Shown piece by piece: positions 1 through 64,000 of a stretch of DNA of 64,000 nucleotides. Where the stretch lies: contig AGIF02000001.1 of NCBI GenBank assembly GCA_000227505.4, positions 1,384,035 through 1,448,034 of the forward strand, given 5' to 3'. The DNA comes from a gamma proteobacterium HIMB55 (GTDB lineage Bacteria > Pseudomonadota > Gammaproteobacteria > Pseudomonadales > Halieaceae). How positions within the stretch are numbered: position 1 is the first letter of the stretch; each line of letters opens with the position of its first letter. A program made the translations under genes and the position numbers. The notes under the pieces were generated by a model. That model saw only the letters and a list, made by a program, of their open reading frames with translations, had not been told where the DNA came from and did no database searches.

Positions 1-219
1 TGCAGGGCAGATAACCAGGTTGTCACCCTGAGGCACAACGCGAACCGGATTGCGGAAGAAATAGTAGCACCAGACAGTTAGTCCCACACCGATCCAAAAC
101 AGCGCCTCTGAGAACAATCCCAGGACTAACGCAATGGCGCCAAAAATAGCGACGAACTTTCGTCCCTCTGGGTGCATCGGAACGACCACCGCATCCATCA
201 TATTCATACTTTGCCCCAT
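1..219 (-). CDS. psd: Phosphatidylserine decarboxylase proenzyme, N-terminal part
   Basis: The gene runs off the left edge; 73 codons are visible from the ATG at 219 (a second ATG at 207 is possible). The protein starts with a short polar segment, then '[13 protein letters not shown]', a hydrophobic membrane stretch and '[16 protein letters not shown]' leading into 'VICPA'. That matches the opening of the short, archaeal/rhizobial-type phosphatidylserine decarboxylases, whose next residues are usually the ADG of SPADG. The enzyme converts phosphatidylserine to phosphatidylethanolamine at the inner membrane by a pyruvoyl group made by self-cleavage. The cleavage site lies outside the window, so activity cannot be judged. 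Confidence 0.75.
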
Positions 220-500
220 ACCGCGATTGCGGTATCTACTACTAAGTCAGTTTATGGGGCGCAAGTATAAGAGGTCTGAACCGACTGTCGAGTTTACTTT
301 TTCATAAAGCAGACGGTGCCTAAGCGAAATTTCACGCCCCGACTGTTACGAAAAACTTGAGAGGCAAGTATTTTGCCCCCCCCTAGTATCACCTAATCGC
401 AGCACCCTAGAGGCCCAAGCGTTTTCCATCAGCCGACAGGCTTGGCGGCCCCTACAGACATGGCCCAGGCCGGGTGCCTCGACTCAACTCTGTTTTCTCT

Positions 501-1421
501 CTAGTTCGAGGATCGAAGTTCGAAAGGTAAGCCAACCAGCTTGTTTAAGGAGTACGGGCGATATCGCTCCAAAAGCGATATGAGTATTGCTGCAGATTCC
601 TCATCGAAAAAGCCGGAGTAGTTGGCAGGACGAAAGTGCATTTGGAAGGCGCGGACTGCTAGCTGAGATTGCTCATCCTCAATGCCCGTTACCGAAACTT
701 TGTAGCCGTATGCCAACAGTAAGGCTTGTTGTTGCTCGGTAGTTAAGGGGTAATGACTCATCAAGCCAACAAGCTCTGTCACGCGACTTTCATCAAACCA
801 GGCGCCAATCCCTGCATCGAAGAGTTGTTTCCAAGGGAATAATGGCCCCGGGTCAACCTTACGGGTGGGTGCAATATCAGCATGACCTACAATCGCTTCA
901 GGGCGAATATCCGGGTGCTGCTCGAGTGTTTGGTTGAGCAATCGCACCAACATATCAATCTGCTCGCTTCCAAACGGCTTAAACGTACAGGCAGTTGCAA
1001 ACTCGGCGCTGTTCCCCAGAGTTGCAATGTCCTTCTCACAACCGGATTGGTTGACGATCTCAATACCAATCGACTGATCGTTGAGACCTGTTTTACCCAC
1101 CCAATAGGATCTTCCTGCATGCCAGGCCCTGTCCGACGTTGACACCAGCTCGTAAACACGAAGGGTGTCACCAGAGTAAGTTAGGTCACCAAGTTCTGGG
1201 ATGAGGTAATGCGCGCTGACGCGCCGCTCCGTCTCCCCCGTTAATATCGCCAAAGAGCGCTCGAAATGCTCCGAGGTGAAATGAATGACTAGATGATTAA
1301 CACGTGAGTTGAAATTGCTAGAGGGCGTCGAGACGATCGGTACACTAGTGCAAGCTGTAATGAGCAAGCAGCTAAGCATTGTCAGTAACGGGCTCTTTGT
1401 CTGAGGAACCGTCCCTTTCAC
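501..1421 (-). CDS. amiD: N-acetylmuramoyl-L-alanine amidase, AmiD-like lipoprotein
   Basis: Zinc amidase of the AmpD/AmiD family (Amidase_2) with a C-terminal peptidoglycan-binding domain. It should cleave the amide bond between muramic acid and the stem peptide. Visible motifs are the first zinc His in 'NHLVIHFTSE', 'GIEIVNQSG', and the second His and Asp in 'VGHADIAPTRKVDPG'. A lipobox 'LLITAC' shows a lipoprotein. I prefer the GTG at 1421 because it yields a complete lipoprotein signal (two Lys before a hydrophobic run, Cys at residue 24). An upstream ATG at 1472 would add 17 residues. The C-terminal 80 residues contain 'AVRAFQMHFRP', typical of the PG_binding_1 fold. It stands alone between intergenic regions and probably acts in cell-wall recycling at the outer membrane. 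Confidence 0.85.
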   Translation of the reverse strand: MKGTVPQTKSPLLTMLSCLLITACTSVPIVSTPSSNFNSRVNHLVIHFTSEHFERSLAILTGETERRVSAHYLIPELGDLTYSGDTLRVYELVSTSDRAWHAGRSYWVGKTGLNDQSIGIEIVNQSGCEKDIATLGNSAEFATACTFKPFGSEQIDMLVRLLNQTLEQHPDIRPEAIVGHADIAPTRKVDPGPLFPWKQLFDAGIGAWFDESRVTELVGLMSHYPLTTEQQQALLLAYGYKVSVTGIEDEQSQLAVRAFQMHFRPANYSGFFDEESAAILISLLERYRPYSLNKLVGLPFELRSSN

Positions 1422-1717
1422 AAACCCAAGCACAAGGCCAAACGGCTCAAATATCGTGTTAGAAACTGCCATAATGCTTCATTAATGATTCACCTACACC
1501 GCTTAGTGATCAGTGTAAGTTCTTCGACTCCGTCTTGATCGACACAAAACTGCATGGCTTTACCCAGTCGCTTGACTCACATTACCAAACACATCTAGCC
1601 AACTCAGAATTAGCCTACATTGCGTGAGGTGTGATTCACAGCAGTTTGCCGTAGCTCGCCTCTAACGACTAAAACCAAACCGAGTCGCGTGCTGACACCA
1701 AACCGCATGCGATCATA

Positions 1718-1746
1718 TTGACAGTATTTATGCCACAACATACCGT
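1718..1746 (+). promoter_or_regulatory. Possible sigma-70 promoter of the DUF2855 gene
   Basis: A perfect -35 hexamer TTGACA (1718-1723) is followed after 17 bp by a poor -10 (TACCGT, 1741-1746). Transcription would start almost at the GTG at 1753, giving a nearly leaderless mRNA, or a short leader if translation starts at the ATG at 1777. Apart from this I see nothing in the roughly 330-base gap 1422-1752. Confidence 0.35.
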
Positions 1747-1752
1747 CATCAG

Positions 1753-2883
1753 GTGTCTCAAAAACCTGTGATTGCTATGACTCATAACCCCTACACGCTG
1801 TCCTTAAATATCGACGATTTTCGTCAGCATGAAGTTGCAGGGCCGCTTAACAATGCGACCAACGAACTCAACGAGGGGGAGGTCTTGTTTCGCGTCGACA
1901 AACTCGCGCTGACAGCAAACTCGATCAGCTACGGTTTCGCAGGCAAGTCCGGCTTGATTCGATACCTCGACATCTACCCAGCGGAAGAGGGCTCCGCAAA
2001 TCTCCCCTGCTGGGGCTATGCTGATGTTATTGAGTCCAAGAACCCTTCGTTCCAAATTGGCGATCGTGTCTATGGATTCCTGCCGATTGCGTCTCACGTC
2101 ATCATGCAACCTGGCAAGGTAAGCCCCAGCGGGTTCACTGATATCCGTCCCTGCCGTGCAGTGGTGCCCCCGTTTTACAACGAGTATGCGCTCACGAACA
2201 GCGAGCCAGGCTATGCACCCGAGTTTGAGGAGGCGATTATGCTCTTTAGACCGCTCTTTGGGACGTCGTTCCTGATGCAAAGCTACTGCGAGGACCACGC
2301 TTTTCATGGTGCCAAGCGAGTTATTGTCACATCAGCATCGGCAAAAACCGCCATGGGGTTTGGCTACTTGATGAATAAGAACTTCAACGGGGTCATCGAG
2401 TGTATTGGGCTCACCTCAGCCAAAAACCGCGCCTTTGTAGAGAGCCTTGATTGCTATGATCAAGTGCTCACCTACGACGAAATCGATCAAATCGATGTGG
2501 GTGAGCAGACAATCATCTTCGATGTCGCCGGCAACAGCGACGTGGTGGCAGCGCTTCATCAACGTCTTGGTGAAACCATCCCCTACTCTGGTTCCGTTGG
2601 AAAAACGCATTGGGATGCGGGCGCGTTCGGTGCCTCCACACCACTGCCCGGCGCAAAACCCATCTTTTGGTCCGCGCCTGACCAAATCGCCGTCTTACGC
2701 GAGCGCATTGGGTCTGGAGAGATGATGCGGCAAATGGGCGGTGCGATGGTTGACTTCATCATGGCGGCGCACAGCTGGCTCCAAATATCCGAGTCGCGGG
2801 GCCCCGAGGAAATCGCCGAGAGGATCGTCGCCATGCTGGACGGTGAGGTTAGTGCCCAAGACGGCATCATTTTGCGACCTTGA
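1753..2883 (+). CDS. DUF2855 family protein
   Basis: A 376-residue protein matching my recollection of the DUF2855 family, a group of uncharacterised proteins distantly like medium-chain dehydrogenases. Support is 'NSISYGFAGKSGLIRYLDIYP', a GroES-like opening with 'GDRVYGFLPIASHV', and a central segment 'RVIVTSASAKTAMGFGYLM' that resembles the start of a Rossmann fold. I see no zinc-ligand cluster. The start is a GTG at 1753; an in-frame ATG at 1777 would drop eight residues. It has no close functional partner: the next gene follows after 35 bp on the same strand and encodes an unrelated exported protein. Substrate unknown. Confidence 0.7.
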   Translation: MSQKPVIAMTHNPYTLSLNIDDFRQHEVAGPLNNATNELNEGEVLFRVDKLALTANSISYGFAGKSGLIRYLDIYPAEEGSANLPCWGYADVIESKNPSFQIGDRVYGFLPIASHVIMQPGKVSPSGFTDIRPCRAVVPPFYNEYALTNSEPGYAPEFEEAIMLFRPLFGTSFLMQSYCEDHAFHGAKRVIVTSASAKTAMGFGYLMNKNFNGVIECIGLTSAKNRAFVESLDCYDQVLTYDEIDQIDVGEQTIIFDVAGNSDVVAALHQRLGETIPYSGSVGKTHWDAGAFGASTPLPGAKPIFWSAPDQIAVLRERIGSGEMMRQMGGAMVDFIMAAHSWLQISESRGPEEIAERIVAMLDGEVSAQDGIILRP

Positions 2884-2930
2884 ACGTTTTTAATCGCTTA
2901 CCCAGTTACTGATCCTATGTGCTGACATCT

Positions 2931-3617
2931 ATGTTGAAGCTGCTCAAATACCTCATTGCTATCGCGCTGAGCCTTATTTTGGGACTGTTTTGGTTAGCTT
3001 ATCTATCGCCTCGCCCCCCGTTGACCATCGACCCCGAAACACTCGCTGGTGATGGCTCAGTTTTGAACTACTGCGAGCTACCCGCGCTCGATGGTACAGG
3101 CCTAATGGCGAGGGATATCCCCAAAGGGAACACACCAAGCTGCGCCTACGATCACTTCCCATTGCCTATTTTGCGAGACTGCACAGAGCCACTATCGGAG
3201 GGCGCAGATGACATCCGAGGGCTCTGGCGCGCAATTAGCGGCGCACGCACGGGTCACGTGGAAAGAGTGGAGCAATGCGGGGAGCGAGTTGTTGTCACCG
3301 CAGCCGGGATCATCCACGACTATGGTCCTAATAGCTCGGGGGGGCTCAATACGAATGACACGGAGGGGCGCGTACTCTTCACCGCAGGCAATCGCGAATA
3401 CTGCATGCGCACATCTGCCTCGATGATTTGGGAAGAAAAGGTGCTCAATTTTTACGTCTTTGGATGGGGCCCAAAAGTCGTTAGACGCTACCGGGAGGAT
3501 GATTTACTTGTGTGGGAGTATGCGGACGGGAGCATTAACAAGATGGAACGGCTGTGCCAGCTTCCGGATTCGCACAAGAATCCCACACCCCGTGGTCCGC
3601 GCTTCAAACTATTTTGA
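2931..3617 (+). CDS. Hypothetical exported or membrane-anchored Cys-rich protein
   Basis: I do not recognise this 228-residue protein. It starts with 'MLKLLKYLIAIALSLILGL', a single hydrophobic helix after two lysines, so it is either anchored in the inner membrane or exported. The rest is polar with six cysteines spread over the chain ('LNYCELPALDG', 'SCAYDHFPLP', 'RDCTEP', 'VEQCGERV', 'EYCMRTSA', 'ERLCQLP'), which suggests periplasmic disulfides. An upstream GTG at 2919 would add four residues. It follows the DUF2855 gene by about 47 bp on the same strand and may be co-transcribed. No catalytic motif is visible. Confidence 0.6.
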   Translation: MLKLLKYLIAIALSLILGLFWLAYLSPRPPLTIDPETLAGDGSVLNYCELPALDGTGLMARDIPKGNTPSCAYDHFPLPILRDCTEPLSEGADDIRGLWRAISGARTGHVERVEQCGERVVVTAAGIIHDYGPNSSGGLNTNDTEGRVLFTAGNREYCMRTSASMIWEEKVLNFYVFGWGPKVVRRYREDDLLVWEYADGSINKMERLCQLPDSHKNPTPRGPRFKLF

Positions 3618-3681
3618 TCACGCTTCATTGTTGGCGCCTCGTTAGCGCCAGACTAAACCATCGCTCTTTTGTCGTCTTGTC

Positions 3682-4290
3682 TTACCCTGCGAGTAGCGCC
3701 TGACGCACAAGAGGAAGCTGGTCGTTCCCGAAATAGAGCTGACTCTCATTCACGATCATTGTCGGCGATCCGTAGGCACCCTTGGCAATCGCCTCTTCCG
3801 TATTTGCTCGCAATCGGTCTTTGACGTCTTGCATGGTGGTTTGTTGGACCAGCGCGTCACCATCGATGCCCAAGCTGTTTGCGATATCAGCCACAACCTC
3901 AGGATCATCGATATTTCTTCCGTCGGCGAAATACGCGTCAAAGGCCGCTTTCGTGAAACGGAAAAGTAACGATTGATCCTCCTCCAACACGCAGCACGCA
4001 CGCATGGGCAGCACTGACTTAACAGGGTGATGCACCGTTGGGAAATCCAAGGGGAGACCTGCCAAACGCGCCCACTCATGCAGCCACGTGAAGTTATGAA
4101 TCACCTTTGGATCGTTAGGGTTAGACCGCGCGGCGTAAACGCTTTGATTTACTGCATTAAAGACGCCACCGACAAGAAACGGACGCCAGCTAACATCTGC
4201 TTTGGTATTCGAAAGCACCTCCTGCACATTATTGAAGGCGAGATAGGTCCACGGAGATGAGAGGTCATAGAAAAAGGTTAGCTTGGCCAC
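3682..4290 (-). CDS. 2-hydroxychromene-2-carboxylate isomerase / DsbA-like thioredoxin-fold protein
   Basis: A 202-residue protein of the HCCA isomerase/kappa-class GST family (DSBA domain). It opens with 'LTFFYDLSSPWTYLAF', where the Ser-Pro replaces the CxxC of true DsbA, and ends with 'GAYGSPTMIVNESQLYFG', the typical cis-Pro/substrate loop of this family. Family members use glutathione to isomerise aromatic intermediates such as 2-hydroxychromene-2-carboxylate in naphthalene degradation, but most genomic copies have unknown substrates and no aromatic pathway is nearby. It is convergent with the gene before it and divergent from the GST at 4542, which suggests a shared glutathione-related role. 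Confidence 0.85.
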   Translation of the reverse strand: MAKLTFFYDLSSPWTYLAFNNVQEVLSNTKADVSWRPFLVGGVFNAVNQSVYAARSNPNDPKVIHNFTWLHEWARLAGLPLDFPTVHHPVKSVLPMRACCVLEEDQSLLFRFTKAAFDAYFADGRNIDDPEVVADIANSLGIDGDALVQQTTMQDVKDRLRANTEEAIAKGAYGSPTMIVNESQLYFGNDQLPLVRQALLAG

Positions 4291-4541
4291 AGGCTACTCC
4301 CAATGAAAGTGACAACTGCATAGACGACTAAGAATTAGAGGCACCATAGTCGGCTCTGAAGCTTTTGGTTTCAAGCCAACTCCCTGCAAACCTCAGGCGG
4401 TGATACAGTAGCCATGCAGATTGTGGCACCTGACGAATTCTGCAAGTCAGCAGCACCTTGTTGACCATCAGTGGCCGCAACAAGAACCAAAAGAATCACA
4501 AGAATAAACTCTAATCCCTTAGTCAACTTTTAGAGGTAACT

Positions 4542-5183
4542 ATGCTTAAAGTCCACGGTGTTCATGGCTCGCCATTCGTCAGAAAAGTACTTATCGCGCT
4601 TGAACTAAAGGGTCTCGATTACGAGATGGTGGCTCAAATGCCCTTCACAGGGGACGAGGAGTATAAAAAGCTAAATCCTCTTGGAAAGATCCCTACCTTG
4701 GTAGACGGCGATCTCACACTGGGCGACTCAAAAGTGATTTGCCGTTATCTCGAGGCAGCTTATCCGGAGGTACCGGTCTACCCTAATACGCTTCAAGACA
4801 AAGCCATGGCGGATTGGTATGACGACTTTGCGTCAGGACCTATTGCGGAACTCGCTGCCGGGATTTTCTTTCAGCGCTTTATGCGTCCGAGGGCCTTCAA
4901 ACAGGAGCCTGACGAGGCATTAATCAGCAATATCATCGAGAAAAAGCTACCGCCGCTGCTCAGTTACATTGAGGGTCAGCTGCCAGAAGAGGGCTTTATG
5001 TTTGGTACGTTTACGCTCGCTGACTTAACACTGGTAACACCGTTTATCAACGCAAGCTACGCGGGGTATGACGTCCCTGCCGAGACCTATCCAAAATTCT
5101 CAGCGCTCTTCAAAGCTGTTAAGGCACAACCGGCGGTTGCTAAAATTCTGAGCCAAGAAGCCAAGGCCTTGGGGTTCGGCTAA
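4542..5183 (+). CDS. Glutathione S-transferase family protein
   Basis: A 213-residue GST. The N-terminal thioredoxin-like domain shows 'HGSPFVRKVLIALELKGL', where the Ser is the likely glutathione-activating residue, and 'NPLGKIPTLVDGD' with the cis-Pro, followed by 'LGDSKVICRYLE' (the Ser that binds the gamma-glutamyl part). An all-helical C-terminal domain follows, with 'FTLADLTLVTPFINA' as the conserved helix. An SD-like AGAGGT precedes the ATG. It is flanked by two other thioredoxin-fold genes on the opposite strand. Substrate unknown; detoxification or a ring-opening isomerase role are both possible. Confidence 0.88.
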   Translation: MLKVHGVHGSPFVRKVLIALELKGLDYEMVAQMPFTGDEEYKKLNPLGKIPTLVDGDLTLGDSKVICRYLEAAYPEVPVYPNTLQDKAMADWYDDFASGPIAELAAGIFFQRFMRPRAFKQEPDEALISNIIEKKLPPLLSYIEGQLPEEGFMFGTFTLADLTLVTPFINASYAGYDVPAETYPKFSALFKAVKAQPAVAKILSQEAKALGFG

Positions 5184-5205
5184 TTAAATCCATCTAACAG
5201 GCAGA

Positions 5206-5238
5206 GGGCGAGCAACGTTTAGCTGCCCGTCCTTTTTT
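5206..5238 (+). terminator. Probable intrinsic terminator after the GST gene
   Basis: GGGC-(G)-AGC pairs with GCT-GCCC around an 8-nt loop, then GT and CCTTTTTT. The one-base bulge makes the stem imperfect. It lies 23 bp past the GST stop codon. Confidence 0.5.
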
Positions 5239-5282
5239 CTCGTTCCAACTCGTTACTGCTGAATGGCGCGAGCCATCAGAGG

Positions 5283-6653
5283 TCAGTTCTGCGTGCTTAA
5301 GCGCCGAATCTCCCTCGCCACCAGCCACAAGCGGTCTTGTCCCCATATTTCCAGCTGGACGTTACCCTGCGCGTCGATCAAGCGATAGCTGGGGACACCC
5401 CAGAGCCCGCCCTCGTACATAGACAGACGATTATCCTCGAGCATTGTCTCCCACTCGCTCTCTCCGAGATGAGTTTGAGCCTCGCGCCAATCAAGACCCG
5501 CGGCCTCAACCACTCGCTTGAGCCCGCGATTGTTATTGGTGTTCACACCCATTGAAAACGCATGCTTGAGGAAACTTGAGAGCAGCGCAGTGCCGCGCCC
5601 CTGTGAAACAGCCCAAGGGTAAATCGAGTAGCACCTCCGAACTGGGTTGCCAATCGGGTCATGGAAGTTTCCGTAGGGCACGCCGCGCCGCCGCGCTTCA
5701 CGGGCGGTATCCGAAAAAATATACATACCCTTTTCACGGGTCGCCGGGACACCCCGCATCACCATGGGGAGCACTGGACGCATCACAAAGTTGATACCAA
5801 TCCGCTCTGCTAGCGCCACGGTCTCGTCAAACACGATCGATGTGTATGGGCTTCGCAGAGACGGGAAGAACTCAAGTGTCAGCTCTGAAGCATCCGATAC
5901 ACCCTCGACGGAGACCGCTGGGCAAGGCGCAACGAAAGGCTCATTGGGTGCTCTGGAAGCGCCAAGGCTCACCAGGCGCTCCTCGAGGTAATGGAGTCGA
6001 TCGATACCCCAGTACCACTCACCCTCGTAGTAGAACATGGCGCCCGAATAGTGCTTGAGTTGTGCTCGTAATTCGGTACCCGCATCAAGTAGTGCCTCAA
6101 TATCGGCGTCAGTCGCATGACCATACGACTCAGCTAACGACTCAAGCGCCTTGGAGTCATTGCGCCAAAGCGCTTCCCCTATTCTCGGCAAGACCTCAGC
6201 CATATCTTCAGATTTGACAGAGGCTGAAATGGAACGCGCTAAGTGAATATTTTCACTCTTCGGGTCTTCGGCGTTCACAGGAAAATCTAACCCATATTCA
6301 GACGCAATTAGGGATGCGTCATACCGAGACAATTTCAAAAGTAACGCGGCATCAGGCGCGTTTTTGCCTTCGGGACCTCGAACGAGATGGCACCTGAGCT
6401 CGACATCGTAGCGTTCAGCAAATTGCGATAACACTTGGGCGGCTAGATAGCTGTAGCCATCTTCAGTTTGATGGAAGTAATCAACGACGTGGCGGCGACC
6501 CTCTTTTTGCCGAACACGATCGGCCTTCTTGCGGCGCTTCTCAAAACGCCCTTCGCTGTTCATGAGCATTGCAAGTCGAGAGGTTAGCCACCTTTGCAAG
6601 GGCGTTGGATCCATGGTGGCCGCGCCACCCTGCTCTTTGAATTGTTGCGACAT
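5283..6653 (-). CDS. Tandem DsbA/HCCA-isomerase-like protein
   Basis: A 456-residue protein that seems to contain two thioredoxin-fold DSBA units. The first begins near residue 57 ('VVDYFHQTEDGYSYLAAQVL'). The second begins near residue 255 ('LTLEFFPSLRSPYTSIVFDE') and has 'CYSIYPWAVSQG' and a C-terminal 'GLWGVPSYRLIDAQGN' cis-Pro loop. Single-domain family members have about 200 residues, so this is roughly double length. Neither unit has a CxxC, so disulfide oxidase activity is unlikely and an isomerase or glutathione-linked role is more likely. The N-terminal 50 residues are rich in Lys/Arg. There is no signal peptide, so the protein should be cytoplasmic. Confidence 0.75.
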   Translation of the reverse strand: MSQQFKEQGGAATMDPTPLQRWLTSRLAMLMNSEGRFEKRRKKADRVRQKEGRRHVVDYFHQTEDGYSYLAAQVLSQFAERYDVELRCHLVRGPEGKNAPDAALLLKLSRYDASLIASEYGLDFPVNAEDPKSENIHLARSISASVKSEDMAEVLPRIGEALWRNDSKALESLAESYGHATDADIEALLDAGTELRAQLKHYSGAMFYYEGEWYWGIDRLHYLEERLVSLGASRAPNEPFVAPCPAVSVEGVSDASELTLEFFPSLRSPYTSIVFDETVALAERIGINFVMRPVLPMVMRGVPATREKGMYIFSDTAREARRRGVPYGNFHDPIGNPVRRCYSIYPWAVSQGRGTALLSSFLKHAFSMGVNTNNNRGLKRVVEAAGLDWREAQTHLGESEWETMLEDNRLSMYEGGLWGVPSYRLIDAQGNVQLEIWGQDRLWLVAREIRRLSTQN

Positions 6654-6823
6654 AAATCCCCCGTAAAATATGAGCCACTGGCTATGCGTGAATGCTTCTT
6701 TTGCTATTTACCAGCGTATAAATCGATATCCCCGCGATGAGGGGTAAACATATGGCACGTGGACTGCCATATCAATAACAAGCGGTGGTTGGTATGAGAG
6801 TGCGAGATGCTAAAACAAGAGCG

Positions 6824-7402
6824 TTAGATCAATTTCCGAAATGCGGTCAGGATAACCGCGCGCGCGTCTGGCACAGACATTCCTTGGATCTCACGAATGC
6901 GATGCCACATTTCAAAGGACAAATAAGCGTCTGCTAATTGCCGCTCCTCGTCTGAAAGCGATTTAAATTCAGGAATCCACGTTTCTTTGTTGTTGAGGGA
7001 CTGTTTTTGATAGCGCGCGTAATTGTCTTTGAGTACTTGGGAGCTCCACCTAAGTGACTTCGTCGCGACCAGGAGATTTCTGTGAGTCTCAAACGCATCC
7101 GTATAAGTCGTAACCAATGACGCCAGCCGCTCTCCAAGTGTCCCGTCTCGCTCACCCCGGTTGAGAAAACTATCAACGACCGACGCTGAAATTTGCGCAT
7201 CGACCGCCAGGAACAAACTGTCCATATCCTCAAATTGCCGGAAGAACGACCGAATTCCCACGCCAGCTCGCTCCGCAATTTCCCGCGCTGTGGGCGCGAA
7301 ATTACCCTCTTGGATCAATGCCAAAGCAGCGTCAATCATCGCTTTGCGACTGCGCTCAGTGCGCTGGCGACGACCATCGGATATTTGGGTTACTGCTGTC
7401 AT
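6824..7402 (-). CDS. TetR family transcriptional regulator
   Basis: A 192-residue TetR-type repressor. The helix-turn-helix lies at about residues 35-55 ('TAREIAERAGVGIRSFFRQF'), followed by the usual variable ligand-binding helices with 'RNLLVATKSLRW'. I start at the ATG at 7402, which gives the usual short tail ('MTAVTQISDGRRQRTERSRK') before the DNA-binding helices; an ORF extends to 7534 but the added residues look non-coding. It is divergent from the sterol-desaturase-type gene at 7673 across a 270-bp gap, so it probably controls that gene and itself. The ligand may be a lipid or sterol-like compound (inference). Confidence 0.85.
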   Translation of the reverse strand: MTAVTQISDGRRQRTERSRKAMIDAALALIQEGNFAPTAREIAERAGVGIRSFFRQFEDMDSLFLAVDAQISASVVDSFLNRGERDGTLGERLASLVTTYTDAFETHRNLLVATKSLRWSSQVLKDNYARYQKQSLNNKETWIPEFKSLSDEERQLADAYLSFEMWHRIREIQGMSVPDARAVILTAFRKLI

Positions 7403-7568
7403 AACGAATAAAGAATTAAACGCACCAGTGTGTAGTGAGGTTGTACCACAAACTCCTATTTGAGGTGAGGCTGGCTGTACCCCTTTACAACCAAATACCT
7501 CACACAGGGGAATCGCGATACGCGGGCGATACACGTCGCATCACAAAACCCGCTACAATCCTCCGCTA

Positions 7569-7587
7569 CACTCTCACCACCAGAGTG
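7569..7587. promoter_or_regulatory. Inverted repeat in the TetR/desaturase divergent region
   Basis: CACTCT-N7-AGAGTG, six-bp arms, about 85 bp before the hydroxylase start. It has the size of a TetR-family operator, but the arms are short, so it may be chance. Confidence 0.3.
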
Positions 7588-7672
7588 CACAATGAAACGT
7601 CTGGACACGGAACGCTTAAAGCACTTGTGCAACGTGCGCCAGGCAGAACAATAATTAGATCTGAGCTATGTA

Positions 7673-8761
7673 ATGCGAAATCAAACTTTACCCCATGAAG
7701 AAACATCAGCCTCTGTCATCGAGCGATGGATGGGTGCGCCGTTAAACCTCATTGAGGAACTTGGCCACTTTTTATTGGTCACGCCGCTAAACGCAGCGTT
7801 GCGGCAACTGGACCGCCTGTCATACAAACTCGAGGGCACGCTCCTGAGAGAGGTCATCTCACACACCCTCTTTCCAGTGACACTCATTGTTTCTATGTGG
7901 TTGGGTTTCAAAGCCACTGAACAAGGCGCTTCTATCACCTCTATCGGCACGCTCGCACTGATACCGGTTGTCTACGGCCTCTTTGCAGCTCCGCTCGAAC
8001 GACTTATGCCGTTTAGCCGAAACTGGCTCGAGGGCGGAAACGACATGACGGTAGACGTGATGATGTTCATATCAAATGCGTTCTGGAATGGCTTCGCGAA
8101 ATACCTAATTCAGGTGCTATTTCTGGTTTCGCTTGTTGAGATGCTTGAGCCCTATGGACATTCGCTGTGGCCCAACGAACTCCCGGGCGCGGTTCAAGTC
8201 ATGCTGTTTATTTTGATCAAGGACTTTTTCAGATATTGGTTGCACCGTGCCCTCCACGAGAACGCGTTTCTCTGGCGCTTTCACGCAACACACCACTCGG
8301 TGAAACGTCTTTATTGGCTGAACGGGATCCGCAGTCATCCGGTAGAAGTCATAGTTCAGGCTATTTTATTCGCCGCGCCCTTCGCGCTGCTCCAGCCATC
8401 CGCTGAAATCGTCATGGTGGCTATATTCATGCAACTCAGTATCGGTATTTTCCAGCACTCAAATATCGACCTTAAACTGGGTTTCTGGGAGTACATATTT
8501 TCCATTGGCGATAACCACCGCTATCACCACTACCCCAACAAGGCGATTGGCGACTGCAATTACGGTGGTGAATTCATTGTCTGGGATATTTTGTTTGGTA
8601 CCTTCCACAAGGTGAAAGGTGAGCGACCCAGCGACGATATCGGAATTGGTGGGTCTCCTGATTACCCCATGACCATGATGGGACAACTCATCGCGCCGTT
8701 CTTAAAAAATCAGCGCTTTGATTCGGCAACGCAAAAAGCGAATCAAGCTACGGACCACTAG
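7673..8761 (+). CDS. Sterol desaturase / fatty acid hydroxylase family protein
   Basis: A 362-residue integral membrane di-iron oxygenase (FA_hydroxylase superfamily). The histidine clusters are complete: 'HRALHENAFLWRFHATHHSV' around residues 190-210 and 'GDNHRYHHYPN' near residue 285, plus 'HSNIDL'. Several hydrophobic helices occupy the first 180 residues. The last 25 residues ('FLKNQRFDSATQKANQATDH') form a soluble tail. Family members hydroxylate or desaturate sterols, fatty acids, carotenoids or alkylglycerols, and the substrate cannot be read from sequence. It is divergent from a TetR regulator. A decayed copy of its 3' end lies just downstream. Confidence 0.9.
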   Translation: MRNQTLPHEETSASVIERWMGAPLNLIEELGHFLLVTPLNAALRQLDRLSYKLEGTLLREVISHTLFPVTLIVSMWLGFKATEQGASITSIGTLALIPVVYGLFAAPLERLMPFSRNWLEGGNDMTVDVMMFISNAFWNGFAKYLIQVLFLVSLVEMLEPYGHSLWPNELPGAVQVMLFILIKDFFRYWLHRALHENAFLWRFHATHHSVKRLYWLNGIRSHPVEVIVQAILFAAPFALLQPSAEIVMVAIFMQLSIGIFQHSNIDLKLGFWEYIFSIGDNHRYHHYPNKAIGDCNYGGEFIVWDILFGTFHKVKGERPSDDIGIGGSPDYPMTMMGQLIAPFLKNQRFDSATQKANQATDH

Positions 8762-8786
8762 TCGCTGACAGGACCTATCCCAGTGC

Positions 8787-8890
8787 TGCCCCAATAAGCT
8801 TGACGTGGCAGCCCATCGGGTTACTTTTAAAAAAAGCCAGCGATTTGATTCAGGGTCGAAACAGAAAGGCAAGTCGCGACAACGAGTCAT
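8787..8890 (+). pseudogene. Remnant of a duplicated sterol-desaturase-family 3' end
   Basis: From about 8791 one frame reads PISLTWQPIGLLLKK, which aligns without gaps to PMTMMGQLIAPFLKN in the C-terminus of the gene just upstream. After a one-base frame change the similarity continues as KKSQRFDSGSKQKGK against KNQRFDSATQKANQ. At DNA level 'AAAAAA-(G)-CCAGCGATTTGATTC' parallels 'AAAAAATCAGCGCTTTGATTC'. I read this as the tail of a second, paralogous gene copy of which only the end survives, with no start codon and a frameshift. Confidence 0.6.
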
Positions 8891-8974
8891 TTATGCGACT
8901 CGGCGCGATGCTCTCTTAAAGCTGACTAGTACAAACATAAACCGCGCCACAATGACGCAGCGAAAATTAGAAAC

Positions 8975-9787
8975 TCAGGAGTAGCGCGCAGACCGGCTTT
9001 CTGTGGCAAATGCGATTAGGCAAAGACCCGCTTGTTTTGCCATGTCGATTGCCGCTGATGTCGGTGCCGATACGGCCACCAAGACCGAAACGCCTGCCGT
9101 AGCTGCTTTACTCACCATTTCAAAACTAGCGCGGCTGCTGACAAGGACGAAGCCTTCGTTGGGATTCAACGCGCGCCAACCGAGAATCTTATCCAGAGCA
9201 TTGTGGCGCCCAACGTCTTCTCTCAAAGCAAGAATATCGCCATCAAGCGAGCACCACGCTGCTGCATGCGCCCCTCCTGTCTGCCTCGATACATCTTGCA
9301 AAGGACGAAGTCCAGCAAGCGCTCGGTTCAAGGCCACCTCTGATGGCACCTGAAAGTTAGACTCGGCAGAAGACACTGGCTTGATGTCGCGACTTAATTG
9401 ATCAATAGACTCGATGCCGCAGAGTCCACAACCACTTGGACCTGCCATTGAGCGCCGACGATCTTTTAATTTAAAGGCGGTCTCGTTTGATACCAAGGCA
9501 TTTACGTCGATACCGCTAGCGGCTTGGGTTATCTCAATGTCATAGATCGCAGAAGAAGCCCTGACAATACCCTCGCCAATGGCAAAACCCCGTATGAAAT
9601 CCTCAAGGTCAGCGGGTGTCGCCATCATGACCGCGTAAGAGATGCCGTTAAATGAGAGCGCCACAGGAACCTCACAAACGACGAGATCATCTGTCTCAAC
9701 CGAACCTGTATCGCTTGATAACGTCCGAGTAACTAAGACAGCAGAATCCGAAAGGCCGTGATCAGCCAACGACTGCTTCCTTAACAA
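8975..9787 (-). CDS. fdhD: Formate dehydrogenase sulfurtransferase FdhD
   Basis: A 270-residue FdhD. It passes sulfur from the cysteine desulfurase IscS to the molybdenum bis-MGD cofactor of formate dehydrogenase, without which the enzyme is inactive. Diagnostic segments are 'EVPVALSFNGISYAVMMATP', 'DLEDFIRGFAIGEGIV', and 'GPSGCGLCGIESIDQL' with the Cys-x-x-Cys transfer loop. 'EDVGRHNALDKILGW' and 'SSRASFEMVSKAATAG' are family hallmarks. The start is a TTG at 9787 that overlaps the end of fdsA by 26 bp, so it is translated as the last gene of the fds operon. Another nearby non-ATG start is possible. Confidence 0.95.
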   Translation of the reverse strand: MLRKQSLADHGLSDSAVLVTRTLSSDTGSVETDDLVVCEVPVALSFNGISYAVMMATPADLEDFIRGFAIGEGIVRASSAIYDIEITQAASGIDVNALVSNETAFKLKDRRRSMAGPSGCGLCGIESIDQLSRDIKPVSSAESNFQVPSEVALNRALAGLRPLQDVSRQTGGAHAAAWCSLDGDILALREDVGRHNALDKILGWRALNPNEGFVLVSSRASFEMVSKAATAGVSVLVAVSAPTSAAIDMAKQAGLCLIAFATESRSARYS

Positions 9788-12620
9788 ATTGCTTTTGTTT
9801 GCGGTCGAAGGATTTCTGACGCTCCTGCCACTCTGATGGCTGAGATACGCGTGTTACCTGTACGGCCGTAACTTTGTATTCCGGACAATTTGTCGCCCAA
9901 TCAGAGTTGTCGGTAGTAATGACGTTGGCACCTGAAACCGGGTGGTGGAAAGTCGTGTAAACCACACCAGGGCGCACGCGCTGCGATAACTTGGCTCGCA
10001 GCACCGTATCACCAATTCGACTAGAGATACCCACCCAGTCTCCCTCGCAAATACCCCGCTCCTGCGCATCCTCTGGATGGATCTCCAAGACATCCTCGTC
10101 ATGCCAGGCTGAATTCTCCGTACGACGCGTTTGTGCGCCCACGTTGTACTGACTCAGTATACGCCCGGTCGTCATAATGAGCGGGAATCGCCGCGTGCAG
10201 CGCTCGTCCGTTGGCACATACTCGGTCACGATGAACTGACCGAGACCACGCGTGAAGGTCTCCTCGTGCATGGTCGGCGTCCCTGAATGGTCCTCATCGG
10301 TACAAGGCCACTGAACGCTGCCCAGCCGCTCAATTTTCTCGTAAGTCACACCACTGAAGGTCGGCGTGAGTGCAGCAATCTCCTGCATGATTTGCTCTGG
10401 GCTCTCATAGTCCCAATCGCAGCCCAGCGCCTGCGCGAGACCCAGTGTTGCCTGCCAGTCAGCTTTACCACCGAGCGGCTCCATTGCCTTGCGAACTCGA
10501 GAGATCCGTCGCTCAGCATTCGTGAACGTCCCATCCTTCTCGAGGAACGATGATCCGGGAAGGAATACGTGTGCGAACTTTGCCGTCTCATTCAGGAAAA
10601 TATCTTGAACAATCAAACATTCCATCGACGACAGTGCGGCTTCGACGTGCTGAGTGTTGGGATCTGACTGTGCGATATCCTCACCTTGGCAGTACAAGCC
10701 TTTGAAACCACCAGAGAGCGCTTCTTCGAACATATTGGGTATGCGGTGACCCGGCTCTGGATCGAGTGTGACGCCCCAAGCTGATTCAAATGTGCCCCGA
10801 ACCTCATTGTTACTGACGGGCCTGTAACCCGGTAGCTCATGTGGGAACGAGCCCATGTCGCACGAGCCCTGCACATTGTTCTGCCCACGAAGTGGGTTTA
10901 CACCGACACCGCGGCGGCCAATGTTGCCGGTTAGCATAGCGAGGTTCGCTATGCCCATGACCGTTGTTGAGCCCTGACTGTGCTCAGTGACACCCAAACC
11001 GTAGTAGATCGCCGAGTTACCACCTGTCGCGTAGAGTCGCGCTGCCGCACGTACATCATCTGCGTGTACGCCCGTATGCGCTTCCATTGCCTCTGGTGAG
11101 TTCTCTGGCTGCTGGATAAAGGTCAACCAGTTAGTGAATGCCACCTTTTCACAGCGAGCATCGACAAACTCCTGATCGACTAGACCTTCGTCGACAATGG
11201 TATGCGCGATCGCATTCAGCAGCGCTACGTTGGCACCCGGTCTCACTGGCAGGTGGAAATCACTCTTGATATGCGGTGCACCCACTAATTCAATACGACG
11301 AGGATCAATCACGATCAGGCGAGCACCTTCTCGCAAGCGGCGCTTCAAGCGCGAGCCGAATACCGGGTGCGCTTCGGTGGGGTTAGCCCCCATCACAACA
11401 ATCACGTCCGCGTCAGCTACCGACGCAAAATCCTGAGTTCCAGCAGACTCGCCAAGCGTTTGCTTCAAACCGTATCCGGTTGGGGAATGACAGACGCGCG
11501 CGCAGGTATCAACGTTGTTATTGCCAAAGCCCGTTCGCACCATCTTTTGGACGAGCCAGACCTCTTCATTGGTGCAGCGCGATGAAGAAATAGCACCGAT
11601 GCTTTTCTGACCGTACTTTTCTTGGATACCGCGAAGTCGTGAGGCCGCAAAAGACAGCGCCTCATCCCAACTCACCTTCTTCCAAGGTTCATCAATCGAA
11701 TCTCGGACCATTGGCTCGGTCATACGGTCTTTGTGCGTTGCATAACCGAAAGCGAAGCGACCTTTGACGCAGGCATGCCCCTCGTTCGCTTTACCGTCCT
11801 TCCATGGGGTCATGCGAATGACTTCTTGTCCACGCATCTCTGCCTTGAAGCCGCAGCCAACACCGCAATAGGCACAGGTCGTAGTCACCGAGTGTTCTGG
11901 AATACCACTCTCGATAATACTGTTCTCGGTGAGGGTTGCCGTTGGGCAGGCTGCGACACAGGCGCCGCATGAGACGCAGTCGGAACCGAGAAAATCGGTG
12001 TCAGTGCCCACACTCACGCGTGAATCAAAACCGCGGCCCGAAATGGTTAGCGCAAAGGTGCCCTGCTGCTCCTCACAGGCACGTACGCAGCGCGAGCAGA
12101 CAATACACTTCGATGAGTCGAAGGTGAAATACGGACTACTCTCGTCCTTCTCGAGCTGGGTGTGATTTTCGCCGGCAAATCCGTAGCGCACGTCGCGCAA
12201 ACCAACTTCACCTGCGGTTGATTGCAACTCACAGTCTCCATTTGTCGGGCAGGTCAGGCAATCGAGTGGGTGATCACTGATGTACAGCTCCATCACGCCA
12301 CGACGGATCTTTGCAAGCTGATCGCTTTGCGTTGTCACCGACATTCCCGCCTCAACAGGCGTGGTGCATGACGAGGGGTAACCGCGTCGACCTTCAATCT
12401 CAACCAGACAAACTCGGCACGAGCCAAAAGACTCGAGGCTGTCTGTCGCGCACAGTTTCGGCACTTTGATTCCGGCTTCGAAGGCAGCTCGCATCACCGA
12501 GGTGCCCTCTGCTACTGTCACCTCCCGTCCATCAATCGTCAGGGTGACCGTGGCATCAGATTTCGACTCGGGTGTACCGAAATCCGCTTGGGGCTGATAG
12601 AACTCAACCATGCTATTCAT
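9762..12620 (-). CDS. fdsA: NAD-dependent formate dehydrogenase, alpha (molybdenum) subunit
   Basis: The 952-residue catalytic subunit oxidises formate to CO2 and passes electrons to FdsB/FdsG and NAD+. Cluster ligands are all visible: a [2Fe-2S] site at Cys57/68/71/85, a His117-Cys121-Cys124-Cys130 [4Fe-4S] site, two ferredoxin-like [4Fe-4S] sets at Cys172-182 and Cys215-225, and the Mo-domain [4Fe-4S] at Cys249/252/256/284. The active site reads 'CARVCHSPTGYG', so the Mo ligand is Cys377 next to His378 and not selenocysteine. The C-terminus is a molydopterin-dinucleotide-binding domain ('TTFHHPVSGANVITTD'). The ATG overlaps the end of fdsB by 4 bp (translational coupling). It is a cytoplasmic, soluble complex of the Cupriavidus/Rhodobacter type. 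Confidence 0.97.
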   Translation of the reverse strand: MNSMVEFYQPQADFGTPESKSDATVTLTIDGREVTVAEGTSVMRAAFEAGIKVPKLCATDSLESFGSCRVCLVEIEGRRGYPSSCTTPVEAGMSVTTQSDQLAKIRRGVMELYISDHPLDCLTCPTNGDCELQSTAGEVGLRDVRYGFAGENHTQLEKDESSPYFTFDSSKCIVCSRCVRACEEQQGTFALTISGRGFDSRVSVGTDTDFLGSDCVSCGACVAACPTATLTENSIIESGIPEHSVTTTCAYCGVGCGFKAEMRGQEVIRMTPWKDGKANEGHACVKGRFAFGYATHKDRMTEPMVRDSIDEPWKKVSWDEALSFAASRLRGIQEKYGQKSIGAISSSRCTNEEVWLVQKMVRTGFGNNNVDTCARVCHSPTGYGLKQTLGESAGTQDFASVADADVIVVMGANPTEAHPVFGSRLKRRLREGARLIVIDPRRIELVGAPHIKSDFHLPVRPGANVALLNAIAHTIVDEGLVDQEFVDARCEKVAFTNWLTFIQQPENSPEAMEAHTGVHADDVRAAARLYATGGNSAIYYGLGVTEHSQGSTTVMGIANLAMLTGNIGRRGVGVNPLRGQNNVQGSCDMGSFPHELPGYRPVSNNEVRGTFESAWGVTLDPEPGHRIPNMFEEALSGGFKGLYCQGEDIAQSDPNTQHVEAALSSMECLIVQDIFLNETAKFAHVFLPGSSFLEKDGTFTNAERRISRVRKAMEPLGGKADWQATLGLAQALGCDWDYESPEQIMQEIAALTPTFSGVTYEKIERLGSVQWPCTDEDHSGTPTMHEETFTRGLGQFIVTEYVPTDERCTRRFPLIMTTGRILSQYNVGAQTRRTENSAWHDEDVLEIHPEDAQERGICEGDWVGISSRIGDTVLRAKLSQRVRPGVVYTTFHHPVSGANVITTDNSDWATNCPEYKVTAVQVTRVSQPSEWQERQKSFDRKQKQFVKEAVVG

Positions 12621-14176
12621 ACTGCCACCTCGTAGTGATTGTCTGTGACGTTAAAATCTTCTGGAAACTGATTCATCGCGCTCTTGACGGGTAATGGCGT
12701 TAACCCACCCATGGCGCAGAGTGATGCTTGCTCCATGGTCTCGCAGAGATCGTGAAGTAAAATCAAATCGTCGCTTGTCGCAGTATCAGCGCAAACGCGA
12801 TCGAGTACTTCTCGACCACGAACGGCGCCAATCCGACACGGCGTGCACTTACCGCAGGATTCTTTTGCACAAAAATCCATTGCAAAGTGCGCCTGCTTAG
12901 CCATATCAACCGTGTCATCAAAGACCACAATGCCACCGTGTCCCAGCATGCCCCCGATGGCCGAGAGTGCTTCGTACGTGAGGGCCACATCGAGTTGATC
13001 GGCGGAGAGGTAGGCACCTAGTGGTCCCCCAACCTGTACAGCTTTTACAGGCCGTCCAGACCGCGTTCCTTCGCCCCATGCGTCAATGATCTCGCGCAGA
13101 GAAACGCCAAAAGGCACTTCGATCAAACCACCGCATTTCACATTACCTGCTAACTGGATGGGTAAGGTTCCAGTAGAGCGATCGACACCGTGACGTGCGT
13201 ACTCCTCGCCGCCATCAGCCAGAATCGATGTGATGGAGGCAAGTGTGAGCACATTATTGACAACCGTCGGCTGTCCAAAGAGACCTTCAATCGCAGGAAG
13301 CGGCGGTTTCGCTCTCACGACACCCCGCTTTCCCTCGAGACTATTTAGAAGCGCCGTCTCTTCACCGCATATATAGGAGCCAGCACCCATGCGCACCTCT
13401 AGCTTAAATGCAGCATCCGAGCCGCAGATATTCTTACCGAGGTAACCCGCTTGTTCCGCGATATCAATCGCTGCTTCCAAGGCTTGCTGAGCTTTGGGGT
13501 ATTCGGATCTAAGATAGATGTATCCATGAGTCGCACCGACACCGAGACCGGCAATGGTCATTCCCTCGATTAGCTGAAAAGGATCCGCCTCCATGATCAA
13601 TCGGTCGGCAAAGGTACCGGAGTCACCCTCGTCTGCGTTACAGACAATGTATTTCTGTGCGGAATGTGTATCGAGAACTGTCTGCCATTTGATGCCCGTT
13701 GGGAATGCAGCCCCACCGCGTCCGCGCAAGCCTGATGACTTTACTTCATCGACAATTGCTTGAGGAGATAACGCAAGCGCACGCTCTAGACCTTGATAGC
13801 CTCCAAGCGCCTGATAATTTTCAAGGCTTGTTGGTACACCGAGACCGCAACGCTTGAACGTGATACGTGTTTGTCCTCTGAACCACGGGATCTCTGTGGT
13901 TGGACCAAGATACCGCTCATGACTGTGAGCACCCGTCTCAAGGCTCTCAATAATACTTGGCACATCGGAAACTTTGACCGCCCCAAATGCGATGCGCTCC
14001 GCATCCATTTCGACCTCAACCAATGGCTCAAGACCAAAGGCACCACGGGAGCCATTGCGGATAACCTCAAGCTCAACCCCCATGGCCTCTGCGGCGCTGT
14101 TAAAGGCTGCGGCAACGCGGTCTGCACCTACGGCAACAGCCGTTGTGTCTTGCGGGATAAAGATAGAAATCGTCAT
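12617..14176 (-). CDS. fdsB: NAD-dependent formate dehydrogenase, beta (flavin, NAD-binding) subunit
   Basis: A 519-residue NuoF-like subunit carrying FMN, the NAD+ site and one [4Fe-4S] cluster. Visible are the FMN/NAD glycine loop 'SGLRGRGGAAFPTGIKW', 'CNADEGDSGTFADR', 'GAGSYICGEETALLNSLEG', and the cluster ligands in 'CAKESCGKCTPCRIG' with a later Cys in 'MEQASLCAMGG'. The first 120 residues form the thioredoxin-like extension usual for FdsB. It hands electrons from FdsA to NAD+. It overlaps fdsG by 4 bp upstream and fdsA by 4 bp downstream. Confidence 0.96.
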   Translation of the reverse strand: MTISIFIPQDTTAVAVGADRVAAAFNSAAEAMGVELEVIRNGSRGAFGLEPLVEVEMDAERIAFGAVKVSDVPSIIESLETGAHSHERYLGPTTEIPWFRGQTRITFKRCGLGVPTSLENYQALGGYQGLERALALSPQAIVDEVKSSGLRGRGGAAFPTGIKWQTVLDTHSAQKYIVCNADEGDSGTFADRLIMEADPFQLIEGMTIAGLGVGATHGYIYLRSEYPKAQQALEAAIDIAEQAGYLGKNICGSDAAFKLEVRMGAGSYICGEETALLNSLEGKRGVVRAKPPLPAIEGLFGQPTVVNNVLTLASITSILADGGEEYARHGVDRSTGTLPIQLAGNVKCGGLIEVPFGVSLREIIDAWGEGTRSGRPVKAVQVGGPLGAYLSADQLDVALTYEALSAIGGMLGHGGIVVFDDTVDMAKQAHFAMDFCAKESCGKCTPCRIGAVRGREVLDRVCADTATSDDLILLHDLCETMEQASLCAMGGLTPLPVKSAMNQFPEDFNVTDNHYEVAV

Positions 14177-14628
14177 ACCTCACCCCCGTCTGCAACGAGA
14201 CCCTGCAAGTCAGCTGCTTCCACACGCCCATGAACAACATCACCTACACGGATCGATGGCCCGCATGCACAGTTGCCTAAGCAGTAAACGCGCTCCAATC
14301 TGAAAGCGCCCGAAGAGTGAGTTTCACCGAACTCAACGCCGAGCGCTTGAGGGGCCTGGGATTCTAGTTCTCGCGAACCCACCGCCTGGCAGGCCTCGGC
14401 ACAGCAGATTTGCACAGCGCGGCTGGCGGCCGGTTGATCACGAAAATCATGGTAAAAACTGATCACGCCATGAACCTCAGCCGCTGAGAGCGAGAAAACC
14501 TCGGCTAACTGAGCATGGGAATCAGCAGGGATGAACCCAAGGCGGTCTTGCACCTCGTGCAAACAAGGCAATAAACCACCCGCCTCGGCCGCGTGCTTGG
14601 TCGCTATATCGTGAACAACTTCATTCAT
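14173..14628 (-). CDS. fdsG: NAD-dependent formate dehydrogenase, gamma subunit
   Basis: A 151-residue NuoE-like [2Fe-2S] subunit. Ligands are the Cys pair in 'ICCAEACQAVG' and the pair in 'YCLGNCACGPSI'. 'LLPCLHEVQDRLGFIP' and 'VHGVISFYHDFRD' are conserved in this family. I start at the ATG at 14628; an ORF continues to 14691, but the added 21 residues do not look like the family. It is the first gene of the fds operon, so the promoter should lie in the gap up to 15003. Confidence 0.94.
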   Translation of the reverse strand: MNEVVHDIATKHAAEAGGLLPCLHEVQDRLGFIPADSHAQLAEVFSLSAAEVHGVISFYHDFRDQPAASRAVQICCAEACQAVGSRELESQAPQALGVEFGETHSSGAFRLERVYCLGNCACGPSIRVGDVVHGRVEAADLQGLVADGGEV

Positions 14629-15003
14629 ACATTGTCGGTAAAGCCGTCGTGTGCAGACGTGATTTACCTTCCCCCCTGTTTTTTGGAGCAACGACTCTCA
14701 GACCGGCCGTTTGTTATCAATTATTGCGCGGATGGTAGCAACGTCAAACACCCTGTACTACAACGTTTTTGTGGTAGTTCTCCCTTTTTTTCAAAGAGTC
14801 AGATTAACCACACGAGGATAAAAAGCTGGGGGCGAAAAAACAGAGATTTCTTGGCCGATTTTGCGATCAAATAAATGAGATAAATTTGTGAACAGATTGT
14901 CTAAAGCCACCAGTATGAGCGCCCTCTCACAGACGGAAGATTGCTGTGGCAATTTCTAGGCGCGGTTACTTTGCGATGCCCCTGCGATTACCCTGGGATG
15001 ACC
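14629..15003. other. AT-rich leader region of the fds operon
   Basis: This roughly 375-base gap between fdsG and the SRAP gene, which lies upstream on the same strand, holds no convincing gene. It contains A/T-rich runs around 14780-14895 that should carry the fds promoter. I could not pick a confident -35/-10 pair or an operator. No fdsR-type LysR regulator gene is next to it. Confidence 0.4.
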
Positions 15004-15615
15004 TTAGAAAAGCGTCCCTTGAGGATCAGTAGAAGCACTCTCTTGAGTCGGTAAAGATAGCTCAGGAGAGTCAAGTCTCGCGCTGTTAACCCGAGTGGAA
15101 ACTTGGTGAAAAGCGACCGGATAATCAGTAAGACAATCTTCAGCCGGTGCACTCGCCAACCACCCTGCGGCGGTTTGCGCCGTTAATAAAACGGGCTGCC
15201 GATGATGAATATGCTCGATATCAGGCTGAGCTGCTGTCGTTACAATCGCGCAACCGCTCGACGGGTGATAAACGCCAGCGAAGCGCATCAGCTCTCCCTC
15301 TCTGTGGTGATACCAGGGTTGCTTATTTTTTGCCGAGCGCTGCCATTCATACCAGCCATCCGCTAGGAATACGCACCGCAGGCTGCCCTTGAAAGACGGC
15401 TTTTCGTCCAAAGTTTCCAGTCGCGCATTGAACAAATGCATCGGCGTCGTGGCCCACGGCGGAGATAGTGACCACGGCATCATGGTGTAGCCATCAAGTC
15501 GCGTCTCCACTAAGACATCAGACTGCGGCGCAATGTTGTACCTGTCTGGAACCTCGAATTTCAGCGCCGCCAAATCCGGTTTATTCGAAGCGGTGAGTGT
15601 GTAACGCCCGCACAT
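15004..15615 (-). CDS. SRAP (HMCES/YedK) family abasic-site protein
   Basis: A 203-residue SOS-response-associated peptidase family protein. The protein starts MCGRYTL, which places the catalytic Cys2 at the N-terminus after Met removal. It also has 'RYNIAPQSDVLVE' (the conserved N of the DNA-protein crosslink site), 'FNARLETLDEKPSFKG' (NxR..E), 'DGWYEWQ' and 'HHRQPVLL'. Proteins of this family form a thiazolidine crosslink to abasic sites in single-stranded DNA and protect them from error-prone repair. It has the usual length and stands as a single gene. Confidence 0.92.
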   Translation of the reverse strand: MCGRYTLTASNKPDLAALKFEVPDRYNIAPQSDVLVETRLDGYTMMPWSLSPPWATTPMHLFNARLETLDEKPSFKGSLRCVFLADGWYEWQRSAKNKQPWYHHREGELMRFAGVYHPSSGCAIVTTAAQPDIEHIHHRQPVLLTAQTAAGWLASAPAEDCLTDYPVAFHQVSTRVNSARLDSPELSLPTQESASTDPQGTLF

Positions 15616-15673
15616 AGCTCAGATACCTCTCTAAATCCGCCACTTCATTCTGAGAAGCGATACCAGACCGCGC

Positions 15674-16546
15674 TCACAAGGCCGACTCAAACACCGAGAG
15701 CGTCTTTGCCCAAGCGACTTCCGCCGAGGCCTCGTCATACACCCGAGAGTCCAACACGCACCATCCGTGTAGCGCCCCCTCGAAGACCGTCACCTCCGCT
15801 GTGAGTCCCTCTTTAGCAAAGGTCTCGCGCAGTACGGACTTGTCATCAGGGTTGCGCTCGTCATCGTTCTCGGCGAGAGCAATCAGGAATTGACCGTTCA
15901 TTTTGGAAATCAGGCGATGTGGACTGTCATCGTCTTCCGTTGCCAATGACACCGGGTGGTAGGCACAGCCTGCGCCAATTCGATCCGAGCGCTCTGCAGC
16001 CGCACGCATCACCATGGGACCGCCCATGCAATAGCCCATAGTCCCTATCGGTCTTGAAGCATCCACGGCACTTTGCGCATCAAGCCAATCGACAAAGGCC
16101 CGTGCGTCAGCTCTGTGAGTCTCAGGCGATAAATTTCGGTACATCGGCAGTACTTTTTTCTGAGTCGATGCATCTTGGAAACTCTCACCGGTCTCAACCA
16201 CAGGCGCCACCGCATCGCGGTAATAAGGGTTAATGCAAAGTACGGCGTACCCGCTCTCTGCCAGTCGCGTCGTCATTGCCCTGAAAGAGGCTCTCAACGC
16301 CAGAATGTCAGGCCAGACCAAAACAGCTGGGTGCTTACCTTCAATTGGATGAACAAAGAATGCGTCGCAGCTGCCGTCTGGGGTTGCAATGGTGACGTCA
16401 GAGCTAGATACCGACTTCGCATTTGCCACGGGTGGCAGTGAAAACGCCACCGCAGCACCCGCCGCCAAGGTGTTAAATTCGCGCCGAGTAATAGCATCCG
16501 AATTACCAGCTTGCGCTGCATCTTGAACCGTATTCTCATCACACAT
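15674..16546 (-). CDS. Dienelactone hydrolase family protein with Tat signal
   Basis: A 290-residue alpha/beta hydrolase of the DLH family. Catalytic residues fit the family: nucleophile Cys in 'GYCMGGPM', an acid in 'LAENDDERNP' and His in 'ALHGWCV'. Residues 21-45 include 'TRREFNTLAAGAAVAFSLPP', a twin-arginine signal followed by ANA, so the enzyme is probably exported folded to the periplasm. That is unusual, since classic dienelactone hydrolases are cytoplasmic enzymes of the chlorocatechol pathway. The ATG at 16546 is preceded by AGAGGGG at good distance; an upstream ATG at 16588 lacks this. Substrate unknown. Confidence 0.88.
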   Translation of the reverse strand: MCDENTVQDAAQAGNSDAITRREFNTLAAGAAVAFSLPPVANAKSVSSSDVTIATPDGSCDAFFVHPIEGKHPAVLVWPDILALRASFRAMTTRLAESGYAVLCINPYYRDAVAPVVETGESFQDASTQKKVLPMYRNLSPETHRADARAFVDWLDAQSAVDASRPIGTMGYCMGGPMVMRAAAERSDRIGAGCAYHPVSLATEDDDSPHRLISKMNGQFLIALAENDDERNPDDKSVLRETFAKEGLTAEVTVFEGALHGWCVLDSRVYDEASAEVAWAKTLSVFESAL

Positions 16547-16665
16547 GCGAATCGCCCCTCTGGGTACTAGCCTCAACGACCAGTACACACCAAGCTGAGG
16601 AAGCTAATCAAGCGCATCGGCTCGAACGGCGAAGTCCAAACCATAGGCTTAGGTTTTCCAAAGCT

Positions 16666-16692
16666 AAAATGCCGACACAAGGTCGGCATTTT
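16666..16692. terminator. Bidirectional intrinsic terminator
   Basis: A perfect 11-bp stem, AAAATGCCGAC / GTCGGCATTTT, with a 5-nt loop and U-tracts in both directions. It sits between the tRNA-Arg region and the dienelactone-hydrolase gene, where both transcripts run on the minus strand, and should separate the two. Confidence 0.8.
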
Positions 16693-16697
16693 AGGCT

Positions 16698-16716
16698 TGG
16701 CCCGCCCGGAGAGATT
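16698..16716 (-). repeat. Partial copy of the tRNA-Arg 3' end
   Basis: TGGCCCGCCCGGAGAGATT is identical to 16828-16846, the CCA end, acceptor strand and half T-arm of the tRNA-Arg gene. It lies 130 bp downstream of it. A second tRNA-like fragment (TTCGAACTCC) recurs at 16768-16777, so the copy looks like a tRNA 3' half split by about 50 bp. Confidence 0.65.
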
Positions 16717-16795
16717 AGCGTCGGCTTCGCCTCCGTGGTCTCACTGCGTTCGACTCGAACTTGGGAGTTCGAACTCCTCTTTAATCCCATATAGC

Positions 16796-16818
16796 AAAAC
16801 GCCCCCTTACGGAGGCGC
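16796..16818 (-). terminator. Intrinsic terminator of tRNA-Arg
   Basis: On the minus strand GCGCCTCC-GTAA-GGGGGCG is followed by TTTT. The 7-bp stem has one mismatch. It begins 10 bp after the encoded CCA of the tRNA. Confidence 0.7.
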
Positions 16819-16827
16819 TTTGATATG

Positions 16828-16904
16828 TGGCCCGCCCGGAGAGATTCGAACTCCCGACACCCAGGTTCGAAGCCTGGTGCTCTATCCAGCTGAGCTACGG
16901 GCGG
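16828..16904 (-). tRNA. tRNA-Arg (anticodon UCG)
   Basis: The minus strand folds as a standard tRNA. The acceptor stem is CCGCCCG/CGGGCGG, the D-arm GCTC..GAGC and the anticodon stem CCAGG/CCTGG around loop CTTCGAA, which gives anticodon TCG and reads CGA. The T-arm is GGGAG-TTCGAAT-CTCTC, the discriminator G, and CCA is encoded (16828-16830). Length is 77 with CCA. It is followed by its own terminator. Confidence 0.95.
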
Positions 16905-17019
16905 AGCGGCTGTCACAATCGACAGGCGGCGAAGTCTATCATGACCTGCACGAACTGCCAGTAGCGCAATGCACTTTAGTTAGTGATACACTCGCGCCCG
17001 CCTCAGGGGAGGGTCCACC

Positions 17020-17373
17020 ATGAGTACCAATCGTAGCTACGTGTCAGCAACACTTACCGCAGATGAAAACAAAGCGGCAATCGAAGCGCACCTGCACGAA
17101 ATTTTGGAGCGCTCTCTCACTCCGATGGAACCGGGCCAAGCTAAAGTCTATATGGAACACACAGCGGTTCGCATGGCTGAGGAAGCTGGTGCAGGCGTGA
17201 CAACCTTCCAAATGGTCGAGGTGAAGCACGCGAACACCGCGTACATGATTCGCCTCGCAGTACTGACAAACGGCAGTGCCATTGGGCTTGATTTGATGGA
17301 TATGGAGAATGGACAGTTCTTTATCCCAGAAGTTTGCCCAGTTATCCCGCTTGAGACGCCAACCGTAAATTGA
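17020..17373 (+). CDS. Hypothetical protein
   Basis: I do not recognise this 117-residue soluble protein. It starts after a strong purine-rich site (AGGGGAGGG) and has a helical N-terminal half with 'AAIEAHLHEILERSLTPM', then a beta-rich part ending 'FFIPEVCPVIPLETPTVN'. No signal peptide or membrane helix is present. Its stop codon overlaps the TTG start of the following exporter gene by 4 bp, so the two are translationally coupled and it may be an accessory or regulator of that transporter. Confidence 0.7.
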   Translation: MSTNRSYVSATLTADENKAAIEAHLHEILERSLTPMEPGQAKVYMEHTAVRMAEEAGAGVTTFQMVEVKHANTAYMIRLAVLTNGSAIGLDLMDMENGQFFIPEVCPVIPLETPTVN

Positions 17374-18587
17374 GCACCTCAAAGCCTGGATTCAATAGCC
17401 GTGAGATTTTAGTCTTCGCGACCATTACAGGGCTTCTGGCTCTGATCCCCATATCGACCGATTTATACCTACCGGCTATAACCGCCATGTCAGGTCAATT
17501 GGACGCTACGGTCTCAGAAGGTCAATTAACGCTGTCGATTTTCATGATCGGCGTGGCCATAGGACAGCTTTTCTTTGGTCCTCTCTCCGACAGCTTTGGC
17601 CGACTTCCCGTAGTGCGCGCTGGCTGCTTCGCCTTCATCGCCTTCTCATTCCTAAATTCGCTCGCTTGGAGCATTGAATCGATGTGGATAGGTCGCATCT
17701 TTCAGGGTGCAGCTGCGGCGAGCGGCGCTGTGATAGCGCGCGCCATGATCCGCGACATCTACGAGGGTGACCGCGCGGCACAGATAATGGCTTTAACCAG
17801 CGCCTCGATGGCTTCGGTACCGCTGTTTGCGCCCACATTGGGCGCTCTGATCACCGTCGAGCTGGGTTGGCGATTTACCTTCATTGCTCAAGCGATATTT
17901 GCCGCCGCTGTGCTACTCGGTCTGGCCTCTTTTCAAGAGACAGTAAAAAGATCTGAAGACGCACCGCGAGCACAGCTCAGATTGAGCGATGTATTTTTGT
18001 CGTTCCGAGAATGTCTTTCGAACCCTTTATTTGTCGGATATCAGCTCAGCGGCACGTTCTCTTTCTGTGGCGTATTCGTCTATATCTCCACCGTAGCCTT
18101 CTTCCTCAGAGACGTGTTCGACGTATCAACGGAGTTCTTTGGCGTGGTTTTTGCGATGACAGCAGCTGGCTTTATCGTGGGCAGCCTCTCTAGTTCCCGA
18201 TTGGTTCTGAAATGGGGTGCAGATCGGACCCTCCGGCGAGGGGCTTTCATTTGTGCGCTCTCCACGACTTCTGCGCTGCTGACGTTGATCAATCCCGACT
18301 CCACTAAAGCATTGCTAGCGTTGATCTCAATCCTATTCTTCTTTGGGGTCGGGCTGATCGCACCCAATGCGTCTATGGGGGCGGTCTCGCTCTACCCTCA
18401 CAAAGCAGGCGCCGCATCTGCGGTTTACGGAAGCGTTCATTCCGTTGCATCGGCAACCGTGGGGGCAATTGCTGGGGCAACGTACGCTGGCAGAATGCTG
18501 GAACCGATCATAATTATGTTTGTGTGTTCTCTGGGTGCATTAATCGGCATCACGATCATACGCCGCCACCGACAACGGCTAGTCTAA
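17370..18587 (+). CDS. Bcr/CflA family multidrug efflux MFS transporter
   Basis: A 405-residue, 12-helix major facilitator. The first helix carries 'LALIPISTDLYLPAI', the signature of the Bcr/CflA drug:H+ antiporters. Motif A is present as 'GPLSDSFGRLPVVRAG', and 'GRIFQGAAAASGAVIARAMIRD' is the usual motif C/antiporter region of this subfamily. The protein should export small drugs or toxic metabolites across the inner membrane. It starts at TTG in a TTGA overlap with the gene before, and no in-frame ATG precedes the first helix. A PLP decarboxylase follows after a short gap. Confidence 0.9.
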   Translation: MSTSKPGFNSREILVFATITGLLALIPISTDLYLPAITAMSGQLDATVSEGQLTLSIFMIGVAIGQLFFGPLSDSFGRLPVVRAGCFAFIAFSFLNSLAWSIESMWIGRIFQGAAAASGAVIARAMIRDIYEGDRAAQIMALTSASMASVPLFAPTLGALITVELGWRFTFIAQAIFAAAVLLGLASFQETVKRSEDAPRAQLRLSDVFLSFRECLSNPLFVGYQLSGTFSFCGVFVYISTVAFFLRDVFDVSTEFFGVVFAMTAAGFIVGSLSSSRLVLKWGADRTLRRGAFICALSTTSALLTLINPDSTKALLALISILFFFGVGLIAPNASMGAVSLYPHKAGAASAVYGSVHSVASATVGAIAGATYAGRMLEPIIIMFVCSLGALIGITIIRRHRQRLV

Positions 18588-18670
18588 ACCGCCAAATTAA
18601 ACCCACAGGGTAGTTAGCAGCCGGTGTGAGTGCTGATACGATCTCCATTGATTGTGTTGGGGGCCGAACA

Positions 18671-20017
18671 ATGCACGAACTCACCAGAGACATGGAAGTA
18701 CTTCAACAAGCGATCGTGCGCTACAGCGTAGAACGCGTTCGTATGGATCCGCCAGAGTTAGACGCACCTCGAACGCCTGAAGAGTTGTGGGCTATGGCTG
18801 GACAGACCATCACCGAAAGAGGTCTCGGTGGACTCGAGGCACTGCGCCTTTTCACAGACGTCCTCGCACCAGCCTGCATCTCAACCGATCATCCAAAATT
18901 TCTAGCCTTTGTCCCGGCAGCACCCACTGAAGCCGCAACGCTATTCGACTTAATCGTCGGTGCTTCAAGTATTTGCGGCACCAGCTGGCTCGAGAGCGCC
19001 GGTGCAACCTATGCTGAAAACCAAGCATTACAGTGGATAGCAGACCTTGCAGGATTTGGTCCTGAGGCAGGCGGCACCTTTGTCAGTGGTGGTACTGCGG
19101 GAAATCTCTCGGCGCTTGTTGCAGCCCGACACAAGTGGCGTCGCGGTAACGAGAGTCGCGATGCACTGCGTGGCCTTGTTATATCCTCTAAAGGCGCACA
19201 CGCCTCAATCAAACAGGCAACCTATGTGATGGATGTGGATTTGCTTGAAGTCGGCGGGGATTGCCTGACAGGAGAGCACGTTGCAGAGGCGGTTTCGAGT
19301 CTGAACGCTATCGACCGCGAAAGACTATTCGCCGTTGCGTGCACGGCAGGCACCACCAATTTAGGAATTATCGACGATCTTTCAGGCATCGGAGAGATTT
19401 CAAAAGAGCAAGATTTATGGATGCATGTGGATGGCGCCTATGGCGGTGCAGGCCTAGCGGCACCCAGCGTGCGTGATCAGTTTTCAGGCATCGAGCTGGC
19501 AGACAGTTTTATTGTCGATCCACACAAATGGCTCTTCGCTCCGTTTGATTGTTGCGCCCTGATCTATCAAAACCCGGGACTGGCGCGTGAGGCACATCAA
19601 CAACAAGGGGCGTACCTCGAGGTTGTCTACGATGGTGTCTGGAATTCCTCCGATTACGCGCATCATCTCTCTCGTCGCGCTCGTGGACTGCCGTTGTGGT
19701 TCAGCCTTGCGACACATGGTACCCAGGCATACGAGGAGGCTGTTGAGCAAACACTGATGGTTGCGCGCGAGGCGGCTACACGAATTCAAAATCACCCTAA
19801 CCTTGAACTCGTGACAGACCAGAGCTTATCGATTTGTGTGTTTAGACGGATCGGGTGGGACGCAGGTGATTACAAGCAGTGGAGCGATCAGCAGCTTGAA
19901 CAAGGTGATTCGTTCGTCACGCCAACAAAGTACAAAGACGAGACTGTGCTGCGGTTCTGTATTGTGAATCCGAGGACAACAGTGACACATATTGAGGAAA
20001 TTTTGGCGAGCCTGTAG
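18671..20017 (+). CDS. PLP-dependent group II amino acid decarboxylase
   Basis: A 448-residue member of the pyridoxal-dependent decarboxylase family (aromatic-L-amino-acid/glutamate decarboxylase type). The PLP lysine lies in 'FIVDPHKWLFAPFDC', the ring-binding Asp in 'WMHVDGAYGG', and 'FVSGGTAGNLSALVAARH' binds the phosphate. The substrate is not readable and could be an aromatic amino acid, aspartate or a related compound. I take the ATG at 18671; a GTG at 18626 in frame would add 15 residues. It lies between an exporter and a WYL regulator on the same strand, so it may make an amine that is exported (inference). Confidence 0.88.
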   Translation: MHELTRDMEVLQQAIVRYSVERVRMDPPELDAPRTPEELWAMAGQTITERGLGGLEALRLFTDVLAPACISTDHPKFLAFVPAAPTEAATLFDLIVGASSICGTSWLESAGATYAENQALQWIADLAGFGPEAGGTFVSGGTAGNLSALVAARHKWRRGNESRDALRGLVISSKGAHASIKQATYVMDVDLLEVGGDCLTGEHVAEAVSSLNAIDRERLFAVACTAGTTNLGIIDDLSGIGEISKEQDLWMHVDGAYGGAGLAAPSVRDQFSGIELADSFIVDPHKWLFAPFDCCALIYQNPGLAREAHQQQGAYLEVVYDGVWNSSDYAHHLSRRARGLPLWFSLATHGTQAYEEAVEQTLMVAREAATRIQNHPNLELVTDQSLSICVFRRIGWDAGDYKQWSDQQLEQGDSFVTPTKYKDETVLRFCIVNPRTTVTHIEEILASL

Positions 20018-20026
20018 CGTTTCGGT

Positions 20027-20902
20027 ATGACAGATGCATTTCGTCCAAAATTCTCGAATCCCCGCTGGGAGCAGCTGCTTCGTTACCGATACATCGAGCT
20101 TATTGCCTTATGGGAGGGACGACTTACAACGCGCCAACTGTGCGAGACGTTTGGCATTGGTCGTCAACAAGCTAACAAAGACTTAACCAGTTATCGGCGG
20201 GGGCTTACCCGAGGCGATCTGGTTTATGACGCCGTCGCGAAGTACTACTCCCCTTCCGAAGACTTTGCGCCCACTCTGACTCAAGGACTGGCCTCCGAGT
20301 ATCTGCAAATGGCTGCTCAGCAAAGCGATGTTCAGCAGATACTAGGTGACCTGCCCGTTGCCAGTGCCAACGTTGAAGTCATCGCTGCGCCGCTTCGTGA
20401 AGTGCCTGCAAGTCTGCTTCGCCCCATCATTCGCGCGATGGCTGAGTCCCGGCGAATCGACGTAGACTACGTCTCTCTCAATAACCCCGACCGGGAGGGG
20501 CGGATCATTGTTCCTCATACGCTCGTATGGACAGGTTACCGGTGGCACGTCCGCGCTTGGTGTGAGAAAAATCTGGATTTTCGAGATTTCGTACTAAGCC
20601 GCTTTAGGGGAGACGCTGACCTGATGGACGCGAGTGATCACACAGAGGCTGACGACCAAGCGTGGCATACCCACGTCACCCTTGAAATCACGCCTGATAA
20701 TCGGCTCACTCCCGACCAGCAAGAGGTCATTGCTCACGACTACGGAATGACCAACGGCCAACTGAAGCTCACCGTTCGCGCGAAATTAGCACCCTACCTG
20801 CTTCAACTCCTGAATCTCAACGTGGGCAAGCAACTCGAGGACGCCCGCGCGCAGCAAATCGTGCTGGCAAATTACGACGAGATAAGCCCGTGGCTCATTT
20901 GA
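20027..20902 (+). CDS. WYL-domain transcriptional regulator
   Basis: A 291-residue regulator with an N-terminal winged helix ('LTTRQLCETFGIGRQQANKD', residues 37-56) and a WYL domain ('VPHTLVWTGYRWHVRAWCE' followed by 'FRDFVLSRFRG') plus a C-terminal WCX-like extension. In this architecture the WYL domain senses a ligand, often a nucleotide or nucleic-acid signal. Size and domain order match the BrxR/CapW class that controls phage-defence loci, but no defence genes are near. It starts 9 bp after the decarboxylase and probably shares its transcript. Confidence 0.88.
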   Translation: MTDAFRPKFSNPRWEQLLRYRYIELIALWEGRLTTRQLCETFGIGRQQANKDLTSYRRGLTRGDLVYDAVAKYYSPSEDFAPTLTQGLASEYLQMAAQQSDVQQILGDLPVASANVEVIAAPLREVPASLLRPIIRAMAESRRIDVDYVSLNNPDREGRIIVPHTLVWTGYRWHVRAWCEKNLDFRDFVLSRFRGDADLMDASDHTEADDQAWHTHVTLEITPDNRLTPDQQEVIAHDYGMTNGQLKLTVRAKLAPYLLQLLNLNVGKQLEDARAQQIVLANYDEISPWLI

Positions 20903-20967
20903 CCACCCCGATACAGCATGTTGTATTGTGAACTGGCTCACGCATCGCAACACATGTCATTTGTTCA

Positions 20968-21306
20968 ATGAGCTTAATTGCTAGTATGGCCAGGGGTATG
21001 GACGAAAGTAATCTCAAAATGAATGCAGCAGGAAACATTCAGTCTGAAAATACGAGCGGCGTTGCCGAGCGGCGCATGCGCATGCCACCTATTCCTGATG
21101 ATTTCTTTAGCCTGATCACACACGAGCAGCGCATTGCACTCAATCAAAAACAACAGTTTGGCTGGTTTGTTAAGTTTGTTCGCAGGCCGCTGTTTCAACC
21201 GATAGAGGTAGTGCTCTCGAATCCAGAAGGCAGCGAGTTTCTACTGCTCGAGACGGACGGTATCACCCGTCCCTTTTTCAACGTTCGTACCGACGATTTA
21301 CGCTGA
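20968..21306 (+). CDS. Conserved-looking hypothetical protein
   Basis: A 112-residue soluble protein I cannot name. The C-terminal 65 residues look like a compact folded domain, with 'FGWFVKFVRRPLFQPIEVVL' and 'SEFLLLETDGITRPFFNVR'. The first 30 residues are low-complexity and Met-rich, so the true start could be any of the ATGs at 20968, 20986, 20998 or 21016. It ends 1 bp before the ppk1 stop on the other strand (convergent genes with no room for a terminator). Confidence 0.6.
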   Translation: MSLIASMARGMDESNLKMNAAGNIQSENTSGVAERRMRMPPIPDDFFSLITHEQRIALNQKQQFGWFVKFVRRPLFQPIEVVLSNPEGSEFLLLETDGITRPFFNVRTDDLR

Positions 21307-21307
21307 C

Positions 21308-23458
21308 TTACGCCTTTTTCTGATGCCCCTTTTTGCGTCGCATCGACGGCTTGCGGATATCTGACTGCGGCATCCTTGGCAACTTACCTGTCTCGAAATA
21401 GCGGTGAATCGTCTCCTGTGATCGCACGGAGGTAGCCCTTCCCTCGGAAGGCACCATTTGATTGCCCTGGCTTGCATCGATTACCCGCGCCTTGACGTTG
21501 TCGTTCCATTGCTGGTCAAGCACATCCTGAAGTGTTTTCTGTGCCTTCGGATCGTGAACCGGACAAAGCACCTCGACGCGATAATCGATGTTGCGGGTCA
21601 TGAGATCTGCAGAACCCATGTAGTACTTGGGCTCACCTCGGCTATAGGCGATATAGACTCTAGGGTGCTCTAAATAACGATCGATGACGCTAATGGCACG
21701 TATATTCTCAGAAATACCGGCGACACCGGGAAGTAACGAGCACATTCCTCTTATGATGAGCTTTATCTCAACACCCGCCTGACTGGCCTCGTACAGTTTC
21801 AGCGTGAGTTGGCGATCGACCAGATTGTTGCACTTTAGAAACAACTGGGCCCTGAAGCCATTGCGTGCATTCGCAATTTCACCGTCTATGAGCGCAATCA
21901 AACCTTCGCGCGAGGTATGCGGTGAGACCAAAAGTTGCTGATAATCCGGTCTTCGGTAATTGTATTTCAGAAAATCGAAGACCTGATTGATGTCTTCGCC
22001 AATCACGGGATCTGCCGTCAAAAGGGTAAAGTCTGTGTAGAGTCTGGCGGTCTTTTCGTTGAAGTTACCCGTCCCGACGTGGCTGTAACGGACTAGCTGA
22101 CCCTCTTCCATGCGCTCAATAAGGAATAGCTTGCTGTGCACTTTGAGGCCTGGAATACCGAAGATCACCTCAATACCGGCCTCGGTGAGCCGCTCCGACC
22201 AGGCAATATTCGCCTGCTCATCGAATCGCGCCGCCAGCTCCACCACAACACGCACACGTTTGCCGTTGTATTGCGCGTTAATCAACGCATCAACAATCTG
22301 TGAATTACTTGCCACCCGGTAAAGACAGATGCGAATCGACGTAACCGCTGGATCAATCGCCGCAGTTTTTAAGACATCTACGACATAATCGAACGGGTGA
22401 TACGGGTAGTAAAGCAGGTAATCCCGCTGTCGCAGTTCGTTGAAAATATTGGTGCTCGCATCAAGCTCGGGTATGCGTACGGGTGTGTACGGCTTGAACT
22501 CTAAGTATTTGGGACCCTCGTTAGGGAAGCTGATGTAATCCTTGGAATTATGGTACCGGCCACCGGGGATCAGGCTGTCGTAGCGTCCGAAGCCTAAGCG
22601 CTTTCGGAGGTGCTCAAGCAAAGGTTCAGGCATTGCATTGTCGTAAACAAAGCGCACCGCGTCAGCTTTTCGGCGCTGTTTTAAGCTCGAAGCCATTTTC
22701 TCAATGAGGCTCTCGTTTATAGAGGCCTCTATTTCAATTTCTGCGTCGCGCGAAAACTTAAAGCAATAAGCATCAGCGGACTGAATATCAAAGACCCCCC
22801 GAAATACCCGTGGCAAACAGGCGCGGATAATGTCGTCGAGTAGAATATAAACTTTACCCTTTGTGTCTCTGCCCCTAGGGATAGCGACAAAACGACCAAG
22901 TACGTCGGAAGGAACCTCCATAACCGCGTACTGGACGCCCTGATCGGTCTTCATATCCACCGCGAGATACAGCGACTCGTCAGCAAGCGCGGGGATCGCC
23001 AAATCATCGCTGAGTAATATCGGCTCGAGTGTTGGTAGCACTTTAGACGCGAAATAACGCTCAACGAACGCGAGTTGTGTTTTGGTCAGGTCTTTTTCAT
23101 CGATAATGTAGATATGCCGTCGCCGCAGCTCAGCCATCACACCGACCTGAATCCGGTCAAACTCCCGCTGCAACTCACCGATCCGCTGCTGAATGGTCTC
23201 GAGCAGGTCTTTTGCGCGCTGGCGTTTACCGCCTGTTGAGACAACGATCAGTCGACGAATCTCGGCTACGCGCACCCTGAAGAACTCGTCGAGGTTGCTT
23301 GAGAAGATGCCGAGATACCGAAGCCGCTGGATAACAGGGACCGTTTCGTTCTCTGCTTCTTGTAATACCCTAGCATTGAACGAGAGCCAGCTAAGCTCAC
23401 GAGGCATGAATAAGCGCTCATCGAGATCGGCTAATCGCCCGTCTATAGGGTTACTCAT
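21308..23458 (-). CDS. ppk1: Polyphosphate kinase 1
   Basis: A 716-residue Ppk1 that reversibly polymerises the gamma-phosphate of ATP into polyphosphate. The four-domain layout is intact. N-terminal 'ELSWLSFNARVLQEAEN' is diagnostic. The two catalytic histidines lie in 'GLKVHSKLFLIE' (the phospho-His, equivalent of E. coli His435) and 'RYSHVGTGNFNEKTARLYTD' (His454). 'MTRNIDYRVEVLCPV' closes the C2 domain. I start at the ATG at 23458; a TTG at 23470 would add four residues. No ppx follows. PhoB-box-like half-sites lie upstream, inside the end of the neighbouring hydrolase gene. Confidence 0.96.
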   Translation of the reverse strand: MSNPIDGRLADLDERLFMPRELSWLSFNARVLQEAENETVPVIQRLRYLGIFSSNLDEFFRVRVAEIRRLIVVSTGGKRQRAKDLLETIQQRIGELQREFDRIQVGVMAELRRRHIYIIDEKDLTKTQLAFVERYFASKVLPTLEPILLSDDLAIPALADESLYLAVDMKTDQGVQYAVMEVPSDVLGRFVAIPRGRDTKGKVYILLDDIIRACLPRVFRGVFDIQSADAYCFKFSRDAEIEIEASINESLIEKMASSLKQRRKADAVRFVYDNAMPEPLLEHLRKRLGFGRYDSLIPGGRYHNSKDYISFPNEGPKYLEFKPYTPVRIPELDASTNIFNELRQRDYLLYYPYHPFDYVVDVLKTAAIDPAVTSIRICLYRVASNSQIVDALINAQYNGKRVRVVVELAARFDEQANIAWSERLTEAGIEVIFGIPGLKVHSKLFLIERMEEGQLVRYSHVGTGNFNEKTARLYTDFTLLTADPVIGEDINQVFDFLKYNYRRPDYQQLLVSPHTSREGLIALIDGEIANARNGFRAQLFLKCNNLVDRQLTLKLYEASQAGVEIKLIIRGMCSLLPGVAGISENIRAISVIDRYLEHPRVYIAYSRGEPKYYMGSADLMTRNIDYRVEVLCPVHDPKAQKTLQDVLDQQWNDNVKARVIDASQGNQMVPSEGRATSVRSQETIHRYFETGKLPRMPQSDIRKPSMRRKKGHQKKA

Positions 23459-23515
23459 GGTAGTACTCAATTCGTATTAGTCCGCCGTGGCATGACCCAA
23501 GTCTACGAGAGAAAT

Positions 23516-23555
23516 ATGACGCATTGATCGAAATGTCATGACATTTCTATGACGC
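23516..23555 (-). promoter_or_regulatory. Candidate PhoB box array upstream of ppk1
   Basis: On the minus strand GCGTCATAGAAATGTCAT (23555-23538) matches the 18-bp Pho box CTGTCATAAAACTGTCAT at 14 positions, with GTCAT half-sites exactly 11 bp apart. A further GTCAT (23520-23516) lies 22 bp on, in the same helical register. The array is about 60-100 bp before the ppk1 ATG, where a PhoB site would be expected. Pho control of ppk is known in other gammaproteobacteria such as Klebsiella. Confidence 0.5.
23530..23547. repeat. Perfect 18-bp palindrome
   Basis: GAAATGTCATGACATTTC reads the same on both strands. It spans the stop codon of the alpha/beta hydrolase gene and overlaps the Pho-box-like array of ppk1. 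It may be a separate operator or a by-product of two facing GTCAT half-sites. Confidence 0.6.
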
Positions 23556-24351
23556 GCGTGACGAAAGCGGCAGTTTCGAGCGGCTTTTCCATCGGAAGCA
23601 AATGTCCCGCATCCATCATCTCCATCTGAAGATTTGGATAACTACGAAGACGCTCAACCACAGCAGGCGTGATTACGTAGGATGACTCACCACCCAAGAT
23701 GTGTACGGGTAATTGTAATTTTCGCAACTTTGACCAAAGACTCGGCGGCGAGCGGTAAACGCAGGCCTCCCACTCGCCAGAAAATCGAAGCGTGACGCCT
23801 TGGTCGGAAGGCGCGTGCGCAGCCACAACGTAATCCATCAATTCTTTATCGGCGATTGCCGCAAAGGCGCGTTTGCCTCGGTAAAATTCGAATGCCGCTT
23901 GATGACTCTCAAAATCGTGTGGGCGCCCTAAGGCACCCCGAATCATTTTGGGCTTGTTTGGCCAAAGCCGAAACGCCAAGCGCGACCAGGCAAGGAATGG
24001 TGAGTTAATCGTTACGGGATCGAGGGCAACTACGCCTTTAACAAGCTCGGGAGCCTTGTGTGCTATCAGCAGACTAATTGCACCGCCCATCGAATGCCCA
24101 ACCAACCAGACAGGCTCACGAACCTCTTGCCGAAGCGTCTTAATCGCATCCTCTGCGTAAACCTCCCAGCTCAGAAACTTTGGTGCTATCTCCTGCCACA
24201 AAGGCCGGTGCTCGAGTGTGCTGATGCTACCTAACGTTTTCAGTGCTTCCAAAAAGGAGGCGTAAGTACCCGGCGGAAATCCATTAGCATGCAAAAAAAC
24301 TAAGTGCTCCGACGACTCTGCAGAATCAGAATGTAATGAGAGAGTTTGCAA
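23536..24351 (-). CDS. Alpha/beta hydrolase
   Basis: A 271-residue alpha/beta-fold hydrolase. The oxyanion loop 'VFLHANGFPPGTYASFLEAL', nucleophile elbow 'LVGHSMGGAISLLIAH' (catalytic Ser) and C-terminal His in 'MDAGHLLPMEKPLET' complete the triad with an Asp/Glu probably near 'HILGGESSYV'. Substrate unknown; the family includes esterases, lipases and C-C hydrolases. There is no ATG before the conserved part. The TTG at 24351 has GGAG seven bases upstream and is preferred over the TTG at 24369. It is divergent from the amidohydrolase at 24466 and its 3' end carries the ppk1 regulatory region. Confidence 0.85.
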   Translation of the reverse strand: MQTLSLHSDSAESSEHLVFLHANGFPPGTYASFLEALKTLGSISTLEHRPLWQEIAPKFLSWEVYAEDAIKTLRQEVREPVWLVGHSMGGAISLLIAHKAPELVKGVVALDPVTINSPFLAWSRLAFRLWPNKPKMIRGALGRPHDFESHQAAFEFYRGKRAFAAIADKELMDYVVAAHAPSDQGVTLRFSGEWEACVYRSPPSLWSKLRKLQLPVHILGGESSYVITPAVVERLRSYPNLQMEMMDAGHLLPMEKPLETAAFVTRVIEMS

Positions 24352-24465
24352 ACAACTACTCCGAGACAAACAGTTGGTGAGTCACTATCATCGACTCAGC
24401 CAAACATTAAAAAAACAACGATCTTCCGTCACATAGACCCAAAGTCATCCAACGAGAGACACGCA

Positions 24466-25980
24466 ATGAGAGGCATCACGCGCAACCTATTCGATACTTC
24501 GGTAACAGCAATTATACTTTGCGGGCTGATTTTTTCCTCGCTCGCAGACGCCAAAACCTATACCTCTGAGCTGTACGATACGGTCATTATTGGCGGTCGG
24601 GTCATGGATCCGGAGACGCTCACTGATCGCGTAACTAATCTCGGTATTCGTAAAGGTCAAATTGCGCGAATAACCGACGATGCCATCAAAGGAAAGAGCA
24701 CCATCGACGCGACGGGGTTAGTCGTAGCGCCCGGCTTTATCGATATCCATTCGCATACGCCGACGCGACTCGGCGAGCACTTGAGCGTTTTGGACGGCAT
24801 AACAACTCAGCTTGACCTCGAGGCTGGCGCCTACCCTCCGACGAGTTACGGCTACCAATATCGCGGCGGTGCGCAATTACACTACGGATCATCGGTCGGG
24901 CACTTCGTCATCCGCGGATTGGTCATGGAAGGCTCTTCCCAAAGCTACTTTTTCGATGAGACGGGCTTTATCACCCTCGGTGGCGATATGTGGCGCAAAC
25001 AGGCAAGCCCTACTCAAGTGGAAGAGATGCGCAAACATTTACGCAATGGCCTCGAGTTAGGCGGTCTGGGTATAGGGGTGCTCTTGGATTACATGACTGA
25101 GGCCGTCAGCGAGAGCGAGCTCAGCATGATTTTCGCCACCGCGGCGGAGTACGACAAACCCGTATATGTTCATGTGCGCCGAGGTATGCCGGGGGATCCG
25201 ACCGGTCTGGACGAGGTGATTGCCCTAGCAGAAGCCCACGGTGTGGCGACGATGATTTGTCATATCACTCACTCGGCAATGGGTGGTATCGATGAATGGT
25301 TGGCAAAAATCGATGCCGCCAATGCGCGTGGTGCCCGAATCACCACAGAAACCCTATCCTATCTTGCTGGTGGAACATCTATCGCCGCCGATGTGTTTGT
25401 CAATCGTGACTGGCGGGCCATATTTGATATCGATTATGAGGACGTACAATGGGTCCCCACAGGGGAATGGCTGGATGAGGAGCGCTTCCTACGCTACCAA
25501 CGCGACTACCCAACGAGTTCGATCAATCACCATTACGTCAAAGAGGAGTGGTTACTAAAAGCCCTAGCGTGGCCCGGTATGATGGTGTCAACCGACGCCC
25601 TCCCCGCCTTTGATATCGAAGTCAAAACAAACCCCAATATCGCCGGCACCTACGCCCATTTCCTCGGTCGTTATGTGCGCGAGCTCGAGGTCATGCCGCT
25701 CATCGAGGGCCTACGACGCATCACGCTACTGCCTGCAGAGTGGTTGGCCTTAGCGTCTGAAGATTTCTCAAGAAAGGGTCGGATTCAAGTCGGTGCTGAT
25801 GCGGATATTGTGATCTTCGATGCAGACGAAATCGCGCCAAGGGCTGAGTACGGAGACCCCTACAAAACCTCACTCGGCATTCATCACGTCCTTGTGGGTG
25901 GTCGGCCTGTTGTTACCGAAGGCGAACAAGTAGAAGGGCGCTACCCAGGTAAACACCTGTTGGCGCCCGCAGCACGTTAA
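24466..25980 (+). CDS. Exported amidohydrolase, N-acyl-D-amino-acid deacylase type
   Basis: A 504-residue metal-dependent amidohydrolase with an N-terminal signal peptide ending near 'SSLADA'. The beta-sandwich start 'DTVIIGGRVMDPETLTDRVT' and metal motif 'GFIDIHSHTPT' are typical. Further metal or catalytic residues are in 'VYVHVRRGMPG', 'MICHITHSAMGG' and 'STDALPAFD', and the C-terminus returns to the sandwich ('IQVGADADIVIFDADE'). It belongs with D-aminoacylase/dihydroorotase-like enzymes, probably acting on N-acyl-D-amino acids in the periplasm. The ATG at 24466 gives the signal peptide and follows GAGAG; an ORF extends to 24346. It is convergent with pspC, overlapping by 4 bp. Confidence 0.87.
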   Translation: MRGITRNLFDTSVTAIILCGLIFSSLADAKTYTSELYDTVIIGGRVMDPETLTDRVTNLGIRKGQIARITDDAIKGKSTIDATGLVVAPGFIDIHSHTPTRLGEHLSVLDGITTQLDLEAGAYPPTSYGYQYRGGAQLHYGSSVGHFVIRGLVMEGSSQSYFFDETGFITLGGDMWRKQASPTQVEEMRKHLRNGLELGGLGIGVLLDYMTEAVSESELSMIFATAAEYDKPVYVHVRRGMPGDPTGLDEVIALAEAHGVATMICHITHSAMGGIDEWLAKIDAANARGARITTETLSYLAGGTSIAADVFVNRDWRAIFDIDYEDVQWVPTGEWLDEERFLRYQRDYPTSSINHHYVKEEWLLKALAWPGMMVSTDALPAFDIEVKTNPNIAGTYAHFLGRYVRELEVMPLIEGLRRITLLPAEWLALASEDFSRKGRIQVGADADIVIFDADEIAPRAEYGDPYKTSLGIHHVLVGGRPVVTEGEQVEGRYPGKHLLAPAAR

Positions 25981-26444
25981 AGCTTGGAGAATTCTCCATC
26001 TAGGTCGTAGCGACTTGAGGTTACGTAACGCTCCATAGCTGCGATTCGTCGCTCAGCGTCCCGCACGCGGTCGCGCGCTTTGTTCATGCGTGTTCCGGGC
26101 GCCTCTGAATACCGAAAAGCGGCGCGCTTACGATAAGTCTGCCTGTCTTCGTCATATTCCCGAACGACCTCAGCCTCGTACACGTCATCACTCCAGCGCG
26201 AAGGGCGCTTAGTGATCAAGATCCATGCAGCAACATAGAACCAAAATATGATTGACCCGGTGAATAAGAACAAAGCGAAGGCTGATAATCGGGTCACCCA
26301 CGTGGGCACTTCCCAGTATTCGGCAAGTCCTGCACATACACCGCCAAACCAACCGTCCGAGGGGTGTCGATAGAGCCCGATGCCCCAGCCGTTTTGACGA
26401 CCTTGGTTGAAGCTTTGATATTGATTGCGGTTTCTACGACTCAT
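25977..26444 (-). CDS. pspC: Phage shock protein C (PspC domain)
   Basis: A 155-residue inner-membrane protein. The PspC domain lies at residues 20-80 with 'YRHPSDGWFGGVCAGLAEYW' and two hydrophobic segments ('AFALFLFTGSIIFWFYVAAW'). The C-terminal 70 residues are charged and helical and should face the cytoplasm. In Psp systems PspB-PspC sense membrane stress and draw PspA away from PspF. It is the last gene of the psp operon and overlaps pspB by 4 bp. Compared with E. coli PspC (about 119 residues) the tail is longer. Confidence 0.93.
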   Translation of the reverse strand: MSRRNRNQYQSFNQGRQNGWGIGLYRHPSDGWFGGVCAGLAEYWEVPTWVTRLSAFALFLFTGSIIFWFYVAAWILITKRPSRWSDDVYEAEVVREYDEDRQTYRKRAAFRYSEAPGTRMNKARDRVRDAERRIAAMERYVTSSRYDLDGEFSKL

Positions 26445-26686
26445 CGGTCACCTTCCTTTTGGTTTCGCCAATTCGGACGGTCTGCGTCCAATATGGCTTC
26501 AAGATTCACAATGCGATCCGTCATGCGATCAACGGTTTCGAGCATTTCCTCAAGTGCCTCGCGATCCTCATCGCTAAGTGCACGGCTTGAGTTGTTTAGA
26601 CTGCGGTAGTGCAGCGTTATCCAGATCGGGACTACTACGGTTAGCAGTAGGATCATGGGGACAAACATAAACTCTAAGAAATTCAC
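26441..26686 (-). CDS. pspB: Phage shock protein B
   Basis: An 81-residue protein with one N-terminal membrane helix ('FMFVPMILLLTVVVPIWITL') followed by 'HYRSLNNSSRALSDEDREAL' and an amphipathic helix 'LEEMLETVDRMTDRIVNLEA'. Length, topology and the leucine-zipper-like tail match PspB. It works with PspC as the membrane sensor of the phage-shock response. It overlaps pspC by 4 bp. Confidence 0.92.
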   Translation of the reverse strand: MNFLEFMFVPMILLLTVVVPIWITLHYRSLNNSSRALSDEDREALEEMLETVDRMTDRIVNLEAILDADRPNWRNQKEGDR

Positions 26687-26718
26687 TTACTTCTCCAATT
26701 TCTGAACAACCAAACTGA

Positions 26719-27135
26719 TCACGATACCGCCTGGTTAGGGGCTGCGGTGCCTTCGGTGGCGCCACTGCGACCCGAAAATCGCTCCGCCAGCAGCATGCCA
26801 AGGCCTAAAGCACCGATGATAACTGAGGTCAGTAAAAGAGGCTCCCCACCACCCAAAAAGCTAGCTACGCATATTCCAAGCGCAGTAGTGACAAAAATGA
26901 TTCCCCAGGTTCGTAGATGACCCACTCCCCGCAGGTTTATAAGGGGTTGGCAAATCTCGTCCACACCGACGATCTCACCCGAAATACGCGACATCTGTAC
27001 GAGCGCGTCCAATCGCTTTTCAAGACTGTTTTGTTGGGCGCGTAACACCAAAAAAACAATGATCGCAGGCGTCAGCATAAACACATACCCCACACCGATC
27101 GCCATAATTGCTTCCATATTCCCAGGACTTCCCAT
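26719..27135 (-). CDS. Hypothetical membrane protein within the psp operon
   Basis: A 138-residue protein I do not recognise. It has an N-terminal helix ('IMAIGVGYVFMLTPAIIVFL'), a polar middle of about 45 residues with 'SLEKRLDALVQMSRIS' that resembles a short coiled coil, and two further hydrophobic helices ('IIFVTTALGICVASFL' and 'LLTSVIIGALGLGMLL'). The tail is polar. An ATG at 27117 is an alternative start. It sits between the DUF2807 gene and pspB on the same strand, so it is probably expressed with Psp and may be a membrane-stress accessory (inference). Confidence 0.75.
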   Translation of the reverse strand: MGSPGNMEAIMAIGVGYVFMLTPAIIVFLVLRAQQNSLEKRLDALVQMSRISGEIVGVDEICQPLINLRGVGHLRTWGIIFVTTALGICVASFLGGGEPLLLTSVIIGALGLGMLLAERFSGRSGATEGTAAPNQAVS

Positions 27136-27177
27136 GACTTTGATTACCTTATTAATTAACGATTTCGACTCATCGAG

Positions 27178-27846
27178 TCAGATGAGTTCTTGCTCACCTT
27201 GCCGAGCAATGCGTGCGCCCGACGAGGTGTCAGATTCAAAGACTTGTGAAGCACCGTAGACATCAACATTGGCACCACTCGAGGCATCGCCTTGGAAGTC
27301 AATCACAGCAAAGACGTCAACATTTGCGCCGCTTGAGGCCTCAACCACCACACTTTTCGCTTCTAGCTCGCGTGCACTGATCGACGCGCCACTCGATGCA
27401 TCAACGTCTATTTCGTTACACCTTCCACTCACTTCTAATCTGCTGCCGCTTGAGGCATCGATAGAGAGCGCCTCACAGCTGATATCAACCGCTGTTAGAT
27501 TGGCGCCCGAGCTCGAAGAGAGCCCTTCCAGCTTCGGAGCAACAATATTCACCGAAACATGGCCGTAGGACTTGCCCCAGTTCCAAATGCTCGAAGACCA
27601 CGAACCGCGTCGGATGCGAAGCTCGCCATCATCAACTTCTATTTCTAGCCGCTCAAGATCTTTCTCAGTTTCCGCGCTTGCAGTGACCCGCGGCATGGAA
27701 CCCATCGTGATGTTGACTTCAACACCTTGTGAAGCAGCCACGCGAGTGAAGTCGGCAACATCGAAAGACTGCTCTGCATCTCCATGCGCCTCTAGTGATA
27801 TAAGCCCAATAACTGAGAAAGCAATAAAGGCCTTAGTGTTACGCAT
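27178..27846 (-). CDS. DUF2807 (head-GIN) exported protein in the psp operon
   Basis: A 222-residue protein with a signal peptide ('FIAFSVIGLISLEAHGDA') and a DUF2807/GIN domain, opening with 'FTRVAASQGVEVNITMGS'. The C-terminal half repeats the motif (D/E)-(A/T)-S-S-G-(A/S) six times at about 20-residue intervals, the ladder of a beta-solenoid. Such proteins are described as putative adhesins, but function is unproven. It overlaps the end of pspA by 8 bp, so it is firmly part of the sigma-54 controlled psp transcript. A periplasmic damage sensor or envelope-binding role would fit that context (inference). Confidence 0.85.
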   Translation of the reverse strand: MRNTKAFIAFSVIGLISLEAHGDAEQSFDVADFTRVAASQGVEVNITMGSMPRVTASAETEKDLERLEIEVDDGELRIRRGSWSSSIWNWGKSYGHVSVNIVAPKLEGLSSSSGANLTAVDISCEALSIDASSGSRLEVSGRCNEIDVDASSGASISARELEAKSVVVEASSGANVDVFAVIDFQGDASSGANVDVYGASQVFESDTSSGARIARQGEQELI

Positions 27847-28534
27847 CTTTGTTCACCTCCTCTGCTTGCTTGTTCACTGCCATCGATTGTTTGAGCACTT
27901 CTAGCTCCTCATTCAACATGTCGTCCTCTGCAAGCGCGTCAATCTCGTCAGCAAGACTGGGCTTCGCTCGTCCAAGGTTCATTGCATCCAGCTCACCTTC
28001 CAAACCATCGACGCGTCGCTCAAAGCGCTCGAAACGCTCAAAAGCCTCGTCAAGATGGTTGCGGTGAATCTGGTGCTGAGTTCTTCGGCGCTGTGTGACC
28101 GAATCTGCTCGCAGCAAAATCGCTTTGCGCTTAGCCTTCGCATCATCGAGTTTTGCTTGTAACTGCCCAACCTCATCGTGCAACTGCTGAATGTGCTCAT
28201 CGGCCAACATCAATTCACCTTCAAGCGCTACAGCATCAGCCTCAACACGACGCTTCTCGTTCAATGCGGCTCGCGCGAGATCTTCCCGATCCTTCGAGAG
28301 CGCTAATTTTGCTTTCTCTTCCCAGGTAGCGGCCTGCCCTTGAAGCGAACGTAATTGACGCTCCTGCGTTTTCTTATCAGCGAGGATCTTGGCTGAAGCG
28401 GATCGAACCTCGACTAAGGTGTCTTCCATCTCCTGAATAATCAGGCGAATCATCTTCTCTGGATCTTCGGCGCTGTCACACATCGCATTGAGATTGGAGT
28501 TAATGATGTCGGAGAGTCTCGAAAAAATACCCAT
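27839..28534 (-). CDS. pspA: Phage shock protein A
   Basis: A 231-residue PspA/IM30 family protein, helical throughout, opening 'MGIFSRLSDIINSNLNAMCD' and 'DPEKMIRLIIQEMEDTLVEV' as in E. coli PspA (222 residues). It binds damaged inner membrane as an ESCRT-III-like oligomer and in the resting state inhibits PspF. An AGGAAA site precedes the ATG. It is the first gene of a five-gene operon under a sigma-54 promoter. Confidence 0.96.
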   Translation of the reverse strand: MGIFSRLSDIINSNLNAMCDSAEDPEKMIRLIIQEMEDTLVEVRSASAKILADKKTQERQLRSLQGQAATWEEKAKLALSKDREDLARAALNEKRRVEADAVALEGELMLADEHIQQLHDEVGQLQAKLDDAKAKRKAILLRADSVTQRRRTQHQIHRNHLDEAFERFERFERRVDGLEGELDAMNLGRAKPSLADEIDALAEDDMLNEELEVLKQSMAVNKQAEEVNKDA

Positions 28535-28589
28535 AGTGTTTTCCTAATGTCGTGAACTGTATTCGACGTTTGTCTTCTTCCATATCTTT

Positions 28590-28605
28590 TGCGAGATCCA
28601 AGCCA
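28590..28605 (-). promoter_or_regulatory. Sigma-54 promoter of the psp operon
   Basis: On the minus strand TGGCTTGGATCTCGCA fits the -24/-12 consensus TGGCACR-N4-TTGCW, with the GG and GC exactly 10 bp apart. It lies about 55 bp before the pspA ATG. The AT-rich stretch 28620-28745 upstream should hold the PspF enhancer sites; it contains near-palindromes such as CCTTTATTAAGG and GGTTTAATTAACC but I cannot assign them. Confidence 0.75.
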
Positions 28606-28764
28606 TTAATTATTTTTTCAATAAATACATCAACTTATAGGGTTTTTGGCGTATAAAACGGGATTAAAACTCACTAGTAGAGCTATTATTACCTTAAAAA
28701 TATGGTTTTTTTAGCCTTTATTAAGGTTTAATTAACCCAAAACATCTTGGAAGGTATACCTGAA

Positions 28765-29808
28765 ATGCTATCTGAGCAAAGTGTGATCGGAGAGAGCGCA
28801 GCACTTAATCGAGCACTCGATCATCTCTCGAGTCTCGCCGTCATCGATCGCCCTATTTTGGTTATCGGTGAACGAGGCACGGGCAAAGAGATTGCAGCAA
28901 ACCGTTTACATTTTCTGTCTGAGCGTTGGCAGGCGCCCTTCATAAAACTTAATTGCGCGTCGCTCCCCGAAACACTCCTGGACAGTGAGTTATTCGGCTA
29001 TGAACCCGGAGCCTTTACCGGCGCTCGCAAAAGCCACGCCGGGCGGTTTGAGCGCGCCGATCAAGGCACGCTCTTTCTCGATGAGCTGGGAACCATGCCC
29101 CTAGCGCTGCAAGAGAAATTGCTACGTGTTATCGAATACGGTGAGCTTGAACGAATTGGCGGCTCTGAGACCATCACCGTAAACGTGCGAATCATTGGTG
29201 CAACCAATGCCAATCTCAAGCAAATGGCTGAAGAGGGTTTGTTCCGGTGGGACCTTTTAGACCGCTTAAACTTTGATGTCGTTCACATGCCCCCGCTGCG
29301 CGCACGCGAGAAGGACATTGACCTTCTTGCAGAGCACTTCGCCATTCGCTTTGCTGCCGAATCTGGGTGGCATCACTTCCCTGGCTTCTCAAATCAAGTG
29401 CGAGAGTCACTGCATGACTATGAATGGCCAGGAAATATTCGCGAACTCAAGAATGTTGTTGAGCGTTCCCTCCATCGGCAAGGCGAGGATGGCGCACCGC
29501 TTCAATCGCTGATCATCGATCCGTTTGACGCTAACCATACGAAACCTGCGCCTTATGACTCGCCTGCAATAACTCACGATCAAGCACAGAAGCAGACTCA
29601 CTTAGCCGAGGAGCACGCTAAGCAGTCGTCAATCCCTAGTGATATGCGCAAAGCCCTTGATGAACAAGAGGCCAAGTGGCTGCAGGAGGCGCTCGCTGGT
29701 AATGGGCAAAACCAGAAAAAGGCAGCGGCACAACTTGGTCTTAGCTACGACCAGATTCGTGGGCTGATGAAAAAGCATGGTCTTCGGACGCGGAGTAGTC
29801 GATCGTGA
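28765..29808 (+). CDS. pspF: Psp operon sigma-54 activator PspF
   Basis: A 347-residue enhancer-binding protein with no receiver domain. The AAA+ core has Walker A 'VIGERGTGKEIAANRLH', the sigma-54-contacting loop 'ELFGYEPGAFTGARKSH' (GAFTGA), Walker B 'GTLFLDELGTM' and the R-finger region 'GLFRWDLLDRLNF'. A Fis-type HTH closes the protein ('NQKKAAAQLGLSYDQIRGLM'). Lack of an input domain and divergence from pspA identify PspF, whose activity is held back by PspA. I use the ATG at 28765, preceded by GGAAGG; a TTG at 28747 is further upstream. Confidence 0.95.
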   Translation: MLSEQSVIGESAALNRALDHLSSLAVIDRPILVIGERGTGKEIAANRLHFLSERWQAPFIKLNCASLPETLLDSELFGYEPGAFTGARKSHAGRFERADQGTLFLDELGTMPLALQEKLLRVIEYGELERIGGSETITVNVRIIGATNANLKQMAEEGLFRWDLLDRLNFDVVHMPPLRAREKDIDLLAEHFAIRFAAESGWHHFPGFSNQVRESLHDYEWPGNIRELKNVVERSLHRQGEDGAPLQSLIIDPFDANHTKPAPYDSPAITHDQAQKQTHLAEEHAKQSSIPSDMRKALDEQEAKWLQEALAGNGQNQKKAAAQLGLSYDQIRGLMKKHGLRTRSSRS

Positions 29809-29920
29809 ACCCTATCGACATTGCCGCTACCTTGGCGTCCTGTGCGAGCGCTATTGAGAGAGATTAACCTCAATCGCATGATGTGGGGCGGAATATTCGT
29901 GCGCAATTAGTCAGCGGCGT

Positions 29921-31003
29921 TTACGAATTAATGAGCGATTGGTAGACCTTGAGATTGCCTTCCACCATGGCGTCGATCGAGAACGCCGTATTTGCCAGCT
30001 CTCTACCTTCCCCACCCAAGCGCTCGCGCATCACAGGATCTGATAGAAGCAAATCAATGCACTGGTTAAGCTTTCCGACGTCCCCCACTTCGAATGTAAG
30101 CCCGTTTTGATCGTGCAAAACGATTTCAGGAATACCGCCGGCTTCAGCCGCAATCACAGGCACACCACAGGCTGAGGCCTGCAGAAGCGCCACGCCTAGC
30201 CCTTCTTTTTCCGCCGGATGCACCACTGCGTAGAGATTCGGCATCACGCGACGCAAATCATCGCGGAAACCCGTCATCTGTACCCGCCCGCAATACTCAG
30301 GACGCGCCACGGTCTCCGCCAACTCTGATTGCAGGGGCCCCTGCCCAAAAATGAGCACATGTAACTGGGGATATTTAGTGAGCAATTCCGGTAGGACTTG
30401 GAGCAAGTATCGGTGTCCCTTACGCGGTATCAACTGTGCGACAACCCCGATGGTGACTTCATCTGTCGGCAGGGAGAACGTTTGCTGAAACCAAGCGCGG
30501 TCTGCGGACAGATCATAGCTCGCAGCGTCTACGGCGCTCCGCACTGCGGTAATCGCCTGTGGATTCACACCACAACTTACCAATACACGGCCAATGGCCT
30601 CTGAGATAACAACGACTCGCTGATAAAGCCGATATTTTACCGGTGCAAACCAGCGAGACTCGCGATTATCGACACGACGAGACAGCACACAGGGAACACC
30701 TGTCAGCCTCGCGGCAATCCCACCGAAAACATCAGCGCCCCGCCGGCTGTGTATGTGCACAAGATCAGGAGATTCAGCGCGGATGATTTTAGTCAGACGT
30801 GAAACTAGCCCAAGATCCAAGTCACCACGCATGGGTATCGCGTGAATGACGGTATTCTCCGCGACAGCATTCTGAATGTCGCCATCCTCAGGACAGACCA
30901 GCACGTTCTGCACACCACGCTGAGCCAGCCCATGCGTCAGCCAAGCCACTTGTTGAGCGCCGCCGTAAAGAAAGCGGCCAGCTTCAATGTGAAGAACTTT
31001 CAC
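29921..31003 (-). CDS. Glycosyltransferase family 4 protein
   Basis: A 360-residue GT-B glycosyltransferase. The N-terminal half has 'HIEAGRFLYGGAQQVAWLTH', typical of GT4 acceptor domains, and 'SPDLVHIHSRRGADV'. The donor half has 'VAQLIPRKGHRYLLQ' and 'EKEGLGVALLQASACGVPV', with the E-x7-E pair that contacts the nucleotide sugar. It should add a sugar from a nucleotide donor to a lipid or surface polysaccharide at the cytoplasmic membrane face. It is a lone glycosyltransferase 17 bp after the aminotransferase gene, not in a polysaccharide cluster. The acceptor is unknown. Confidence 0.9.
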   Translation of the reverse strand: MKVLHIEAGRFLYGGAQQVAWLTHGLAQRGVQNVLVCPEDGDIQNAVAENTVIHAIPMRGDLDLGLVSRLTKIIRAESPDLVHIHSRRGADVFGGIAARLTGVPCVLSRRVDNRESRWFAPVKYRLYQRVVVISEAIGRVLVSCGVNPQAITAVRSAVDAASYDLSADRAWFQQTFSLPTDEVTIGVVAQLIPRKGHRYLLQVLPELLTKYPQLHVLIFGQGPLQSELAETVARPEYCGRVQMTGFRDDLRRVMPNLYAVVHPAEKEGLGVALLQASACGVPVIAAEAGGIPEIVLHDQNGLTFEVGDVGKLNQCIDLLLSDPVMRERLGGEGRELANTAFSIDAMVEGNLKVYQSLINS

Positions 31004-31020
31004 CGCTTTAGGAGTCTCTG

Positions 31021-32367
31021 TTAGGCCAACAACTGCTCTTGCTTCGCAAAATCGAGTGTCGCGTTCACCGCGATGGTCAGCTTATCGATTAGCTCATCAA
31101 CGTGCTCACGCTGGAGAATCAGCGGTGGGCACAGCGCAACGCGGTTCCCACCCAATGGTCGAACAATAAGTCCGGCAGCCTCAGCTGCTTTTGCACAATA
31201 AGCGCCAACAGCCATGCCTTCGAAAGCCTGCTTGGTGTCCTTATTGGCTACTAGCTCAAGCGCACCGATCATCCCCTTGCCAGAGACCTCGCCAACGAGC
31301 GGATGATCGACAAAGGATTGCAACTTCTCCTGCAGATAATCACCCACGCTCGATGCATGCTCAAAGACATGGTCTCGCTCATATATTTCGAGCACTTTGT
31401 GCGCAACTGCGCATCCGAGCGGGTGGCCGCTGTAAGTGTATCCGTGCCCAAAGACGCCCATATCCGATGCAGCGCTCTCAACCGCTTCAACAAAGTCTCC
31501 ACTGACAACCGCAGCGCTGACAGGCACATATGCTGAGCTCAGTGCTTTCGCAAAGACCATCATTTCAGGCCGCATTCCCATGGCGTTTGCGCCGAAGTCT
31601 TGACCCAAGCGTCCAAAACCACAGATGACTTCATCATCCCAAAGTGCAATGCCGTACTTATCCAAGACAGCTTGAATCGCCTCGTAATACCCTTTTGGTG
31701 GGATAAGCACACCGCCGGCGCCTGACACAGGCTCAGCAATCATGGCTGCAATCGTGTCGGGGCCCGCTTCAAGAATTTGCGCCTCGAGCTCAGTCGCGCG
31801 ACGTGCCACAAAGTCAGACTCGCTCTCGCCGGCTTCTGCGCCACGATAATAATGAGGCGACCCTGTTCGAATGACCCCAAGCGCATCGAACGGCAACTGG
31901 AAGTGATTGTGATTGGTGGGGATTCCGGTAAGAGAAGCAGAGGCAACCGTTACGCCATGGTAACCCTTGTCTCGGGCAATTATCTTTGTGCGCTCGGGTC
32001 GCCCTGTTGCTGTGGCGTGATAACGAATCAGCTTTACCAGCGTGTCATTCGCATCCGAACCGCTGTTGCCCAGAAAGACGCGGGCGTCCCTCATTGGCAC
32101 CATACTCGCCAATTTATCAGCTAGCTTCATCGCACTGTCGTGCGTTTTGCCACCAAACATGTGACTAAAGCTCAGTTCGCGCATCTGCTGCGTTGCGGTC
32201 TCAATGATTTCTTCGTTGCCATACCCCAAAGATGTGCACCAAAGCCCGGCCATACCCTCGAGGTAACGCTTACCGTTGCGATCGAAGATGTAAGGTCCCT
32301 CACCTCGCGCGACGACCATTTGCTCAGACGCGGATGGGTTAGTAGTTGGATATAACATTGATGTCAT
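31021..32367 (-). CDS. Class III aminotransferase (omega-amino acid/amine:pyruvate type)
   Basis: A 448-residue PLP aminotransferase. The PLP lysine is in 'MMVFAKALSSAYVPVSA', the phosphate loop 'LGNSGSDANDTLVKL', the ring Asp in 'ALWDDEVICGFGRLG', and 'DKGYHGVTVASASLTG' is conserved. 'EGMAGLWCTSLGYGN' is the substrate-pocket segment of the amine and omega-amino-acid:pyruvate transaminases. Likely substrates are putrescine, taurine, beta-alanine or related amines. The ATG at 32367 has AGAGGGGA upstream. Other genes of amine or aldehyde breakdown follow within 4 kb upstream, with glycerol kinase between. Confidence 0.9.
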   Translation of the reverse strand: MTSMLYPTTNPSASEQMVVARGEGPYIFDRNGKRYLEGMAGLWCTSLGYGNEEIIETATQQMRELSFSHMFGGKTHDSAMKLADKLASMVPMRDARVFLGNSGSDANDTLVKLIRYHATATGRPERTKIIARDKGYHGVTVASASLTGIPTNHNHFQLPFDALGVIRTGSPHYYRGAEAGESESDFVARRATELEAQILEAGPDTIAAMIAEPVSGAGGVLIPPKGYYEAIQAVLDKYGIALWDDEVICGFGRLGQDFGANAMGMRPEMMVFAKALSSAYVPVSAAVVSGDFVEAVESAASDMGVFGHGYTYSGHPLGCAVAHKVLEIYERDHVFEHASSVGDYLQEKLQSFVDHPLVGEVSGKGMIGALELVANKDTKQAFEGMAVGAYCAKAAEAAGLIVRPLGGNRVALCPPLILQREHVDELIDKLTIAVNATLDFAKQEQLLA

Positions 32368-32802
32368 TGCAGCTTCCCCTCTGGCGCTTCTAGCTCTCGT
32401 GAGCTCGCACCTTAACCGTTAAGACAGATGCAATTCTGACGCATCTGACCGACCTGAAAATAGTACACAGAGGGGGTGCTTTTGTCGCGATCACTCGTCA
32501 GGTTGAGAGCGAAACCAACTCTTTAACCTGGGTATTTAAGAAACGGGGTTGCAGGTTCAGAGTGGGAGCTAAATACACCGACATCTTGAGGAGAAAGAAC
32601 TTCGAAAGCAGCGCTAAAACGGAGCGTTGGCACCAGCAACAAGCGAGCCTCACCGAGCCCTATTCCGCTCCTTGCCACAGCGTTCACAGCGCTGACGCAT
32701 CACCACTTCACCCCGTACCAGTGCCATGCCATCAGGCTTCACTTCTCGCCATTTATGGCGACCGCGTAAGCAGGTCATTGACGTTTGCGTGGATTGCACG
32801 AG
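32368..32802. other. 435-base intergenic stretch
   Basis: Between glpK and the aminotransferase, both on the minus strand. It should hold the aminotransferase promoter near 32370-32520. I find no RNA gene, riboswitch or terminator with confidence. A 97-codon ORF at 32562-32855 overlaps the end of glpK, has no ribosome binding site and a composition unlike a protein. Confidence 0.4.
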
Positions 32803-34296
32803 CTAGCTCAGCAGAGTCTTGGCAACCGCTGCCTGCCAGGACGCGAACCGCTTAGCACGGCCATCATCCGTGATAGCAACATCAAACGAGCGATCAGATC
32901 GCCACACCTTTGCCACCTCGTCGGGAGAGCTCCAGACACCCTCACCCAGACCCGCTAAGAAACAAGCACCGGCGACGGTCGTCTCGATAACCTCAGGACG
33001 TGTAATGGGCCGGTCTAGGTAGTCGGCTTGCAACTGCATCAAGAAATTATTAGCCGAGGCGCCGCCATCAACCTTAAGCGACTGCATGCGGCTACCAATG
33101 TCTTTCTCCATAGCATTGAGAATGTCAGCATTTTGCAACGCCATTGCGTCAAGCGTTGCGCGAGCAATCTCACCGCGGCCGGAGCCACGCGTCAAACCGG
33201 TCAATGTACCCCTGGCTTCAGGCGCCCAGTAAGGCGCCCCCAGTCCCGCAAGCGCAGGAACGAACTCAACGCCACCAGCATCATCATCAACCGTTTGCGC
33301 GAGCGCCTCGACTTCGGGCGCACTTTCGATAATACCTAACTGATCGCGAAGCCATTGCACGGCTGCGCCGCAGACGAAAGCACCGCCCTCGATTGCATAA
33401 ACTGTCGGCTGCCCATCGAGCTGCCAAGCAACGGTGCTCAGTAAGCCGCTATTGGACGCAACAGGCGTATCGCCCGCATTCATAAGAATGAACGAGCCTG
33501 TTCCGAAGGTGCACTTTGCATCGCCAACGCCGAAACAAGCCTGACCGAACAGCGCGGACTGTTGATCACCCGCAACGCCGGAGATCGGGATACCGTCGGG
33601 CAGCCCTGCTACGCCACTGGTCACCGCGAATCGGCCGCTGGAGGGGCATATCTCAGGCAAGATTGCTCTGGGCACACCAAAAATCGATAACAATTCGTCG
33701 TCCCAGCTCAGGCTTTCGAGTGCCATCAACGAGGTTCGCGATGCATTTGAGACATCGGTTTTATGCGCCTGGCCTGCACTCAACCGCCAGATTAAGTAAC
33801 TGTCGATCGTGCCCGCGCGCAGTCGACCTTGATCAAGAAGACTTTGGGTGTCGGCTCCGTTATCCAAGAGCCATTTGAACTTTGTTGCCGAAAAATAGGG
33901 GTCGAGAACTAAGCCACTGCGCGCTTTTATCAACGCCTCGTGCCCTTCGGCCTTTAGTTTTTCACAGACATCAGTTGTCCGACGACACTGCCAGACAATC
34001 GCGTTATGCACGGCTTTACCTGTCTCTGCGTCCCAAAGAACAGCAGTCTCGCGCTGATTGGTGATACCAATTGCCGATATATCGGCAGCATCGTAGGCTC
34101 CATCAGCGAATACCGCCGACAACCCTTTTTCGACAGACTCCCAAATGGACTCAGGATCATGTTCAACCCAACCGGGCTGGGGGAAAATTTGAGGAAACTC
34201 ATGGTTCACCGAGGTCAACAAGCGACCGTCGGCATCCATGAGCGCAATGGTAGAGCCCGTGGTGCCCTGATCTATTGCAAGTACTAAGTCAGACAC
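32803..34296 (-). CDS. glpK: Glycerol kinase
   Basis: A 497-residue FGGY-family kinase that phosphorylates glycerol to sn-glycerol-3-phosphate. Signature segments are 'LAIDQGTTGSTIALMDADG', 'EFPQIFPQPGWVEHDPESIW', 'GITNQRETAVLWD', 'ISGVAGDQQSALFGQACF', 'CTFGTGSFILMN' and 'KVDGGASANNFLMQLQADYL'. Length matches E. coli GlpK (502). It starts at GTG 34296 with AGGAG upstream. glpF and glpD are not adjacent. Four copies of a 17-bp repeat lie just before its start. Confidence 0.95.
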   Translation of the reverse strand: MSDLVLAIDQGTTGSTIALMDADGRLLTSVNHEFPQIFPQPGWVEHDPESIWESVEKGLSAVFADGAYDAADISAIGITNQRETAVLWDAETGKAVHNAIVWQCRRTTDVCEKLKAEGHEALIKARSGLVLDPYFSATKFKWLLDNGADTQSLLDQGRLRAGTIDSYLIWRLSAGQAHKTDVSNASRTSLMALESLSWDDELLSIFGVPRAILPEICPSSGRFAVTSGVAGLPDGIPISGVAGDQQSALFGQACFGVGDAKCTFGTGSFILMNAGDTPVASNSGLLSTVAWQLDGQPTVYAIEGGAFVCGAAVQWLRDQLGIIESAPEVEALAQTVDDDAGGVEFVPALAGLGAPYWAPEARGTLTGLTRGSGRGEIARATLDAMALQNADILNAMEKDIGSRMQSLKVDGGASANNFLMQLQADYLDRPITRPEVIETTVAGACFLAGLGEGVWSSPDEVAKVWRSDRSFDVAITDDGRAKRFASWQAAVAKTLLS

Positions 34297-34310
34297 ACCA
34301 CGCTCCTATA

Positions 34311-34378
34311 GTTAAAAGCCAATTGGAGTTAAAAGCCAATTGGAGTTAAAAGCCAATTGGAATTAAAAGCCGATTGAA
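34311..34378. repeat. Four tandem copies of a 17-bp repeat
   Basis: Three identical units GTTAAAAGCCAATTGGA (34311-34327, 34328-34344, 34345-34361) and a fourth with three changes (34362-34378). Each intact unit contains the palindrome CCAATTGG. The array fills the space between the aldehyde dehydrogenase stop and the ribosome binding site of glpK. Confidence 0.95.
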
Positions 34379-34388
34379 CGCCGCATAT

Positions 34389-35819
34389 TTAAGCGGCTGT
34401 GTAACCCTCGATCGCTTTAATTTCGAGGTAGTCCGTGAAGCCATGTGCGCCCCACTCTCGGCCGTTACCTGACTGCTTGTAGCCACCAAATGGGATGTCG
34501 GGACCACCGCTCGCGCCGTTGATGTGAATGTTGCCGGCACGAATCTTCGAAGCCACGGCACGCGCATGATCCATATCACCACTCTGGACATAACCCGCAA
34601 GACCGTACGGCGTGTCATTAGCAATTCGAATTGCCTCTTCTTCACTGTCGTAAGGAATCATCGTGAGAACTGGGCCGAAGATTTCCTCTCGGGAAATCGT
34701 CATCTCGTTATTGGCCTCAGAGAATACGGTTGGACGCACATAGTGGCCGGCCTCGATACCATCAGGAAGGCCTGTGCCACCACAAACCAGCTTGGCACCC
34801 TCGTCGATACCCTTCTGGATAAGACCCTGAATCTTGTCCCACTGAACCTTCGATACAACCGGCCCCATGGTGGTGTCTTTATCGGCAGTATCGCCAACGA
34901 CCACCGTCTGCGATACCGCGGCAGCAATCTGCTCTGCCTCTGCGAGGCGACCACGTGGCACCAGCATACGAGATGGCGCATTACACGACTGCCCGGTGTT
35001 GTTGTACATGTGGAGCACACCTCGCGTTACAGCCGCTTCTAGGTCTGCGTCATCGAGAACGATATTCGGAGACTTACCGCCCAGTTCTTGTGTCACACGC
35101 TTCACTGTTGGTGCAGCATTTTGAGCCACCAGCGAGCCCGCACGCGTTGAGCCAGTGAACGACATCATGTCGACATCAGGGTGCTTAGAAAGCGCAGTGC
35201 CTACACCCGGTCCATCGCCATTGACCATGTTGTAAACACCGGCAGGAACGCCAGCTTCGTGCATGATTTCAGTGAAGATATACGATGACAGTGGCGCCAC
35301 TTCACTGGGTTTTAGGACCATTGTGCAACCGACAGCCAGTGCGGGTGCCACCTTGCAAGTCACCTGGTTCATCGGCCAATTCCACGGCGTAATCAAGCCG
35401 CAGACACCAATAGGCTCTTTGACAACGCGGTGTGCACCTAAATCTTCTGAGAATGAGAAGTTGCGTAGAATTTTCGCTGCTTCGGTGATGTGCGCGAGAC
35501 CCGCGTAAGCTTGCGCGGTCGATGCCAGTGAAATAGGCGCGCCCATCTCTTCGCGAATTGCCTCGGCAATCTCGCCGATGCGGGACATGTAGATCTCCGC
35601 AATCTTATCGAGTAACGCCGCGCGCTCCTCAACCGATGTCTGACTGAAGGTTTCAAAAGCGGCCTTCGCTGCTGCAACTGCGTTATCCACGTCAGCGTTG
35701 TTGCCGATCGAAATGGTTGCGCACTGCTCTAGCGTGGCTGGGTTTTCGACCCCAAGTGTGTTGGTTTCTGAGGGCTCTACCCAAGAGCCATTGATGTAGA
35801 ACTTCGTGTAATCACGCAT
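34389..35819 (-). CDS. NAD(P)+-dependent aldehyde dehydrogenase
   Basis: A 476-residue aldehyde dehydrogenase. The catalytic Cys is in 'NNTGQSCNAPSRML', the general-base Glu in 'VTQELGGKSPNIVL', the cofactor motif in 'MSFTGSTRAGSLV', and 'GLITPWNWPMNQVTCKVAPA' carries the oxyanion Asn. It oxidises an aldehyde to the acid. The sequence does not fix the substrate. An SD-like GGAG precedes the ATG. It lies 92 bp upstream of glpK in the same direction and could share that transcript, or serve the amine catabolism suggested by the two aminotransferases. Confidence 0.93.
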   Translation of the reverse strand: MRDYTKFYINGSWVEPSETNTLGVENPATLEQCATISIGNNADVDNAVAAAKAAFETFSQTSVEERAALLDKIAEIYMSRIGEIAEAIREEMGAPISLASTAQAYAGLAHITEAAKILRNFSFSEDLGAHRVVKEPIGVCGLITPWNWPMNQVTCKVAPALAVGCTMVLKPSEVAPLSSYIFTEIMHEAGVPAGVYNMVNGDGPGVGTALSKHPDVDMMSFTGSTRAGSLVAQNAAPTVKRVTQELGGKSPNIVLDDADLEAAVTRGVLHMYNNTGQSCNAPSRMLVPRGRLAEAEQIAAAVSQTVVVGDTADKDTTMGPVVSKVQWDKIQGLIQKGIDEGAKLVCGGTGLPDGIEAGHYVRPTVFSEANNEMTISREEIFGPVLTMIPYDSEEEAIRIANDTPYGLAGYVQSGDMDHARAVASKIRAGNIHINGASGGPDIPFGGYKQSGNGREWGAHGFTDYLEIKAIEGYTAA

Positions 35820-35872
35820 TGTTTTTCTCCAGTCTTACGACGTTTTTAACGTTATCGGTAATGAAACTAACT

Positions 35873-36784
35873 TTACTGTAGAACTCGACCCGGGTGCATC
35901 CCATCGACGTAACCCATAAATGGTGTATGGATCGAGTAGCCCAAAAGCTCCTGTGTTCGCTGTGGCAACGATGCGGCTTTTTCAGGCGGCACTGCAAGTA
36001 ACATGCTCTCCAATGGCCGCGCCCAACCTGCACAATATTGTGGCGTCACGATCATCCGGTCTTGATCGGTATGATTCGCTCCACCGCGGTGCCAGACATC
36101 ACTTCGCATAATCATGACGGACCCGGCTGGCATCGTCGCTTTTACAGCGGCGGCATTCTCCTCAACCGAGCCATCCAAGTCGTCTCGCTGTGCGAAGTGC
36201 GCGTTGTCTAAGCGGCCTTCAATCTCGTGACTATCCCATAGATGGCTGTACGGGAGAATCTCCGTCGCGCCGTTCTCCTCGTTGGTATCATCGAGCGCCC
36301 AGAATACTGAAATGCCAAAGATGCCATGCGGCTGAGGCACTGTGATGTGGCCATCATCGGTGTGCCAGGGCTGAACGGTCTCACCGGGATGCAAATTGAT
36401 GGATAGACAGGCAGACAGCAGACAGGTGGGGCCAAGAAAGTGTTCAGCGAAAGCCATGGCGAGCGGATGCTGAATCATGTTCGCAAACAAGGGTGACTTC
36501 GCTAGCAAGGCATAAAGGCGATGACTTTTCGTACCCTCAAATACATTCCGACCAGTCGGCGATTGGGCCATATGCGCATTCAAAATGTCGCAGTAGGCGT
36601 CGAGCTCATTTTGCGTCATCACGTGCTCGATAACGGTATAGCCACGGTCATGCACGTCACGCAAGGCCTGGGAGAAACGCTGCGCACTCAGCCACGGCGA
36701 GACCGCCGCTACGTGCTCAGCCGAGAGCTCAGCATCGTAGGCTTCCGTAGCATTTTGAGGTTTGGCGTCATCAATACTTAACAT
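35873..36784 (-). CDS. Phytanoyl-CoA dioxygenase (PhyH) family protein
   Basis: A 303-residue Fe(II)/2-oxoglutarate-dependent oxygenase. The iron facial triad is visible as 'VQPWHTDDGH' (His-x-Asp) and the distal His in 'MRSDVWHRGGANHT'. 'FWALDDTNEENGATEILPYS' is the family core strand, with the 2-oxoglutarate Arg likely in 'DQDRMIVTP'. PhyH-type enzymes hydroxylate small molecules or CoA esters; the substrate is unknown. It reads divergently from the acyl-CoA dehydrogenase at 36858 over only 73 bp and is followed by the aldehyde dehydrogenase, so the three may act on one compound. Confidence 0.88.
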   Translation of the reverse strand: MLSIDDAKPQNATEAYDAELSAEHVAAVSPWLSAQRFSQALRDVHDRGYTVIEHVMTQNELDAYCDILNAHMAQSPTGRNVFEGTKSHRLYALLAKSPLFANMIQHPLAMAFAEHFLGPTCLLSACLSINLHPGETVQPWHTDDGHITVPQPHGIFGISVFWALDDTNEENGATEILPYSHLWDSHEIEGRLDNAHFAQRDDLDGSVEENAAAVKATMPAGSVMIMRSDVWHRGGANHTDQDRMIVTPQYCAGWARPLESMLLAVPPEKAASLPQRTQELLGYSIHTPFMGYVDGMHPGRVLQ

Positions 36785-36857
36785 TGTTTTCTCGAGTTGG
36801 TGCGACGCGCCGCTTTAATTCATAATCAGAGGATTCCAACATACTGAGGCTTCAAAA

Positions 36858-38009
36858 GTGAATCAAGCAGTAGACTTAGACGAACTCACTCTCTTCCGTG
36901 ATATGGCGCGCCGCGCTTTCGATAAGGAGATCACCCCGTACTACGAGGAGTGGGAACACAACCACATGGTGCCGCGCGAGTTGTGGAACACGCTAGGTGC
37001 TGCAGGCCTGCTCTGCCCCGATGTCGATGAGGCCTACGGCGGTGCAGGAACCACGCCACACGTGACACTCGCGATGATTGAGGAGTTGTCGCGAATGGGT
37101 TTTGGCGGCTTCGCGTCTGGCTACGGTATTCACTCTAATATTGTGGCGCCTTATCTCAGCCGACATGGTACTGAGGCACAAAAAGCGCACTGGCTCCCGC
37201 GCATGGTTACAGGCGAAGTGGTTGGCGCCCTCGCGATGACAGAACCCGGCGCAGGCTCCAACGTGCAAGGCATTCGCACCAACGCGGTTCGCGACGGTGA
37301 CGAGTGGGTGCTTAACGGCTCTAAAATCTTTATCACCAACGGCATCCACGCTGACCTCGTCATCGTTGCAGCGATTACCGATCCCGGCAAAGGTGCCAAG
37401 GGTACATCTTTATTCCTCGTCGACGCGCATGCACCCGGATTTGAAAAGTCCAAGAAGATCGACAAGATCGGTCAGCATGCTTCGGATACTGCGCTATTGT
37501 TCTTTACCGATGTGCGCTTACCTGCAGACGCGCTCCTGGGTGAAGAAAACAAAGGTTTCGCAATTCTGATGGACGAACTCCCACGTGAGCGTCTTGGTAT
37601 TGCTGCGCAGGCAGTTGCGGCATCGGAAGGTGCGCTGGATATCACCATTGAGTACGTAAAAGAGCGGGAAGCCTTCGGACAGAAGGTCGGACAGTTCCAA
37701 AACACGCGTTTTAAGCTTGCTGACGTCAAAACGCAGGTGGCTGTTAACCGCGCGTTCTACGAGCAGTGTGCCAACAAATACGCAACAGATGAACTCACGA
37801 CCGATGAAGCCGCCATGCTCAAGCTGGCAAGTTGTGAGATGCAGTGCGACGTTGCAGATCAGTGTTTGCAGCTCTTCGGTGGCTATGGCTATACGACGGA
37901 ATACCCAATCTCACGTTTCTACGTGGACGCTCGTATTCAAACCATTTACGGCGGCACATCGGAAATTATGCGTGAACTGGTCGCCCGATCCATTTTAGGT
38001 CGCGAGTAA
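36858..38009 (+). CDS. Acyl-CoA dehydrogenase
   Basis: A 383-residue FAD enzyme introducing an alpha,beta double bond in an acyl-CoA. FAD/substrate loops are 'ALAMTEPGAGSNVQGI' and 'WVLNGSKIFITNGIHADLVI'. The catalytic Glu should be that in 'IQTIYGGTSEIMRELVARS', the short- and branched-chain position. 'QLFGGYGYTTEYPISRFY' is conserved. It starts at GTG 36858 with GAGG upstream. Electrons would pass to ETF, which is not encoded here. An intrinsic terminator lies 50 bp beyond its stop, inside the next gene. Confidence 0.94.
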   Translation: MNQAVDLDELTLFRDMARRAFDKEITPYYEEWEHNHMVPRELWNTLGAAGLLCPDVDEAYGGAGTTPHVTLAMIEELSRMGFGGFASGYGIHSNIVAPYLSRHGTEAQKAHWLPRMVTGEVVGALAMTEPGAGSNVQGIRTNAVRDGDEWVLNGSKIFITNGIHADLVIVAAITDPGKGAKGTSLFLVDAHAPGFEKSKKIDKIGQHASDTALLFFTDVRLPADALLGEENKGFAILMDELPRERLGIAAQAVAASEGALDITIEYVKEREAFGQKVGQFQNTRFKLADVKTQVAVNRAFYEQCANKYATDELTTDEAAMLKLASCEMQCDVADQCLQLFGGYGYTTEYPISRFYVDARIQTIYGGTSEIMRELVARSILGRE

Positions 38010-38039
38010 GAAAACCAAATTTTGACTGGGGAATCCCTC

Positions 38040-39812
38040 ATGAACTATTTCAATGTAAGCCGGCTAACCTTGCCGGCTTTTTTTGTCATCTTTTTTGCCA
38101 CTTCATCTGTAAGCAGCGTCGCCTCTGACGAGAGTCTAGACGCTGTTATCAGTAACCACTGGGACTGGGTTCTCGAGCAATACCCCGAGTATCGCCGGGA
38201 ATACGGCGATATGTCGGGCAATCAAAGCTGGACTGACCTAAGCGCCGACGTGCTCGAGCAGCGAAACAAAGACACACAGGCGTTTATTGAGGATCTATCA
38301 CGAATCGACTCAGCCTCACTGAGCGAAACAGCACAACTCAACCAACGAATGCTCAGAACCGCACTCGAGGAAGAGGTCGAGTCTTACGAAAATGGCCTTC
38401 ATCTTATTGCGCTCAACATGCGCAGTGGTCCACAGCACCGCTACACCATGGTTGAACGCCTACCTATGGCTACTGAGACTGATTATGTCGATTGGCTGGC
38501 ACGCCTCGAGAAACTGCCTGAGCAACTAGCGCAATATCAAGCGTTGCTTCAAGCAGGGGCTGACCAGCAACGCACACAAGCGCGCATCATTATCGAGCGC
38601 ATCCCTAATCAGCTCGATGCGCTCATCGTTGATAAACCCCAGGACAGCCCCTTCTGGGGCGTGTTCGAAGCAATGCCCGACGCAATCCCCTCACCTCGCG
38701 CAGACGAACTCAAGGCGCAAGCTGCAGCGGTTATCGGGGAGAAACTCGTTCCCGCCTACGCGCAGTTCAAAGCCTTCATTGAGGAAACCTATCTACCCAG
38801 TACCCGTGAGCAGCCGGGCATTGGCACGCTGCCCAGCGGTAAAGAGGTCTACGCGATGCTCGCGCGGCACTTTACCACCACCGACATGACGCCTGAGGAA
38901 ATCCACAACGTCGGCCTCGCTGAAGTTGCGCGGATTCGCGGTGAAATGATGGAGGTGATTGAGGAAGTGGGATTCGAAGGCGACCTAAACGCCTTTAATG
39001 ATTTTTTACGAAGCGACCCTCAGTTCTATTACGAGACAGCAGAAGAGCTTCTGGAGGGCTATCAGGCAGTTTCGAAACGCCTAGACCCGCAACTGGTAAA
39101 GTTGTTTGGCAAGCTCCCGCGCATGCCCTACGGCGTTCGCCCGATTGCACCTGAGCTCGCGCCAGACACAACAACCGCGTTTTACATGCGTCCTGCTTTA
39201 GATGGCAGCCGTCCCGGTTGGTATTACGTCAATCTCTACAAGCCCGAGGTTCGGCCCAAATATGAAATGGAAGTGCTATCGGTACATGAGAGCGTTCCGG
39301 GACACCATTTGCAGATCGCTTTGGCACAAGAAATCGAGGGACTGCCTGAGTTCCGGCGCAACAGCAGCGTCACAGCCTTCATCGAAGGCTGGGGTCTGTA
39401 TTCCGAGCGATTGGGCTACGATATGGGACTTTACAAAGATCCCTACTCCCGTTACGGACAACTCATTTATGACATGTGGCGCGCGGTTCGACTGGTGGTC
39501 GATACCGGCATTCACTACTTCGGTTGGTCACGGCAAGAAGCCATCGATTACTTCAAAGACAATGCAGCCAAAACAGAGGCCGACATTATCAACGAGATTG
39601 ATCGCTACATTGGTTGGCCAGGCCAAGCACTCGCTTACAAAATTGGTCAGCTGAAAATGCTCGAGCTACGTGCGCTCGCCGAAAAAGAACTTGGCGATCG
39701 CTTCGATATACGTGCATTCCACGACGAACTGCTAGGTGCGGGCGCCATTCCACTCGATGCACTCGAGGTGAGAATGACGCGGTGGATTGAGCAGGAAAAA
39801 AACAAGCTCTAG
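38040..39812 (+). CDS. Exported DUF885 family metallopeptidase-like protein
   Basis: A 590-residue periplasmic protein of the DUF885 family. The signal peptide runs over 'LTLPAFFVIFFATSSVSSVA' and is cut before SDES. The zinc motif HExxPGHH is present in 'SVHESVPGHHLQIALAQE', and 'SSVTAFIEGWGLYSERLGYD' supplies a further Glu, so metallopeptidase activity is likely, although family function is poorly known. The ATG at 38040 follows GGGGAA; a TTG at 38022 is less likely. Its first codons contain an intrinsic-terminator hairpin. It is convergent with phzF, with 7 bp between stops. Confidence 0.88.
   Translation: MNYFNVSRLTLPAFFVIFFATSSVSSVASDESLDAVISNHWDWVLEQYPEYRREYGDMSGNQSWTDLSADVLEQRNKDTQAFIEDLSRIDSASLSETAQLNQRMLRTALEEEVESYENGLHLIALNMRSGPQHRYTMVERLPMATETDYVDWLARLEKLPEQLAQYQALLQAGADQQRTQARIIIERIPNQLDALIVDKPQDSPFWGVFEAMPDAIPSPRADELKAQAAAVIGEKLVPAYAQFKAFIEETYLPSTREQPGIGTLPSGKEVYAMLARHFTTTDMTPEEIHNVGLAEVARIRGEMMEVIEEVGFEGDLNAFNDFLRSDPQFYYETAEELLEGYQAVSKRLDPQLVKLFGKLPRMPYGVRPIAPELAPDTTTAFYMRPALDGSRPGWYYVNLYKPEVRPKYEMEVLSVHESVPGHHLQIALAQEIEGLPEFRRNSSVTAFIEGWGLYSERLGYDMGLYKDPYSRYGQLIYDMWRAVRLVVDTGIHYFGWSRQEAIDYFKDNAAKTEADIINEIDRYIGWPGQALAYKIGQLKMLELRALAEKELGDRFDIRAFHDELLGAGAIPLDALEVRMTRWIEQEKNKL
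38057..38084 (+). terminator. Intrinsic terminator inside the DUF885 signal-peptide codons
   Basis: AAGCCGGC pairs perfectly with GCCGGCTT around a 7-nt loop and ends in a run of seven T. It starts 17 bases after the ATG of the DUF885 gene and 48 bases after the acyl-CoA dehydrogenase stop. Confidence 0.75.
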
Positions 39813-39819
39813 CAGAGCG

Positions 39820-40641
39820 CTAAACCAACTCTGAGGGGAGGAGGATCCTTCCCTCGGAAAACAAGCAACACTGCCCCGCCAACACAACGCGGTCCCCGTC
39901 TAGCGTTCCGCTAAGCTCACCACCTCGCGCTGATAATTGTCGCGCCCTCAAGGTGGTCTTTGAAAAACGCGCAGCCCAAAGAGGGACAAGCTGGCAATGC
40001 GCTGAGCCCGTAACAGGATCCTCATTAATACCTAGCTGAGGAATAAAGAAACGCGACACGTAGTCAACGTCGGAACTCGCCGCCGTGATACTCACGCCAA
40101 GGTCGGTGGCAATCGCAAGCGCGGAAAAATCGGGTGAGCAGGCTTTGAGGGTTGCCTCGTCCGCGAGTTCGCAAACCATCTGCCAAGCTCCATTAGAAGG
40201 CTGAAAGCTTCGGACAACAGGAACCCCCAGAGCCGCAGCAACCTTGTCAGGTGTGTCCACTTCGCCCATAAACACGGCCGGAAATTCAATGCGATATCGA
40301 TCACCATCACGAGTCACGTAAAGCGGCCCGCTTGCGGTATCAAAGGTGAGACGCTCGCCTGCCCAGTGTCCGAGATAATCCAAGGCATAGGCAGACGCCA
40401 AGGTGGCGTGACCACAAAGCGGGACCTCTTTCGCAGGAGTAAACCAGCGTAAATGAAAATGGTCGACGCCTTTCCTCACCAAAAACGCGGTCTCGCTGAG
40501 ATTGTGTTGCTCAGCAATGGATTGCATGGTGCCGTCGGCGAGAGGTATATCAGTCTCCACAACCGCCGCAGGGTTACCGCCAAACAGCGTATCGGTGAAT
40601 GCGTTAACAACTAAAACGGGGACATGGCTGCTGTTAGTCAT
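39820..40641 (-). CDS. PhzF family isomerase
   Basis: A 273-residue PhzF/diaminopimelate-epimerase-fold protein. Key segments are 'VNAFTDTLFGGNPAAVVETD', 'HNLSETAFLV' with the catalytic Glu, 'LRWFTPAKEVPLCGHATLAS' and 'GINEDPVTGSAHCQL'. PhzF itself isomerises a dihydroanthranilate in phenazine synthesis, but most homologues sit outside phenazine clusters and their substrates are unknown; no other phz gene is here. It overlaps the preceding gene by 8 bp and is the last of a three-gene unit with the strictosidine-synthase-like protein and probably the aminotransferase. Confidence 0.92.
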   Translation of the reverse strand: MTNSSHVPVLVVNAFTDTLFGGNPAAVVETDIPLADGTMQSIAEQHNLSETAFLVRKGVDHFHLRWFTPAKEVPLCGHATLASAYALDYLGHWAGERLTFDTASGPLYVTRDGDRYRIEFPAVFMGEVDTPDKVAAALGVPVVRSFQPSNGAWQMVCELADEATLKACSPDFSALAIATDLGVSITAASSDVDYVSRFFIPQLGINEDPVTGSAHCQLVPLWAARFSKTTLRARQLSARGGELSGTLDGDRVVLAGQCCLFSEGRILLPSELV

Positions 40642-41701
40642 TGGCTAATTCCAGGATTCCCATGCTGGTGGAAATGAGACTCCCCATGATCAGCTTGCCA
40701 TCGCACTCGTTAACACTCGTTACTTGATTCAAACGTGCATCAGGGTCTCGAAAACTCTTGATCAAATTTCCCTCTAGATCAAACGCCGATACCATACTGA
40801 AGTGCTCTTCGAGCGAGCCGCTCACCCACGCAGGCAAGCCACCTACCAATCGACGCAGCAAGGGCTTATCTGCAAAGGCGTCTAACGCATCACGTGGATT
40901 TGGGGATGCCACCCAAAAGGTGTCTTCGCCGTTGAACGAGATGTTATCGACCATGGCAGGAATCTGATCGATAAAGATATCACTCTCTCCAGCCTTTTCA
41001 CCTTTTACCCAAAGACGGTGCACGCGCCCTGTGACTGTCTCGTTCACTAATACGTAGGTCTCGTCAGGACCCAGTGCCACGCCATTGGCAAAGAATAGCC
41101 CTTCGAGATGTGACTTGATCTCGCCCGTCGCAAGGTTATAGGACATGAGGCGGCCGGTGCGTGACGCCTCGAGCAAGTCCAGCATGAAGCCATCGATACT
41201 GAAGCGCTGGGAAGCATCGCTAAACCACACCACGCCATCGGAAGAAATATCGAGATCGTCGGCAAATAAGATCGGTCGACCTTCGAACTCATTTGCAAGC
41301 ACCTCAACCGAACCATCCGGCTGCAATCTGAGCAACCCTTTCAGTGCGTCCGCAATAATCACTGAGCCGTCAGGCATTGCCTGAAGCCCAACAGGCCGCC
41401 CTCGCGTGTCACCCATGGTCTCGGATCTGCCATCAAGGGTCATACGGACAATACGCCCGTCTTCCAAACCCGTAATCATCGATCCGTCTTCAGTACAGGA
41501 GACGTCCTCGGGACCGTGTCCCGGCACCTCTAAAAGAAGCATAGACGCCAAGTCGGTATTAGGTGCGAAGCCGCCTGTGAAGCCTGAGTTTTTGGGCGGC
41601 TCCCAAACCTCTGGGTTGATGGGGGACCGCACAAAAGCGACCAAAATAAGAATCGCTATGAGTCCTGCAACGGCAGAAAACCACTTGATGAAATTAGACA
41701 T
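40634..41701 (-). CDS. Strictosidine-synthase-like / SMP-30 beta-propeller protein
   Basis: A 355-residue protein with one N-terminal membrane helix ('FSAVAGLIAILILVAFV') and a six-bladed propeller of the strictosidine synthase-like/SMP-30 type. Typical repeats are 'GPEDVSCTEDGSMITGLEDG', 'PVGLQAMPDGSVIIADALKG', 'LFADDLDISSDGVVWFSDAS' and 'FFANGVALGPDETYVLVNET'. Bacterial members act as lactonases or related hydrolases; true strictosidine synthase activity is not expected. The domain should lie in the periplasm. It overlaps phzF by 8 bp. Confidence 0.87.
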   Translation of the reverse strand: MSNFIKWFSAVAGLIAILILVAFVRSPINPEVWEPPKNSGFTGGFAPNTDLASMLLLEVPGHGPEDVSCTEDGSMITGLEDGRIVRMTLDGRSETMGDTRGRPVGLQAMPDGSVIIADALKGLLRLQPDGSVEVLANEFEGRPILFADDLDISSDGVVWFSDASQRFSIDGFMLDLLEASRTGRLMSYNLATGEIKSHLEGLFFANGVALGPDETYVLVNETVTGRVHRLWVKGEKAGESDIFIDQIPAMVDNISFNGEDTFWVASPNPRDALDAFADKPLLRRLVGGLPAWVSGSLEEHFSMVSAFDLEGNLIKSFRDPDARLNQVTSVNECDGKLIMGSLISTSMGILELAND

Positions 41702-41731
41702 CGGCCTCTCCCAAAAACTTGAGTATTGCGT

Positions 41732-43051
41732 CTAAGCGATGCGATCCAAGCAGTCGGCCAACGTACCTACCAGCTGGTCGAGTTGAGGTCGCTCCATCAC
41801 AAAGTGAGGTGCCATCTGAATGGTATCGCCACCGTATCGCACCAACACACCACGCTCCCACATCGCCATCGCCAACTCGAAGGGCCGCTTCAACGGCTCG
41901 TCGCCGGCAGGCTCCAGCGTTATCGCACCGGCAAATCCGTAATTGCGCACGTCTGTGACAAACGGCTTTTCTGAGAGTTGGTCATGAAGCAGCGCCTCAA
42001 AATACGGCGCTTCATCGGCCACGCGCTGGGGTAATTGCTCCTCGACCAGTACATCAAGTGCCGCTAAACCCGCGGCGCAGGCAACGGGGTGCGCAGAATA
42101 CGTATAGCCATGAGCAAACTCTAAGACGTAGTCGGGCCCAGCTTTCTCCATAAACGTGTTGTGAATTTCCTCCGATGCAATTACGGCACCCATTGGAATA
42201 ACGCCATTCGTCATTTGCTTAGCAACGTTCAAAATATCGGGAACAACGCCAAAGGCGTCGGATCCTGTCATAGCTCCGCAACGACCAAACCCCGTAATGA
42301 CCTCATCAAAAATCAACAGAATATTGTGCTTATCGCAAAGCTCCCGCAGGCGCTTTAGATAACCGATAGGTGGTGGGAGCACTCCAGCCGATCCGCCCAT
42401 TGGCTCGACAATGACCGCGGCAATTGTTTCTGCACCGTATTGCGCTACGAACGCCTCAAGCTCCTCAGCGAGATGCGCGCCCGACTGAGGCATACCGCGC
42501 GAGAACGCATTTTCAGGCAGCATGGTGTGAGACAAATGATCAGTCTCTAAGACCTCGCCAAACAATTGCTTGTTAGCAGGAATTCCGCCGACGGCAACGC
42601 CTCCGAAATTAACGCCGTGATATCCCTTTTGACGGCCGATAAAACGCGTCTTTCGCGTCTCACCCTTCAGCTGCCAATAAGCCCTCGCCATTTTCAGCGA
42701 CGTATCAGCGGACTCAGATCCCGAATTGGTGAAAAACACATGGTTCAGATCTGCGGGCATGAGCGACGCAATTTTTGTAGCCAATTCAAAAGCTTTTGGG
42801 TGCCCAAATTGAAACGGCGGACAGAAATCAAGTGTCGCAACCTGCTCGCTCACCGCCTTGGTTATCTCAGGACGCGCGTGGCCCAGACCCGTGGTCCAGA
42901 GTCCCGAGTGCCCATCGAGCACCTTTCGGCCGTCGCTATCGGTAAACCAAACGCCTTCTGCACCCGTGATAATCCGGGGGGCCTGCTTAAATTGGCGATT
43001 GCCTGTGTAGGGCATCCAATAAGCGCTTAAGTCAAAATCTGTTTTCATCAC
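41732..43051 (-). CDS. Beta-alanine/omega-amino acid:pyruvate aminotransferase
   Basis: A 439-residue class III aminotransferase resembling Pseudomonas omega-amino-acid:pyruvate transaminase. The start 'LSAYWMPYTGNRQFKQAPR' is characteristic of that group. PLP contacts are 'FFTNSGSESADTSLKMARAY', 'LLIFDEVITGFGRCGAM' and the lysine in 'ILNVAKQMTNGVIPMGAV'. It would convert beta-alanine plus pyruvate to malonate semialdehyde plus alanine. It is the first gene of a unit with the SMP-30-like and PhzF genes (30-bp gap). An ATG one codon downstream is an alternative. Confidence 0.92.
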   Translation of the reverse strand: MMKTDFDLSAYWMPYTGNRQFKQAPRIITGAEGVWFTDSDGRKVLDGHSGLWTTGLGHARPEITKAVSEQVATLDFCPPFQFGHPKAFELATKIASLMPADLNHVFFTNSGSESADTSLKMARAYWQLKGETRKTRFIGRQKGYHGVNFGGVAVGGIPANKQLFGEVLETDHLSHTMLPENAFSRGMPQSGAHLAEELEAFVAQYGAETIAAVIVEPMGGSAGVLPPPIGYLKRLRELCDKHNILLIFDEVITGFGRCGAMTGSDAFGVVPDILNVAKQMTNGVIPMGAVIASEEIHNTFMEKAGPDYVLEFAHGYTYSAHPVACAAGLAALDVLVEEQLPQRVADEAPYFEALLHDQLSEKPFVTDVRNYGFAGAITLEPAGDEPLKRPFELAMAMWERGVLVRYGGDTIQMAPHFVMERPQLDQLVGTLADCLDRIA

Positions 43052-43108
43052 ATTCTTGTCTTTCGTTGTTGAGTGCGCCGCGCGCCGCTTCTTTTAAAGT
43101 CTTTTTTC

Positions 43109-43127
43109 TTGAGATCTTTTATCTCAA
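43109..43127. promoter_or_regulatory. Inverted repeat upstream of the aminotransferase
   Basis: TTGAGAT-CTTTT-ATCTCAA, a 7-bp perfect inverted repeat 58-76 bases before the aminotransferase ATG. It is either an operator or a leader hairpin. No T-tract follows, so it is not a terminator for minus-strand transcription. Confidence 0.35.
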
Positions 43128-43334
43128 ACCACTTGTCGCTTTTTGCTAGCTCACCGAAACCAGCCATTCACCAATGCTGCTCGCTACTTTATAGCGAGGT
43201 TTTGAAAGCTCGATTTCCCTACGACAACCCTGCCATACTCGGTGTGCGATCTGCAGCACCGGTCCACGCGTACTGTATCCAACCAATCACGCTGGCGCTA
43301 TGCGTTGCGATTACAAATGTTAGGAGATAAATCC

Positions 43335-43808
43335 ATGAAAAATATTCGATTGAAAACCCTCCTCGCGGCTTCTTTATCAGTAGCTGTAGCCGTTCCTGCA
43401 ATAGCGCACATTGAGCGCTCAGAGCCACTTCAATCACTGCGCCAATCTTACTTTGCGCTCGTGGGTATGACCTTTGGCCCCATGGGTGACATGGTCAAAG
43501 GGAAAATCGAGTGGAATGGTGATCAGTTCACCGCGTGGGCAAGCGATTTGGCCGCCGTATCGAGCGTAAGTGTCGAGCGCGGCTTTGCGCCAGGTAGCGA
43601 CAAGGGTAAAACTCGCGCAAAACCTGCCATTTGGGAAAACCCCGACGACTTTGCTGAAAAACTGGCAGCGTTTCGTACCGAGGCGGCAGCCCTAGCAGTT
43701 GCGGCGAAAACAGGTGATCAAGCCGCTGCAACCGCTCAGTTCAAGAAGACGGGTGGCACCTGCAAAGCCTGTCACGACGAATACAAGGCACGTAACTATC
43801 TCTATTAA
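43335..43808 (+). CDS. Cytochrome c' (class II c-type cytochrome)
   Basis: A 157-residue exported cytochrome. The signal peptide 'TLLAASLSVAVAVPAIAH' precedes a four-helix domain with the single haem motif CKACH near the C-terminus ('GTCKACHDEYKARNYLY'), the class II arrangement. 'ALVGMTFGPMGDMVKGKIEW' supplies the Met-rich first helix, which would hold a Met ligand in cytochrome c-556-like members. The start at 43335 has AGGAG at the right distance; an ORF extends to 43242. It may transfer electrons or bind NO in the periplasm. The cytochrome b561 gene converges on it from the other side. Confidence 0.92.
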   Translation: MKNIRLKTLLAASLSVAVAVPAIAHIERSEPLQSLRQSYFALVGMTFGPMGDMVKGKIEWNGDQFTAWASDLAAVSSVSVERGFAPGSDKGKTRAKPAIWENPDDFAEKLAAFRTEAAALAVAAKTGDQAAATAQFKKTGGTCKACHDEYKARNYLY

Positions 43809-43824
43809 GAAGTCTGGCTTCTGA

Positions 43825-43856
43825 GGGTTCCCGCCATCGCGGGTTCCCTTTATTTT
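43825..43856 (+). terminator. Intrinsic terminator after cytochrome c'
   Basis: GGGTTCCCGC-CATC-GCGGGTTCCC forms a stem with a TT/TT internal mismatch, followed by TTTATTTT. It lies 16 bp beyond the stop. Confidence 0.75.
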
Positions 43857-43904
43857 AAAAGAATCCCAACAACTCTTTTGCAACGAGAAACCACTACCCG
43901 ACGA

Positions 43905-44615
43905 CTAGTAGTAGCTGGGCGCCTCGGGCGCAAAATTGATGGCCGCCGCAAGCACCGCGATTAAAACAGCTACGACCATGATTGCCCGGCCATTACCAAC
44001 GGGCGCATGATCTGATTCTCTACCCGGTTGCGATCCAAACCACATGGTCTGGATCAACGGCTGGCGCTTCCTGAGCTGGCACCAGGCAATGGCCACAAGG
44101 TGCAGTGCAACCAGACCTTGCAAAACGTTCCATCCAATATCGTGCCATTGAGAGGCTAAATCGATGTAATACCCCTCGAAGTAGTAGGCCAACGGACCAT
44201 CAAAGGCCACGTCATCGATGCTAAACATGCCAGAAACACCTTGCAGCAGAAGCACAGATAAAAGTGCCAAGGTCGAATACGCCCCTAACGGGTTGTGACC
44301 TAAAGTTGCGCCCGCGGTGTCGCTTACCGATGACGTAAGAGGACTGTCCGCGCGCCCAGGCAGTCGAGCCGACGAGGCTCTTAGGTAGGTCACCACTGTG
44401 CCTGGGCCTCGTACAAAGTTTCTGAAGCGACTGTGAAAACTTCCAACAAAACCCCAAACGAGTCGGGTTACCACTAGGACGACGAGTGTATAGCCAACGT
44501 AGCTGTGCCACTCCATCCGCCCCGTTTCGCCGGTCCACCAAAGCAAGCCAATGCCAAAAGGAAAGAACCAGTGGATGAACCGGGTGGGGAAATCCCACAC
44601 CGGATTTTTCGCCAT
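43905..44615 (-). CDS. Cytochrome b561 family membrane protein
   Basis: A 236-residue di-haem b-type cytochrome with four core membrane helices plus a C-terminal helix. Candidate haem ligands are the His in 'FPTRFIHWFFPFGIGLLWW', 'GRMEWHSYVGYTLVVLVV', 'ASQWHDIGWNVLQGLVALH' and 'HLVAIAW'. Family members pass electrons between the quinone pool or another donor and periplasmic c-type cytochromes, so the cytochrome c' that converges with it is a plausible partner. Its ATG overlaps the stop of the M20 gene by one base. Confidence 0.9.
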   Translation of the reverse strand: MAKNPVWDFPTRFIHWFFPFGIGLLWWTGETGRMEWHSYVGYTLVVLVVTRLVWGFVGSFHSRFRNFVRGPGTVVTYLRASSARLPGRADSPLTSSVSDTAGATLGHNPLGAYSTLALLSVLLLQGVSGMFSIDDVAFDGPLAYYFEGYYIDLASQWHDIGWNVLQGLVALHLVAIAWCQLRKRQPLIQTMWFGSQPGRESDHAPVGNGRAIMVVAVLIAVLAAAINFAPEAPSYY

Positions 44616-45946
44616 CAGGGCGCCATCACATTAAGTAAGGCGCTCACTGACGCCTCTACACCCAAGGTCACCGATGCCTCAGGCTCGATTTTAAAGAGTG
44701 GTGAGTGATGCGACGGCACAGGTGGTCCGCCATTTGCCGCTGCTTCGAACGCCGCTGCAGGTGTCCCGCCGACAGCAAAATAAAGGCTGGGAATATAGGG
44801 ATCGGTAGTGAAGAAACCGAAGTCCTCTGCACCCATGCCAAGTCTTTCGCCATCATTAAAGATTTGCGAACCAAAATATTCGTTCCAGCCGCTGCGAATC
44901 TCGCGCGTGAACGCCACGTCATTGATGGTGGGTGGAACCCCTTCACCCTCGTAAACAATCACTTCGGGCAGCATGTCGTCGGGCAAACCCGCGACGCGAC
45001 CCATGTTTACAGCAACTCGCTTGATGCCGTCGAGCAATACTTGTCGGTCCTCTGGGCTCTCACTACGAACAGTGATCTGCAGCTTCGCCGCATCGGAAAT
45101 AATGTTGTGCTTGGTGCCGCTATGGAATGAGCCCACTGTGATAACACCCGGGCGACGCGGTGCAAGGTTTCGGCTAACTACAGTCTGCAAACCCATCACG
45201 ATCTGTGATCCGAGAACGATAGGATCAACGCCTGTGTGCGGGCTTGCACCGTGAGCACCAACACCTTTGATCAAAATATCAACGGTGTCGGCACCTGAGT
45301 ACGCTGATGTCTCGGGTGCCGACAGCTGTCCCGTCGGAAGCGCACTGGTCACGTGGAAGGCCAGAGCAAAATCGGGCTTCACCACACGATCCCACAGACC
45401 ATCTTCCATCATCACCCGGGCACCTGCGACGCGCTCTTCCGCGGGCTGCCCCAGTAACATGAGCGTGCCAGACCACTGGTCCTTGCGCTCGGCCATCAGT
45501 TTCGCCGTGCCTACTAAGCTGGTGATGTGCACGTCATGGCCACAGGCATGCATGACATAAACTTCGTTGCCGTCCCAATCGAGCTGCTTCGCTTTGGACG
45601 CGTAGGGCAATCCAGACTTTTCCTGCACAGGGAGACCGTCCATATCCGCACGGAACATAACAGTTGGACCCGGCCCATTTTCGAGCATAGCGATCAGCCC
45701 AGTTCCACCAATTCCTCGGTGAACCCTGTAGCCCAGCGCCTCGAGTTCATCCCCAAGACGCGCTGCGGTTTTGTCTTCCTTGAAAGAAAGCTCGGGGTTT
45801 TCGTGGAAGTGAATAAAAAGGTCTTTGAGCTTAGTGTCGTAGAGCGATTGAACGTCTTCAGCCAACGTCGCTGCACCAGCGAATTGCCCTGTGAGCGAAC
45901 TTATCAATCCGAGGCCAAAAGCGATTAGCGTTGTTCTTTTAATCAT
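44615..45946 (-). CDS. Exported M20 family amidohydrolase
   Basis: A 443-residue M20D-type peptidase/amidohydrolase with a signal peptide ('TTLIAFGLGLISSLTGQFAG'). Metal ligands are visible in 'MHACGHDVHITSLVGTAKLM', the catalytic Glu in 'LLGQPAEERVAGARVMM', His in 'LAFHVTSALPTG' and the terminal His in 'PVPSHHSPLFKIEP'. 'MFRADMDGLPVQEKSGLPYA' is the usual Asp segment. It would hydrolyse N-acyl amino acids or small peptides, here in the periplasm. The cytochrome b561 gene is coupled to it by a 1-bp overlap, an odd pairing without obvious metabolic link. Confidence 0.92.
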   Translation of the reverse strand: MIKRTTLIAFGLGLISSLTGQFAGAATLAEDVQSLYDTKLKDLFIHFHENPELSFKEDKTAARLGDELEALGYRVHRGIGGTGLIAMLENGPGPTVMFRADMDGLPVQEKSGLPYASKAKQLDWDGNEVYVMHACGHDVHITSLVGTAKLMAERKDQWSGTLMLLGQPAEERVAGARVMMEDGLWDRVVKPDFALAFHVTSALPTGQLSAPETSAYSGADTVDILIKGVGAHGASPHTGVDPIVLGSQIVMGLQTVVSRNLAPRRPGVITVGSFHSGTKHNIISDAAKLQITVRSESPEDRQVLLDGIKRVAVNMGRVAGLPDDMLPEVIVYEGEGVPPTINDVAFTREIRSGWNEYFGSQIFNDGERLGMGAEDFGFFTTDPYIPSLYFAVGGTPAAAFEAAANGGPPVPSHHSPLFKIEPEASVTLGVEASVSALLNVMAP

Positions 45947-46050
45947 GGGATAGACATCCTGTTATGTTTCGAGCGAGTTGCGGTTATCCTGCATCAAATC
46001 TTCGGTTCGTTCACTACCTAAACGTCATCTGTTCACGATAAGAGATACGT

Positions 46051-46680
46051 ATGAATTTGCATCGACGGGCTTTGCCCCTCATTCTACTGGCCTGTTTATT
46101 TCCGCTATCCCCCGCTTGGGGAGAGGTAACGCCCACTTTGAACAGCGACGCGATCAAAGCCACCTTTGGCAGTTACGGCGTAGAGGTCATCGATCAGGCT
46201 GCCGGGACGCGCGTGGCTAATCTTTACAGCGGGCATGGTGCTGACAAAGTCTGTCGAACGCTGGCAGTCACAGAATTCACGCAGCCTATGGATCCTTCCT
46301 TGCTGCAGAGCCACAAGGAGATTGTAGCTGGCGCGAGCATTGGAGCCACGCTCAGAGCAGCGGGGTTCACTATCAACAAAAAGTTGCTGATTAAAACCGA
46401 AATTCCCGCAAACGAGGCTTTTGTTGCGTTGGCTAACGGTACGGCGACAGTGGGCACGCCGCTCTTTACAAAAGTTTATGCCCTGTTTGCAGAAACGAGC
46501 GACAGCTCGATGCCTTATGCAGTCATTGCCGAAGCCTACCACCCGGCTCACTTCCCGCCGGTTCATGAGGAAGTGACAGAGCAGCCTCGACTACGTGAAG
46601 CGGCAGAGCGTGCGCTTAAGAGACTGGCTGAATTTTCCCTGCTGGCGAGTCTTACTAGCCCAGCTGCATCACAAAGCTGA
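46051..46680 (+). CDS. Hypothetical exported protein
   Basis: A 209-residue protein with a clear signal peptide ('LILLACLFPLSPAWGE'). I do not recognise the mature part. It has one Cys ('DKVCRTLAVTEF') and a segment 'SHKEIVAGASIGATLRAAGF' that looks like a regular alpha/beta domain. A C-terminal helix 'LREAAERALKRLAEFSLLAS' follows. Its last 26 bp overlap the end of the convergent sulfurtransferase-like gene. Confidence 0.75.
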   Translation: MNLHRRALPLILLACLFPLSPAWGEVTPTLNSDAIKATFGSYGVEVIDQAAGTRVANLYSGHGADKVCRTLAVTEFTQPMDPSLLQSHKEIVAGASIGATLRAAGFTINKKLLIKTEIPANEAFVALANGTATVGTPLFTKVYALFAETSDSSMPYAVIAEAYHPAHFPPVHEEVTEQPRLREAAERALKRLAEFSLLASLTSPAASQS

Positions 46681-47059
46681 GCGGTATACCCAGCTGCTGC
46701 GCTCTAACCGCAGCCGCCTGACGCTCCTCGCCAGCCAGTGTCGCGACCCACAAGTTCGTTGACCTAGCGCCTGAGCGACAATAGGCGAGCGTTTTCTTGC
46801 CACTGTTCATTGCATCATCCATTGCGGCGAGATCATCGCCGGGGAACGTGAGGGCAGTTACGGGATAACGAACAAACGTAACGCCTGCTTCAGCACAGGC
46901 CTCTTCGATACTGTCCATCGACGGCTGATGAGGCTCCTCATCATCGGGTCGATTACAAATTATCGTCTCATAGCCCGCCGCCGCTAGCTGAGCAACGTCT
47001 GCAGGTTGGATTTGACCAGCCATCGAGAGTGTATCGGTGAGTTCTAGCAGCGCTGTCAT
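46655..47059 (-). CDS. TIGR01244 family phosphatase/sulfurtransferase-like protein
   Basis: A 134-residue DUF442 (Blh-type) protein with a dual-specificity-phosphatase fold. It opens with 'LSMAGQIQPADVAQLAAAGY' and has the P-loop 'AYCRSGARSTNLW' (C-x5-R). In related fusion proteins this domain accompanies a persulfide dioxygenase, which suggests a role in sulfide or persulfide handling. GGGGA precedes the ATG. Its gene end overlaps the convergent 46051-46680 gene. Confidence 0.87.
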   Translation of the reverse strand: MTALLELTDTLSMAGQIQPADVAQLAAAGYETIICNRPDDEEPHQPSMDSIEEACAEAGVTFVRYPVTALTFPGDDLAAMDDAMNSGKKTLAYCRSGARSTNLWVATLAGEERQAAAVRAQQLGIPLSFVMQLG

Positions 47060-47088
47060 GGAATCCCCTGTTTTTAATTTGGTTTGGT

Positions 47089-48183
47089 TTAGTTTTGAAT
47101 GATGCCCATCTCGTCTCGAAGTACGCGAACGATCTCATCTCGTGGATTATCCGAGACATCCAGTGGCCGACCCGTAATGCGCTCTGCAATATCGATATAG
47201 GTGGAAGATACATCCATCATCATCTGACGCGGCAGTACAGTGCTCGATGCAAAGGCGTAGCGCTCATCCATTCGGTCTTTGTTGATTAGGATGTCAGGAT
47301 CATCCGCATACGACAGTAACGCTTGTCGGAAACCTTCCTTACTGTTTTCCAGCACCTTACCCTGAACGTAGGCTTCTGCATCCCAAATGCGCGATGAGTC
47401 GGGGGTGCCGACTTCGTCCATGTAAATCAGTTCGTCTACGCCGTCGCGATTTGTGGCGTAGCCAAACTCGAACTTCGTATCGACAAATATCTGCCCGAGG
47501 CTATCTAGCTCCTGCGAGATGAGCTCAAAGCCGGATGCCAACAACTGGGCGTAGTGGTCCACGTCTACTGCGCTGCGAAACCTAAAAGCCTTCCAATGAG
47601 TACGCAAAGTATCCTGACTGATGTTGACATCATCCACTTCAGGCACACCCGGAATCCCCTGCATAATCCCCTTGGTCGACGGCGTAATCAGCAGTTCAGC
47701 GAGGCGCTGATCTCGCGTCAGACCGTCGGGCAACTGGATACCACAAAAATCCCGCTCTCCCCGCTCGTAAGCACGCCACATAGAGCCTGTAATGTATTGT
47801 CGTGCAATGGCCTCGATCATGATGGGCTTGGCGCGCTGAACCACCCAGACCAAAGGGTGAGGCGTTTCAAGGATGTGGCTTCGCGCGAGTCCTGCCTCAC
47901 TGAAACGCTGGAACCAGTGACCTGAGATCGCGTTGAGTGCGGCGCCTTTCCCTGGAACACCGTCGAGTTCACCCTCGGCGCGCCACATGCATTCGAAAGC
48001 TGAAAGGCGATCGCTGATCACCATGATTGCGAGCTCGGCGGAGGGATGCGCCGGATAGTCGCGCTCTTTGATTAACCGTGCACTGTCTTCACGGGTTAGC
48101 CAATAAACCGAGCGCACCTTACCCGAGTGCACAGGTAACTCAGTGCGAATCGGTAAGTCGTTATTTTGAGCGAGTACGCGCAA
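47089..48183 (-). CDS. purC: Phosphoribosylaminoimidazole-succinocarboxamide synthase, long form
   Basis: A 364-residue SAICAR synthetase for step 8 of purine synthesis, joining CAIR and aspartate with ATP. Core motifs are '[11 protein letters not shown]' (ATP loop), '[20 protein letters not shown]', '[19 protein letters not shown]' and '[17 protein letters not shown]', '[16 protein letters not shown]'. It belongs to the long (about 365) class, not the 237-residue E. coli form. The start is a TTG at 48183 with no good ribosome binding site, so the N-terminus is uncertain by a few residues. It is divergent from the TonB receptor at 48315. Confidence 0.95.
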
Positions 48184-48241
48184 TTCAGAAGCACCAAGAA
48201 AGATTTACAGGACGCCGCTATTGTCCGTTATCCAATAAAGT

Positions 48242-48269
48242 TTGACCAGTGACGCGATGACGCTATGCT
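48242..48269 (+). promoter_or_regulatory. Sigma-70 promoter of the TonB receptor gene
   Basis: TTGACC (48242-48247), 16-bp spacer, TATGCT (48264-48269), giving a leader of about 40 bases before the ATG at 48315, which has AGGA upstream. I see no clear Fur box. Confidence 0.5.
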
Positions 48270-48314
48270 TCGCGGCATTAAGTAAGCTTTTCTGCCACTT
48301 TCTTAGGACTGTCC

Positions 48315-50348
48315 ATGCCGTTACGTCAGATCGTTTATCTCTCATTAGCCGCCGTGTCATCAACGGTATTGGGCGCAGAGAACACAAACACGCCACTCGA
48401 GACAATCATCGTCACAGCCAACCGCACGGCCGACAGCGGAGCAACGCTGGGACAAGCCTGGTCAGCACTTTCTGCAGAGGATGTTGCGGCTGTTGACTTA
48501 CAGCACAGCAATCAGCTGTTCAATCGCGTTTCAGGCGCATGGGTTAGCCGAGGAAACGGTCAGGAATCGTTGATTTCACTGAGATCTCCCGTCCTCACAG
48601 GCGCAGGAGCTTGTGGCGCGTTTTTCACTGCCGAAGATGGCATCAACCTTCGTGCACCCGGCTTTTGTAACGTGAATCAGCTGTTCGACGCGAACTTGTT
48701 GCAAGCCGCGGGTGTTGAGGTCGTGAAAGGCCCTGCAAATGCAACCTACGGTTCCAATGCAGTGAACGGCGTCATCAATGTCTTAACCAAAAGCGCTGAG
48801 CAAACGCAGGACGCAGTGGGTATTCAGCTCGGTAGCAGAGACTTTGGACGTGCGCGTGTCTCCCTAAGTAATGGTGGTGTCGCGCTAAACGCCAATGCGA
48901 CGACCTATGGCGGCTATCAAGCAGAGTCCGGCTATGACCAGCAGAAGGCGAACCTTCGCTTTGACGGCGAGGTCGCTGAGTGGCAGCTGACAGGCGTGGT
49001 ATCAGCATCCAATCTGAATCAAGAGACAGCGGGCTACATTCAGGACGGTAAAGGTGCCTATCGCAGCAGCGCCTCGCGTAAAGTGAATCGAAATCCTGAA
49101 GCCTACCGTGACGCCCGATCACTGCGAGCCCATCTCCGCTTCGAGCGTGATTTTGGTGACAGAACAGTGAGTCTAACCCCCTACTTCCGCTCCAATGAGA
49201 TGGAGTTTCTGCAGCATTATCTGCCGTGGAAATCGCGCGAGATGAATGAGCACGACAGCGTGGGCTTTCAGGCGCATATGAAAGGAACGGCATCTTGGGG
49301 CGACTACATCACGGGGATCGAACTCGATTCGACCGACGGTCGGTTAAAGGAAGATCAGGAACAGCCCTTCAGCCCCAATCAACCTGCAGGAATCCACTAT
49401 AACTATCAGGTGGATGCAACCAACGTTGCGCTGTTTGGGCAACTAGAAGTTGCCCTGGCAGACGAATTACTGCTGCAAGCCGGACTTCGCTCAGAACGGA
49501 CCGAGTACGACTACACCACATCAGAAACGGCTGGATCAGCCTGTGCACCAGAAGCTAGCGCGTGTCGCTTTTATCGGCCTGAGGATAGATCCGACGACTT
49601 CTCAAACCTGTCGTCTAACCTTGCGCTGGTGTGGACGCGCGGTAGCCACAATTTCTATGTTAGAACAGCGCAGGGATTCCGAGCACCACAGGCGACCGAG
49701 CTGTACCGACTACAGTCCGGGCAGCAGGTTGCCGACATTGATTCTGAAGAGGCCACCTCAATCGATATTGGATGGCGATTTAGTAATGAGCGAATCTCGA
49801 GTGATATTTCCGTTTACGCGATCGATAAAGACGAGGTCATTTTCCTCGATCGAAATCGCCAAAGCGTGAGCGGTGCCTCGACTCGCCATCGCGGCATCGA
49901 CCTGGATCTGTCATGGACCATTAGCGAAACACTGACGGCAAGCGTCAACGCGGCCTATGCAGACCATACTTACGACAGCGATATACAAATTCTGGGTAGT
50001 CGTGACTCGATCCAAGGTAACGATATCGATACAGCACCTCGCCACTTTGGTAGCGCACGACTTATAAAAGCGATGACCCTAAATAGTCGTCCCGCCAGTA
50101 TCGAGCTCGAGGCAACCTGGGTTGATAAGTACTACATCGACCCGAACAACCAGCATACATACCCCGGTCATGAGCTTGTAAACGCGCGTGCTGAGTGGCT
50201 GATTAGCGAGAAACTTCGCTCGACACTCACTGTCACTAACCTTCTGGACACGGGTTACGCGGAGCGTGCGGATTACGGCTTTGGTAACTATAGATACTTT
50301 GTTGGGGAACCAAGAAGTGCCGTTCTGGGTCTATACTTCGCCCTATAA
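48315..50348 (+). CDS. TonB-dependent outer-membrane receptor
   Basis: A 677-residue TonB-dependent transporter. After a signal peptide ending near 'SSTVLGA' comes the TonB box ('ETIIVTANRT'), a plug domain with 'LLQAAGVEVVKGPANATYGS' and 'NAVNGVINVLTK', and a 22-strand barrel ending in an aromatic residue-rich strand ('YFVGEPRSAVLGLYFAL'). The plug contains an unusual Cys pair ('GAGACGAFFTAEDGINLRAP' and 'FCNVNQLFD'). The ligand is unknown; a siderophore, metal-chelate or organic nutrient are all possible. A small membrane-anchored protein follows after 18 bp in the same direction. Confidence 0.93.
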   Translation: MPLRQIVYLSLAAVSSTVLGAENTNTPLETIIVTANRTADSGATLGQAWSALSAEDVAAVDLQHSNQLFNRVSGAWVSRGNGQESLISLRSPVLTGAGACGAFFTAEDGINLRAPGFCNVNQLFDANLLQAAGVEVVKGPANATYGSNAVNGVINVLTKSAEQTQDAVGIQLGSRDFGRARVSLSNGGVALNANATTYGGYQAESGYDQQKANLRFDGEVAEWQLTGVVSASNLNQETAGYIQDGKGAYRSSASRKVNRNPEAYRDARSLRAHLRFERDFGDRTVSLTPYFRSNEMEFLQHYLPWKSREMNEHDSVGFQAHMKGTASWGDYITGIELDSTDGRLKEDQEQPFSPNQPAGIHYNYQVDATNVALFGQLEVALADELLLQAGLRSERTEYDYTTSETAGSACAPEASACRFYRPEDRSDDFSNLSSNLALVWTRGSHNFYVRTAQGFRAPQATELYRLQSGQQVADIDSEEATSIDIGWRFSNERISSDISVYAIDKDEVIFLDRNRQSVSGASTRHRGIDLDLSWTISETLTASVNAAYADHTYDSDIQILGSRDSIQGNDIDTAPRHFGSARLIKAMTLNSRPASIELEATWVDKYYIDPNNQHTYPGHELVNARAEWLISEKLRSTLTVTNLLDTGYAERADYGFGNYRYFVGEPRSAVLGLYFAL

Positions 50349-50366
50349 CAAAAACGAGACATTTCT

Positions 50367-50846
50367 ATGAATCAATACGGCCCTGCTATTGTTGTCGGTG
50401 TTCTTATCGGCGGCGCAATTTTGTTCGATGACTACGTCAGACCGCATTCACCTATGCCACCTATGATGGTCGAAGCCATCGAGATGGGTGAAATGCCGTT
50501 TATCGCTGAAGATATTCACGAATTCCATATGGCACCGGATGGGGACACGGAGTCCAAAATCTGGATCCACAAAGGCGCCGACGGAGACATCGCAGAAAAG
50601 ATGCAAATCGCCGTAATCGCCGATGATGCCGATATTGCGGAAGGCGTCACCATGATCAAAGTGAAAGTCGACGGCACTGCCACAGCTGACCTCGGTGACA
50701 AGGTGAAGGCGCTGGTCGAGCAAGCTCGAAAAGAGGGTCGAAAGCCAAGTCCGGAAGAATTAAAGGCGATTGTGAGCGAGACCCTGGGCACCGCCGGTGC
50801 GGGCGCTGCTGTCGAGGTTGAGGTTGACGTGGAAGAGCTTCAGTAA
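50367..50846 (+). CDS. Hypothetical membrane-anchored acidic protein paired with the TonB receptor
   Basis: A 159-residue protein I cannot name. It has an N-terminal hydrophobic segment ('YGPAIVVGVLIGGAILF'), then 'DDYVRPHSPMPPMMVEAIEM' and a His/Asp/Met-rich acidic stretch ('IAEDIHEFHMAPDGD'). The C-terminal half is helical with 'VKALVEQARKEGRKPSPEEL'. His/Met/acid-rich sequence can bind metals. The gene starts 18 bp after the receptor stop, so the two are probably one operon and the receptor may import a metal compound (inference only). Confidence 0.7.
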   Translation: MNQYGPAIVVGVLIGGAILFDDYVRPHSPMPPMMVEAIEMGEMPFIAEDIHEFHMAPDGDTESKIWIHKGADGDIAEKMQIAVIADDADIAEGVTMIKVKVDGTATADLGDKVKALVEQARKEGRKPSPEELKAIVSETLGTAGAGAAVEVEVDVEELQ

Positions 50847-50894
50847 GAGACGCTTTTTTTATCGGATACGCCTCCGACAGTCCCGCAAGACCCC

Positions 50895-50943
50895 TCCGCT
50901 AACGCTTTGTAATCCCGTTGATTAGGGGTGTAAAAGCGGAGCT
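50895..50943. other. Possible structured element between the small protein gene and trpS
   Basis: CTCCGCT near 50895 can pair with AGCGGAG near 50943, enclosing a second stem GCTTT/AAAGC and CCC/GGG. There is no T-tract, so it is not a canonical terminator. The rest of the 50847-51087 gap between the two convergent genes holds nothing I can name. Confidence 0.25.
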
Positions 50944-51087
50944 TTGTCCATAAGTCGCGCGCATTGTTTAAGGTGCGGCCTTTTTTGGCGATATGGACTG
51001 GTTTAACGATATTGGAAAAGGCCTGTGTAAACCGCAGTAGGTTTTAAATGTTACGGCTTACCGATCGAGTGTCTTGCACGATAACTA

Positions 51088-52095
51088 TCAGGCGAACGTA
51101 CGCAGTCCCACCGCGTGTCTCACCTTATCTAGCAGCTCAGCACTCTGGGGCCTAAGGCGCTCTGCACCCGCCCTTAGGATCGCTTCCACTTCCTGCGGAT
51201 TCGCCATTAAACGCTCGTGCTCGTCACGTGCCGGTGCTATCTCGTCGTTGACACGCTCAAACAGCCGCTTCTTCGCTTCACCCCAGGCAAGCCCTGACTC
51301 AAACGCCTCACGCATCTCCTGCCGCTCAGCCTCATTGGCAAAGGCACACCAGATCTGAAATACCGCGGAGGTGTCTGGGTCTTTTGGCTCGCCCGGCTCA
51401 AGCAGATTGGTCTTAATCTTATTAATGCCTTTCTGCAATTTCTTAGGCGTGCTGAAGAGCGGAATCGTATTACCGTAGCTCTTGCTCATCTTGCGTCCAT
51501 CAAGTCCTTGCAAGACAGCAACATCATCATCAACCACAGCCTTGGGCAGCACGAATGTCTCTCCGTAGTGGTGATTGAATCGCGCAGCAATGTCACGCGC
51601 CATTTCGACGTGCTGAATTTGATCGCGACCGACAGGCACGTCGTTCGCATTGAAAATCAAAATATCAGCCGCCATCAGAATCGGGTAAGAAAAGAGCCCC
51701 ATTGTGATTGCATAATCAGAGTCCTCGCCCGCATCCTCGTTCGCCTGCACCGAAGCCTTGTACGCATGCGCCCGGTTCATCAACCCTTTCGCGGCATTAC
51801 AGGTCAGTATCCATGAAAGCTCAGTAATTTCTGGGATATCTGATTGGCGATAAAAGTGTGCCTTTTCGTGGTCGAGCCCAAGAGCAAGCCACGTTGCGGC
51901 AATCTCACGGCTGGACTGAGCAACGAGGTCCGGATCTTGTGATTTGATCAGTGCGTGATAATCGGCGAGGAACAGATACGCATCCACATCGTCCTTCTGC
52001 GAAGACGCAATTGCAGGCCGAATCGCGCCCACATAGTTTCCCAAATGAGGTGTGCCTGTCGTTGTGATACCTGTGAGTACACGATGGCGTGCCAT
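51088..52095 (-). CDS. trpS: Tryptophan--tRNA ligase
   Basis: A 335-residue class I aminoacyl-tRNA synthetase. The HIGH-type motif is in '[20 protein letters not shown]' and the KMSKS motif in '[20 protein letters not shown]'. Tryptophan-pocket segments '[20 protein letters not shown]' and '[19 protein letters not shown]' are typical. Length matches bacterial TrpRS. It is a single gene on the minus strand with uppP and tsaB upstream. Confidence 0.97.
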
Positions 52096-52248
52096 TTACA
52101 TCTTCCCCGATACGTCTGCGCGATGAATAACTAGACGCGCATGGTTGTGACTTATGAAGCAGGATTGTAAGAGCCAGCAAAAGTTTCTACCAGCTATTCA
52201 GTGCCCGTCGCTTCATTGCTGAGACCTACAGGCCTCTAGCGGTATCCT

Positions 52249-53133
52249 TTAAATGATGGCAAGCAGCAAGGCCGCGAGCAGCACACGATAGACAACAAAA
52301 GGCATCATGCCGATACGCTTCACTAAACCGACAAAGAACGCGATCGTCAGGTAAGCGCTTAATCCCGCAATCATCATCGCGGCTAAAATCTCAAAGATTG
52401 CATCGCCCGCTATTGCATCACTTTGGGTGACCAACATAAGTATTAGGGCACCGCCAATGACAGGAATCGACAATAAGAACGAGAAGCGCGCGGACGTGGC
52501 GATGTTGTAACCCAAAAATGAAGCAGCTGTGATTGTCACACCTGATCGCGAGGTGCCGGGAATCAGTGCCAGTGCCTGAGCCATGCCAATCAACAGCGCA
52601 TGATCCAAGCGAGTAATAGATTGCTCTTCCCCATCTGATCCTCGAAACCGATAGGCAACACCCAATAACAACCCAAAGCCAAGCGTGGCGTAAGCGATGG
52701 TATTAAGCCCTCGGAAGTGGATATCGATTACTGTCGCAAACAGCAGTCCAATGAGCATGACCGGGATCGTTGCCACCACCAAGCATGCAATCTCGCGCCA
52801 TGCGCTTAGCATCGAGATGGTGGTTTTATTCGTGGCTGCAGTATCTAGTGCCACAGGATCGTCTCGCAGGTCACTATCGGGCCCGCCAGAGAGATGCGCG
52901 CGAGTGGCCTCACGTCGACCGAAAGCGCCTGAGAGCAGTGTCCTCAAAGTTCCTCGGTAATACACGAGCACGGCTATCAGCGTCCCCGCATGAACGGCAA
53001 CGTCAAAGGCGAGCCCTTGATCAGACCATCCCAATAGCTGCGAAGGCAAAATCAAATGCGCAGAACTAGAAACAGGTAAAAACTCGGTAAGCCCCTGAAT
53101 CAAAGCGAGAATAACAACCTGAAGAGTATCCAC
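52249..53133 (-). CDS. uppP: Undecaprenyl-diphosphatase
   Basis: A 294-residue polytopic membrane enzyme (BacA family) that removes a phosphate from undecaprenyl diphosphate so the lipid carrier can be reused in cell-wall synthesis. The two signature loops are present: 'QGLTEFLPVSSSAHLILPSQ' with the conserved Glu, and 'LALIPGTSRSGVTITAASF' with the Ser/Arg pair. A soluble insert of about 40 residues around positions 72-112 ('EATRAHLSGGPDSDLRDDPV') makes it longer than E. coli BacA (273). It overlaps the tsaB stop by 1 bp. Confidence 0.96.
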   Translation of the reverse strand: MDTLQVVILALIQGLTEFLPVSSSAHLILPSQLLGWSDQGLAFDVAVHAGTLIAVLVYYRGTLRTLLSGAFGRREATRAHLSGGPDSDLRDDPVALDTAATNKTTISMLSAWREIACLVVATIPVMLIGLLFATVIDIHFRGLNTIAYATLGFGLLLGVAYRFRGSDGEEQSITRLDHALLIGMAQALALIPGTSRSGVTITAASFLGYNIATSARFSFLLSIPVIGGALILMLVTQSDAIAGDAIFEILAAMMIAGLSAYLTIAFFVGLVKRIGMMPFVVYRVLLAALLLAII

Positions 53134-53885
53134 TAGAGGCCTCTCCCCTGCTCTACAGTCCCCTTACCCGCCTTGCCCTGCTCCGAAAGCTTCTTCCAGC
53201 CGATCTCTTTCTGCACATATCTTGGTTCTAGCTGTGACGCTTGGAGTAACCGTGACTGATCTATCTGATCGAGAAAAGCCAGCGCAGTATTCGACGGTCT
53301 TGGACGTGCCTCGGCAAGAATGTCCTTAATAGTGAGCGCATCGTGTGCATCAGATACGAGACCACTACCGTCACCCAAGATCACAAAGTCAGGCGCCATC
53401 TGCGAGAGAGGCTCTCCATTGGGTCCCGTAACCTCAGCAGGTAAGGCCACTGAGGGAGCGCTCAATTCGACTAATCCTGCTTTTGACGCCTCAAACCAAG
53501 CCCAATAGATCTGACCAATTTGAGCGTCCATAGCGCTTAAAATACGCGTACCCACGGGCAGTGGAACCGACTGAGCCTGGGAGGCTAGTGAGCAAACCGG
53601 TAACACCGGAATGTCTAGAGACCAACCCAAACCCTGGGCCACGCCAACGGCCACGCGGATGCCCGTGAACGAGCCTGGACCTACGCCGCAAGCAATGAGA
53701 TCAACACTATTCAGCGATCTGTCTCCCAAAGCCTCATCGACCATGGCGAGAATATGCTGATTGTGCGCTCGTGGCAGATCACGTTGCATCTCGATGACGT
53801 TTTCGCCCGAGATTACCGCGACAGAACAGAGATTCGTCGACGTATCCAAGGCGAGAATTGTGGGGCTTTCAGGCAGATGCTTCAT
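53133..53885 (-). CDS. tsaB: tRNA N6-threonylcarbamoyladenosine biosynthesis protein TsaB
   Basis: A 250-residue ASKHA-fold partner of TsaD in t6A37 modification of ANN-decoding tRNAs. 'ILALDTSTNLCSVAVISG' and 'ACGVGPGSFTGIRVAVGVAQ' are the defining motifs, and 'ILSAMDAQIGQIYWAWFE' follows. I start at the ATG at 53885 ('MKHLPESPTILALDT'); an ATG at 53903 adds six residues. It overlaps uppP by one base downstream. Confidence 0.95.
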   Translation of the reverse strand: MKHLPESPTILALDTSTNLCSVAVISGENVIEMQRDLPRAHNQHILAMVDEALGDRSLNSVDLIACGVGPGSFTGIRVAVGVAQGLGWSLDIPVLPVCSLASQAQSVPLPVGTRILSAMDAQIGQIYWAWFEASKAGLVELSAPSVALPAEVTGPNGEPLSQMAPDFVILGDGSGLVSDAHDALTIKDILAEARPRPSNTALAFLDQIDQSRLLQASQLEPRYVQKEIGWKKLSEQGKAGKGTVEQGRGL

Positions 53886-53938
53886 TGCGCGACATAGTCG
53901 CACAAAGGCGAAAGATTAGCAGTGGCTATTGGATAGTT

Positions 53939-54382
53939 TTACGCGCCGGTAATGTGCAATACGACAAAAATAATATGCGCAACGACAACCCCGAGTGTTA
54001 AGCGGCGGCGCATCAGTCGATACCACGTCTCCAACGTCGATACGCGGGTCTCGTACCAAAGCAAGGCGGTGTATCCCAACATGAGAAAAACCGCCGCCAT
54101 CATCGCCTGTGCAGTTAAGATTGCCGCAACGCCGAAAAGCACGAGACCGTTGCTCACGATTAGTGTGCTGACAGCGCTTTCACCGTCAGCGGCCTGCACT
54201 GCTTGCACCTGCCCCCATAGAGCACCCGCTAAAAAGGCAAAAATAGCCAGCGAGTAGACAACAAAACCTTGAATAGAAAGCGATCTAGGCCAGTCCTCGA
54301 GCGAGCTAAAGCCCAGACAAAACCCGAAAAACGGGATAAGGCCCGCGTAACCTAATAACTGGGAAATTAATCGACTGGACAC
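53939..54382 (-). CDS. DUF3429 family membrane protein
   Basis: A 147-residue protein with four or five hydrophobic helices. It begins 'LLGYAGLIPFFGFCLGF' and contains 'QGFVVYSLAIFAFLAGALWG', the hallmark of DUF3429. Function unknown. It overlaps the DUF3833 lipoprotein gene by 16 bp upstream, so they are co-translated. Confidence 0.85.
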   Translation of the reverse strand: MSSRLISQLLGYAGLIPFFGFCLGFSSLEDWPRSLSIQGFVVYSLAIFAFLAGALWGQVQAVQAADGESAVSTLIVSNGLVLFGVAAILTAQAMMAAVFLMLGYTALLWYETRVSTLETWYRLMRRRLTLGVVVAHIIFVVLHITGA

Positions 54383-54918
54383 TCAACCGATACCTCTGGA
54401 TGCCGAATGATAGTCAGAAGAATACCACCGACTGGCAGACCAAATTTGGTTAAGGATGATTCGTTGATCAGCACGTTTTCACTGACAAGGTACATCCGGT
54501 CATCGACCGCCACATCGATCGATCCGTCCTCGAGCTCAATGGTTAAAACGTAATCAAGGAACATCGAGTTACCCGATGTCGATGCTCGACCTTCGCCGCG
54601 CACGTCGCCTGCTGTTGCTGCATATGTCCCATCGGCTGATTGAGTCAGACGCCAGACCCGAGTCTGGTTCTCGCCATCATCGAAGACGAATCGCTCATCG
54701 AGCGTTCCAACGCCGTCTTGCCAACAAGCCGTAATATCGGCCACAAAGGAACGACTGGCATAGCCACGATAATTTTTGACCACACCGTGCGCCGTCAGAG
54801 ACCCAGAGAAAAATGACTCCGCCGAGAATACAGGCCCCCTATTCTGATATTCCTCGACGGTGACGCCCGCGCAGGCACTCAAAGTCATGGCAAGCAGGAT
54901 TGCTATGGTTTTTTGCAT
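54367..54918 (-). CDS. DUF3833 family lipoprotein
   Basis: A 183-residue lipoprotein with lipobox 'LAMTLSAC' and a lipocalin-like beta-rich body: 'FFSGSLTAHGVVKNYRGYAS', 'FVFDDGENQTRVWRLTQSAD' and 'MYLVSENVLINESSLTKFGL'. These fit the DUF3833 family, function unknown. The ATG at 54918 has CGGAGA upstream. An ORF starting at 55002 would begin beyond a transcription terminator and is rejected. It overlaps the DUF3429 gene by 16 bp. Confidence 0.87.
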   Translation of the reverse strand: MQKTIAILLAMTLSACAGVTVEEYQNRGPVFSAESFFSGSLTAHGVVKNYRGYASRSFVADITACWQDGVGTLDERFVFDDGENQTRVWRLTQSADGTYAATAGDVRGEGRASTSGNSMFLDYVLTIELEDGSIDVAVDDRMYLVSENVLINESSLTKFGLPVGGILLTIIRHPEVSVECPVD

Positions 54919-54974
54919 TCGATTCTCCGTCATTGGGAACAACTCAACCCTCACCAAAATTGGGGCAAAAAAAA

Positions 54975-54996
54975 CCCCGGTCAAAAATGACCGGGG
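54975..54996 (-). terminator. Intrinsic terminator, third of three after the duplicated-lipoprotein gene
   Basis: Perfect 9-bp stem CCCCGGTCA/TGACCGGGG with an A4 loop (+ strand), followed on the minus strand by eight T. It lies about 190 bp past the lipoprotein stop and just before the DUF3833 gene. Confidence 0.88.
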
Positions 54997-55006
54997 AATC
55001 AAAAAA

Positions 55007-55024
55007 CCATCTGGGGGAAGATGG
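55007..55024 (-). terminator. Intrinsic terminator, second of three
   Basis: On the minus strand CCATCT-TCCCCC-AGATGG is followed by TTTTTTGA. The stem is 6 bp and perfect. Confidence 0.65.
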
Positions 55025-55115
55025 CTTGGAAACCAAATAAGGTTGCGATTGTTACGAACCTGTAGAAAAGGTGGATCACCAATTGATCAAGGAGGCCACC
55101 AAAACATGAACAAAA

Positions 55116-55141
55116 AAAGGGCGACCCGAGGGCCGCCCTTT
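55116..55141. terminator. Intrinsic terminator, first of three
   Basis: AAAGGGCG/CGCCCTTT with an inner CCC/GGG pairing, seven T on the minus-strand side. It lies 44 bp beyond the stop of the 946-residue lipoprotein gene. Confidence 0.85.
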
Positions 55142-55184
55142 CAGTTGGAACGCTGCTGGTCAGCAGCACACCCTCTTTCGTTGC

Positions 55185-58025
55185 TTACAAGGAGCCCGGC
55201 AATGTCCAGCCAGCCCACCATGGGTTTGAACCATCAGGGTTGACCGCTCCGATAAAGTCGGTTGCATCCAAGAAGCTGGTGTTCGCCGTTGACTCCGCAA
55301 AGGTCCCGTTAACGTCGGTCCAATTTACAGGAGCTTCAAGCACTGCCTCAGGCGCCTGCGACGCCAGGATCGCATCCAGTGCCGGCGCTGCAACTGCAAT
55401 GGTTGCGTTACCCACCGCATCGGCACCTGCTTCACTATCAGCAGACACCAGATCACCGCCGCTTCCATCATTTGCACAGTCTTGGATCCAATTATTGAAC
55501 ACCAGGGCTGTGTTTACGTTAGCGCCTGCGCCACCTGTGATCCGTGCACATGATGCAAACGTGTTGGGTGAATCACCCGCGACTGTGGCTACCACGTTGT
55601 GGAAGAAACCACCTGACTTCTTCTTGAACTGCATGATGAAAGAGTCGTCGTTAGCCTGCTTGTCAGCGATGATTGTCACGTTGGCAATCGTGGGCTTAGA
55701 CAGTGGCTCGTCCGCACCTTGCGTGTCCATCTCGAACGCTTCACCGCTGCCCTCAGGCGACTGCTTAACGATGACGTACTGCATGTTGCCTCGGTACCCC
55801 TCGTCCCAATCGACAGAGTCGTCGCGAGCTGCAGTCACGACAGCGTACTTAACGTTGACGTCACCGCCGTAGAACTCAATACCGTCATCCGCGTTATCGT
55901 GAACCTGAAGGTATGAGATCTCAGTACCGCTGCCCACGCCATTGAGTGACAAGCCATTGATCTCGTCACCGTCCGCATTGATCAAGTAACCGCCCTCGGC
56001 TATTACGACGTACTTGAGCGTTCCGCTGGAGTCGTTTCGCGTGTCGCCATTGATTTGACCAAAGTTACCCGCACCGCCTTCCGCAGTGATGTTGCAGAGA
56101 TCAGCAGTACACGTGTTGTGGCGACCGAATCCGCTGATCACTAGCCCGCCCCATTCAAACGGGTTGTCGTAATCGGCATCCTCAGAGCTGAAGATGATCG
56201 GGGCAGTTGCTGTACCCACCGCTTCAATCTTCGCACCGCGGTTAATTTGAAGGACCGCAGCTGTCTGGAAAGTGCCATCGGCCGCCTCGAGGCCTTTCAC
56301 CTCTACACCGGCTTCGATTGTCAGTGTCGGCGTAGTTAGCTCGGCGCCACCTTGAGTGAAGCCCTGCGCATCCAGGATCTCAGCACCATTACCGAACTGA
56401 ACACGTCCTTTGATCGTGTAGGTGTTACCTGCAAACAACGTCACATCGTCGTTGTAGATGCCCTCAAGCTCACAGACGCCATCTGCCGTTTCAGTGGTAC
56501 CCGCAGGACACTCGACAACCACAGCTTCAGGCGTTCCAACTGATCCGGGAATGGTCCATCCGTCCCACCAGGCCATGGTCGCATCAGGATCTACCGCACC
56601 GATGTAGTCCACGGCGTCTAGGTAGTCGACGTCTGCAACAGACTCGCTGAACGAGGCGTTGATTGCTGCCCAATCCATCGCTTCGGACAGCTTAGCAGCG
56701 TCAGCCGTAGAGGCTGCGAGTGAGTTCAAGTTGGCAAAGGTCGCAGTAACATTCAGTGCAGCGCCCCCCATATCAACCGTTGCAAGAACACCCTGATCAC
56801 CGGGTGCATTTGCACAGTCTTGAATCCAATTATTGAACACCAGTGAAGTGCCAACGTTAGCTTCGGATCCACCCGTGATGCGGGCACAAGTATCAAAAGC
56901 ATTTGGCGAGTCAGCATCGACCGTGGCAACCACGTTATGGAAGAAACCGCCTGACAATTTTTTGAACTGCATGATGAACGCGTCATCGTCAGCTTGTTTA
57001 TTAGCAATGATCGTGACGTTCGATACCGTTGGCTTTGACAGAGGCGAGTCCGCGCCCTGCGTATCCATCTCGAACGCCTCGCCACTTCCCTCGGCAGACT
57101 GTTTCACAACGACATACTGTAGGTTGCCTTGGTAACCCTCGTCCCAGTCGATGGAATCGTCACGCGCACCCGTGACGACAACGTGCTTGGCGTTTACGTT
57201 GCCACCATAAAACTCAATACCGTCATCCGCGTTGTCGTGGACCTGCAGGTACTCGATCTCAGTACCATTACCGACACCGTTGAGTGAAAGTCCATTGATT
57301 TCGTCACCGTCGGCGTTGATCAAGTAGCCACCTTCCGCGATGACAACGTATTTAAGCATGCCGCTGTTATCGTCAGGCGTTGATCCGGACACCTGTCCAA
57401 AGATGCCCGCACCACCCTCGGCGGTGATATTGCAGATCTCATCATCACAGGTGTTGTGCGGACCAAAGCCGCTGACGATTAGGCCTCCCCATTCGAAAGG
57501 CCCTTCGTAATCGGCGTCTTCCGAACTGAAGATAATGGGATCATCGGCTGTACCGACAGCCATGATGTTAGCGCCCCGGTTTATTTGCAGTACGGCAGCG
57601 GTTTGGAAGGTGCCGTCAGAGGCGCTTAATCCCTTGACCTCAACACCGGGCTCAATTGTGAGCGTTGGTGTGGTCAGAGCGTCACCATTTTCGAGAGTGG
57701 TGGCCGACGACATGCGCGCAGCACCATTACCAAACTGAACACGACCGTTCAGCGTGTAGGTATTACCAGCTACCAAGGTCATGTCTGCGTCGTATGAACC
57801 GGTAAGTTCGCAAACATCGGCCGACGTTTCTGTCGTGCCCTCAGGACAAGGAACGTCATTGGGCTCAGGTTCTGGCTCGGGCGCAGGTGCTGGAGTTCCG
57901 CCTGACCCGCCACCATTTGTTGGCGCCTCAATGATAATCTTTGCGTCTCCACCGCCGCCGCTACAACCACTGAGTCCTACCAGGGCTCCAGAGGCGAGTA
58001 GCGCCATGACTAACTGCTTATTCAT
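55185..58025 (-). CDS. Lipoprotein made of two near-identical beta-helix-like halves, paired with a TonB receptor
   Basis: A 946-residue lipoprotein (lipobox 'ALVGLSGC', Cys21) followed by a Gly/Ser and Pro/Glu linker ('PAPAPEPEPEP') that should act as a stalk. The rest is two copies of one roughly 440-residue unit, about residues 57-500 and 503-946. Each starts 'C-P-x-G-T-T-E-T' and contains 'AEGGYLINADGDEINGLSLN', 'VHDNADDGIEFYGG', 'GEAFEMDTQGAD' and 'NNWIQDCAN'. The N/D/G-rich ladder suggests a parallel beta-helix. Each unit keeps the same six Cys, likely disulfides. The gene lies 47 bp behind a TonB receptor and shares its transcript. I infer a surface or periplasmic ligand-binding partner; the ligand is unknown. 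Confidence 0.82.
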   Translation of the reverse strand: MNKQLVMALLASGALVGLSGCSGGGGDAKIIIEAPTNGGGSGGTPAPAPEPEPEPNDVPCPEGTTETSADVCELTGSYDADMTLVAGNTYTLNGRVQFGNGAARMSSATTLENGDALTTPTLTIEPGVEVKGLSASDGTFQTAAVLQINRGANIMAVGTADDPIIFSSEDADYEGPFEWGGLIVSGFGPHNTCDDEICNITAEGGAGIFGQVSGSTPDDNSGMLKYVVIAEGGYLINADGDEINGLSLNGVGNGTEIEYLQVHDNADDGIEFYGGNVNAKHVVVTGARDDSIDWDEGYQGNLQYVVVKQSAEGSGEAFEMDTQGADSPLSKPTVSNVTIIANKQADDDAFIMQFKKLSGGFFHNVVATVDADSPNAFDTCARITGGSEANVGTSLVFNNWIQDCANAPGDQGVLATVDMGGAALNVTATFANLNSLAASTADAAKLSEAMDWAAINASFSESVADVDYLDAVDYIGAVDPDATMAWWDGWTIPGSVGTPEAVVVECPAGTTETADGVCELEGIYNDDVTLFAGNTYTIKGRVQFGNGAEILDAQGFTQGGAELTTPTLTIEAGVEVKGLEAADGTFQTAAVLQINRGAKIEAVGTATAPIIFSSEDADYDNPFEWGGLVISGFGRHNTCTADLCNITAEGGAGNFGQINGDTRNDSSGTLKYVVIAEGGYLINADGDEINGLSLNGVGSGTEISYLQVHDNADDGIEFYGGDVNVKYAVVTAARDDSVDWDEGYRGNMQYVIVKQSPEGSGEAFEMDTQGADEPLSKPTIANVTIIADKQANDDSFIMQFKKKSGGFFHNVVATVAGDSPNTFASCARITGGAGANVNTALVFNNWIQDCANDGSGGDLVSADSEAGADAVGNATIAVAAPALDAILASQAPEAVLEAPVNWTDVNGTFAESTANTSFLDATDFIGAVNPDGSNPWWAGWTLPGSL
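55188..57860 (-). repeat. Intragenic direct duplication (two ~1.3-kb units)
   Basis: Unit 1 spans about 57860-56540 and unit 2 about 56515-55188 on the coding strand. They agree at most amino-acid positions, with long identical stretches, but differ often at synonymous sites, so the duplication is not recent at the DNA level. Confidence 0.85.
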
Positions 58026-58072
58026 CTACACTCACTCCTAATGGAAATGGTTTTCGCTGTTTTGGTGCTGCT

Positions 58073-61000
58073 CTAAAGTTTCCAGTCGATACCGACTTGG
58101 AAACTTGTTCCTCGTTCGTACTGCTGGAAGACCTTGCCTCCCTGCGAGTACTCAAAATCTTCGTTTAGTAGATTGTTGACCTTCGCGCGCACTGAGAGCG
58201 CTTCGCTCACGTCCCATCGATAGACCAGTTGAACGTCAAGCCTTGGCTCTAAAATCACATCGGCCGCCCCCTGAATGCCACGGTCGGCAACGGTTTTGCC
58301 GTTCTGGTTGAGCAATAACGTCACCTGCTGCTCTGTCGCAAAATCGTCGTAGCCAAAAATAATATTGGCTGTGTAGTCAGGTTGCCCTTGCATAGCACGA
58401 ATCACGCCGCCGCCGATGTCGACCTCGGACTCGATGGACGCCGCGTTGAAATCGACAAAGATCTCGGAGTCAAAGCTGTCCGAGAGCGGGAATGAAATAC
58501 GTCCCTCGACCTCGATACCGGTGAGCTCAGCGAGATCAGAGTTTTGGAAGGTACGCGCGTTAGCGGCTGTGCCCGATGCCGCGATAACAACTCGCTCAAT
58601 AGCGTCTTCGATTTCTTTGTGGAATAAAGCCACGGAAATGCTGTTACCTGCGTCCTCGTCGAAGTACCACTCCCAACGAATATCGGCATTTGTAATCGAA
58701 GAGGTTTGGAGAAATGGGTTACCAAAGACCTGAGCGCCAAACTCGAGATCCTGATAATAGGCATTCGCCGTTTCTTTAAAGTCTGGACGCGCAATCGTCT
58801 CACTGACAGCAACCCGGAGCTGTTGATCATCGGCAAACGACCAGTTCACGCCAAAATGTGGCAGTGGTGTGATTTCATCGATGACAGACTCTACGGGCTG
58901 ACCATTGAAACTGCTGAAAGTCTCCGTAGTTTGAACATACTCCTCAAAACGAATACCTGTGATGACCTGCCATTCCAACCCGAACGTGTGGTCATAGAGC
59001 GCGTAAACGCTGTTATAGGTAAGATCCGCACCGTAGTTGTCAGAGGGAAGTGTTGACTCAGTAAAGGTGAGGCCCCGCGTCACCGAACCCTGGACACCAC
59101 CCACGACAGATGGATCATCGCTCGCTGCATAAACCACGTCCGACACCACCGCATTGGGTGCCGCGAGTATGTCCCCCGCCAAGATCGTGGAGTAGCCGTA
59201 GATGGCGGCCTCTGCCTCTCGATCACGCTCAATGGCACTGAGTCCCAATTTTAATGAACTGAATGAGTCGCCATCGTCGAAGACGTCCCACGTCAGGTCG
59301 AATGACAGCTCGTAGTTGTTATCAACGAGATTATTGAAGCGTCGATTGCTGCCGCCGTAGTTGAAAAAGAAGCCGGTAAACAAATCGCCCTGTGAGGCGT
59401 TCGTTGCGCTGAAATCAAATCCCGCGACGAGATCACTGCCCAGTGTCTGCGACTGACTTGCGATGAAAGAAGAGGTGCGACGATCGGGCACGTCACGCTC
59501 AGCTTGGCTAACCGTTGCCTGCCACTCTAGGAACAGAGACCCCGACTCATTGAGAAAGTGAGATCCCGCAATCTGAGTCGACGCATATTGACGTTCTTCC
59601 CACTGTACGCTTGTGCCCACCACAGATCTGAATTCGTCACCCTCGACACCCACATAGCGCTCAACGAAAGAGTCCGTCACGCGGGAGACAATGGTGTTCC
59701 ACTCATAGGTACTGTCTCCAATGCCTACACCTACGGAAACCAGGCCACTGACTTCGATGTTGTTGGTCGCTGTCTGATAGACGAAATCGTCCGCAACAAT
59801 GTCAGAGCCGCCGCCGTATGATCGACGAATGCCATTTTCGCGCTGACTCCAGCTATTGGCGTAGCTACCAGCCGCAAAATAGCCGATCTCTGCATCACCA
59901 ACGTAGAAGACATCACCCGCTGAAACGCCTAAATCAACTGCCGGTGTTGCAGATGCAGTGTCCGCATCCCAGCCATCCATCATGAGCAAGCCAGCAGCCT
60001 GTCGAAGTTCACCAGAGAGGTAACTGTCAATGATGAAGGTGTTGCCCTCGCTATCGGTTATGAGCCCCGCTTTTAGCCCTTCAGCGATAAGTGCAATCGC
60101 GCCGTTCTCTTCGCGCGTTCCATCATCCCAACCCAGCAAATCCGAATCACCTTCAAGCGCATCAACAGCGACCGAGCTTCCCGTAAGACCCGTGACGCCG
60201 CCCAACTGCACTGACAGGTCGATGAAGGCCTCATCAGGGAATGTCTTGGTGTTTATGACCAAATTTCCGCCAGTGGACTCACCAGGCATCGACGCCAGGT
60301 AAGTCTTCTTAACGTCCAGCTGATTTACAAAACTGGAAGGAAAAAGGTCCAATGGCACTGTTCGTCGAGACGGGTTGGTTGAGGGCATCGCCGAACCGTT
60401 AAGGTTTGCCGTGACATACCGGTCACCCAGACCCCGAATAACGACATATTTGTCGTTCTGCACGGACACACCAGGGACCCGTACAATCGACGCGGCAACA
60501 TCACTGTCCCCGTAACGCGCAAGCTGTTCAACACCGAGTGTGTCGACAATATTGCCCGTATCGCGCTCACTGAGTTCAAAGGCACCGGGGTCGAAACTAC
60601 CCAGAACGACAACCTCCTCCAACTGAGGCCGCTCAAGCTCAAACGCGATAGCCTCACTCGCGAGGCGAACTGACAGACCGCGCGTGACACCAGCAAAAAT
60701 TCGAGCTGTATAGCGTTTACCGTCAACCGTCACCGAGTAGCGTCCACGGGGGGCTTCGATCGTTGCTACGCCTTCCTCATCCGAAGCGGCTCGTCCCCCA
60801 CCATTAGACAAGTTCACGACCGTGCCTGTTATTGGCGCGCCATCTCTTGTCACGGCAACTTCAAGACTGCCCTTGGGTTGATCGCGTCGCTCTGCAGCAG
60901 ACTCTCGACTACCGTACACGTCGACCAGTGGCGACGTGCCGGCCGCAAGTTCGATAACAACGTCCGCTAATTGACCTGATTCAAGAGAGAAACGAATAAC

Positions 61001-61240
61001 GCGTTGTTCGCCGCCTGCATCAACAGCGACAACGTGGCCGCCTGCATTGAGGTCGGCAGTCAATGACCCGTCCAATCTCGTGCTACCGGCAACTTCACCG
61101 TCTATCGTGATCGTCGCTGAGCGCTGAGGTTGGCCGCTTTGGAATACGTATAGGAGAAGTTCATCCTCAGCCGAAGCAAATTGGGGTAACAACAATCCGG
61201 CTGTAACCAATAGCAGACGCGCTAACGTGCTTTTTATCAT
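58073..61240 (-). CDS. Large TonB-dependent receptor with N-terminal Ig-like domains
   Basis: A 1055-residue receptor. After a signal peptide ('LLVTAGLLLPQFASA') come two carboxypeptidase-regulatory-like domains (about residues 25-98 and 120-190, 'RAASDEEGVATIEAPRGRYS'), a TonB box region ('LEEVVVLGSF') and a plug with 'DVAASIVRVPGVSVQNDKYV', 'VIRGLGDRYVTANLNGSAMP' and 'RRTVPLDLFPSSFVNQLDVK'. The barrel ends '...ERGTSFQVGIDWKL'. The plug resembles that of receptors for large or polymeric nutrients. It is the first gene of an operon with the duplicated lipoprotein. A PhoB-box match lies about 90 bp before the ATG. Confidence 0.92.
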   Translation of the reverse strand: MIKSTLARLLLVTAGLLLPQFASAEDELLLYVFQSGQPQRSATITIDGEVAGSTRLDGSLTADLNAGGHVVAVDAGGEQRVIRFSLESGQLADVVIELAAGTSPLVDVYGSRESAAERRDQPKGSLEVAVTRDGAPITGTVVNLSNGGGRAASDEEGVATIEAPRGRYSVTVDGKRYTARIFAGVTRGLSVRLASEAIAFELERPQLEEVVVLGSFDPGAFELSERDTGNIVDTLGVEQLARYGDSDVAASIVRVPGVSVQNDKYVVIRGLGDRYVTANLNGSAMPSTNPSRRTVPLDLFPSSFVNQLDVKKTYLASMPGESTGGNLVINTKTFPDEAFIDLSVQLGGVTGLTGSSVAVDALEGDSDLLGWDDGTREENGAIALIAEGLKAGLITDSEGNTFIIDSYLSGELRQAAGLLMMDGWDADTASATPAVDLGVSAGDVFYVGDAEIGYFAAGSYANSWSQRENGIRRSYGGGSDIVADDFVYQTATNNIEVSGLVSVGVGIGDSTYEWNTIVSRVTDSFVERYVGVEGDEFRSVVGTSVQWEERQYASTQIAGSHFLNESGSLFLEWQATVSQAERDVPDRRTSSFIASQSQTLGSDLVAGFDFSATNASQGDLFTGFFFNYGGSNRRFNNLVDNNYELSFDLTWDVFDDGDSFSSLKLGLSAIERDREAEAAIYGYSTILAGDILAAPNAVVSDVVYAASDDPSVVGGVQGSVTRGLTFTESTLPSDNYGADLTYNSVYALYDHTFGLEWQVITGIRFEEYVQTTETFSSFNGQPVESVIDEITPLPHFGVNWSFADDQQLRVAVSETIARPDFKETANAYYQDLEFGAQVFGNPFLQTSSITNADIRWEWYFDEDAGNSISVALFHKEIEDAIERVVIAASGTAANARTFQNSDLAELTGIEVEGRISFPLSDSFDSEIFVDFNAASIESEVDIGGGVIRAMQGQPDYTANIIFGYDDFATEQQVTLLLNQNGKTVADRGIQGAADVILEPRLDVQLVYRWDVSEALSVRAKVNNLLNEDFEYSQGGKVFQQYERGTSFQVGIDWKL

Positions 61241-61330
61241 CGGTGCTCCTCAAGCGATTAATACTCTAGACTTCAGAGTGGCTTGGGCGTGCACTTTATT
61301 AATCGCAGATTACAGATTCCTTGCTGAAAG

Positions 61331-61348
61331 ATGATCGTTTTATGACAA
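61331..61348 (-). promoter_or_regulatory. Candidate PhoB box facing the TonB receptor operon
   Basis: On the minus strand TTGTCATAAAACGATCAT matches the Pho box CTGTCATAAAACTGTCAT at 15 of 18 positions, including the complete AAAA spacer and 11-bp half-site period. It ends 90 bp before the receptor ATG. PhoB sites replace the -35 element in such promoters; the -10 is not obvious. Confidence 0.6.
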
Positions 61349-61423
61349 CCGTTAAGTCGGAGATGATCAAATACCGCTAACACATTGTTTTGGCTGGCCT
61401 TATAGGCTTTTCAAGGTAATAAA

Positions 61424-61441
61424 ACGTCACAAAAACTTCAC
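61424..61441 (+). promoter_or_regulatory. Weak Pho-box-like site facing olsF
   Basis: ACGTCACAAAAACTTCAC has GTCAC and TTCAC 11 bp apart with an A-rich spacer (13 of 18 positions when C is allowed at the half-site ends). It lies 158 bp before the olsF ATG. Confidence 0.35.
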
Positions 61442-61598
61442 ATGCACCGGGCGCCAATCCGGTTAAAGTCCACGTGACGATCGTTGGGGTGCGTTGCGCT
61501 TCATATGTGTGCGGTATCGGCAAAGGGTCCGGCTGCCTTGAAACCCAAGATTGTGTTCAGCATGACGAGATCTGCGACCTGACGCAGCGGAGTTATGG

Positions 61599-63338
61599 AT
61601 GCTTAACTTTCAAAACATCGTGCAGCAGTACTTTCCTGAATTCGCGAGTCGCCATTCAACGCTGGCTCGTATTACTGGGAATGCTTTGAACTTTTTATTT
61701 TTTCAGGGACGTTTTGAACAGTTTGCTCGCGAATACCCAGGCAGTGAGGGCTTTGAATTTGTTGAATCGGCGCTCACTTTCTTCGATTTCCAACTCCGTA
61801 CTCGAGAATCCGAGAGAGCGCGCATCCCCGCCACCGGTAAGGTAGTGATCGTTGCGAATCATCCGATAGGCTCACTCGACGGGCTCGCTCTCCTCCATCT
61901 TATCCGGCAGATACGACCTGATGTAAAAGTCGTTGCCAACAATATGCTGATGCAAATAGAACGCTTGCACCCGGTGCTCTTACCTGTCGACAACATGGGG
62001 GGAAAAACCGGCCGCAAGCATTTGTTAGCGATAAAAGAGCATCTCAAGGATGAGTCTGCGCTGTTGATCTTCCCTGCAGGTGAGGTTTCCAGGTTCGGCG
62101 CCAAGGGCGTTCGAGATCCGGCCTGGCAAAGTGGTTTTATCAAACTTGCGTCCGCCACCAAGGCACCGATTCTGCCTATCTTCGTGGGTGGTCGGAACTC
62201 TGTCTTCTTTTACAGCCTGAGTGTGCTCGCAAAGCCTTTGTCAACGGCGTGGCTCATCAGGGAGATGTTTAAGCAAAGTCACAACACAATCGATGCCCGC
62301 ATTGGAAGGGCCATCCCGCACGAGGTTTACGCAGCGAACAAATTTTCTGCGGCGACCCTCGCGGACATGTTCAAGCAACACGTCTACCGACTGGCGAAGA
62401 ATCGAAAACCGATTTTTGACTCTGTTAAGACCGTGGCTCCGCCCGAGTCTCCAGTGCTCGTTAAGCGTGAGGTTTCGGTCTGCGAGCGTTTAGGTACAAC
62501 GCCCGACGGTAAGCGCATTCTCCTTACGACCGCTAAGCAATCGCCTTGCATCATGCGCGAAATCGGCAGGCTCAGAGAAATGACTTTCAGACTTGTCGGC
62601 GAAGGGTCAGGTGCACCCCGGGATATGGACATTTTCGATAAAACCTATGACCAATTATTCCTTTGGGACGAGGATGAACTGGAGATTGTCGGTGCCTACA
62701 GATTGGGTGATGCGCGCCTACTCACTGAACGTGGCGGAGTATCGGCCTTGTACACAAGCACGCTTTTTGAGTTTTCGTCCTCAATGCAGCGCTACTTCGC
62801 ACAGGGACTCGAACTCGGTCGCAGCTTTGTTCAGCCAAAATATCAGACGCGCAATGCGCTTGATTACCTGTGGTATGGCATCGGCGCATACGTGTCGAGC
62901 AGACCGCACATCCGGTACCTGTTTGGGCCTACTTCTATCTCGCGGTTTTACAGCCCAGAGGCGATAGCGCGGATCGCCTATTTCTACTCGGAAAACTACA
63001 ACAGCCTTCCCGTTGAGGTGGATCCTAGAACGCCTTTCACTATTTCCGATGAGGTCAAAGCAAAGCTGGATACTGAATTTTTTGGCATCGACCGAGACGA
63101 GGACTTTAAAGCTTTAAAACACTACCTCGCATCGGAGGGGTTGAAGGTGCCGACGCTTTACAAGCATTACTCACAGACAACCGAACATACAGGCGTCACA
63201 TTTTGCGCCTTTAATCGGGACGCAGACTTTGGTGACTGCGTTGATGGCTTTGTCATCGCCGATCTCACCCTGCTGAAACCGAAGAAAAAAGCACGTTATT
63301 TAGGGAAGGATTGGCGTTATGTTGGAGATCAAGCCTAA
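61599..63338 (+). CDS. olsF: Bifunctional acyltransferase, OlsF-like ornithine lipid synthase
   Basis: A 579-residue fusion. Residues 1-290 are a PlsC-type O-acyltransferase: 'GKVVIVANHPIGSLDGLALL' (His-Asp active site, here H-x5-D), 'LLIFPAGEVSRFG' and 'APILPIFVGGRNS'. Residues 310-579 are an OlsB-like GNAT N-acyltransferase: 'REIGRLREMTFRLVGEGSG', 'LEIVGAYRLGDARLL' and 'ALDYLWYGIGAYVSSRPHIR', 'YLFGPTSISRFYS'. This order is that of OlsF, which makes ornithine lipid from ornithine in one protein. Ornithine lipid lacks phosphorus and replaces phospholipids under phosphate limitation; in Vibrio cholerae OlsF is phosphate-regulated. GGAG precedes the ATG. It overlaps the next gene by 20 bp. Confidence 0.85.
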   Translation: MLNFQNIVQQYFPEFASRHSTLARITGNALNFLFFQGRFEQFAREYPGSEGFEFVESALTFFDFQLRTRESERARIPATGKVVIVANHPIGSLDGLALLHLIRQIRPDVKVVANNMLMQIERLHPVLLPVDNMGGKTGRKHLLAIKEHLKDESALLIFPAGEVSRFGAKGVRDPAWQSGFIKLASATKAPILPIFVGGRNSVFFYSLSVLAKPLSTAWLIREMFKQSHNTIDARIGRAIPHEVYAANKFSAATLADMFKQHVYRLAKNRKPIFDSVKTVAPPESPVLVKREVSVCERLGTTPDGKRILLTTAKQSPCIMREIGRLREMTFRLVGEGSGAPRDMDIFDKTYDQLFLWDEDELEIVGAYRLGDARLLTERGGVSALYTSTLFEFSSSMQRYFAQGLELGRSFVQPKYQTRNALDYLWYGIGAYVSSRPHIRYLFGPTSISRFYSPEAIARIAYFYSENYNSLPVEVDPRTPFTISDEVKAKLDTEFFGIDRDEDFKALKHYLASEGLKVPTLYKHYSQTTEHTGVTFCAFNRDADFGDCVDGFVIADLTLLKPKKKARYLGKDWRYVGDQA

Positions 63339-64000
63339 AGACGTTTTGACATGCCGTTCCGTGTGGATCTCTGATGTCCACTTAGGTAGCAAGTACTGCA
63401 AAGCAAAACAGTTGCTGCAAGTTCTCGATCGTATTGAGTTCGAGCAGCTATATCTCGTAGGCGATATCATTGACCTGCTAGCGATGAAGAAACGTGTGCA
63501 CTGGCCAGCAGCACACAACAAAGTCATTTCCCGCTTTATGAAATTAGCGCGGCGAAAAAACAGTCGCGTTATCTACATACCCGGCAATCATGACTTTGCG
63601 TTTAGAAGCATCGGAAAAAAAACAACCATGGTGACATCGCTGTTCATCGTAACTTTATTCACCAGACTGCCGACGTAAAACGACTACTGGTGATCCATGG
63701 AGACGAACTGGACTACGCGGTCCGCTTCTCAAAACTTAATCGCGTAATCGGTGACTTTGCTTGTACCTTCATGATGTGGAGCAATACAAAAATCGATCAA
63801 TTCCGAGATCAATTCGGTCTTCCCTATTGGTCATTAGCTAAATGGGGGAAACGCAATTCGAAAAAAGCGGAAGAAGCGATCGACGCCTATCAACTTGCCG
63901 CGATCAACATGATCAAAAATAAAAACTATGACGGCACCACTGCGGTCATCTGCATTACCCCACTATCCGAGAGTTAGACGGCGTCCGTTACATGAACGAT
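63319..64000 (+). pseudogene. plcP: PlcP-like metallophosphoesterase gene, interrupted by two frameshifts and cut by the window end
   Basis: Calcineurin-like phosphoesterase resembling the PlcP/LpxH-like group: 'CRSVWISDVHLGSKYCKAKQ' (D-x-H), 'LYLVGDIIDLLAMKKRVHWP' (GD), 'VIYIPGNHDFAFRSI' (GNHD). After this the frame ends at 63678. The homologous continuation 'DVKRLLVIHGDELDYAVRFS' is in the -1 frame, entered at the A8 run 63615-63622. A second break near 63941 separates 'NKNYDGTT' from 'CGHLHYPTIRELDGVRYMND' (the GHxH metal motif). Restoring one base at each place gives one complete frame to the window end. PlcP cleaves phospholipids to diacylglycerol during phosphorus stress. The start overlaps olsF by 20 bp. 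Pseudogene, programmed shift (first site only) or sequence error are all open. Confidence 0.8.

Follow-up and report, generated by a model that had tools for sequence, protein, structure and literature searches.

A two-unit ElpS-type lipoprotein and TonB-dependent receptor divergent from olsF: a candidate phosphate-starvation module in gamma proteobacterium HIMB55

Introduction

Since 2010, ElpS (Cc0170) of Caulobacter crescentus has been recognized as a lipoprotein of phosphate starvation, without a mechanism. According to the available part of PMC2996285, it is induced by phosphate starvation and exposed at the cell surface, its overproduction leads to more extracellular alkaline phosphatase activity, and its gene stands in the order lipoprotein-receptor-gsp with the TonB receptor gene cc0171 and the type II secretion system (T2SS) genes gspC-N. 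The same text describes cc0171 as constitutive, unlike elpS, and ElpS production as continuing after deletion of cc0171, so the two genes are not necessarily controlled together; import via the Cc0171 receptor is not demonstrated in that part of the report. In Flavobacterium johnsoniae, low phosphate induces the lipoproteins FI (Fjoh_3856/3857), FII (Fjoh_0545/0546, phoBR operon) and FIII. Two low-phosphate lipoproteins of Flavobacterium sit downstream of low-phosphate TonB receptors, the lipoproteins are 31–36% identical to the Caulobacter lipoprotein at 50–54% coverage, and relatives have been modelled as polygalacturonase-like (PMC8115612, available in part). PusCD and SusCD also combine a TonB receptor with a surface lipoprotein, PusCD being induced by low phosphate (PMC8115612). 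On the lipid side, the parts available of the respective papers report PlcP gene clusters for which Pho boxes are predicted (PMC4796936) and PHO-dependent PlcP in Pseudomonas (PMC5082522), and a title cited in PMC11001654 concerns OlsF and PhoBR in Vibrio. No account of an association between olsF and ElpS was among the papers listed in searches of the open-licence literature.

Organization of the HIMB55 locus

The window analyzed here is a stretch of 64,000 nucleotides of the HIMB55 genome (contig AGIF02000001.1, positions 1,384,035 to 1,448,034), and the locus occupies its last part. The open reading frame list bore out the positions initially given for receptor, lipoprotein, olsF and the 358-bp gap, and the features are as follows.

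55185..58025, minus strand: two-unit ElpS-type lipoprotein, 946 aa, with beta-helix-like units (ORF, unit-profile matches)
57963..57974, minus strand: lipobox LSGC with predicted acylated Cys21 (read from the sequence)
56550..57848, minus strand: lipoprotein unit 1, residues 60-492 (unit-profile match)
55200..56510, minus strand: lipoprotein unit 2, residues 506-942 (unit-profile match)
58073..61240, minus strand: TonB-dependent receptor, 1055 aa (Pfam, conserved pairing)
61241..61598, no strand: divergent regulatory region shared by receptor and olsF, 358 bp (ORF boundaries)
61331..61348, minus strand: Pho (PhoB) box TTGTCATAAAACGATCAT, oriented towards the receptor gene (15/18 to consensus)
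61599..63338, plus strand: olsF, bifunctional ornithine-lipid synthase, 579 aa, intact (NF052615)
63319..64000, plus strand, with homology on to 64132 past the window end: plcP-like metallophosphoesterase remnant (three frames)

The initial annotation knew of no described function for this receptor/lipoprotein pair. That statement is not supported, as the family very probably includes ElpS-Cc0171 (PMC2996285) and the related Flavobacterium lipoproteins (PMC8115612), both known from partly available reports; the pair is one already described in kind and very probably belongs with ElpS-Cc0171, with which it shares a lipoprotein adjoining a TonB receptor in a phosphate-starvation setting. ElpS itself was compared by proxy only, through a Brevundimonas protein (locus L159, Caulobacteraceae) whose locus keeps the published Caulobacter gene order and whose lipobox cysteine is Cys20; window unit 2 is 34% identical to this protein (E 3e-50). 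The window lipobox agrees with the N-terminal lipobox of the ElpS type, LSGC ending at Cys21 here and LAGC at 17-20 in ElpS (PMC2996285). In contrast to Caulobacter, the receptor gene comes first, T2SS genes are not adjacent and olsF is divergent, and the lipoprotein has two units whereas ElpS is about 50 kDa (PMC2996285). The Flavobacterium systems, likened to the window by their description, belong to Bacteroidetes, and no olsF is reported for them in the available part of PMC8115612. As far as the searches show, the new elements are the olsF coupling, the broad Pho-box evidence, the repeated duplication of the unit within the protein and a motif of stacked acidic residues.

The receptor and the lipoprotein family

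The receptor was correctly named, matching the TonB receptor family PF00593 (1.2e-24) and Plug (3.1e-08) in Pfam, and its N-terminus has a CarboxypepD_reg-like match below cut-off. It fell outside the NCBIfam subfamily TonB-Xanth-Caul (TIGR01782), with 229.2 bits under a cut-off of 310. Alignment upheld the proposed duplication of the lipoprotein, whose two homologous units (60-492 and 506-942) are 70% identical to each other; the protein is the sole match in its own genome at E ≤ 0.001. Receptor and lipoprotein are both under purifying selection (dN/dS 0.037 for each), the lipoprotein value referring to a sister genome at a dS of about 1.1, which is near saturation. Matches to the lipoprotein family occur in 56 of the 398 sampled genomes of the phylum, five of these 56 being weak and partial.

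No curated family or solved structure accounts for the lipoprotein sequence in family and structure searches; CobW_C_DAAF9 and DUF5666 scored below cut-off and are regarded as noise. A SusD-like identity was rejected, since PF07980 and PF14322 were not matched at E ≤ 0.01 and do not appear among the 13 families to which any of 51 unit sequences showed a match at E ≤ 1. The window lipoprotein differs from PusCD/SusCD in having no SusD-type match, and its relatives have weak beta-helix matches. The latter bear on an explanation in which the lipoprotein is a surface beta-helix protein acting on glycans or other polymers, freeing phosphorus from cell walls or polysaccharides while the receptor imports the sugar part. 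Ten of the 51 unit sequences hit the Beta_helix family PF13229 when E values up to 1 are admitted, the best at 0.00034, and the Flavobacterium relatives have polygalacturonase-like models (PMC8115612, available in part), but family scans matched the lipoprotein to no carbohydrate-enzyme family and no carbohydrate gene is among the neighbors named, which are a part of all; we consider this explanation unlikely.

The units share a set of acidic column pairs, D214/D236, D215/D237 and E218/D240, spaced by 22 residues and invariant or nearly so in two alignments, A1 and A2. In A1, which was gathered without the search pattern and has 27 rows including the two window units, D214, D215, E218, D236, D237 and D240 are all invariant. 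The invariance of D214, D215, G216, E218, G221 and G222 in A2 is partly built in because these residues were in the search pattern.

Pho box and regulation

The box TTGTCATAAAACGATCAT matches 15 of the 18 positions of the Pho consensus, and so the site initially assigned to the receptor side was found; it is weak alone, yet far beyond chance across relatives. Matches to at least 11 of 14 fixed positions number 184 in the 2.74 Mb genome, against 110 for a reversed control pattern, and about 0.024 such matches are expected per 358 bp, the window box exceeding chance only weakly when taken alone. Two sister genomes retain the box with a single change. The genome encodes PhoB (328.1 bits, cut-off 296.2), its gene adjoins phoR- and pst-like genes, and the phoB promoter has a tandem box of the same kind.

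In upstream scoring of 160 loci, from which windows were dropped if there was no pair within 700 bp or at a contig end, a score of at least 12 was reached before the first gene at 39 of 135 loci, the other 96 scoring lower. The corresponding counts were 12/894 for control ORFs (chosen by length and unannotated), 4/141 for second genes (windows lying mostly within the first gene) and 0/34 for olsF genes. Some genomes entered this scoring twice (e.g. L111/L211, L139/L197), and the later motif test was free of near-duplicates: the half-site CTGTCAT with an 11-bp period ranked 1 of 420 permutations before the pair, in 35 of 118 non-redundant windows, and a 4-bp gap was found in 47 of the 118 against 4–17 at 11 other gaps. 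Given the family-wide motif rank and spacing, a chance Pho box was rejected.

The claim of a weaker box facing olsF had to be dropped, as the olsF-directed strand of the 358 bp offers no site better than 8/14, which is not above chance. Taken together, 23 non-redundant olsF promoters do show a preference for the 4-bp gap, present with at least 10 matches in nine, against 0–3 at 11 other gaps, but CTGTCAT ranked only 7/420.

Gene neighborhoods in relatives

The conservation check initially proposed did not refute the annotation, and the comparison lends strong support to the phosphate reading, the receptor-lipoprotein pairing, the Pho box and, in the window's family, the olsF divergence all being kept. 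A same-strand receptor gene lies within 1 kb of the lipoprotein gene at 68 of 80 named loci (the best 80 of 551 confirmed) and at 34 of 39 order-level loci; the two sets may overlap in genomes, L034 and L144 being almost identical, and the identity thresholds are our own. In the window's family, the matches listed gave 51 genomes with OlsF over cut-off, and in 33 of these olsF and the lipoprotein gene are no more than 10 kb apart; olsF is divergent from the pair in 30 of the 33. Of 79 genomes with an OlsF match, the 28 below cut-off were left out of this count. Of the other OlsF genomes among these matches, 12 have the genes on different contigs, one has 1.9 Mb between them and five have no lipoprotein match listed.

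In some other lineages the pair adjoins phoBR/pst, type II secretion or ExbBD-TonB-like genes. By raw count, PhoBR/Pst genes are near the pair at 13 of the 80 named loci (best 80 of 551) and 6 of the 39 order-level loci, and some of these neighbors score over NCBIfam cut-offs. GspD together with GspE occurs at 14 of the 80 named loci (best 80 of 551) and at none of the 39 order-level loci. In the 20 kb of locus L031 no Gsp gene was matched, and a GspE match over cut-off lies elsewhere in the genome, at 520698-522143; because T2SS adjacency varies within the family, it is treated as a trait of a Caulobacter-like subgroup. For an ExbB-type neighbor (L056) the TolQ/ExbB models scored below cut-off, as did GspC. 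GspD, PstC, ExbD, TonB and DUF3450 are visual assignments, made in a survey covering 201 flanking ORFs, the first residues of 29, 23 + 14 proteins read and 20 scanned.

These neighborhoods also weigh on the possibility that an ordinary TonB receptor-lipoprotein pair stands beside olsF by coincidence and that its Pho-box match is accidental too. The weakness of the window box alone and the non-significant olsF-facing site would fit such a coincidence, but the conserved linkage, the motif rank of 1/420, the spacing specificity and the PhoBR/Pst neighbors make it highly improbable.

TonB receptors classically import metal chelates, and PhoX and PhoD need metal. The pair might instead supply iron, calcium or zinc to Pho-regulated phosphatases, the receptor importing a chelate and the acidic lipoprotein binding the metal, as its invariant acidic residues could do. 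PhoX-like and PhoD-like matches over cut-off are present in the genome, and the alkaline phosphatase activity that accompanies ElpS overproduction (PMC2996285, available in part) would be in line with such a supply. No metal transporter is among the neighbors named (a part of all), however, and the named neighbors that recur are Pho, Pst, secretion and TonB-type genes, so that we regard a metal supply as quite unlikely.

Proposed role of the pair

The best explanation is that the pair is controlled by PhoB and serves as an outer-membrane module like ElpS-Cc0171, and we give the full scheme a probability of about 0.72. When phosphate is scarce, PhoB would occupy the box at 61331-61348 and the receptor and lipoprotein genes, as a putative operon, would be co-transcribed from this promoter. 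The lipoprotein would be exported, acylated at Cys21 and, like ElpS, displayed on the outward side of the outer membrane. Both of its units, with a putative beta-helix fold, may bind and perhaps hydrolyze a phosphorus-containing molecule along the stacked row of acidic residues, handing the product over to the TonB receptor for import, while OlsF from the divergent gene would make phosphorus-free lipid. It is very probable that the two genes form an ElpS-type phosphate-starvation pair; for capture or processing by the lipoprotein followed by TonB import, the chances appear about even. The uptake of a phosphorus compound or scavenging of phosphate esters suggested in the initial annotation stays at the level of an inference.

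A wider hypothesis, which we put forward as speculative and hold doubtful, is that the lipoprotein is a metal-dependent surface enzyme that attacks phosphorus in polymeric or esterified form, that the acidic stack with its 22-residue spacing is the active site, and that the enzyme feeds a dedicated TonB receptor. Large phosphorus compounds would then have a route across the outer membrane that is general among Gram-negative bacteria, driven in several lineages by ExbBD-TonB genes of its own, with a binding unit repeatedly doubled or tripled, and co-controlled in Halieaceae with the change to phosphorus-free ornithine lipid. The comparison makes ElpS part of a widespread Pho-box-controlled receptor-lipoprotein module, and the partners (Pho, Pst, TonB-type, T2SS and olsF) and invariant residues give direct experimental leads. 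If organic phosphorus is imported or processed, the module would add an outer-membrane step to marine bacterial life on scarce phosphate.

The olsF and plcP-like genes

The olsF-plcP pair described initially stands as far as olsF is concerned: OlsF scores 770.7 bits against NF052615 (cut-off 620) and is intact, in likeness to the published Pho-controlled olsF/plcP sets. The locus differs from these sets in that an ElpS-type pair lies across the promoter and the plcP-like gene is broken into three pieces in three frames (63319-63624, 63618-63953 and 63941-64132, by homology to an intact relative). No second plcP-like copy was found in the genome, the sole other match being weak (E 3.6e-4). The intact relative, at locus L111, has matches to LpxH-type and other phosphoesterase models alone, none of which reaches its cut-off, and piece 1 of the window gene matches PF00149; the name PlcP is used because of the metallophosphatase domain and the olsF neighbor.

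Receptor, lipoprotein and their known relatives

The TonB-dependent receptor gene is followed after 47 bp by the lipoprotein gene, both on the minus strand and divergent from olsF and a plcP-like sequence.

55185-58025, minus strand: lipoprotein, 946 aa, an ORF without any above-cut-off match in the Pfam and NCBIfam scan
58073-61240, minus strand: TonB-dependent receptor, 1055 aa (Pfam PF00593, 1.2e-24)
61331-61348, minus strand: Pho box, TTGTCATAAAACGATCAT, starting 91 bases from the first base of the receptor
61599-63338, plus strand: olsF (NCBIfam OlsF, 770.7 bits, cut-off 620)
63319-64000 and on to 64132 of the contig, plus strand: plcP-like sequence overlapping the end of olsF, with homology in three frames

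The lipoprotein carries a lipobox (LSGC, Cys21) and is built of two homologous units, one spanning residues 60-492 and the other 506-942, which are 70% identical in the alignment; the genome (one contig, 2.74 Mb) contains no further match to it at E ≤ 0.001. From sequence comparison, it is very probable (about 0.9) that receptor and lipoprotein form an ElpS-type outer-membrane pair serving in phosphate starvation. The initial annotation regarded the pair as the best candidate for an undescribed system; this view is superseded, as the family is already known from ElpS-Cc0171 (PMC2996285) and Flavobacterium lipoproteins (PMC8115612). In Caulobacter, phosphate starvation is reported to induce the lipoprotein ElpS (Cc0170); proteinase K can reach the protein, its release depends on the T2SS, and its overproduction is accompanied by higher extracellular alkaline phosphatase activity (PMC2996285). 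The TonB receptor gene cc0171 sits between the ElpS gene and gspC and is reported to be constitutive, ElpS production persisting after its deletion (PMC2996285). The Caulobacter PhoB regulon includes the T2SS and various TonB receptors (PMC11208175). In Flavobacterium, the related low-phosphate lipoproteins FI, FII (in a phoBR cluster) and FIII share 31-36% identity with the Caulobacter lipoprotein over 50-54% coverage, and two low-phosphate lipoproteins are encoded downstream of TonB receptors (PMC8115612).

A Brevundimonas locus (L159) shows the gene order of the Caulobacter ElpS locus and encodes a protein with a lipobox at Cys20; unit 2 of the window lipoprotein is 34% identical to this protein (E 3e-50), which serves here as a proxy for likeness to ElpS itself. 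GspE, PhoX-like and PhoD-like matches over cut-off occur elsewhere in the window genome. A second TonB receptor gene lies at 48315-50348, followed by a 159-aa ORF; siderophore-, haem- and B12-type models all score below cut-off.

Association with olsF and probable loss of the plcP-like gene

In the sample of the window's family (140 genomes, Halieaceae included, e.g. loci L111 and L115), the lipoprotein profile was matched at E ≤ 0.001 in 89 genomes, among the matches listed, and OlsF exceeded its cut-off in 51. Among the matches listed, 46 of these 51 have a lipoprotein match and five do not; olsF lies within 10 kb of the lipoprotein gene in 33, divergently in 30. The two genes are on different contigs in 12 of the 51 and 1.9 Mb apart in one. 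The initially annotated arrangement of the pair next to a divergent olsF is thus real and old within the family. The Halieaceae arrangement joins an ElpS-kind pair to ornithine-lipid synthesis. Five same-genus genomes without OlsF over cut-off, whose loci were retrieved (L219, L220, L221, L229 and L230), have a PhoB match adjoining the lipoprotein instead (L219 protein, 300.4 bits, cut-off 296.2).

OlsF, receptor and lipoprotein are all intact in genome G000 and the sister genome G246, with dN/dS values of 0.099, 0.037 and 0.037, respectively, dS being near saturation for the receptor (0.85) and the lipoprotein (1.14). The olsF half of the annotated olsF-plcP pair stands, whereas its partner is broken: a search with the intact L111 gene (Halieaceae AG-901-J11) places homologous parts in three frames (63319-63624, 63618-63953 and 63941-64132). 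A whole-genome search found no other copy, the only match having 23% identity (E 3.6e-4). In G246, the receptor of which is 94% identical, the plcP-like sequence, some 3 kb downstream of olsF, is a remnant with 45% identity and an internal stop; in another sister, G245, no plcP-like match was found within 2.8 kb beyond olsF. The two frame breaks and the decay in a sister suggest true loss in this subclade, although a sequencing error in the window is possible. olsF is intact while the plcP-like gene is broken in the window and decayed in G246. The PlcP label itself is based on a metallophosphatase domain and the olsF neighbour, and on none of the NCBIfam models listed does the intact L111 relative reach the cut-off. 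Lipid-remodelling reports used for the olsF/plcP comparison are PMC4796936, PMC5082522 and PMC11001654.

A conserved Pho box upstream of the pair

The receptor-facing Pho box is present in G245 and G246 with a single substitution. The whole window genome contains 184 sites with up to 3 mismatches over 14 positions, against 110 for a reversed control; a single box proves little by itself, and the box was therefore scored across relatives, in a 430-bp stretch surrounding the point where the match to the pair's first gene begins. A score of at least 12 was reached by 39 of 135 first genes, against 12 of 894 control ORFs taken from these loci; 4 of 141 second genes and none of 34 olsF genes reached it. 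After removal of near-duplicates (118 first-gene windows), no other of the 420 letter permutations was as frequent as CTGTCAT (35 against 24 for TTGTCAC, which came next together with register shifts). A repeat matching 11 of 14 positions with a 4-bp gap was present in 47 of the 118 windows, as opposed to 4 to 17 at eleven other gaps tried. The annotated box before the receptor is thereby upheld as conserved in relatives, and the same kind of tandem box is present in the genome's own phoB promoter. The weaker box reported to face olsF was not recovered, the best olsF-facing site in the window's 358 bp reaching 8 of 14. For 23 non-redundant olsF promoters (out of 34), this gap was likewise the best of 12, at 4 bp and with a weak signal, and CTGTCAT ranked 7 of 420, TTGTCAC being first.

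Unit duplication and a putative acidic stack

Counting truncated and duplicate proteins, 160 proteins comprise 69 with one unit, 76 with two, 14 with three and one with none. Unit number varies from one to three among loci L031, L117, L141, L158, L166, L178 and others. A quick tree, made from 102 units, shows those of one protein as mutual nearest relatives in many lineages (for example Maricaulis, a Hyphomonadaceae genome, Pseudoalteromonas, Catenovulum, a Cellvibrionaceae genome, a Porticoccaceae genome, G324 and G286); in others, including the window, G246 and the further sister G251, first units cluster with one another and so do second units. Where units cluster in this second way, the duplication predates the species; as both patterns occur, the unit was duplicated several times independently, or is homogenised by conversion in places.

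E150, D166, N191, D214, D215, E218, D236, D240 and E266 are found in 51 of 51 unit sequences and D237 in 50, an invariance partly built in by the pattern used to collect them; six of these acidic columns (D214, D215, E218, D236, D237 and D240) recur in alignment A1, the 27 sequences of which were collected without the pattern. D214/D236, D215/D237 and E218/D240 are each spaced by 22 residues, approximately one turn of a right-handed beta-helix. Beta_helix (PF13229) was matched by 10 of 51 unit sequences at E ≤ 1 (best 0.00034), and no convincing PDB sequence relative of the lipoprotein was found. The conserved columns may form a stacked site for metal or substrate. This acidic stack, the recurrent unit duplication, the olsF coupling and the broad Pho-box evidence are apparently undescribed so far in the literature searched.

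Distribution and locus partners

Beyond the family, the window lipoprotein was matched in 69 of 194 order-level genomes, and the lipoprotein profile in 56 of 398 phylum-level genomes (5 weak). Locus partners were counted in the best 80 of 551 confirmed candidates, which are not a random sample, and in 39 order-level loci; the figures are raw counts.

Partners of the lipoprotein gene (best 80 of 551; 39 order-level loci)
Receptor within 1 kb (same strand in the best 80): 68; 34
Receptor anywhere in locus: 76 of the best 80
PhoBR or Pst: 13; 6
GspD and GspE: 14; 0
ExbB, ExbD and TonB-like: 20; 7
OlsF: 4; 2

Neighbour examples of PhoB, PhoR, PstS, PstB, PhoU, PstA and GspE passed NCBIfam cut-offs; those of GspC and ExbB type were below them. 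In L129, L133, L148, L172, L177 and L180, the lipoprotein gene comes first, then ExbB-ExbD-like genes, in some cases accompanied by a TonB-like gene, and last the receptor gene; this intervening position suggests a dedicated energy supply for the pair. By eye, the pair has a neighbour resembling a PiT phosphate permease in L131 and one resembling a glycerophosphodiester phosphodiesterase in L134, both without an NCBIfam match at E ≤ 1e-60, and L051, L055 and L056 encode, directly upstream of the receptor, a 1236-1413-aa protein resembling a di-heme peroxidase with FG-GAP-type repeats. Downstream of the window lipoprotein (53939-55002) are DUF3833 and DUF3429 genes, which recur together beside the pair in related loci L032, L111, L206, L207, L208 and L218.
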